From IMG/VR virus record IMGVR_UViG_3300023176_001015, positions 1 through 30,035 of that record: a DNA stretch of 30,035 nt, one strand, 5' to 3'. This stretch comes from a virus. Numbering within the stretch: the first letter of the stretch is position 1; each line of letters begins with the position of its first letter. The position numbers and the translations under genes were made by a program. Shown piece by piece: positions 1-30,035 of the stretch. The notes beneath the pieces were generated by a model. It was not told where the DNA came from. It saw only the letters and a list, made by a program, of their open reading frames with translations, and searched no databases.

Positions 1-721
1 CATTGGCATCTATGCTTACATGGGACGAGAGTGGGAACTTAGCTATCGACTAGGGATGCGTCCCTGGATCTTCGTTGCTTACTCTGCTCCAGTCGCTGCA
101 GCTACTGCAGTGTTCCTTATCTACCCCTTCGGTCAAGGATCTTTCTCTGATGCAATGCCACTCGGTATCTCCGGCACGTTTAATTACATGCTGGTCTTCC
201 AAGCTGAACACAATATTCTCATGCACCCGTTCCATATGTTGGGAGTTGCTGGTGTATTTGGGGGTAGCCTGTTTAGTGCTATGCACGGTAGCCTTGTCAC
301 GTCTTCTCTTGTTCGGGAAACGACTGAGGACATGTCTCAAAACTATGGCTATAAGTTTGGACAAGAAGAAGAAACGTATAACATTGTAGCGGCTCATGGC
401 TACTTCGGACGACTTATTTTCCAGTACGCATCCTTTAACAATAGCCGTAGCCTTCACTTTTTTCTGGCTGCTTGGCCTGTTGTCGGTATTTGGTTTGCTG
501 CTCTGGGTGTGTCTACAATGGCTTTTAATCTTAACGGTTTCAATTTTAACCAGTCCCTACTGGATAGTCAGGGGCGTGTTGTGCGTACTTGGGCTGACAT
601 CCTTAACCAAGCTAACCTTGGATTTGAAGTCATGCACGAGCGTAATGCGCACAACTTTCCGCTAGACCTCGCTGCTGCAGACGTAACTCCTGTTGCTCTT
701 ACTGCACCTGCTGTAGGCTAA
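1..721 (+). CDS. psbA: Photosystem II D1 protein, 5'-truncated by the window edge
   Basis: Codons run from base 2 to the TAA at 719-721, giving D1 residues 121-359; the start lies upstream of the window. D1 is the reaction-centre core subunit that binds the primary donor, the QB quinone and the Mn4Ca cluster in the thylakoid membrane. Key residues are present at the expected positions: Tyr161 (YZ), Asp170, Glu189, His190, His198, His215, His252, Ser264, His272, His332, Glu333, His337, Asp342 and Ala344. A 15-residue tail after Ala344 is the part normally removed by CtpA. Residue 130 is Glu, as in the high-light D1:2 form of Synechococcus, not Gln. There is no frameshift or intron in the visible part. 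Phage psbA is known to keep host photosynthesis running during infection. It sits directly upstream of the capsid gene and is probably transcribed with the late genes. Confidence 0.98.
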
Positions 722-799
722 TCTCCGTCCGTTCATCCCCTATAAAGGGACGCATGAAGCTTGATCATGGAACGGGGGTCAAGCACTTGGAGATTAACA

Positions 800-862
800 A
801 TGGCTATTAAAGTCACCTACAAGTATCGCGGCGTTTCTTACACTAAAATGGTAGTCCGTTAA
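800..862 (+). CDS. 20-residue peptide with a YRGVSY motif
   Basis: A 20-codon ORF (ATG 800, TAA 860-862) is preceded by a good Shine-Dalgarno, GGAG at 789-792, seven bases before the start. The peptide is basic and contains K-Y-R-G-V-S-Y, which resembles the core of small cyanobacterial/cyanophage DUF4278-type proteins (typically K-L-T-Y-R-G-V-S-Y). The family function is unknown to me. It lies between psbA and the capsid gene. The strong ribosome site and family-like motif argue that it is translated despite its size. Confidence 0.6.
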   Translation: MAIKVTYKYRGVSYTKMVVR

Positions 863-868
863 AGCGGC

Positions 869-887
869 ATTGGGAGGTGCAAACCCT
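869..887 (+). promoter_or_regulatory. Hairpin GGGAGG/CCTCCC downstream of the 20-codon gene
   Basis: A six-base stem GGGAGG pairs with CCTCCC across a seven-base loop, just after the stop of the small gene. No long T-run follows, so it is not a clear intrinsic terminator. It could stabilise or process the psbA message 3' end. Ends are approximate to a base or two. Confidence 0.4.
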
Positions 888-928
888 CCCTTACCTATTG
901 GCATTGGCCTCTACGGAGATACCCTTTG

Positions 929-940
929 CCGTCTAGACGG
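929..940. promoter_or_regulatory. Perfect 12-bp palindrome CCGTCTAGACGG
   Basis: This is a perfect inverted repeat without spacer, in the noncoding stretch upstream of the capsid gene. It could be a dimeric protein-binding site or, in RNA, a four-base-pair hairpin with a CTAG loop. A second perfect 12-bp palindrome follows at 974-985. The function is unknown. Confidence 0.45.
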
Positions 941-973
941 TGGGATAGACCACAAAAATAAAACAAAAAATTT

Positions 974-985
974 CCAAACGTTTGG
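974..985. promoter_or_regulatory. Perfect 12-bp palindrome CCAAACGTTTGG
   Basis: The second perfect palindrome is 45 bp (centre to centre) from the first and 30 bases before the capsid start. Flanking T/G and T/A pairs extend the symmetry. It sits in an A-rich leader (955-975). The capsid gene has no Shine-Dalgarno immediately before its start; the only purine-rich candidate, GGGAG, is about 28 bases upstream inside or next to this palindrome. A role in initiation or RNA processing is conceivable but unproven. Confidence 0.45.
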
Positions 986-1015
986 GAGCAAGTCTATTAC
1001 TCTTACTCCTTAAAA

Positions 1016-2170
1016 ATGGCACAACAGAATTCCAATGAGCCTCTTGCTGATCTTACGCAACTAGGCGCATCTAACTTTGGCTCGGACACCCGCGCCCTGT
1101 ATCTCAAGCTTTTTAGCGGCGAGATGTTCAAAGGCTTCCAGCAGAACACGATCGCTCGTGATCTGGTTATGAAGCGGACTCTCCGTAATGGTAAGTCCAT
1201 GCAGTTCATCTACACCGGTCGTACCAAGGCGGAATATCATACGCCTGGCAACAGCATCCTCGGTAACTCCGACGGTGCACCTCCGGTGGCTGAGAAGACC
1301 ATCACCGTTGACGACCTGCTGATCAGCTCGGCATTCGTCTACGAGCTGGATGAAGTTCTCGCTCATTACGACCTGCGTAGCGAAATCTCTCGCAAGATTG
1401 GTTATGCTCTCGCAGAAAAGTATGACCGTCTGATCTTCCGTGCGATCACCAACGGTGCTCGTAACGCTTCTCCTGTGTCTGCCTCTGGCTTCGTTGAGCC
1501 TGGCGGTACTCAGATCCGCGTCGGCTCTAACGCTGAGTTCTCTGACGCTTATGATGACGCTGCTCTGGTGGCTGCATTCTATGATGCTGCTGCTGCTCTT
1601 GATGAGAAGGGCGTGTCCCAAGATGGTCGTTGCGCTGTCCTGACCCCTCGTCAGTACTACGCTCTGCTTCAAGGTATCAACAGCAACATCCTGATCAACC
1701 GTGACGTTCAGGGTACCGCCCTGCAGTCCGGTAAGGGTCTGATGAGCATTGCTGGTATTGAAATCTTCAAGTCTACCAACATTCCTTTCTTCAGCAACTA
1801 CGGTACCAAGTTCGGTACCTCCGGTGGTACTACCGATACCGGTGTTGCTTCTCCTGGTAACCTGGGTAGCTTCATTGATTCCGCTATGGAAGACGAAGCA
1901 GCCGTTGCCGCCGGTTCCATCGGTGCTCACAACGAGTACGGTGTTGGTACCGAGTTTGCTAACAGCTGTGGTCTGATCTTCCAGCGCGAAGCTGCTGGTT
2001 GTGTTGAGGCTATTGGTCCTCAAGTTCAAGTCACCAGCGGTGACACCTCCATTATCTACCAGGGTGATGTGATCGTCGGTAAGCTCGCCATGGGCGCTGA
2101 TTACCTGAACCCCGCTGCTTGCGTTGAACTGTTTGCTGGTACTGCTACCAAGCCTGCCGCATTCGCCTGA
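1016..2170 (+). CDS. Major capsid protein, T7 gp10-like
   Basis: The 384-residue product forms the icosahedral shell. Length and N-terminal part (residues 20-130, with the segment around FIYTGRTKAEYHTPG and the later ITVDDLLISSAFVYELDE block) match the HK97-fold capsid proteins of T7-like cyanophages; T7 gp10A is 345 residues. Codon use is strongly optimised (mostly GCT, GGT, CTG, AAC), as expected for the most abundant virion protein. No good ribosome-binding site lies close to the ATG; the five bases before it are AAAAA-like. It is isolated from its neighbours by a 300-base leader and a terminator, which suggests its own high-level transcript. No frameshift signal for a minor capsid form like T7 10B was seen. 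Confidence 0.95.
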   Translation: MAQQNSNEPLADLTQLGASNFGSDTRALYLKLFSGEMFKGFQQNTIARDLVMKRTLRNGKSMQFIYTGRTKAEYHTPGNSILGNSDGAPPVAEKTITVDDLLISSAFVYELDEVLAHYDLRSEISRKIGYALAEKYDRLIFRAITNGARNASPVSASGFVEPGGTQIRVGSNAEFSDAYDDAALVAAFYDAAAALDEKGVSQDGRCAVLTPRQYYALLQGINSNILINRDVQGTALQSGKGLMSIAGIEIFKSTNIPFFSNYGTKFGTSGGTTDTGVASPGNLGSFIDSAMEDEAAVAAGSIGAHNEYGVGTEFANSCGLIFQREAAGCVEAIGPQVQVTSGDTSIIYQGDVIVGKLAMGADYLNPAACVELFAGTATKPAAFA

Positions 2171-2190
2171 TTTATTCTTGGTTATTACTG

Positions 2191-2216
2191 GGGGAGCTTC
2201 GGCTCCCCTTTTTTTT
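2191..2216 (+). terminator. Strong intrinsic terminator after the capsid gene
   Basis: A seven-base GC-rich stem (GGGGAGC 2191-2197, GCTCCCC 2202-2208) is closed by a stable TTCG tetraloop and followed by eight T residues. This is the only textbook rho-independent terminator in the window. T7 has its late terminator T-phi in the same place, between genes 10 and 11. It should make capsid mRNA far more abundant than the tail-gene mRNA. Confidence 0.95.
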
Positions 2217-2234
2217 ACTTTGTGATAGGTAACT

Positions 2235-2852
2235 ATGCCCTTTCCTACTTATGCTGCGTCCACCGAACTGGATGCTGTAAATCAAATACTTAGCTCAGTG
2301 GGACAGGCTCCTGTCACCACACTAGATCTCCAGAACCCTGAAGTATCTATTGTACTCAACACCCTCCGGGAAATCAATAAGCAGGTCCAAGCTGAAGGAT
2401 GGATCTTTAACACTGAACGTGAATATACCCTATCACCAAACAGTGAGACGAATGAGATTGCATATCCATTCAACATGCTTCAGATTGATACCAATCAACC
2501 TTATCACAAAAACAAGTATGATGTGGTGAGACGTGGTGCTAAACTGTATGATCGTTTGAACCATACCTTCACCTTCACAACTGACATCAAAGCAGATGTA
2601 GTGTGGTACTTTGATTTCACTGACGTTCCACCTGCAATTCAAGCTTATATTACTGCCCGAGCAGCTCGGATGTGTGCTACCAAAATGGTTGGCGACCGAG
2701 AGCTGAACGGTCTTCTTCAAGAACAAGAACTTCAAACACGAGCTGCTGCTATTGAATACGATTGTAATCAAGGCGACTATTCTATGTTTGGATTTAGTGA
2801 TGGAAGAAATTATTACAATAGCTATCAACCTTTCCAAGCATTGATGCGATGA
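2235..2852 (+). CDS. Tail tubular protein A (gatekeeper), T7 gp11-like
   Basis: The 205-residue product is close to T7 gp11 (196 residues). The N-terminal pattern ELDAVNQILSSVGQAPV, followed by about 40 residues and a Q-x-x-G-W-x-F-N-T-E segment, is typical of tail tubular protein A. The protein forms the ring between portal and nozzle. It is the first gene after the capsid terminator, and its stop overlaps the start of the next gene by four bases (ATGA). Confidence 0.93.
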   Translation: MPFPTYAASTELDAVNQILSSVGQAPVTTLDLQNPEVSIVLNTLREINKQVQAEGWIFNTEREYTLSPNSETNEIAYPFNMLQIDTNQPYHKNKYDVVRRGAKLYDRLNHTFTFTTDIKADVVWYFDFTDVPPAIQAYITARAARMCATKMVGDRELNGLLQEQELQTRAAAIEYDCNQGDYSMFGFSDGRNYYNSYQPFQALMR

Positions 2853-5773
2853 GTACTGTAACCCAAAGGATTCCCAACTTCCTCTTAGGCATTTCACAAC
2901 AACCTGATAACCGTAAGTTTCCTGGACAACTGCGGGATTGTGTTAATGCTTTTCCAGACTATGCACTTGGTCTACTCAAGCGCCCAGGCGGACAATTCCA
3001 AGCTGATCTTGAAGGCGCTACTCCTGATGGTAAGTGGTTTTCAATCCTTAGGGATCCGCAGGAAAAATACGTCGCTCAATATGATGACAACGTATTCCGT
3101 GTGTGGGACCTGACTGATGGTTCCCCACGTGTTGTTGATATGGGAGATGATACAGGTGTTCCAGGTACCTGTAACCTGACTAATTATCAAACTGATCTGG
3201 ATGCTTACAACACTGCTGTTGATACGACTGCTACTCGGTTAGCTGAGCTTCATGCTGCTCAAGCTGATTACGCTGAGGTATTGGCAGGTCAAGATGCTAC
3301 TCAACAGGCATTGTTTGAAGTACAGTATGAGTATGATAATCCAGGTGAAATTGAACAGACTGTTAAATCAGGTATTCTTCTTCGAGCTACTGGCGTTTAC
3401 ATTGTAAAGAACAACAATACTGTTGTTGGTACTGCTACGACTCTGCCTGCTAACTATGCTCTTGGCACTGAGTTTACTGATGAGTACCCTCTGATTGCTT
3501 CTCAAGGTTATCGTGTCTACCAAGCTATTCTGACTGTAGCTGCTACCCATGATGCAACAGATCTGAGTAATGCTCAGACTGCCATGGACACGGCTCAGAC
3601 CAACTACGACAATGCTGTAACTGCAGAAGCCACTGCTCTAACTAACCTTAACGCGGAGATTAGTAACTGTGCTATTACTGCGATTCCTGCTGATGGTTAT
3701 CTCAACGGTGCTACTGCTGATGACATTGAAGTTCTCACCCTGAACGATTACACCTTTGTTTTGAATAAAGCAAAGACTGTGGCAATGGAAACTACTACCA
3801 CTGCTGCACGTCCTAACGAAGCTTTCTTTGTTACGAAGGTTATTGGTCAAGGTCATTACAAGATCTTTTTGGATGGGACTGAACGGGCTAGTGTCAATGG
3901 ACCTAGTGATGCTGATGCGCTGATAGCTGCGTTTGTAACTGCCATTGATGGTCAAACGTTTGGTACTACCACCTTCACTGCTACTGCAGTTGGTCCTGGT
4001 ATGTACATCACTGCTGATGCAGCATTTACTATTACTGCTGTAGGCGGTCCTGGTGAAGACTCTGTATTCACTTTTACTGAGTCAGTCTCTAACGTTGCTG
4101 ATTTGCCTTTGCAATGTCACGACGGTTACAAGGTGAAGGTTGTCAACAGTGTTGATATTGACGCTGATGACATGTACGTTGAGTTTGTTGCTGATGATGG
4201 TGCAACCAATGGTCCAGGTGTTTGGGAAGAATCAAATGCTTGGGGCATTACTTTTCAATTAGATCCTCTTACTCTTCCTCACCAGTTGGTACGCAACGCC
4301 GATGGTTCCTTTACCTTTGGTCCTATCACTTGGGAAGATCGTAACATTGGTGATCTTGAAACTAACCCTGATCCTAGTTTTGTTGGTACAACAATCAACA
4401 ACCTGTTCTTCTATCGTAACCGCTTAGGATTTCTTTCTAACGAAGCAGTTATTCTTAGTAAAGCTGGTGATTACTTCAACTTCTTTGCTACTACTGCTTT
4501 GACTGTAAGCGATGATGATCCTATTGATGTCAACGCTTCATCGGTTAAACCAGTTAACCTGCGCTATGTGAGACCTAGCAGTGCTGGTCTTGTGCTGTTT
4601 AGTGATACTGAGCAGTTCCTGATTGCTGGTAACGATGACATCCTGAGTCCTAAAACTGTTAGGATTACTGAGTTGTCAAGTTATGAGTGTGACAAAGATG
4701 TAGAGGCAGTTACTCTTGGTACTAGCCTTGCGTTTATTTCTAAGACTCCGTTGTACAGTCGTCTGTACGAAATCGGTAACATCAGCATTAATAACCCACC
4801 AGCAATGGTTGAGCAGACACAATACGTGCCTGAGTTGATGCCTAGTACTATTGACAGTATGATCGCATCCCCTGCATTGTCCCTTGTTTCAATGGGCACT
4901 GTTGATAGTAGTACTATTTATCAGTACCGTTTTGTTCAGCAAGGCGATCAGCGTGGTGCTAATACTTGGTATAAATGGGATTTAACTGGTACGTTGTTGG
5001 ATCAATTCTTTGACATTAGTACCTACTACGCTGTTGTTGCCAATGGTAACGATGTGTATGTTCAATCTTATGATCTTACTCAATCTAGTGAAGAAGGTTA
5101 CCTGACTCTACCTACTGGAGAAAAGACCGATGTTTGTCTCGATCTTTGGAACATTAACCCTTATCGAGAATATGACCCTGATGATGATGATTCAGACATC
5201 ACTCGGGTTTATTTACCGTACAATGAAGTCAGTGGTGGTACGCTCGCTGTAGTGCTCTTAGGACGCTACATAGGCGCTTCTGATGCCCTTACTAGTGCAT
5301 CGGTAGGCGCAGTACTTTATCCCACCGTAGAGGGGACTGCAGGTGCCTATTACGCTGATATTAACGGCGACTATCGTGGTCGTGACATGATCATTGGTTA
5401 TACCTACAACATGGAGGTTGATCTGCCTAAGTTCTTTGTAACTGAAGTTCAGACTCAATCTGCTATCACTGACTTTACCTCTGATCTTATTATTCATCGT
5501 ATCAAAGTGTCTACCGGCTTAAGCGGTCCTGTTAAGTATCAAATCAACATAACTGGTCGTCCTGAATGGAGTAATACCATTGAAGCTGTCCAGCCTTATG
5601 TGTATGATCTGAACAACGTTAACTTGTCTGCTGAGGCGATACACACGGTACCAATTTATCAACGTAACGAAAACCTTTCTATCAAGATTATTGGGGACTC
5701 GCCTTTGCCGGTGACTCTTCTTAGTTTGAACTGGGAAGGACGGTACAAGACCGGTTTCTATAGACGCGCCTAA
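2849..5773 (+). CDS. Tail tubular protein B (nozzle), T7 gp12-like
   Basis: The 974-residue product forms the tail nozzle. The start (QRIPNFLLGISQQPDNRKFPGQ, residues 6-27) and the later block VGTTINNLFFYRNRLGFLSNEAVILS are characteristic of gp12. It is longer than T7 gp12 (794 residues). Much of the excess lies in residues ~110-270, rich in Ala, Gln, Asp and Thr with coiled-coil-like stretches, and in a beta-rich stretch after it (~290-400). The stop overlaps the next start (TAATG). Start chosen because it overlaps the stop of gp11 and begins at the conserved N-terminus. Confidence 0.95.
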   Translation: MSTVTQRIPNFLLGISQQPDNRKFPGQLRDCVNAFPDYALGLLKRPGGQFQADLEGATPDGKWFSILRDPQEKYVAQYDDNVFRVWDLTDGSPRVVDMGDDTGVPGTCNLTNYQTDLDAYNTAVDTTATRLAELHAAQADYAEVLAGQDATQQALFEVQYEYDNPGEIEQTVKSGILLRATGVYIVKNNNTVVGTATTLPANYALGTEFTDEYPLIASQGYRVYQAILTVAATHDATDLSNAQTAMDTAQTNYDNAVTAEATALTNLNAEISNCAITAIPADGYLNGATADDIEVLTLNDYTFVLNKAKTVAMETTTTAARPNEAFFVTKVIGQGHYKIFLDGTERASVNGPSDADALIAAFVTAIDGQTFGTTTFTATAVGPGMYITADAAFTITAVGGPGEDSVFTFTESVSNVADLPLQCHDGYKVKVVNSVDIDADDMYVEFVADDGATNGPGVWEESNAWGITFQLDPLTLPHQLVRNADGSFTFGPITWEDRNIGDLETNPDPSFVGTTINNLFFYRNRLGFLSNEAVILSKAGDYFNFFATTALTVSDDDPIDVNASSVKPVNLRYVRPSSAGLVLFSDTEQFLIAGNDDILSPKTVRITELSSYECDKDVEAVTLGTSLAFISKTPLYSRLYEIGNISINNPPAMVEQTQYVPELMPSTIDSMIASPALSLVSMGTVDSSTIYQYRFVQQGDQRGANTWYKWDLTGTLLDQFFDISTYYAVVANGNDVYVQSYDLTQSSEEGYLTLPTGEKTDVCLDLWNINPYREYDPDDDDSDITRVYLPYNEVSGGTLAVVLLGRYIGASDALTSASVGAVLYPTVEGTAGAYYADINGDYRGRDMIIGYTYNMEVDLPKFFVTEVQTQSAITDFTSDLIIHRIKVSTGLSGPVKYQINITGRPEWSNTIEAVQPYVYDLNNVNLSAEAIHTVPIYQRNENLSIKIIGDSPLPVTLLSLNWEGRYKTGFYRRA

Positions 5774-6225
5774 TGACTACATCCACCCGTGGTTTTACCT
5801 TTAAACCAGCTACCATTAACGACGTATTAGAACTTACCAGTCAGATGCTGGATAGGGGACTGCAGGACTTTGAACGAGTTGGGCAGCACCCTATCTTGCA
5901 TTTAGCGTTGTACATCCATGAAGATGACTCTTATCTGATCTACGGACCTGATGGGAGTCTATACGGAGCTTATGGTGTATCTGAAGACAACATGGTTTGG
6001 ATACAGATGACCAAACAAGTTCAAGCCAATCCACTGACAACAGTGCGATTTGGTAAAGCGTTAATGAAACACATTAACCGTCCTTATCTTTGGACTACTA
6101 TTGATATAAAAAATACTGAACTAATTAACTTAGCTAGGTATTTAGGTTTTAAGGTACTACGGGTTTTCCCGGATGGACCTGACAATGTTTACTCTATAGA
6201 GATTGTACGATTATGGGATCAGTAA
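5773..6225 (+). CDS. gp13-like internal virion protein with a GNAT-type fold
   Basis: The 150-residue protein sits exactly where T7 has gene 13 (138 residues), between the nozzle and gp14. Its layout looks like a GNAT acetyltransferase relative: an N-terminal segment FKPATINDVLELTSQM, central beta strands, and a C-terminal N-x-x-x-I-N-L-A-R-Y-L-G-F-K-V helix-strand. The usual acetyl-CoA loop (Q/R-x-x-G-x-G/A) is not clear, so catalysis is doubtful. T7 gp13 is needed for correct assembly of internal virion proteins; the same role here is inferred from position. It overlaps the next gene by 13 bases. Confidence 0.6.
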   Translation: MTTSTRGFTFKPATINDVLELTSQMLDRGLQDFERVGQHPILHLALYIHEDDSYLIYGPDGSLYGAYGVSEDNMVWIQMTKQVQANPLTTVRFGKALMKHINRPYLWTTIDIKNTELINLARYLGFKVLRVFPDGPDNVYSIEIVRLWDQ

Positions 6226-7001
6226 ACCCTACAAGCGCAGCAGATTATCTTCAACCGAAACCTCCTGGTGGCGGTAGTGCCGGTCTATTTGCTAACCCAA
6301 TTGGTCTTGCTCTTGCTGGTGGTCAGCTTGCCTTTGGCATTGCTAACATGATTCAGCAGGGTAAAGTCCGTGAACAACAGGCTTACAACCAAGCTTACAA
6401 CACAGAATTTACCAACAAAATCAATCAGTTTAGAACTGAGCAACGCAACCAACAGATTGCAGCTGCTTTTAACGCTAAACTTGATTTCACTAAACAACAG
6501 ATTGAGAATAACTATTTAGCTGCTCGGGCGTCTTGGACATCTGAACAAATGCGGCTAAATGATGTTTATGCTCGTGCTGCGTACAAGAGTCAGGCTATGC
6601 AGAAAATGCTGACTGAAGCTATGGGTTCTGTGGCTGCACGTGAAGTCTACGGAAAAAGTGCTAAGCGTGGTGCTATGATCTCTACTCTTGGTGCTTATGG
6701 GCGTAGCCGTGCTCAGCTGGTTGATCAGTTGATGGGCGAAAACGTCGCTTCCCAAATGCGTAGAGAGCGAGTACAACAACAGATGCAAGCTCAAAACAAA
6801 CTGGCTATTGCTCAAACGGCAGTTCTACCTGCTTCTGCTTCGTTTAGTCCTACTCCCCATGCCACACCAATGGGTCCAGGCGGGTTCCAAACTGCAGCAA
6901 ACGTCTTGGGTATTGGTATGCAAGCATTTGGTACTGGTCTCAGTGTAACTCCTAAAGGAATGAACTTCCTAGGTGTCCCAGGTCAAGCTAACTACGGTTA
7001 A
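6213..7001 (+). CDS. gp14-like internal virion protein B
   Basis: The 262-residue product has a hydrophobic Gly/Ala segment near residues 25-50 (GLFANPIGLALAGGQLAFGI) followed by a long Gln/Arg/Ala-rich helical region (about 55-205). This is the layout of T7 gp14 (196 residues), the core protein that inserts into the outer membrane during ejection. The tail end is Gly/Pro-rich. It overlaps gp13 and ends seven bases before gp15. Identity rests on synteny plus this architecture. Confidence 0.75.
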   Translation: MGSVNPTSAADYLQPKPPGGGSAGLFANPIGLALAGGQLAFGIANMIQQGKVREQQAYNQAYNTEFTNKINQFRTEQRNQQIAAAFNAKLDFTKQQIENNYLAARASWTSEQMRLNDVYARAAYKSQAMQKMLTEAMGSVAAREVYGKSAKRGAMISTLGAYGRSRAQLVDQLMGENVASQMRRERVQQQMQAQNKLAIAQTAVLPASASFSPTPHATPMGPGGFQTAANVLGIGMQAFGTGLSVTPKGMNFLGVPGQANYG

Positions 7002-7008
7002 TTAAACA

Positions 7009-9543
7009 ATGGCTGAATTTCAAGAGGAGAACCTATTTACAGGTGCTGCGCAGAGCCAAGGCTTTTCGCCCGATCAAGCACCTGATCTTTCTCCGTTCCT
7101 ACGGGAAAACATGGATCAATATGATCGTAACTACGCTCAACTTAAATCACAGCAACAAGCTCAAAATGAAGCTGCCTTAAAAAAGCAGATTCAAACATAT
7201 GAAGGTTTAGGTGTATTCTCACCTAAATTTATGGAGCTTGCTAAAAACCTGAGCGAAGCTTACATCACTAATCAAGCAGTTGAAGCTAACGCTAAAACTA
7301 GAAGCCTAGGTTTAGCCGGTGTTGACCCTCAAAAACAAGCAAACTTTAATGCTGGTATTGAGGTTATCAAACAAGAGAATGCTCAAGCTACAGAAATTGC
7401 TGGAGACATGTACAAAAACGGTGCGCCACCGGCAGCACTGGAGTACATTAAAAGTCTTCCTCAATATCAACGTTATGTAGGTATGCGTAACTATCTGGCT
7501 AACCGCCAGAAAGGTTACCAAAACTATGTGACTAAATTTTTAACTAGTACTTCTGTTGAACTTAACGGTCCTAACGGTAAGTTTACGCCAGATCAAATTG
7601 ATGACGACCCTGTTCTGCTAGGCATTGCTCTTGATGCTGCAGCACGGATGTATGACCTTGAGACTGGTGTAGATAGTTTCAGTAAAGAAGCTCTGGTAGG
7701 TTACAACGATAACGTCATTAAAGTTCATGCAGACATTACTAATAAAGTAACAGAGCGTGGGCTTGTCAGACAGTCTGATGTTAGAGTTCAAACAGCAATT
7801 GATAGTTTTAGAGAAGACCTTGATATAAATGCCCTTGTTAGTGAAATTGCTTACACTTTAGGTCCTAAAGGTGTCCGCAGCTATGCAGATGCATTGGACA
7901 TGGTTTATCAAGAGATTCTTCCGTCCTTGCGTAAATCTGGTGAGATTACTACTCAACAGTTCCGCTCTGCTATTGCACAGCCTGCAGCTAACGATCCTAA
8001 AGGTTCAGCTCATTCTAAATTCTATCGTAACCGTATCTTCGGTAAGAATGGTACGTGGGATAAAATCAATGACGTTGATAATGCGGAGTACACAGAAAAA
8101 CAGAATGAGCGGAAACGTATCATTGCTGCTGATAAAGAAGACTTCTGGAATCAGGTTGCTGAACTAGATGCTCAAGGCATTACTCTTACCCAAGATCAGC
8201 TTGATGCACGCCGTAAAACTGTAATGCAATCGACGGGTATTAACGACCCATCTGCTTTTGCTTTTTACGATGACTACAAAACTCGTGAAGAGATTGATGT
8301 TGAACAAGCAAAAGAAAAGCTTGATTACATCCGTTCTGTAAACGGACGCGGTTATCTTATTGCAGAAGACTTGGAAGGTCTACCGCAAAGCGTTGTCACT
8401 ACTTACGGTCAAGCAGTTCGTGACGATGCAGAGTACGCCAAGTTTGCTGGTGATTACGCTGTTCGTGGTAAAGCCCGTGTTACGTCACTGACTAACGATT
8501 TTTATAACAATCAATCCGGTCGTGATGAGAAGACTACGGATTGGAACAAGCGTTATGACCGTGCTTATGCTGATTACCTTGTTGAACGTCAACGTCTGCT
8601 GAGAACTCTTGGTGTAGAAAATCATGCTGATGCCCATGAAGGTGCACTGGCTAAGGTTGAAAAGAACTACAAAGATGGTGTTTACAAGACGTTGCCTGCT
8701 GCACCTGACCACAGTGCACGTGTTGAACAAATTGTCAACTATCGGACTCGTTTAAAGAAAGGTGAGAAGATCTTCCAACAACCTGATTTGTGGTCCGATC
8801 CTATCAAGAAAAACTTAGACGATTTTAACGCAGGGAGAGCGCAAAGCTATGATCCAATTTTTGATACCCTTGCTCTTAACCTCCCCGGTAAAACCGGTTG
8901 GGATCTTGCAAACGAACTCCACCGAACAATCAACGGAACTGACCTCAAAAAAACTGTAAAGCAGGAAGCTATCGAAGCACAAGGTCCGGCAGTTCAACGA
9001 TTCATCCGTGGCTCTGGTGCTACACCTAATCGTATCCGCCGTGGACAGATTATGGATGATGCTCAAGGTAGTTTTAATCCACGCCCTGCTAAACCGATTG
9101 CAGAGTACGCTCCACAAGTAAGTTCTATTGTTATGGAAAGTGCTAGTGGACAGCCTGGTATGGATGTATACTTTGAAGACAAACAGTTCCCGGCAGTTCT
9201 AGGCGGTGTTGTTAAAGATGTCCGTTATCAAATCAATCCTGATGGATCTGGGTATGGTCATTTTGTTGTGGTTGAATCTAAAGACCCACAAACCGGGGAA
9301 ACTGTAGACGTACTTTACTCACACTTTGATACTAAACCTAATTTTAGAGTTGGTCAACGGGTTGCCGCTGGTCAAGTTCTTGGTAAACAAGGTGGTAGCG
9401 GTAGCGTCCGTTCTGTAGATGGAACCATTGCTAGCATTGATTTCCTAGCACCTGCCCCTCGTGGTAGCAACAGTATGACCCCTTATCGTGGATTCAAAAA
9501 TCTCCGTATGTACATTCAAAATCAACTTAAGGGAGGTAAATAA
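7009..9543 (+). CDS. gp15-like internal virion protein with a C-terminal M23-like domain
   Basis: The 844-residue product is in the T7 gene 15 position (747 residues) and is mostly charged, helical and Gln-rich, as expected for an ejection-core protein. Residues ~709-815 look like a LytM/M23 peptidase domain: a Gly-Met-Asp at 717-719, the strand pattern G-x-G-Y-G-H-F-V-V-V-E, then L-Y-S-H-F-D (769-774) and V-G-Q-R-V-A-A-G-Q-V-L-G. Asp719 and His772 fit the conserved Asp and the first catalytic His. The first zinc His is replaced by Gln715, and the H-x-H pair by Ser809-Ile-Asp811, so it is probably inactive. The stop overlaps the next start. Confidence 0.8.
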   Translation: MAEFQEENLFTGAAQSQGFSPDQAPDLSPFLRENMDQYDRNYAQLKSQQQAQNEAALKKQIQTYEGLGVFSPKFMELAKNLSEAYITNQAVEANAKTRSLGLAGVDPQKQANFNAGIEVIKQENAQATEIAGDMYKNGAPPAALEYIKSLPQYQRYVGMRNYLANRQKGYQNYVTKFLTSTSVELNGPNGKFTPDQIDDDPVLLGIALDAAARMYDLETGVDSFSKEALVGYNDNVIKVHADITNKVTERGLVRQSDVRVQTAIDSFREDLDINALVSEIAYTLGPKGVRSYADALDMVYQEILPSLRKSGEITTQQFRSAIAQPAANDPKGSAHSKFYRNRIFGKNGTWDKINDVDNAEYTEKQNERKRIIAADKEDFWNQVAELDAQGITLTQDQLDARRKTVMQSTGINDPSAFAFYDDYKTREEIDVEQAKEKLDYIRSVNGRGYLIAEDLEGLPQSVVTTYGQAVRDDAEYAKFAGDYAVRGKARVTSLTNDFYNNQSGRDEKTTDWNKRYDRAYADYLVERQRLLRTLGVENHADAHEGALAKVEKNYKDGVYKTLPAAPDHSARVEQIVNYRTRLKKGEKIFQQPDLWSDPIKKNLDDFNAGRAQSYDPIFDTLALNLPGKTGWDLANELHRTINGTDLKKTVKQEAIEAQGPAVQRFIRGSGATPNRIRRGQIMDDAQGSFNPRPAKPIAEYAPQVSSIVMESASGQPGMDVYFEDKQFPAVLGGVVKDVRYQINPDGSGYGHFVVVESKDPQTGETVDVLYSHFDTKPNFRVGQRVAAGQVLGKQGGSGSVRSVDGTIASIDFLAPAPRGSNSMTPYRGFKNLRMYIQNQLKGGK

Positions 9544-12500
9544 TGGATCCCAATCTTGATAACATTGATTCTGATATTCAATCTGGTATTGAGTATCTAG
9601 AAGAACAAAAACGACTTAAGCAACAAGAACAAGTTGTTGATCCTGAAGCTGCCAAACCTGAAGCACCACAGCCTCAAAAGAAAGTTCCGTACAAACAATC
9701 TCAAGGCTACCTGAACGCACTCAAAGGTATTGAACCGACTGAAGCTGATCTTGCGCCGTATGCCATGATGGAACGGGCAGATATCAACAGCACTTGGATG
9801 AAAAATGCCCGTAAAGCAAAAGATCCTAGTCAGTATGATCTTACGGATAACACCTATGAGATGTTTGACGCTGTTAAAAGTGGTGTTGCTAAAACTTGGT
9901 CGGGTGTTCTTACTTTCCCAGAACGTGTCGTTGACATGGCTTCGGGTGCCTATGAACGTGAAGTAAAAGAAAAAGGTAAGTACACTCCTGACTTTGATCC
10001 CCTCAGTCTGTCTGAGTACGATCCTAAGATGAAAACTTGGTGGGGACCAATGTTAGCTAGCGGTGTCCATTTCTATGGACTTGGTAGAATGGTTTCCCGT
10101 TCTCCTGCTGGTAAACTACTTCCATCTCCTACTACTGTAAAAGGGGACGTAGTTATTGGTGCTATTGGTAGCGCAATCTCTGCTGAATCTCAGGAAGCTA
10201 GTATGACTCAACAGTTGTACGACAGTAAAATTACCCAAAAAATTCCGTGGGCTGGTGAGTTTCTGCAGGAACAAGTTGTTGGTAGGTTGCCGACTAGAAC
10301 TACTCCTGAAGATCATCCTTTGATGAAGACGTTTAAAAACGTACTCGAAGGTATGGGATTTGATGCTGTTATTGGTCGAATCCTTGCTAGGTTTGATACT
10401 GCTGTAGAAAACCGTGGAACTCGGCTTGACGAGATGCGTCGGGCTAACATTGAGAATCAGAAGTTTGAAGCAGCTAAAGCAGAAAACGATGCGATTGAAG
10501 CTAATCTACCGCAGCAAACTGCTGATCTGCAGCAAGCTACTGAAGCGTTGAACGGTTTGGAAGCTCAGGCAAAAGGTATGCCTGATGGTCCTCAAAAAGA
10601 TCAAGCACTTGCAGAGATTGAGAACCTCAAAGCTGATCTTCAAACCGAAGCTGAGATGCTTCAAACTGGTAAGTTCAGTGCTTACTCTAACCCTGACATG
10701 GCTGATCCGTGGCAAGGTGCTCCTAACTCTATGGCTAAGTCGCTTACTGATCAAGCTGATCAAACTAAGCGTCTGCATGAATCTTATCCTATTGATGGTG
10801 CAGGTTCTACTGACTCTATGTTTACGCCAGTTCAAGCCAATCGCATGGCAACTGAAGCTGGTATGCTAGAGAGTGAAATGATTGATCTCGCTAAACGGTA
10901 TCTCAAAGAAAGTGACTTTGAAGCTATGACTGACTCTGCCCGAGCATTGGGTAAGAGTTTCAAAGAAGCTTATGGGTACTCATTTGAGCGACTGCAAACT
11001 GTTCTTGGTCGGGATAAAACTGCTGTTGATGCAGAAGACTTCTGGAAACCTTTCTTTGATGAAGCAGTTCAATATCCTAATGGCGCTAAGTCTTGGATGA
11101 TTGAAAACGTTGTCATTGCTGATATGGTTAACGCTTCGCTGTTTAGTCAGCTGCGTGACCTTGGTCTGGCTAGCAAAGAACTTGCTGAGATTGCCGATCT
11201 TCGTGATGTTGATGGTCCATTTAAAACTATTGCTGATCGACTTGTTGTTGGTCTGACTAACGTTAAACGTTCACGACACATCTGGGGTACTCAAGGTCAA
11301 ACTCTTCGTGGTAAATTGCTTGCCAATAAACCTGAAGGTAAAGCAGAACTAGCTGAAATTACCGAAGCTTTCCGTGCTGAATCAGAAGCTACCGTCAATA
11401 TGATGATGAAGCTGGCTGAGAATGCCAAGGATATGGATACGGTTATGGCACTGGCTGATGTGTTTGCCAAATCCGACTCACCACAAAACTGGATGGACCT
11501 TGACGCATTTATGCGTAATCGTTTGACCAGTGGTGGTCTGAACCAAGAATCTGGTTACCTTGTTAAAGAGCTTGCTTCTATGCAAGTTAACAGTATGCTG
11601 AGTAGTGTCAAAACTCCTCAACGTGCTATTTTTGGTACCTTTAGTTCTGGTTTCTTCCGTAACGTTGCTCACACTGTTGGTGGTGTTGCACGGCTTGACA
11701 CCGACACTGCTCGGGCTAATGCCGCTGCACTGAACGCTTATTTCCAAGCTATTCCTGAGGCTTGGTCGGTGTTTAAGAATAACCTTGGTAGCTATTGGGC
11801 TGGTGACGTTAAGACAATTCAAAGCCGGTTCCAGCAGTCTCGCCGTGTTGCTGATGATGATTGGGAAGCTCAACGGGCTTGGACCATGACTCGTGGTAAT
11901 ATGGGTGATCAGATTGCATTTGGTCTTGCTGATTGGACTCGTACTCTTAACGATCCTAGAAACATTCTTGGTCGGATTGCTACTGCATCTTCTGCTTCGT
12001 TGAGTGCTGGTGATGATGCCTTTAGGGTTATTATGGGTCGTGCTCGTGCCCGTGAACGCGCTATGCGTCAAGCACTTGATGACACTAAAGTAGGTAAAGC
12101 TACTGAGGTTAACGATAAGCTACTTCGTCAGTATGAAGATAACTTCTACAAAGAGTATCTTGATGACAAGGGTAACCTGAACTTTGAAAGTGACGCTTAT
12201 CTGCAAACTGCTTTTGAAGAAGCTACACTGACTAAAGACCTGAGCGGGTTTGGTGCTGCTATTCAAAGGATGATGGAGTCTACTCCTTATACTGAACCGT
12301 TCTTTAGGTTTGCCCGTACCGGTATCAACGGTATGATGGTTAGCTACAAGAACACCCCGTTGTTGGGTATGCTCCATAAGGAATCTATTGACATTTTGCG
12401 TGCTAATGCCGATAATCTTGATAGTGTCCGTAAATACGGCATCAACACTGTTGAAGATTTAGACAACGCTAAAGCTTTGATTGCTGGACGCCAAGCTGTT

Positions 12501-13544
12501 GGTGGTACTTTGGTTACCATGGGAGGTTTGCACTACCTTAATGGTGGTCTGACTGGTGATGGTCCGTTGGATCCTCAAATCCGTAAGATCTGGGAATCGA
12601 CTGGCTGGCAACCCCGTAGCATTAAAATTGGTAACGTTTGGATTAGTTACGAAAATTTTGAGCCTTTTAACAACATTCTTGCTGCTATTGCTAACACTGG
12701 TGACTCTATTCGCCTAATGGGACCGGAATGGGGAGCTAAGAGCTACGCTGAGATTGCTTTGGCTGTTGGTCAAGGTGCTATGAGTAAATCTTACCTGCAA
12801 GGTCTTGGTCAGTTTGCTGACCTGTTTACGACTGATTTCAGCCGTCAACAAAAAGTTCTTGCAAGTCTTGCTAATAACACTGTTCCGTTGGCTGGTCTGC
12901 GTGGTGATCTGGGTAAACTCATCAACCCTTACATGCGTGAGATCAATAACAGCTGGTGGGAGACTCTTCGTAACCGTAACCTGAGCAGTGAGCTGCTGTC
13001 TGGTGAGCCGCTGCCTATGAAGTTTGACGTGCTGAACGGTAAACCTGTTCGGGACTGGAACTTTATGGAGCGTATGTGGAACGCTACCAGTGCATTTAAT
13101 GTTCGATTTGAGCAAAGCCCTGGACGTACTCTGCTGCACAACAGTAATTACGACATGGCTTTAGGTGTTACTCGGTCGTTTGATGGTCTAGACCTGTCTG
13201 ACTATCCTCAGTTCCGTTCTTGGTTCCAAGAGGAAATGGGTAAACACCGTGTTAACGGTAAGAGCCTTGAAGATGAGCTGAACGAGCTGGCTGCACGTCC
13301 TGAAGTGCAGAACTCTGTTAAAATTATGTACAGAGACATTACTAATTTTGACAGATCTAAAGATCCTATGCAGGCTTACATGCACAACACTTTGATCAAT
13401 GATCGTGTTGAAAGGTGGCGTGATGCTGCTTGGGCAGCTGTTCGCCGTAAGCATCCTGAAGTCGAAGTTCTGTATCAAACTCGTCAAGAGCGTGAACGTA
13501 ATACTTATCAGACTTTCCAAGAAACTACCAAGTTTCTACGTTAA
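9543..13544 (+). CDS. gp16-like internal virion protein D
   Basis: The 1333-residue product is nearly the length of T7 gp16 (1318 residues) and is in its place, before the tail fibre. It is largely helical; residues ~300-380 (Glu/Ala/Gln-rich) look like a coiled coil, and a Gly/Thr hydrophobic segment near 985-1005 could contact membrane. The N-terminal transglycosylase domain of T7 gp16 (E-S-x-x-N-P-x-A type motif) is not visible; the N-terminus is instead acidic and Pro/Gln-rich. The expected role is the DNA-translocating ejection conduit across the cell envelope. Start at 9543 overlaps the TAA of gp15. Confidence 0.85.
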   Translation: MDPNLDNIDSDIQSGIEYLEEQKRLKQQEQVVDPEAAKPEAPQPQKKVPYKQSQGYLNALKGIEPTEADLAPYAMMERADINSTWMKNARKAKDPSQYDLTDNTYEMFDAVKSGVAKTWSGVLTFPERVVDMASGAYEREVKEKGKYTPDFDPLSLSEYDPKMKTWWGPMLASGVHFYGLGRMVSRSPAGKLLPSPTTVKGDVVIGAIGSAISAESQEASMTQQLYDSKITQKIPWAGEFLQEQVVGRLPTRTTPEDHPLMKTFKNVLEGMGFDAVIGRILARFDTAVENRGTRLDEMRRANIENQKFEAAKAENDAIEANLPQQTADLQQATEALNGLEAQAKGMPDGPQKDQALAEIENLKADLQTEAEMLQTGKFSAYSNPDMADPWQGAPNSMAKSLTDQADQTKRLHESYPIDGAGSTDSMFTPVQANRMATEAGMLESEMIDLAKRYLKESDFEAMTDSARALGKSFKEAYGYSFERLQTVLGRDKTAVDAEDFWKPFFDEAVQYPNGAKSWMIENVVIADMVNASLFSQLRDLGLASKELAEIADLRDVDGPFKTIADRLVVGLTNVKRSRHIWGTQGQTLRGKLLANKPEGKAELAEITEAFRAESEATVNMMMKLAENAKDMDTVMALADVFAKSDSPQNWMDLDAFMRNRLTSGGLNQESGYLVKELASMQVNSMLSSVKTPQRAIFGTFSSGFFRNVAHTVGGVARLDTDTARANAAALNAYFQAIPEAWSVFKNNLGSYWAGDVKTIQSRFQQSRRVADDDWEAQRAWTMTRGNMGDQIAFGLADWTRTLNDPRNILGRIATASSASLSAGDDAFRVIMGRARARERAMRQALDDTKVGKATEVNDKLLRQYEDNFYKEYLDDKGNLNFESDAYLQTAFEEATLTKDLSGFGAAIQRMMESTPYTEPFFRFARTGINGMMVSYKNTPLLGMLHKESIDILRANADNLDSVRKYGINTVEDLDNAKALIAGRQAVGGTLVTMGGLHYLNGGLTGDGPLDPQIRKIWESTGWQPRSIKIGNVWISYENFEPFNNILAAIANTGDSIRLMGPEWGAKSYAEIALAVGQGAMSKSYLQGLGQFADLFTTDFSRQQKVLASLANNTVPLAGLRGDLGKLINPYMREINNSWWETLRNRNLSSELLSGEPLPMKFDVLNGKPVRDWNFMERMWNATSAFNVRFEQSPGRTLLHNSNYDMALGVTRSFDGLDLSDYPQFRSWFQEEMGKHRVNGKSLEDELNELAARPEVQNSVKIMYRDITNFDRSKDPMQAYMHNTLINDRVERWRDAAWAAVRRKHPEVEVLYQTRQERERNTYQTFQETTKFLR

Positions 13545-13573
13545 TCCACCCATTCCCATAACTACTTAGCGTA

Positions 13574-16500
13574 ATGGCTGTAAATCCCGAAAATTACTTT
13601 ACTGGGGATGGTTCTACAACCTCCTACAACCTTACATTTGAATACATTGATGAGACCGACGTTAAGGTAACACTTGATGGCGTCGTTACAACTGCATACT
13701 CCTTTGCCAACGCTACAACGATTCTGTTCGACACTGCTCCTGGCAATGATGTTGAAATTAGAATCTATCGGGACACGAATGTTGATGAACTGAAGAGCAC
13801 GTTCTTTGCGGGCTCTTCTATTCGTGCTCAAGATCTGAACAAGAACTTTGAGCAGAACAACTTTGCTGTTCAAGAAATCAAAGCATACACTTGGGACAAC
13901 GAAACCGATACCATCCATAGCGATGAAACGTGGGTAAGCTCTGATACTCAGATTGCTACCACCGCTGCTATGGATGCGCGGTTCCAAGACGAAGCTACGG
14001 AAACCATCACTAGTGCGGAGACTTGGCCAGATAATGACGATACTATTGCCACGACTGCGGCAATTGATAACCGCATTGACACTGCTATTACTAATGATAT
14101 TGGTACCGATGGCACTGGTATCACCGTAACGGATGATGGTGACGGTACGATCACTCTTGGTCTTGCTGATAATTCTATTGATTTTAGCAAAATTAAAGAT
14201 GCTGATATTATCACCGAAACTGAGCAAGACGCTGGTTCTCCGTCTCCTGCTGATACCAATCTTTTCACTGCCTTAGGTGCCGCTCGCCGGTTTGACACCA
14301 TTGTTTATCCAAGTGAAATATCCTCGTCTGAACCGTGGGAAATCGGTAAAACTTGGCTTCAAAATGACTCTGAAAAGACCGTTCGTATTTGGGACGGTTC
14401 TGCTTGGGTTGCTGTAGCTTCTGGTGGTGCTTTTACTACTCTTTCTAAAGTTGTCTACGTTGACTCTGTTAACGGTGATGATGACTTGGAAGGTCATCGT
14501 ATTAGTAACCCTAAGCGTACTATTAAAGCTGCTATTGCGCAGATTAACGCTGAAACCGATGCAGATGGTGATGGCAGTGTTGTCATTGTTGCTCCTGGTG
14601 TTTATCAAGAAATTGCACCAATTGACATTCAAAAGAAGAATGTCTCTATTATTGGTCAAGCACTTCGTAGCTGTATTGTTCACCCCACTCCCGCTACCGA
14701 AGAAAACACTTTGTTCCGTTTGAACAGCGGTTCTTATATTGCTAACCTGACTCTTACTGGTGTTAAGGCTAGCGGTACCCGTGGTGGTAATAGTCTTGAT
14801 ACTGATTCTACTTACGGTCTGCCTACTAACCAAGGTTGGAACTTTGCGTTCTATCCTGGTGCAACTATTGTCAAATCTCCGTACATTGCTAACTGTACTA
14901 ACTTCTCCGATAGTGAGATTGACAACAGTGATTTGGATGCCTTTAACCCTCGTGGTGGCATCGGTGGGGATGATGATTCTGCTCCTACTGGTGGTGGTAT
15001 TCTTATTGATGGTTCTGTTGTTAGCAGCAGCAGTCCGTTGCGTTCTATGGTGTGCGACAGTTACACCCACGTTGGTCTTGATGGTCCTGGTATCTTCGTT
15101 ACTAACAACGGTTACTGCCAAGCTACCAGTAGCTATGCATTCTTTACTCACTACCACATCAAAACGCTTAATGGTGGACAAGCTAACCTTGCTGCATCTA
15201 CCTCTGACTTTGGTCGGTATGGTCTGATTGCTTCTGGTAAGAGTTCTACTAACATCTTTACTGCTGCTGCTGCAGCTCCTATTGATGACGCTGATCCTTT
15301 GTTGGATCGTGGTATTGCAGGAGCAACTAAGTTTACTATTGGTGCACCATCAGCTCATAGCAGCTGGTACGGTACTGCTACTCGCCCTCAGTCGAACATG
15401 CTTGTTCAGATTGGTGGTAATGCTAACGGTACTGGTGGAACTATTTATCCGATTATTAGTGCAACTGCTAATGGATCTGGATGGGATGTTGAAATCTCTA
15501 ACCCTGATCCCGACAACTACAGCCGTAACCTTGGTTTAGCGAGTACTGTTACTAGTGGTACTACCATCCGCTTCTTCCTACGTTCCATGATCGCTTCTAG
15601 CGGTCACACGATGGAGTACGTCGGCTCTGGTACTGATTATAGTGCATTGCCTGAGAACGGTGGTCTGCCTGTTGAAGCCAATGAAATCGTCGAATTGAAT
15701 GACGGTAAGGTTTGGGCAGCTACTACTAACCATCAAGGTAAGTTTACTGTTGGACCTACCTTTAACGTTGATCAAGTTACTGGTTACGTTAACATTGAAT
15801 CAGGTGCAATCGGTATTGAGAAGCTGATTGAAGATCTTGATCTTAATAGCTACACGTTGTCGGATAGTACCGGTGATGTGACTATTGACGATCAGATGGA
15901 CATGAACACCCATAAGATCGTTAACGTTGTTGATCCGACAAGTGCTCAAGACGCTGCTACCAAGAACTATGTAGATACCAGTTCTGCAAACACCAACTAT
16001 GTTGCCGTTACTGGTGACACCATGTCTGGTGATTTGAACATGGGTTCTAATACCGTTACTGGTCTTGGTACTCCAAGTGCTGCCTCTGATGCTGCTACTA
16101 AAGCTTATGTAGACGTTAAGCTTGATAAGGCTGGCGATACAATGACTGGCGATCTTACGATGAACGCTCAGTCAGACATTAGGTTTGCAGATAGCGACAG
16201 TTCTAACTGGGTTGCTATTCAAGCTCCTGCAACAATTGGTACTAACTACACCCTGACTCTTCCCAATAGCACTGGTAATGCTGGTGAAGCATTGATTACT
16301 GATGCTAGTGGTAACTTGTCGTGGAGTTCTAATATTTCAACTGTTGTTGATCAACTTATCGAAGGTGATACTAAAGTTGAAGCTGTAGACACTGGCTCTA
16401 ACGGTGAAATTCAGTTTACAACTGATGGTGACCGTGCGATGACTATTGATAGTAGTCAGAACGTTGGTATTGGTACTGCGAGTCCTGATGCAAAGCTTGA

Positions 16501-18799
16501 AGTCGTAGAAAACAGTACAGGTTCAGTTGAGGTAGCCAGACTCCGAATTGAGGGGCAAACAAACAACCCAATGCTTCGTATTTTTGCGGACGAGGCAAAT
16601 CAAACAGTGACCCTTGACACCTCTGGAAGTGTTGCTGGTACGGAACTGGTATTCAAGGAGGGCAACTCCGAAGCTATGCGCATCACCAGCTCTGGCAACG
16701 TCGGTATTGGTACGACGGGTCCTGCTTCTATATTACACGCAAGAGGCGGAAGTATTTCGACCCCATCTACAGCTAGCGCCTTTATTGCAAATGCAACGGC
16801 TAGATTAGTTGTTGATCATACCAATGAATATGGTGCGTATATCGGTTATGCAAATGGAACAACAGATGCTATTGCAATCCAATCAACTACCGCTGCTGGA
16901 TCAGTAAGGCCGTTAGGGTTAAATCCCTACGGGGGCAACGTCGGGATTGGTACGACGAGTCAAGTTGCAGCTGACGTAAAACTTGAAGTTAAAGATGGCA
17001 TCTTTGCTGTAACTAACTCAAGTGGTGGTGACGCTCGGATTTTTCTTGGTTCAAGCACTTCACCGGGACATTCCAAAGGGCAGATCAGATATTCTCTTGC
17101 TGATGAATCGCTTGAGTTCTACTCAAATTCATCCGAGCAAATGCGCATCGACTCCTCAGGCAACGTTGGGATTGGTACGTCGAGTCCTGCATCCGATGCA
17201 CAGCTGACATTGGATAACGGTGGCTCGGGAGATGTTGCAATCTCTCTTCGCAGAAGCGGCAGCGCTCAAGGTGATGTAGCCATTACAAACACAGGCAGCA
17301 ACCTTACTTTTAAAACGGGATCATCCGACACAGTAGCTGGACTTACCGAACGCGTCCGAATAGACGGCTCTGGCAACGTCGGTATTGGTACGTCGAGTCC
17401 CAGTTCGAAGTTGCATAGCGTCGGAACAACCATTCTCGGTACTGGTACCTGGCCAACGTCCACCGTCGGCTTGAGTGGTGCGCGGACGGCAATCCTTTCC
17501 TCAACTGAAAATCAAATCCTCATTATTGGCAACACCAATGCCACTGTTGGAGCTGATAAGGGAGCTGAAATTTACCTTGGGGCCAAGGCTACTACAAGCA
17601 CTGAAAATCTTGCATTTGCGAAGATTGGAGGCTTCAAGTCAAATGCTACCTCTGGCAACAATGAGAGTTACCTTGCGTTTAGCACATCTAATTCAGTAGG
17701 AACATCTAGCGAAAAACTTCGCATCGACAGCTCGGGCAGAGTCGGTATTGGTACGATTAGTCCCATAGCCCCGCTAAATGTCAACTCTGGAGCCGTTGAT
17801 CTAAATGCTGCTTTTGTTGGTACAGGTTCACCTTACATTCAAATTGACAACGGAACCAAAAAATACATCGCCCAAGTAATAGGCTCTGATTTCCGTATAC
17901 AAGATCAATCGGCAAGCGCAGAACGTCTTCGCATCGACACCTCGGGTCGCCTCTTAGTTGGCACGTCTAGTGCGACTTATACAACAACGGCTGTCTTTGA
18001 AGGCAATAGCGCCAGTGGCACTGGGCAGGGTCAAATTTATTTAAACAAAGGCGATACCACTGTTGCGGCTGATACTTCGATAGGAATACTCAGATTTGGT
18101 GCGACAGGAGACCGTCGTGGTGCCGACATTAGAGGCATAGGGGATAGCACTTGGACCGCTGGTACTAGCCATCCAACTCGCCTTGCGTTTTATACCACTC
18201 CCGTCAGCTCGACTTCTCCGACGGAGCGGATGAGGATTGCAAGCACCGGTGCAATCGGTTTAAGCGGTGCAAACTACGGCAATAGCGGTCAAGTCCTAAC
18301 TTCTAATGGCTCCGGTTCTGCTCCAAGCTGGCAAGATAAGGCTACTGTTAGCTCTGCAGTCAACACTAATACCGGTAGTTCTGTTGAATTTACTGGTTTA
18401 ACAAATGTCAGTAAAATTATTATTAACTTTAATGAGGTAAGTGCTACATCTGCATCAAGTATTAAAGTTAAACTGGGTAACAGCACTGCATATCTAAGTA
18501 CTAATTATCTCAGTACTTCTGTATCAGCAGGTGGTGGTACAGCAGATAATGCTACAGACAGTTTTGTTATAGATAGTGGTGGTGCTGCTTCTAATATGTC
18601 CGGTCAGATGACACTGTGTAAAATATACTCTTCTACAACATGGACTTCAACCCATTCGGTTCGTGTTAATAGCAGTAACACTAGAGACGGAGCTGGTATT
18701 GTTAATGTTACAACGGCTAATCCTGTTGACAGAGTTAAAATAAGTATTGATAGTGGTACTTTTGATGCTGGCTCTGTTAACATTATTTATTGGACCTAA
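13574..18799 (+). CDS. Tail fibre, T7 gp17-like N-terminus with long repeat-rich shaft
   Basis: The 1741-residue product is host-recognition fibre. Residues 1-~115 match the T7 gp17 N-terminal attachment domain (F-T-G-D-G-S-T-T-x-Y-N-L-T-F, then SSIRAQDLNKNFEQNNFAVQ). Two collar repeats 'ETW...TxIATTAAxDxR' follow (~115-170). From ~290 to ~640 there is a right-handed beta-helix-like region (V-V-Y-V-D-S-V-N-G-D-D, then IVAPGVYQE). Next are 'DAATKNYVD' and 'GDTMSGDL' fibre repeats (~770-860), eight 'NVGIGT'-type repeats (963-1560), and a Ser/Thr-rich C-terminal knob (~1590-1741). No S74 chaperone peptidase signature is visible. Codon use changes in the repeat section, suggesting a mosaic origin. 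Confidence 0.92.
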   Translation: MAVNPENYFTGDGSTTSYNLTFEYIDETDVKVTLDGVVTTAYSFANATTILFDTAPGNDVEIRIYRDTNVDELKSTFFAGSSIRAQDLNKNFEQNNFAVQEIKAYTWDNETDTIHSDETWVSSDTQIATTAAMDARFQDEATETITSAETWPDNDDTIATTAAIDNRIDTAITNDIGTDGTGITVTDDGDGTITLGLADNSIDFSKIKDADIITETEQDAGSPSPADTNLFTALGAARRFDTIVYPSEISSSEPWEIGKTWLQNDSEKTVRIWDGSAWVAVASGGAFTTLSKVVYVDSVNGDDDLEGHRISNPKRTIKAAIAQINAETDADGDGSVVIVAPGVYQEIAPIDIQKKNVSIIGQALRSCIVHPTPATEENTLFRLNSGSYIANLTLTGVKASGTRGGNSLDTDSTYGLPTNQGWNFAFYPGATIVKSPYIANCTNFSDSEIDNSDLDAFNPRGGIGGDDDSAPTGGGILIDGSVVSSSSPLRSMVCDSYTHVGLDGPGIFVTNNGYCQATSSYAFFTHYHIKTLNGGQANLAASTSDFGRYGLIASGKSSTNIFTAAAAAPIDDADPLLDRGIAGATKFTIGAPSAHSSWYGTATRPQSNMLVQIGGNANGTGGTIYPIISATANGSGWDVEISNPDPDNYSRNLGLASTVTSGTTIRFFLRSMIASSGHTMEYVGSGTDYSALPENGGLPVEANEIVELNDGKVWAATTNHQGKFTVGPTFNVDQVTGYVNIESGAIGIEKLIEDLDLNSYTLSDSTGDVTIDDQMDMNTHKIVNVVDPTSAQDAATKNYVDTSSANTNYVAVTGDTMSGDLNMGSNTVTGLGTPSAASDAATKAYVDVKLDKAGDTMTGDLTMNAQSDIRFADSDSSNWVAIQAPATIGTNYTLTLPNSTGNAGEALITDASGNLSWSSNISTVVDQLIEGDTKVEAVDTGSNGEIQFTTDGDRAMTIDSSQNVGIGTASPDAKLEVVENSTGSVEVARLRIEGQTNNPMLRIFADEANQTVTLDTSGSVAGTELVFKEGNSEAMRITSSGNVGIGTTGPASILHARGGSISTPSTASAFIANATARLVVDHTNEYGAYIGYANGTTDAIAIQSTTAAGSVRPLGLNPYGGNVGIGTTSQVAADVKLEVKDGIFAVTNSSGGDARIFLGSSTSPGHSKGQIRYSLADESLEFYSNSSEQMRIDSSGNVGIGTSSPASDAQLTLDNGGSGDVAISLRRSGSAQGDVAITNTGSNLTFKTGSSDTVAGLTERVRIDGSGNVGIGTSSPSSKLHSVGTTILGTGTWPTSTVGLSGARTAILSSTENQILIIGNTNATVGADKGAEIYLGAKATTSTENLAFAKIGGFKSNATSGNNESYLAFSTSNSVGTSSEKLRIDSSGRVGIGTISPIAPLNVNSGAVDLNAAFVGTGSPYIQIDNGTKKYIAQVIGSDFRIQDQSASAERLRIDTSGRLLVGTSSATYTTTAVFEGNSASGTGQGQIYLNKGDTTVAADTSIGILRFGATGDRRGADIRGIGDSTWTAGTSHPTRLAFYTTPVSSTSPTERMRIASTGAIGLSGANYGNSGQVLTSNGSGSAPSWQDKATVSSAVNTNTGSSVEFTGLTNVSKIIINFNEVSATSASSIKVKLGNSTAYLSTNYLSTSVSAGGGTADNATDSFVIDSGGAASNMSGQMTLCKIYSSTTWTSTHSVRVNSSNTRDGAGIVNVTTANPVDRVKISIDSGTFDAGSVNIIYWT
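16425..18275 (+). repeat. Eight divergent 'RIDSSGNVGIGTSSP' fibre repeats
   Basis: The motif recurs in frame with its Asn/Arg (or equivalent) codon at 16460, 16697, 16937, 17162, 17375, 17738, 17948 and 18251. Copies 2-6 are close at DNA level (for example GGCAACGTCGGTATTGGTACG at 16694 and 17372, allowing one changed base in other copies), while copies 7-8 are degraded. Spacing is irregular, about 70-120 residues, with unrelated sequence between copies. Such near-identical islands in a receptor-binding gene allow homologous exchange of the intervening segments. Confidence 0.9.
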
Positions 18800-18801
18800 T
18801 T

Positions 18802-19086
18802 ATGGATAAAATTGAAGTAAATGTTCAAACCGGAGAAATTATTGAAAGTGATTTTACTCCAGAAGAGCTTGCTGAACGTGAAGCTTACGCCAATAATGTG
18901 CTTCCTATTCGTCAGTTAGAACGCCTGCGTCAAGAACGTAATGTTCGTCTTGCAGAAACTGACTATCTTGCCCTTTCTGATGTAACTCTTACTGATGAAA
19001 TGGCTGCGTATCGCCAAGCATTGCGCGATCTACCGGCAAACACTGCCGACCCTGCCAACCCTGTTTGGCCCGTTAAACCATCCTAA
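18802..19086 (+). CDS. Tail assembly chaperone-like protein (Phage_tail_APC type)
   Basis: The 94-residue protein has, from about residue 43, the pattern R-L-R-Q-E-R-N-x-x-L-A-E-T-D-Y, L-T-D-E-x-x-A-Y-R-Q-A-L-R-D-L-P and a final N-P-V-W-P-V-K-P. This is the signature of small tail/fibre assembly chaperones found next to fibre genes. It probably helps fold or attach the preceding fibre. ATG 18802 is preferred over an in-frame TTG at 18790, because the latter would lie inside the fibre coding sequence. Confidence 0.75.
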   Translation: MDKIEVNVQTGEIIESDFTPEELAEREAYANNVLPIRQLERLRQERNVRLAETDYLALSDVTLTDEMAAYRQALRDLPANTADPANPVWPVKPS

Positions 19087-19102
19087 TTTTATTTACTTAA
19101 CA

Positions 19103-19402
19103 ATGGCTACTACTTTTACTTGGAAAGTTGCAAACCTTGACCGCACCACTGCTGATGGCAAAGTGAACACTGTTCATTATACCGTTTCGGCTGAAGATGG
19201 TACCTATTCTTCGGGTGCCTACGGTTCTGCCGGTTTTGACGGTGAAGTGACTACCGCCTTTGCTGACCTGACTGAAGAAGTTGTGGTCGGTTGGGTCAAG
19301 GAACAATTCGGTGCTGAAAAGGTTGCCGAAATCGAAGCAGCACTTCAAGCTCAACTGGATGAGCAAGCTGCACCAACTAAGGCATCTGGTGTGCCTTGGT
19401 AG
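19103..19402 (+). CDS. Conserved cyanophage-type small protein, function unknown
   Basis: The 99-residue product begins M-A-T-T-F-T-W-K-V and continues with alternating beta-strand residues, then a helix (TAFADLTEEVVVGWVKEQFG) and a Glu/Ala/Gln-rich tail. I recall proteins with this start and plan in many marine cyanophages, without a known role. The ORF is open further upstream, but ATG 19103 is the start that gives this conserved N-terminus and does not overlap the previous gene. Its position after fibre and chaperone suggests a virion or assembly role. Confidence 0.7.
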   Translation: MATTFTWKVANLDRTTADGKVNTVHYTVSAEDGTYSSGAYGSAGFDGEVTTAFADLTEEVVVGWVKEQFGAEKVAEIEAALQAQLDEQAAPTKASGVPW

Positions 19403-19425
19403 TAAACCCTTACTAACTTAGAACA

Positions 19426-19587
19426 ATGATTGCACTTATCCGTCCCGTTCTTATGTCGTTTCTTAATAGCGACAAAGTGAAGCGCCTTGTTGTGGATCTT
19501 CTCCGCAAGTTGGCTGAGCAATCTGATAACACTGTTGATGACCAAGCCGTTGACTTCATCGAGCGTGGTCTTTTTGGGGATAAATAG
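19426..19587 (+). CDS. Small protein of 53 residues, unknown
   Basis: The product is a single amphipathic helical protein: M-I-A-L-I-R-P-V-L at the start, a basic centre (KVKRLVVDLLRKLAE) and an acidic C-terminal helix. Its TAG shares its last base with the GTG of the next gene (TAGTG), typical of translational coupling. No family recognised. Confidence 0.65.
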   Translation: MIALIRPVLMSFLNSDKVKRLVVDLLRKLAEQSDNTVDDQAVDFIERGLFGDK

Positions 19588-20042
19588 TGGACTTGGGAGC
19601 ACCACCGGTACTGCCGGTTCTAAGGCTCCCTGAGCCCCCTGTTTTACCCCGTCCGGTACTGGAGGTACCACGAGCTACTTTACCCTCCTACAAACCGCTT
19701 GTAGTGCCTCCTAACGACCTTCGACCGCCTCCGGGTGTGCAAGGTACGACACAATCGGATGAAGAACGGGAGGAGAAGCCAGCACCTAAGCCGGTAACTC
19801 CTCCTATTCCTAAGGTACCTGAAGTACCACAAATTCGTTACGTTGATATACCGGGTACAGATCTAACCGTACCTCTACCGAGTAACGAAATCTTAGCTAC
19901 GGCTACAACGACAGCTACTGTCTCAGTTGCAGCCACCCTTACAGCTACTGCAGTCTTTAAAAAGACAGTTAGCGTTATTAAACCTATTATTAAGAAACTG
20001 CTAACAAAGAAAAATGCACAAAACCAAGAGCTTCCTGAATGA
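19587..20042 (+). CDS. Proline-rich protein with one membrane segment
   Basis: GTG start (19587) immediately coupled to the preceding stop. Of 151 residues, the first ~85 are extremely rich in Pro, Val, Leu and Arg (patterns such as P-P-V-L-P-V-L-R-L-P-E-P-P). A Thr/Ala-rich hydrophobic stretch at about 105-130 can span a membrane, and the C-terminus is Lys-rich. It lies between tail genes and a holin-like gene, so a structural or lysis role is possible. No enzyme motif. Confidence 0.65.
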   Translation: MDLGAPPVLPVLRLPEPPVLPRPVLEVPRATLPSYKPLVVPPNDLRPPPGVQGTTQSDEEREEKPAPKPVTPPIPKVPEVPQIRYVDIPGTDLTVPLPSNEILATATTTATVSVAATLTATAVFKKTVSVIKPIIKKLLTKKNAQNQELPE

Positions 20043-20229
20043 GTTCTTTAGTGAAATCGTTAAGGCACTTGTACTTGTGTGGAGTGCTGGTGTGCTGACA
20101 GCTTCCTACATGGGAATGCTGCAGAAGATGGATCCCACTTTTGTGGCATCGTTGCTCAGCGGTACACTAGCTTCCTACGGGATTTCTCGTATGGATACAA
20201 AGAAATCTACTACGGAACCACCTAAATGA
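20014..20229 (+). CDS. Small two-helix membrane protein, candidate holin
   Basis: 71 residues with two hydrophobic segments (about 14-35, IVKALVLVWSAGVLTASYMG, and 42-58, FVASLLSGTLASYGIS), a short turn and a charged Lys/Thr/Glu C-terminus. This is a class II holin topology. T7 keeps its holin (17.5) in the same place, after the fibre and before the small terminase. It overlaps the upstream gene by 29 bases and the downstream gene by four. No lysozyme partner lies beside it. Confidence 0.55.
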   Translation: MHKTKSFLNEFFSEIVKALVLVWSAGVLTASYMGMLQKMDPTFVASLLSGTLASYGISRMDTKKSTTEPPK

Positions 20230-20582
20230 AGAAACTACTTCTATTGGCAATGCTGTTTTCACCCGCAGTAGCAGCCGCACAGACTGTAACTCCTCAGTTT
20301 ACTCAAGGTAGTATGCAGTCCACCACAAATACTACTCAAACCATCACTGAAACTATTCGTACGGAAGTGTATGGTGGAGATTATAAATCATGGTCTGGAA
20401 CCAACGTTACACCCAGCGGGGCAATTGCCGACCCAGCCACAACCTTTACAGTGACCAACGCCGGGGAACAGTTTCAACTGGAAACCGTAGTGAGGTCAGC
20501 AGGAATCATCGAGACGATCGACACCGATCGAACCATCGACACAACTTCTGTTACTACCTCGCTGTCAGTCTTCTCTCAGTAG
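20226..20582 (+). CDS. Secreted Ser/Thr-rich protein with signal peptide
   Basis: 118 residues. A clear signal peptide occupies residues 1-~19 (K-K, then LLLLAMLFSPAVA, likely cleavage after an Ala-x-Ala); there is no lipobox Cys. The mature part is beta-rich and Thr/Ser-rich, with a Y-G-G-D-Y-x-S-W-S-G-T-N-V-T-P-S-G segment. I recall similar proteins next to each other in marine cyanophages, always of unknown function. Its last 193 bases are also open in the frame of the next gene. Confidence 0.7.
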   Translation: MKKLLLLAMLFSPAVAAAQTVTPQFTQGSMQSTTNTTQTITETIRTEVYGGDYKSWSGTNVTPSGAIADPATTFTVTNAGEQFQLETVVRSAGIIETIDTDRTIDTTSVTTSLSVFSQ

Positions 20583-21040
20583 GACCGGCGTTCGCCAGTG
20601 AACCACAAGTTAACAACACAGCTAACCCGATAGCAGCAGCTACAGGTAACGTAACGAACCAAGCTGTTCAATTTCAGAACAACGGTGCTCCGAGTAGACA
20701 ACAGTTTACTGGGGGTAATTCGTGTAACGGTACAACAATGACAGTTTCTCCGTTTTACATGGGGAACGATACGTTGCCTCAAGGCTACACCCGTAATAAC
20801 AACTACGGTATGCAGCTCAACTTCTCCGTTCCTTTAGATGGAGGAATGATTGAGCAGTGTAAAGCTATTGCTAAACGGCACGAAGAGAAACTACGACTTG
20901 ATTATGAGTTAGTAAGAGCTTTGAAGTGTACAGAGATCATGAAAGCAGGTTTTACTTTTAGACCTGGATCTCGTGTAGAGGTGCTGTGTCACGACATCGT
21001 ACCTATTGTGTCTTTAACAAATGAAGAAAAAGGCTACTGA
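20390..21040 (+). CDS. Cell-envelope-type protein in an overlapping frame; start uncertain
   Basis: The frame is open from ATG 20390 (GGAG at 20376-20379, ten bases before) to TGA 21038-21040, 216 residues. The conserved-looking part begins with an apparent signal peptide (about residues 50-70, Y-Y-L-A-V-S-L-L-S-V-G-P-A-F-A-S) and continues with ATGNVTNQAVQFQNNGAPSR and a Cys-containing domain. The first ~50 residues come from the out-of-frame overlap with the upstream gene and look like low-complexity Arg/Asn/His sequence. No ATG, GTG or TTG exists close to the signal peptide. The true product may use 20390, a non-standard start, or a -1 frameshift from the upstream gene. Function unknown. 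Confidence 0.6.
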   Translation: MVWNQRYTQRGNCRPSHNLYSDQRRGTVSTGNRSEVSRNHRDDRHRSNHRHNFCYYLAVSLLSVGPAFASEPQVNNTANPIAAATGNVTNQAVQFQNNGAPSRQQFTGGNSCNGTTMTVSPFYMGNDTLPQGYTRNNNYGMQLNFSVPLDGGMIEQCKAIAKRHEEKLRLDYELVRALKCTEIMKAGFTFRPGSRVEVLCHDIVPIVSLTNEEKGY

Positions 21041-21269
21041 GGATCAGTTTAACGAGCTTCACAATCTCGTGACTAAAGAGTTCCTCAATCGTATTAAATC
21101 CGGTGAAGCCACCACACAAGACCTTAAGGCGGCGTGTGACTGGCTAGCCAAGAACGACATCAGCGGTGTTGCGTATGAAGGCAACCCGTTGGACAAACTA
21201 GCGACAGTCATGCCTAAGATCGACCCTGAAATGGTACAAAAGAGGCTATATGGCTCAAAAAACTTCTGA
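21021..21269 (+). CDS. Small terminase subunit (DNA maturase A, T7 gp18 position)
   Basis: 82 residues, close to T7 gp18 (89 residues). The central T-T-Q-D-L-K-A-A-C-D-W-L-A-K-N-D-I segment is the helical pattern seen in small DNA-packaging proteins of T7/phiKMV-like phages. It should recognise concatemer DNA and load the large subunit onto the prohead. It overlaps both neighbours by about 20 bases. Unlike T7, where 18 and 19 are nearly adjacent, three other genes separate it from the large subunit. Confidence 0.75.
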   Translation: MKKKATEDQFNELHNLVTKEFLNRIKSGEATTQDLKAACDWLAKNDISGVAYEGNPLDKLATVMPKIDPEMVQKRLYGSKNF

Positions 21270-21504
21270 TTACTACAAGTCAAACCCTGAGGCTGCTGCA
21301 AAGCGGCGGAAGCAACAGCGTAAGTACAACAAGACCAATAAAGGTTTAAAAATCCGTACTGCTGCTAACAAACTTAACAGAAAACTCGGTACTTATGGCA
21401 ATAGTGACGGAAAAGATGCATCTCACACCGGTAAAAACACTGGTAAACTGGAGACACCTTCAAGCAACCGCCGTAGACCAAGAACTGGTAAGAAATACGC
21501 ATGA
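21250..21504 (+). CDS. Small highly basic protein, unknown
   Basis: 84 residues, very rich in Lys, Arg, Asn and Ser, with almost no hydrophobic core: K-R-R-K-Q-Q-R-K-Y-N-K-T-N-K-G near residues 18-32. This suggests nucleic-acid binding. It is locked between small terminase and HNH nuclease with short overlaps on both sides, so a packaging-related DNA-binding role is plausible but inferred. Confidence 0.65.
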   Translation: MAQKTSDYYKSNPEAAAKRRKQQRKYNKTNKGLKIRTAANKLNRKLGTYGNSDGKDASHTGKNTGKLETPSSNRRRPRTGKKYA

Positions 21505-21830
21505 CACCGCTGTTGCCAACCCCTGATCACTACATTTACAACCTCATAACCATGACGAGTCCTGAAGCCAAACGGATGTGGCGTAGAGCCATTAAGGAAC
21601 ACTTCAACTGTCAATGCGTTTATTGTGGAGAACATTATGAATTACATGAACTTACTTTGGATCACGTTGTGCCTCGCTTTGTTGGGGGACAAACGATTAC
21701 AAGAAACTTGGTTCCATCCTGCCGGAAATGTAATCAAGAGAAGGGGACTAGCAACTGGTTATCCTGGATGCGAGCTACGTTTGGCTGCAATCCGGGTAGA
21801 GAACAATTGATTTTATCACACATTAAGTAG
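21501..21830 (+). CDS. HNH endonuclease
   Basis: 109 residues with a complete HNH/zinc motif: C-V-Y-C (39-42), L-D-H-V-V-P-R-x-x-G-G (catalytic His about 54), N-L-V-P-S-C-R-K-C-N (Asn about 68, second Cys pair). HNH proteins beside terminase genes are known partners for cutting cos or concatemer DNA in many phages; alternatively it may be a free-standing homing nuclease. The tight overlap with its neighbours and lack of a disrupted gene favour a packaging role. An alternative start at Met18 would leave the domain intact. Confidence 0.88.
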   Translation: MTPLLPTPDHYIYNLITMTSPEAKRMWRRAIKEHFNCQCVYCGEHYELHELTLDHVVPRFVGGQTITRNLVPSCRKCNQEKGTSNWLSWMRATFGCNPGREQLILSHIK

Positions 21831-22790
21831 ATGGCTGAACAACTGTCTTGGGATGAATGGCGAGCTAAAGCCAAAAAAGCATATAAAAAAGGTGTTTACA
21901 CTGCTAATGATATGGTACGAGATTGGGGATACCCTGAAGGGGTTGATCCGGTTGAATTTCGTATGATTTTTAGAAGCGGTGAGCCCGGTAAAAAAAGCCG
22001 TGAAGCTATTAACATTGGTAAGGCTAAAAGTAATAAAGGTAGAACAGTTAAAGAAACTTATTCTACTAACCTTGCTGGAGCTGCTCGTCGTGCCCAAGAT
22101 AAGCAGTTTCAAACAGTACTTGATGAAGCTTCATTATTTGCATTAAATAATAAAGAACTGGCAACCATGATTGAACATGGTACAGCTCTTAATGTTTTTG
22201 ATGTAGTGGATTCTCCTGATGCGTCGGGAGATCCTACTAATCGTTATTTGCAGCCTGTAACTGAAGGTATCAGTAAAACTGATGCTGAAAATTATCTAAA
22301 ATCGCAAGGTTTAGAAAAAGATGTTGTAATTATGCAGGATGAGCAGACTGGTGGTCGCCGGTTTGTTCCTGCTAAAACAGCAAATACTTTTCAATTTGCA
22401 AGTGAACAAGGTCAACCTTTTACCAGCCTTGCTGATCTTAAAAAATTAGCTACTGGTTTTGCTGCTGGTGGTGCTGCAGCATTGTATGGCGGCATGGGCA
22501 CGGCAGCAAGCGCAGCTGAAGTCGGTGTTCGCGGTCAAATTGCAGAACAAACTGGCAACCCTGTAGATCGTTTGCAACAAGGTATTGCTGGCGCTTCTTT
22601 GGCAGCTGATGTAGCTTCTTATGCACCGCCTTTGGCAGTTCCCGCCAGTATTGCGTCGGGTGCGTTAGATGTTACCAATGTTGGCATCGACACAATTAGA
22701 GGTTTAATGGATGAAGTATCCGGTTTGATCTCTAAAATAAATCGACCGTCTTTGCGGTTTAAAACTCCTGATCTACCTAACATTAAATGA
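21831..22790 (+). CDS. Unknown 319-residue protein between the terminase genes
   Basis: I do not recognise a family. The N-terminal ~90 residues are charged and helical (L-S-W-D-E-W-R-A-K-A-K-K-A-Y-K-K-G). The centre has a mixed alpha/beta stretch, and residues ~205-285 are Ala/Gly-rich and hydrophobic (LATGFAAGGAAALYGGMGTA and a second stretch near 255-280), resembling membrane-active or virion-injected proteins. The start directly abuts the HNH stop and the end overlaps the large terminase by four bases. It could be an additional virion or lysis protein. Confidence 0.8.
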   Translation: MAEQLSWDEWRAKAKKAYKKGVYTANDMVRDWGYPEGVDPVEFRMIFRSGEPGKKSREAINIGKAKSNKGRTVKETYSTNLAGAARRAQDKQFQTVLDEASLFALNNKELATMIEHGTALNVFDVVDSPDASGDPTNRYLQPVTEGISKTDAENYLKSQGLEKDVVIMQDEQTGGRRFVPAKTANTFQFASEQGQPFTSLADLKKLATGFAAGGAAALYGGMGTAASAAEVGVRGQIAEQTGNPVDRLQQGIAGASLAADVASYAPPLAVPASIASGALDVTNVGIDTIRGLMDEVSGLISKINRPSLRFKTPDLPNIK

Positions 22791-24517
22791 GCAACGTACT
22801 AGAAGCCCTTCAGGGCGATTTTAAAGTATTTCTACAAGCCCTGTGGTCGCAACTAGACTTGCCCGAACCTACCAGAGCACAATATGCCATTGCAGATTAC
22901 TTGCAACACGGTCCTAAGCGTCTACAAATTCAGGCGTTCCGTGGTGTCGGTAAAAGTTGGATTACTGGCGCTTTTGTGCTCTGGACACTTTTTAATAATC
23001 CAGAAAAAAAGATCATGATTATTTCCGCTTCTAAAGAGCGTGCAGATAACATGAGTATTTTTCTTCAGAAGCTTATCATCGAAACTCCGTGGTTAAAACA
23101 TCTGCAACCAAAGAGTGATGACGCCCGTTGGAGCCGGATTAGCTTTGATGTTAACTGTGCTCCATCCCAGGCTCCGTCAGTTAAATCAGTTGGTATCACG
23201 GGTCAGCTTACGGGTTCACGTGCTGACTTGATGATTCTTGATGACGTAGAGGTGCCTGGTAACTCTATGACTGAAATGATGCGTGAGAAATTGTTGCAAC
23301 TCTGTACGGAGGCTGAATCAATTCTTACGCCAAAAGAGGATAGCCGAATCATGTATCTCGGCACCCCTCAGACCACCTTTACCATTTATCGTAAACTTGC
23401 AGAACGTAACTACCGCCCCTTTGTTTGGCCTGCTCGTGTACCTCGCAAACTGGCAAACTACGAGGGACTTATCGCACCCCAACTCCAAGAGGATATCGAC
23501 CAAGGTGCCGACCCCTGGAGTGTAACTGACCCCGACCGATTTAGCCATGATGATCTACTCGAACGTGAAGCGTCTATGGGACGCAGCAACTTCATGCTGC
23601 AGTTCATGCTTGACACAAGCCTCAGTGACGCTGAGAAATTCCCACTCAAGATGGCTGATCTTATCGTCACCAGTGTTAATCCTAAGTCCGCTCCTGATGA
23701 TATCATCTGGTGCAGCGATCCGAGAAACGTACTCAAAGAACTTCCTACTGTCGGGTTACCTGGAGACTATTTCTACAGCCCAATGCAGATCCAAGGAGAG
23801 TGGGGAGACTATCAAGAGACAATTTGCAGCGTTGACCCGTCGGGTAGAGGAACTGATGAGACAGCGGCAGCTTATATCTCCCAGCGAAACGGTTACTTGT
23901 ACTTGCATGAAGTGCGTGCTTACCGAGACGGCTACTCAGACAACACGCTCTTGGACATTCTCAAGGGGTGTAAGAAGTACAACGTTACAAAATTAGTTGT
24001 TGAAACTAACTTTGGTGATGGTCTTGTTGCAGAATTATTTAAAAAACACCTTGTACAAACCCAACAAGGTATCGACGTAGAAGAGGTGCGTGCTAATGTC
24101 CGTAAAGAAGAACGTATTATTGATGCCCTTGAGCCTATCCTTAATCAACACCGCCTTGTTGTTGATCGTTCTGTCATCGACTGGGACTACAACTCAAATA
24201 AAGACGACGCTCCAGAAAAACGTCTCCTCTATATGCTCTTCTATCAGATGAGCAGAATGTGTCGGGAGAAAGGTGCGGTTAGACATGATGACAGATTGGA
24301 TGCACTTGCACAAGGTGTTAAATACTTCACCGATGCAATGAGTATCTCGGCACAAGAGGTAATAAAGCAGCGTAAACGGGAAGATTGGAACGACATGCTA
24401 GAAGCGTTCCTAGACGACCCACAAACCGCCGTAAACCACTTAGCTTTAGGGATGAATTTAGAACAAAGACGTAAAGCAAGAGGGTTTACAAAAGGTCAGT
24501 CACCGACTTGGATTTGA
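22787..24517 (+). CDS. Terminase large subunit, T7 gp19-like
   Basis: 576 residues, near T7 gp19 (586). ATPase: Walker A F-R-G-V-G-K-S at 51-57, Walker B L-M-I-L-D-D-V-E at 148-155, and an L-G-T-P-Q coupling motif at 191-195. Nuclease: RNase H-like acidic residues at Asp350 (C-S-V-D-P-S-G), Glu406 (V-V-E-T) and the D-D-R-L-D cluster at 501-505. It pumps concatemeric DNA into proheads and cuts it at the terminal repeats. Start overlaps the upstream stop by four bases. It is the last structural/packaging gene before the genome-end region. Confidence 0.97.
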   Translation: MSNVLEALQGDFKVFLQALWSQLDLPEPTRAQYAIADYLQHGPKRLQIQAFRGVGKSWITGAFVLWTLFNNPEKKIMIISASKERADNMSIFLQKLIIETPWLKHLQPKSDDARWSRISFDVNCAPSQAPSVKSVGITGQLTGSRADLMILDDVEVPGNSMTEMMREKLLQLCTEAESILTPKEDSRIMYLGTPQTTFTIYRKLAERNYRPFVWPARVPRKLANYEGLIAPQLQEDIDQGADPWSVTDPDRFSHDDLLEREASMGRSNFMLQFMLDTSLSDAEKFPLKMADLIVTSVNPKSAPDDIIWCSDPRNVLKELPTVGLPGDYFYSPMQIQGEWGDYQETICSVDPSGRGTDETAAAYISQRNGYLYLHEVRAYRDGYSDNTLLDILKGCKKYNVTKLVVETNFGDGLVAELFKKHLVQTQQGIDVEEVRANVRKEERIIDALEPILNQHRLVVDRSVIDWDYNSNKDDAPEKRLLYMLFYQMSRMCREKGAVRHDDRLDALAQGVKYFTDAMSISAQEVIKQRKREDWNDMLEAFLDDPQTAVNHLALGMNLEQRRKARGFTKGQSPTWI

Positions 24518-24518
24518 C

Positions 24519-24543
24519 CGGTCCGTTATGTATACAGGAAGAA
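24519..24543 (+). repeat. 25-bp direct repeat, copy 1 (after terminase)
   Basis: Matches 29430-29454 at 23 of 25 positions (differences at positions 9 and 21). The shared cores are CGGTCCGT and ATGTATACAGG, ending in AGAA. In copy 2 the end reads TATACAGGGAGAA, which resembles the start-site part of T7 promoters (TATAGGGAGA). It lies two bases after the terminase stop, upstream of thyX, near where T7 has its phi-OR promoter. Confidence 0.7.
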
Positions 24544-24557
24544 GGGTGGACTTCCTG
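24535..24557 (+). promoter_or_regulatory. Hairpin CAGGAAG/CTTCCTG
   Basis: A perfect seven-base stem with a nine-base loop overlaps the right part of the 25-bp repeat. A second hairpin follows within five bases. Together they could end the structural transcript or protect RNA ends. Confidence 0.5.
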
Positions 24558-24561
24558 TAGT

Positions 24562-24587
24562 GGGGAGACGTAAAACTCTCCCCCTTT
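24562..24587 (+). terminator. Possible weak terminator hairpin after terminase
   Basis: GGGGAGA (24562-24568) pairs with TCTCCCC (24577-24583) over an eight-base loop, followed by only CTTT. The stem is strong but the T-run is short, so termination efficiency is uncertain. Confidence 0.45.
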
Positions 24588-24673
24588 ACTACCGACAGAA
24601 ACAAGACGACCAATTCTACTGACTCTTCTTACTGTTAATCCACCGACTGAATCAAAGACGCTTTTACTACTGT

Positions 24674-25315
24674 ATGTCCACCTCCCACCACACCGTACAG
24701 CTGGTTCACCACACTAACAAAGGTGATGAGTTAGTAGCCTATATGGCACGTGTATCTAACCCCGATAATCAGAACAACACTAAGACAAGTGCTCGTCTGA
24801 TTAGATACCTTATCGAACACCAACATTGGAGTCCGTTTGAGATGGTAAACATGTGCGTAGAGATCGAGACTACTCGTTCTATTGCTGCCCAAATACTTAG
24901 GCACCGTAGCTTTAGTTTCCAAGAGTTTAGCCAGCGTTATGCCGACGCTACACTGCTTGGTACCGGCGTTATGCCGGAGCTACGCCTGCAAGACACCAAG
25001 AATAGGCAGAATAGCATTGAGGTAGAAGAACAAGACCCGTTCCTCCAACGCTCCATACAAGACCTTTACAAGCATTCTGAGCAAGTCTATAAGCAACTGC
25101 TTAAAGCCGGTGTTGCAAAGGAGTGTGCACGTGATGTCCTTCCCCTTTCACAACCTACTCGTATGTACATGAACGGTACATTGCGGTCGTGGTTGCATTA
25201 CTGTCAGCTTCGGTGTGCAAACGGTACGCAAAAAGAGCATAAACTGATTGCGGATCAGTGTAAACAGCTCATTGCTGTGTGTTACCCGCAGGTTTATGCA
25301 GCTAACTGGGCGTAA
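24674..25315 (+). CDS. thyX: Flavin-dependent thymidylate synthase
   Basis: 213 residues. The ThyX signature R-H-R-x-x-S-x-x-x-x-S-x-R is complete at 76-88 (RHRSFSFQEFSQR). The C-terminal N-G-T-L-R-S-W-L-H-Y-C-x-L-R block (167-180) carries the substrate-binding Arg171. The enzyme methylates dUMP to dTMP using methylene-tetrahydrofolate and NAD(P)H with FAD, supplying thymidine for phage DNA. It stands alone after the terminase gene, at what should be the right genome end, with a 156-base leader and no clear ribosome site. It is the only nucleotide-metabolism gene in the window. Confidence 0.96.
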   Translation: MSTSHHTVQLVHHTNKGDELVAYMARVSNPDNQNNTKTSARLIRYLIEHQHWSPFEMVNMCVEIETTRSIAAQILRHRSFSFQEFSQRYADATLLGTGVMPELRLQDTKNRQNSIEVEEQDPFLQRSIQDLYKHSEQVYKQLLKAGVAKECARDVLPLSQPTRMYMNGTLRSWLHYCQLRCANGTQKEHKLIADQCKQLIAVCYPQVYAANWA

Positions 25316-25326
25316 ACCGTAGATTT

Positions 25327-25354
25327 TTAACAAAAATTTCTGAAGTCTTATACT
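25327..25354 (+). promoter_or_regulatory. Sigma-70-type early promoter
   Basis: TTAACA (25327-25332), 16-base spacer, TATACT (25349-25354); predicted start near 25361. It points toward the early genes and RNA polymerase, as the T7 A1-A3 host promoters do. Confidence 0.7.
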
Positions 25355-25360
25355 ACGTGT

Positions 25361-25431
25361 GGGCACGGACGCTTCCCCCCGTGGGGGTACCCGTGTCGCG
25401 TGCAGGGATGCACCGGTCCCCGCCCGTGCTC
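25361..25431 (+). ncRNA. Possible structured RNA at the predicted early transcript start
   Basis: An eight-pair closing helix (GGGCACGG 25361-25368 with CCGTGCTC 25424-25431, one G-U) encloses two hairpins: CCCCC/GGGGG (25375-25387) and GTGCA-GGGA-TGCAC (25400-25413), the latter with a GNRA-type tetraloop. The fold starts at the predicted transcription start. It may be a 5' leader element or small RNA, but could also be a DNA structure at the genome end. No covariation evidence is available. Confidence 0.35.
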
Positions 25432-25481
25432 GCCCGTAGTAACCCGCGCAACACCGGCGCTACGCCGCGCATCACCGCACG

Positions 25482-25521
25482 CAACCGGCTGGAACCGGCT
25501 CAACACTGCTCCAAACCGGCT
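25482..25521 (+). repeat. Three AACCGGCT short repeats
   Basis: The octamer occurs three times within about 40 bases, the first two ten bases apart and the third about twenty further on; two copies continue as GG. It could be a binding-site cluster or simple local duplication. Confidence 0.5.
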
Positions 25522-25566
25522 GGTGCTGCTGCACTTCTGCCGATCTGTGGCGACACATTAGGACAT

Positions 25567-25596
25567 TTGATAGGACAGATAAGCATCGCTGATAAC
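25567..25596 (+). promoter_or_regulatory. Possible second sigma-70 promoter
   Basis: TTGATA (25567-25572), 18-base spacer, GATAAC (25591-25596). The -35 is good, the -10 is only a partial match. T7-like early regions often have several host promoters in a row. Confidence 0.35.
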
Positions 25597-25690
25597 CACT
25601 GCACTGCAATGGATCTGATCCGGTATTGTGCCAGTATTCCAAAGTGTCCACCACCATTGAGCCGCTTCGAGCTGCTACCATGACATGAGA

Positions 25691-25764
25691 TGACTGATTG
25701 AAGGTCTTGATCTCGACTCTCCCTGTTAAGGGGGAGGAGAGTCTCGATCTTCAACCATCAGTCA
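25691..25764 (+). repeat. Long imperfect hairpin (74 nt)
   Basis: Three paired blocks lie in register: TGACTGAT 25691-25698 with ATCAGTCA 25757-25764, TGAAG 25699-25703 with CTTCA 25749-25753, and GACTCTCC 25715-25722 with GGAGAGTC 25736-25743. A three-base bulge and one internal loop separate them. That is 21 pairs. No T-run follows, so it is not a typical terminator; an RNase III-type processing site or a genome-end structure fits better. Confidence 0.6.
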
Positions 25765-25835
25765 CTCCCACCGAACCTCGACAACTTCATAAGCAGCTCG
25801 TTACAGTGGTGGCGACCAACCCCGTGGGTTCCTGG

Positions 25836-25948
25836 GGTGAGAGCTGGTAGACACATCAAGCGGCGAGGCACAGCCGCTATACAAGTATGCTCATGCCACC
25901 AGCTGCACGGTGCACCGGCGCCCTGCCCGTTCGAGTCGGGCTGTATGC
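25836..25948 (+). other. tRNA-like fragments (D-arm and T-arm), no complete cloverleaf
   Basis: GTG-AGAGCTGGTAGA-CAC looks like a leucine/serine-type D-arm. Further on, GCCCG-TTCGAGT-CGGGC is a perfect T-arm with consensus loop. Between them AGCGGC pairs with GCCGCT over an eight-base loop, and AGCTGGT pairs with ACCAGCT. No acceptor stem pairs across the whole element and the anticodon arm is abnormal. It may be a decayed tRNA, part of an attachment site, or a different structured RNA. Confidence 0.35.
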
Positions 25949-25998
25949 TATTGCTGCTCCACAAGGATGCAGCTCCCTGTTCACTTACCATTCACAAC

Positions 25999-26229
25999 AT
26001 GTTCTTCCCTGTCACTCGTCGTACCTCTGACGCTGTTGCTCAACTGCTCGTCAGCCCTGTGCTTGGCGTTGTGCTCGTTGAGTTCGCCAACGGCTACAGC
26101 TACGAGTACACCAACGTTAGCCGCCGTGCTATCGCTAACCTGCTGCTCAATCCTAACATGAGTCTTGGGTTCTGGGTTAACCAGAACTGCGTTGCTCCTA
26201 AGCGTACTGCTTGCCTCAGCCTCGCCTGA
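25999..26229 (+). CDS. KTSC-like small early protein
   Basis: 76 residues. The segment V-L-G-V-V-L-V-E-F-A-N-G-Y-S-Y-E-Y-T-N-V, followed by a helix and S-L-G-F-W-V-N-Q-N, matches the beta-beta-helix pattern of KTSC-domain proteins (function poorly known, some linked to nucleic-acid handling). Start 25999 is chosen because the open frame upstream runs through the structured noncoding region. It is the first early gene. The leader has TGTTCACT 13 bases before the ATG, as does the next gene. Confidence 0.65.
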   Translation: MFFPVTRRTSDAVAQLLVSPVLGVVLVEFANGYSYEYTNVSRRAIANLLLNPNMSLGFWVNQNCVAPKRTACLSLA

Positions 26230-26234
26230 TGTAG

Positions 26235-26302
26235 GTTACACTGAGGGGATACGTCCCCTCTCTGTAGCCCACAAGCTACACTTGTTCACTCGTTACATAT
26301 AC
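26235..26302 (+). promoter_or_regulatory. Leader module A, upstream of the ArdA-like gene
   Basis: GTTACACT(G)AGG at 26235, a perfect hairpin GAGGGGA-TACG-TCCCCTC (26243-26260), then CTGTAGC (26262-26268) and GCTACA (26275-26280) forming a hairpin with a six-base loop 22 bases before the ATG. The same order is seen before the gene at 26812. No Shine-Dalgarno is visible. Confidence 0.6.
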
Positions 26303-26713
26303 ATGACTGCAACCGTCACCGCATCTGCCCAAGCTCGCTACGAGCAGTGGTACGACAGCAAGGACGCAGACACTCAGGCTCTCATCGACGAGATCCACGA
26401 GTCCACCTCGTTTATCATTGACGAGGATGAGTATGATGCATTTATCCACGAGCTTGACGCTGACCTAAGCATCACCACTGCTGAGCAGTTCTGTGATGCA
26501 TTCTTTGGTGAGCATGAAGGCGTTGGTGATCACGTCACCACTGCATTCACTGAGCAACTCATCGACGATTGCTACTCTCACGAGATCGAGTCAATGCCTA
26601 GCTTCCTGCAAAACGCTATTGACTACGAGCTTGTGTGGTATCAGTCCATGCGTTATGACTACTACGATCTGGAGTTCAAGGGTAACACCTACTTCTTCAA
26701 TCGTAACGTCTGA
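26303..26713 (+). CDS. ArdA-like antirestriction protein (acidic DNA mimic)
   Basis: 136 residues with about 30 Asp/Glu against 5 Lys/Arg, so strongly acidic. The C-terminal half resembles ArdA: an A-E-Q-F-C-D-A-F-F-G-E-H-E block, then F-L-Q-N-A-I-D-Y-E, and the closing L-E-F-K-G-N-T-Y-F-F-N-R-N-V (in ArdA, N-G-H-V-F-R). ArdA proteins mimic B-form DNA and block type I restriction enzymes. As the second gene of the early region it holds the place of T7 0.3 (Ocr), an unrelated DNA mimic. Start 26303 follows leader module A; the frame is open upstream but overlaps the previous gene. Confidence 0.75.
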   Translation: MTATVTASAQARYEQWYDSKDADTQALIDEIHESTSFIIDEDEYDAFIHELDADLSITTAEQFCDAFFGEHEGVGDHVTTAFTEQLIDDCYSHEIESMPSFLQNAIDYELVWYQSMRYDYYDLEFKGNTYFFNRNV

Positions 26714-26737
26714 GGTAGCTCGCTAGCTCGCTTGATA

Positions 26738-26811
26738 GTTACACTTAGGCATCGCTACTTAGCGTTGCTTTTCTGTAGCTCTCATGCTACGTGTCCTTTA
26801 CACACAACAAC
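26738..26811 (+). promoter_or_regulatory. Leader module B, upstream of the gene at 26812
   Basis: GTTACACTTAGG (26738-26749) leads into a hairpin (GCATCGCT-ACTT-AGCGTTGC, one mismatch) followed by TTTT, then CTGTAGC (26773-26779) and GCTAC (26786-26790) with a six-base loop 21 bases before the ATG. It is a diverged copy of leader module A. The first hairpin could act as a weak terminator or attenuator. Confidence 0.6.
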
Positions 26812-27033
26812 ATGAACGTCTACGTTGTCACTCACCGCTACCCGTACTCTGATACGGATTGTGTATCCGTGTATCAGAACATGGACGCAGTGATGCACAA
26901 GATGGAGATCATTCGTCTTCACGGTATGGATGAACTCGAAGAGATTAAGATCGAGTGCACTGAAGTTATCGACGAAGATACTGCACTTGAACGTCTCAAC
27001 AATGTCCGCAAGTACAAAGAAAAGAATGACTGA
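26812..27033 (+). CDS. Small early protein of 73 residues, unknown
   Basis: The product begins M-N-V-Y-V-V-T-H-R-Y and has a beta-strand/helix pattern with an acidic centre (DELEEIKIECTEVIDED) and a Lys-rich end. No family recognised. ATG 26812 is preferred over an in-frame GTG at 26791 because it keeps the same distance to the leader hairpin as in module A. Its stop overlaps the next start by eight bases. Confidence 0.65.
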   Translation: MNVYVVTHRYPYSDTDCVSVYQNMDAVMHKMEIIRLHGMDELEEIKIECTEVIDEDTALERLNNVRKYKEKND

Positions 27034-27202
27034 TATGGAATACCAAGTTCTCTACACCAATGGGCGTGATGTCTCCGCCTGTGAATACGTGACTGCTCGC
27101 TCAGTCATGGAGGCATGGAGCAAGGGTGCTGCCCGTGCTCAAGGACGTGAGCGTGTGCTCAACGTTTACCCTCTCAACCTGCAAACTTACAAGGAGTTCT
27201 GA
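27026..27202 (+). CDS. Small early protein of 58 residues, unknown
   Basis: ATG 27026 overlaps the upstream stop in the pattern ATGACTGA; a second ATG at 27035 is also possible. The sequence E-Y-Q-V-L-Y-T-N-G-R-D-V-S, followed by an Ala-rich helix and V-L-N-V-Y-P-L, suggests a small alpha/beta fold. No family recognised. Confidence 0.6.
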   Translation: MTDMEYQVLYTNGRDVSACEYVTARSVMEAWSKGAARAQGRERVLNVYPLNLQTYKEF

Positions 27203-27393
27203 TGATCAGCAACACATGCTACGACCTGATCAACATCTCAACAGATTTGATTAACTACTGGACTCGTGTCTTGCACAACAAAACATTGCTCCAGTATGTT
27301 GACCCACTGCATGAGTACAAGGAGAATCACATTGACCTGTACCGCTACATTGCGTGGGCAGAAGACTACAATCAATCCGAAGAAAACTACTGA
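27202..27393 (+). CDS. Small early protein of 63 residues, unknown
   Basis: Starts on the last base of the previous stop (TGATG) with a good ribosome site (AGGAG about eight bases upstream). It is acidic, Tyr- and Asn-rich and probably helical; no membrane segment. No family recognised. Confidence 0.6.
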   Translation: MISNTCYDLINISTDLINYWTRVLHNKTLLQYVDPLHEYKENHIDLYRYIAWAEDYNQSEENY

Positions 27394-27548
27394 TGCCTGA
27401 AACTAACATCATCCTCGCAGTTATCGGCTGCGTTGGTCTACTCTCTACCCTTGCTGTGTACTCTCGTGCCAACAATGCTAACACCCGTTATGAACGCCGA
27501 CTCCTACGACAGCGACACGTTGTCGATGTTGCACATGGCGATGAGTGA
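27393..27548 (+). CDS. Small single-pass membrane protein (51 residues)
   Basis: ATG shares a base with the upstream TGA. Residues 5-24 (N-I-I-L-A-V-I-G-C-V-G-L-L-S-T-L-A-V-Y-S) form one membrane helix, followed by an Arg-rich cytoplasmic tail. It could affect host membrane functions early in infection; function unknown. Confidence 0.6.
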   Translation: MPETNIILAVIGCVGLLSTLAVYSRANNANTRYERRLLRQRHVVDVAHGDE

Positions 27549-27660
27549 TAGTATGCGTTGCCTTGATTTACCTTGGCAATCTACTATTAACAAGACCGAC
27601 CAAGGGTATGACCGTTGGTTGGCAATGTACCTATCCTACGTTGACATTCTGAATGACTAG
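27541..27660 (+). CDS. Very small early protein (39 residues; alternative start gives 56)
   Basis: ATG 27541 overlaps the previous stop by eight bases (ATGAGTGA), the same arrangement as other junctions here. ATG 27490 is an alternative that adds 17 acidic/Met-rich residues. The product has a Trp/Tyr-rich C-terminus (G-Y-D-R-W-L-A-M-Y-L-S-Y-V-D). No family recognised. Confidence 0.5.
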   Translation: MSDSMRCLDLPWQSTINKTDQGYDRWLAMYLSYVDILND

Positions 27661-27868
27661 ATCTCGTGAATGGCTGCTACTTAACGCAGTCGAAGCCTGG
27701 CTACACCACTATCGCACACCCAACACACCTACGGTTGAGCAGTATAAACAACTGCAATCCGAGTTACATGATGCGTACATGCAATCATTGAGCAAGGACG
27801 CACCACCTGAACCTAAACCTATCACCAAACGGAGGACTACTCGTGGCAAAGTTCAAGATGCCAAGTGA
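27653..27868 (+). CDS. Small early protein of 71 residues, unknown
   Basis: ATGACTAG overlap with the upstream stop. The first ~50 residues are helical (R-E-W-L-L-L-N-A-V-E-A-W-L-H-H-Y); the C-terminus is Pro/Lys/Arg-rich (KPITKRRTTRGK), suggesting nucleic-acid contact. No family recognised. Confidence 0.6.
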   Translation: MTRSREWLLLNAVEAWLHHYRTPNTPTVEQYKQLQSELHDAYMQSLSKDAPPEPKPITKRRTTRGKVQDAK

Positions 27869-28070
27869 TATTCTTGTGGGTCAATACCTACAGTTCATTG
27901 CTCTCACTCTTGCAGCTGCTATCGCTGCACTCTATACATGTGGTTACATGTTAGGTGAGTGGGTACACAACACCAACCAATTTCTTAGCAAGGACGTACA
28001 CCAATGGTTCACAATCATCCGCCAAAACTGTATGAAGTCACGCTACGTTCAGGCACTATCTCTCTATTAG
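27843..28070 (+). CDS. Small membrane protein (75 residues)
   Basis: GTG start at 27843 (GGAGGACTACTC lies just upstream, a strong ribosome site); ATG 27858 is an alternative. A hydrophobic helix spans about residues 16-38 (LQFIALTLAAAIAALYTCGY). It overlaps both neighbours. Function unknown. Confidence 0.6.
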   Translation: MAKFKMPSDILVGQYLQFIALTLAAAIAALYTCGYMLGEWVHNTNQFLSKDVHQWFTIIRQNCMKSRYVQALSLY

Positions 28071-28165
28071 CGCCCGATTCTGAGTCAGCCGCATGGATGG
28101 CTCTAGAATTGTCCCATGAACGTAACGATGAACTTGTAGATGTGAGGTTAGCTGATGAGTGGTAA
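28004..28165 (+). CDS. 53-residue early protein, unknown
   Basis: ATG 28004 to TAA 28163-28165, in a different frame from the genes it overlaps on both sides. The product has Y-E-V-T-L-R-S-G-T-I-S near the start, then A-W-M-A-L-E-L-S and a final acidic V-R-L-A-D-E-W. This beta-hairpin plus helix plan looks like short conserved cyanophage proteins I have seen, without a known role. It fills what would otherwise be a gap in the operon. Confidence 0.6.
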   Translation: MVHNHPPKLYEVTLRSGTISLLAPDSESAAWMALELSHERNDELVDVRLADEW

Positions 28166-28478
28166 GCGTGAGTACTTTCCCAACAACTGGCAAGAGTTCA
28201 AGGACGCACCTGATGAGGTTTTCCAACAACACTCCTTTGAGGAGGTCATGGACTGGAAGGTAGCAGGTTGGGAGCTGCCTGGTTCTGTTGCTTGTATCAT
28301 CCGTGTGCACAATGCAGATGGTAAGATCAAAGAGCATGTGTACCAACGTGAGCACGCTGCTCAAGAGAAGGTACGCAAACTTATGAAAACACCGCACATT
28401 GAGTTTACAGTGTGCAACCATGATTCAATCAACCACATTATCATGGGACCTTTTGAGGACGAACTTAACGATGACTGA
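28155..28478 (+). CDS. Early protein of 107 residues, unknown
   Basis: ATG 28155 overlaps the previous gene by 11 bases. The sequence contains F-P-N-N-W-Q-E-F-K-D-A-P and a central strand pair (V-A-C-I-I-R-V-H-N, then IEFTVCNHDSINHI). Mixed charge, no membrane segment and no enzyme motif. It is the largest unknown early gene after the ArdA-like gene. Confidence 0.65.
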   Translation: MSGKREYFPNNWQEFKDAPDEVFQQHSFEEVMDWKVAGWELPGSVACIIRVHNADGKIKEHVYQREHAAQEKVRKLMKTPHIEFTVCNHDSINHIIMGPFEDELNDD

Positions 28479-28614
28479 AACCACCCTTCAACGCCGCACT
28501 GCTCAACTCATCTCTGAGATTGAGCTGCACCCTGATCGTGAAGAGCTGTTGCAAATTATGCAAGAACAGCTGCTTGAAGATTATCTTGATGAACCCTGTA
28601 TTGTTATTGAATAG
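28471..28614 (+). CDS. 47-residue acidic helical protein, unknown
   Basis: ATGACTGA overlap with the upstream stop. The product is Glu/Leu/Gln-rich and probably one long helix (ELLQIMQEQLLEDYLDEP). It ends three bases before the RNA polymerase start, so it is likely coupled to polymerase translation. Confidence 0.6.
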   Translation: MTETTLQRRTAQLISEIELHPDREELLQIMQEQLLEDYLDEPCIVIE

Positions 28615-28617
28615 CCT

Positions 28618-30035
28618 ATGCCCACACCCGCACAGATATCTGAGCAAGTCGAACTTGAGCGCGAACAGATTCGGCAAGGACTCAAGCAACTGCGCGACAA
28701 CACACGCAACCTAGAGGAGAAGGACTACGCTAGTGCATCCGTGTACGGTGTAGCGTCTATTCAAACACTGATCCCTCTTGTTGTTAATCGGATCTTATCT
28801 ACTACCAATCGCATCAACGAAGGTAAGATTGGCGTAGCATTCCGTGAGATCAGACATTACCTTGCAGATGTAGAACCTGAGGTAGCAGCAGCTATCGCCA
28901 GTAAGGTCACGTTTGACAAGGTATTCTCTCCTACTCCATCACAATCTAAGGTACAGAACGTAGCTGATGCTATAGGCTCAGCACTTGAGAACGAGTGTAT
29001 GATGCGCCATTATGAGCGCACTGTACCTGGATTACTGCAAACCCTCAAGGATAACTATTGGCACAAGTCAATAGGTACACATCAAAAGGTCAAGGTTATC
29101 TCCACCTTGATGAATCGATATGATGTACAGCATTGGCAGACATGGGGACGTGCTAACCGTGTGAAGCTAGGCGGTTGGCTGCTTGACTGTATTTGTGAGG
29201 CGACCAACTGGTTCACACGTGACATGCGTCAGGAAGGACGCAAGCGACAAAACTATGTGATCCCGACCCCTGAGTTCCTGGAGATCAAAGACGAGGTTGT
29301 GCACACAGCTGAGGTATTCAGCCCGATGACCTGGCCAATGCTTATCCCTCCTAATGACTGGTCACACACTGAATCCGGTGGGTACCTGCTCAACGAGGTG
29401 ATGCGTGGTCATGACATGGTACGCAGGGGCGGTCCGTCATGTATACAGGGAGAAACACCCATCAAGTTTCTGAACAAGATTCAGAAGGTTGCCTACCGTA
29501 TTAACCCGTTTATCGTAGAGGTAGCGGAAGAGTTAGAACGTAGGCAGATTGAGGTGGGTAAGTTTGTCCCTATCATTGAGATGCCCCTACCGCCTAAGCC
29601 AGTAGACATAGCAGAGAACAAAGATTCTCGAAAAGACTACAGGCGGAAAGCAGCAGAGGTAATGAACATCAATGCACAAGCATTCCAACGTTCTTGTAGA
29701 ACAAGGATGACATTGAATGCAGTGAAGGTGTTTAAGGATAGAGATAAGTTCTACATCCCGTGGTCGTTTGATTACAGGGGTCGTGCTTATCCTATTCCTG
29801 CATTCCTCACACCGCAAGATACAGACTTTGGTAAGTCTCTGCTCAAGTTTCATGATGAAGCGTTTGTAGATGAATACGCCTGTGATTGGTTAGCTTTCCA
29901 GGTCGCTACAACGTACGGTCTAGATAAGGCGACCATGGCTGAGAGATTGGCATGGACGCTAGACAATCATCAACTCATCACAATCATCGCTCAGGATCCG
30001 CTCGGTAACCTGCATGAATGGGAGGGTGTCGATGA
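28618..30035 (+). CDS. T7-type single-subunit RNA polymerase, 3' end beyond the window
   Basis: ATG 28618 opens a frame that stays open to the window edge (472 complete codons). The N-terminal domain has the T7-like order: a W-x-x-W-G-R-A-N-R-V segment near 178, P-L-I-P-P-N-D-W near 240, P-I-K-F-L-N-K-I-Q near 281, and the polymerase-core entry F-Y-I-P-W-S-F-D-Y-R-G-R-A-Y around 378-391 (T7: D-W-R-G-R-V-Y). The catalytic palm Asp residues lie beyond the window. It transcribes middle and late phage genes from its own promoters. It is the last of the early run, as gene 1 is in T7. Confidence 0.95.
   Translation, partial: MPTPAQISEQVELEREQIRQGLKQLRDNTRNLEEKDYASASVYGVASIQTLIPLVVNRILSTTNRINEGKIGVAFREIRHYLADVEPEVAAAIASKVTFDKVFSPTPSQSKVQNVADAIGSALENECMMRHYERTVPGLLQTLKDNYWHKSIGTHQKVKVISTLMNRYDVQHWQTWGRANRVKLGGWLLDCICEATNWFTRDMRQEGRKRQNYVIPTPEFLEIKDEVVHTAEVFSPMTWPMLIPPNDWSHTESGGYLLNEVMRGHDMVRRGGPSCIQGETPIKFLNKIQKVAYRINPFIVEVAEELERRQIEVGKFVPIIEMPLPPKPVDIAENKDSRKDYRRKAAEVMNINAQAFQRSCRTRMTLNAVKVFKDRDKFYIPWSFDYRGRAYPIPAFLTPQDTDFGKSLLKFHDEAFVDEYACDWLAFQVATTYGLDKATMAERLAWTLDNHQLITIIAQDPLGNLHEWEGVD
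29430..29454 (+). repeat. 25-bp direct repeat, copy 2 (inside RNA polymerase)
   Basis: Matches 24519-24543 at 23 of 25 positions. In frame it encodes G-G-P-S-C-I-Q-G-E. It ends in TATACAGGGAGAA, similar to the initiation part of T7 promoters. No similarity continues outside the 25 bases. Confidence 0.7.

Follow-up and report, generated by a model that had tools for sequence, protein, structure and literature searches.

A small acidic ArdA-type protein without domain 1 at an interchangeable early locus in T7-like cyanophages

The second early gene of a T7-like cyanophage contig encodes a small, strongly acidic protein which, based on family profiles and predicted structure taken together, is almost certainly homologous to ArdA. 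The protein corresponds to two of the three ArdA domains, helical domain 2 and domain 3, the alpha/beta domain through which ArdA dimerises; domain 1 is lacking. Its main function is probably that of an early DNA mimic directed against type I restriction–modification. The slot which the gene occupies is an exchange cassette, and this is new here.

The window, i.e. the whole stretch of DNA analysed, is a 30,035-base IMG/VR viral contig whose gene content is that of a T7-like cyanophage: it carries part of psbA, the genes for capsid and tail, terL and thyX, then a block of small early genes followed by a T7-like RNA polymerase (RNAP). The cyanophage origin proposed in the first-pass annotation agrees with the psbA fragment, which is closest to that of Cyanobium (94% identical). 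The features of the early region are as follows:

25327..25354, + strand: sigma-70-like promoter TTAACA-16-TATACT, the candidate early promoter, just 3' of the thyX stop
25660..25800, + strand: long hairpin of high stability within the untranslated leader (RNA fold energy -61.9 kcal/mol, z-score -6.4)
25999..26229, + strand: first early gene, KTSC-like (phrog_7365; PHROG E 6e-34), 76 aa
26235..26290, + strand: two-hairpin element, copy 1, at the 5' border of the slot (70.8 bits)
26303..26713, + strand: small ArdA-type acidic protein gene, 136 aa, ATG at 26303 to stop at 26713
26738..26801, + strand: two-hairpin element, copy 2, at the 3' border of the slot (62.8 bits)
26812..27033, + strand: next early gene, DUF7336-like, 73 aa, outside the exchanged slot
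28618..30035, + strand: T7-like RNA polymerase, truncated at the contig end; it bounds the early region on the right

The candidate promoter matches the consensus at 10 of 12 positions and is the best in the region, where such sites are only slightly more frequent than in shuffled sequences. It is followed by the untranslated leader, 680 bases long, that separates thyX from the KTSC-like gene. The slot gene is likely to be expressed early, by the host polymerase, since this promoter comes after thyX and the gene itself precedes the phage RNA polymerase. The KTSC-like gene, whose match to the Pfam KTSC family is below the cut-off (E 0.035), is kept in 33 phage records (tblastn) and is 88% identical in S-RIP2 and KBS-P-1A; the DUF7336 match is also sub-threshold (Pfam E 0.0043, 17.3 bits vs a 25-bit cut-off). 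The RNA polymerase matches that of S-RIP2 at 74% (tblastn). The first-pass annotation had placed the acidic gene in the Ocr position: it does lie second in the early region, before the RNAP, but near and not at the exact first-gene place of T7 0.3, because the KTSC-like gene precedes it.

The ORF at 26303-26713 is a gene under purifying selection and not a chance ORF, on account of both a low dN/dS (about 0.06-0.25 with relatives at 58-90% identity, in unsaturated comparisons) and a conserved gene order: terL-thyX-KTSC-ORF-small ORFs-RNAP recurs in related contigs, and this ORF lies between terL-thyX and the T7-like RNAP in dozens of them. A TTG start at 26165 is ruled out by the homology with sister phages and by the element end at the ATG at 26303. 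The strong acidity which had been pointed out earlier is confirmed, as no other among the 31 scored proteins of the window is as acidic (pI 4.05, 30 D/E vs 5 K/R, net charge -0.18 per residue). The acidic residues are evenly spread, with 15 D/E in each half, and the pI across the ArdA-type family is 4.05-4.09. A scan of 84,980 species genomes with the window protein returned no relative, so that, at this sensitivity, nothing points to a copy encoded by the host.

Concerning the ArdA homology, the window protein alone gives no useful match in direct Pfam, PHROG or PDB sequence searches. It falls below the Pfam ArdA cut-off (27 bits), and PF07275 matches nothing else in the window. Sub-threshold PF07275 matches are found in S-RIP1, S-B28, MedDCM-OCT-S04-C24 and several viral contigs (best 4.5e-5), and these matches of the relatives never extend beyond the middle and C-terminal portion of the profile (positions 48 to 154). 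When the family profile, built from an alignment of 23 relatives, was compared with a profile of 11 true ArdAs, hhalign gave 97%, with E 1.1e-10 and a score of 71.2; 60 column shuffles scored at most 17.3 and reversed profiles about 18. The ArdA-like C-terminal blocks proposed in the first-pass annotation are therefore borne out. The family profile also retrieves the ArdA gene of the Pelagibacter phage Ran at 3.9e-8, and the latter matches PF07275 at 1.1e-31. Four proteins encoded beside a KTSC-like gene in related contigs (L311, L308, L313 and L268) score above the Pfam threshold for ArdA across positions 64-154 of the profile; their matches to the window family range from 1e-21 to 1e-26. A mixed 18-sequence profile searched against PDB sequences returned only unrelated matches, down to E 0.013, and ArdA was absent from them.

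The AlphaFold model of the protein has a pLDDT of 91.7 and, with a moderate score, the fold of ArdA domains 2-3. A profile and structure comparison with ArdA had been suggested earlier; besides the 97% profile match, it places 2w82 (Tn916 ArdA) first among 350,542 PDB chains in Foldseek, at an E of 0.74 which is not significant alone. The alignment to 2w82 pairs model residues 33-134 with ArdA 75-165 at Z 5.1 (next row Z 3.7), a value which would not be convincing for the model if taken alone, and the aligned core has 14% identity. Several named ArdAs are found among the matches in the viral structure library. The ArdA reading holds because of the profile-profile match, the four members over the Pfam cut-off and Tn916 ArdA being the best PDB match.

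The domains of ArdA span residues 1-61, 62-103 and 104-165, the third being the dimer interface (PMC3906837). None of the domain 1 motifs (YVA.L..YN.G...G.W ... E.. IHDYE) of a canonical three-domain ArdA is present in the window protein, and no domain 1 ORF adjoins 26303-26713 in the window; it is a stand-alone C-terminal ArdA of about half size. The identity given in the first-pass annotation is thus upheld for domains 2-3 and does not extend to a full ArdA, as domain 1 (about residues 1-61) is absent. Tn916 ArdA (ORF18, PDB 2W82; PF07275) and the window protein share the domain 2-3 fold, the acidity and the order of the conserved blocks (F-D, G, P..L...IDYE, terminal aromatic strand), whereas only the former has domain 1 (residues 1-61). 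The short form is common to many lineages. Direct homologues are found at the same locus in the Synechococcus phages S-B28, WH11-B, 7B11-B and DSL-LC07; these are longer (186-192 aa), with an N-terminal extension which is unrelated to ArdA domain 1. In the T7-like phages Ran EXVC014P (Pelagibacter) and ProddE (Desulfovibrio), an annotated ArdA lies between the maturase/genome end and the RNA polymerase/integrase region, as in the window, but it is full-length, with three domains against two. Ocr (T7 gene 0.3, PF08684), an early DNA mimic, is also small, acidic and located in the region before the RNAP; it has a different fold, no sequence relation was detected, and T7 0.3 is the first gene whereas the window gene is the second. 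The Ocr profile PF08684 has no match in the window or in nine relatives, in agreement with the earlier remark that the two proteins look unrelated.

The closest known layout is that of sArdC (ArdA_1576 of Lactococcus cremoris, published 2025), an ArdA C-terminal part of 114 aa which protects lambda from EcoR124II and EcoKI in vivo and reduces methylation (PMC12548430). Both are small, strongly acidic ArdA C-terminal parts with the dimer interface, and the likeness described here is one of layout. sArdC is found on bacterial chromosomes (Lactococcus, Actinomycetota), whereas the window family (109-136 aa, plus the longer forms) is found in lytic T7-like cyanophages, in an exchangeable early slot. 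Since sArdC is active, the missing domain 1 does not exclude activity; it could weaken or change it, since mutants of Tn916 ArdA place antirestriction mainly in domains 1-2, with domain 3 responsible for antimodification (PMC3906837).

In S-RIP2 (gene SWQG_00045), S-CBP3, S-SBP1 and S-TIP37 the slot after the KTSC-like gene contains DUF7222 instead of an ArdA-type gene. The DUF7222 proteins are small and acidic (pI 4.05-4.11; PF23864 E 1e-25), and slot genes of this family in sister phages are located as follows:

L141:4804-5124: DUF7222 (PF23864) slot gene
L142:1404-1715: DUF7222 (PF23864) slot gene
L143:1019-1330: DUF7222 (PF23864) slot gene
L145:1074-1424: DUF7222 (PF23864) slot gene
L146-L168: further DUF7222 (PF23864) slot genes

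The DUF7222 AlphaFold model is helical (pLDDT 85.8) and has no credible match in the PDB, Ocr not being among the rows. Alignments of the window with DUF7222-bearing relatives lose nucleotide homology at the start codon of the ArdA-type gene (26304-26307 in each of three) and regain it shortly after the stop of this gene (26729-26733 in each of two). On an RNAP tree of 38 rows, whose loci had been selected by slot content, the slot occupant needs seven changes, six of them forced by well supported branches; the closest RNAP relatives of the window (L152, 89% identical; L154; L159) bear DUF7222. Because of that selection, contigs were redrawn by the preceding KTSC gene only, covering about 1.5 kb downstream. 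Across the 95 distinct loci obtained, DUF7222 is found in 55, an ArdA-type gene in 25, both in 2 and neither in 13 (Fisher p 2e-11, with related contigs not independent). Complete mutual exclusion is ruled out by the two distinct contigs with both genes, where the order after the KTSC gene is DUF7222 and then an ArdA-type gene of the longer form. KTSC, DUF7222 and the longer ArdA-type gene stand in a row in L241, L233 and L234, the last two being near copies.

The intergenic element at the slot borders is made up of TTACACT, a hairpin of variable sequence, a pyrimidine/T run and a CTGTAGC-N6-GCTAC hairpin. It flanks the slot gene, mostly on both sides, in the window and in about two dozen loci examined (including L141 and L146-L160); other ArdA-type loci have one copy or none. 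The second hairpin occurs twice in the window vs 0.00 expected by chance; its conservation and that of TTACACT are partly by construction, because the copies were selected by these two parts. Of the 10 pairs in the first hairpin, 8 have changes on both sides, and the covariation score is 0.353; shuffles give 0.134, and sliding gives no more than 0.126. No Rfam family matches the element at the gathering threshold. It may regulate each early gene (as a promoter, terminator or processing site), and we infer that it could offer short homology for cassette recombination. S-CBP4 (L157) contains three copies, one of them also 5' of the KTSC gene.

As to the proposed action against type I restriction, the slot protein would be produced early, ahead of the switch to the phage RNA polymerase, and would probably dimerise via domain 3 into a strongly negative mimic of bent DNA. 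This mimic would fill the DNA groove of the type I HsdS/HsdM core, and the occupied enzyme would be stopped from acting on the incoming phage DNA; we infer expression, dimerisation, binding and inhibition alike. The target is present in part of the host range: among 200 genomes sampled from the host family, that of Synechococcus sp. WH 5701, HsdR_N is found in 75 and Methylase_S in 81, and HsdR_N was not detected in 125 at the threshold used.

A different main target, i.e. an ArdA-derived DNA mimic acting on another DNA-binding host machine (host RNA polymerase, a repressor, BREX or another nuclease), is unlikely, yet it is the alternative to be taken most seriously. The targets of T7 Ocr also include host RNA polymerase (PMC7064336) and BREX, which it blocks (PMC7261183), and ArdA is able to change the expression of genes in E. 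coli (PMC13300388); the missing domain 1 and the majority of sampled host-family genomes with no detected HsdR_N also speak for such a target. Against it, sArdC still inhibits type I enzymes without domain 1, about 40% of the host-family genomes contain type I genes, and the frequent turnover of the slot suits anti-defence. Much less probable is convergence, by which an acidic helical protein with no relation to ArdA would look like it, partly through composition: the direct Pfam and Foldseek scores of the window protein are weak and acidic composition can inflate matches, but shuffled or reversed profiles of the same composition reach at most 18 vs 71, four members exceed the curated ArdA cut-off with the matching region in the right order, and ArdA is the best PDB fold. 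A decaying, functionless ArdA remnant, to which the missing domain 1 might point, is the least credible reading of all given the dN/dS of about 0.1-0.25, the motifs that are invariant at 55-90% identity, the short form shared by many lineages and the 186-192 aa forms that carry an unrelated N-terminal part and not a broken domain 1.

The presence of ArdA in T7-like cyanophages is no novelty as such, since three of the four cultured-phage homologues (WH11-B, 7B11-B and DSL-LC07, the other being S-B28) are already annotated as 'antirestriction protein'. No description of the two-domain form in lytic cyanophages and of its swap with DUF7222, and no paper naming the DUF7222 family, was found in a literature search whose scope excluded most subscription journals. 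If the protein does act as an early inhibitor of type I restriction, picocyanobacterial T7-like phages would meet such restriction often enough to retain a dedicated early inhibitor. Lytic phages would then use for this purpose an ArdA reduced to two domains, of which previous descriptions concern chromosomes. We also propose, tentatively and as a reading somewhat less probable than its opposite, that the slot is an anti-defence exchange cassette, often bracketed by covarying two-hairpin elements, in which unrelated acidic DNA mimics are swapped, and that DUF7222, a widespread acidic helical phage family, is a new anti-restriction or anti-defence mimic. The most interesting consequence, if true, is that DUF7222, being swapped with ArdA in sister phages, becomes a concrete, testable anti-defence candidate.

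Further observations concern the window and its relatives. Some relatives (L006-L011, L007, L019, L036, L038) have a gap of ~2 kb between the 28155-type gene and the RNAP, which the window lacks; in S-CBP1 (L019), where it is annotated, the gap contains a MarR-like regulator and an integrase. One viral protein (L033:4386-5168) is a tandem ArdA, comprising a full ArdA and a second, partial ArdA C-terminal domain; the partial domain ends in GDYYFFNRNF as in the cyanophage family and forms a sequence bridge. A Glutamine-II riboswitch (RF01704, 56.5 bits) is located at 727-784 of the window, immediately 3' of the psbA stop and ahead of the capsid gene.
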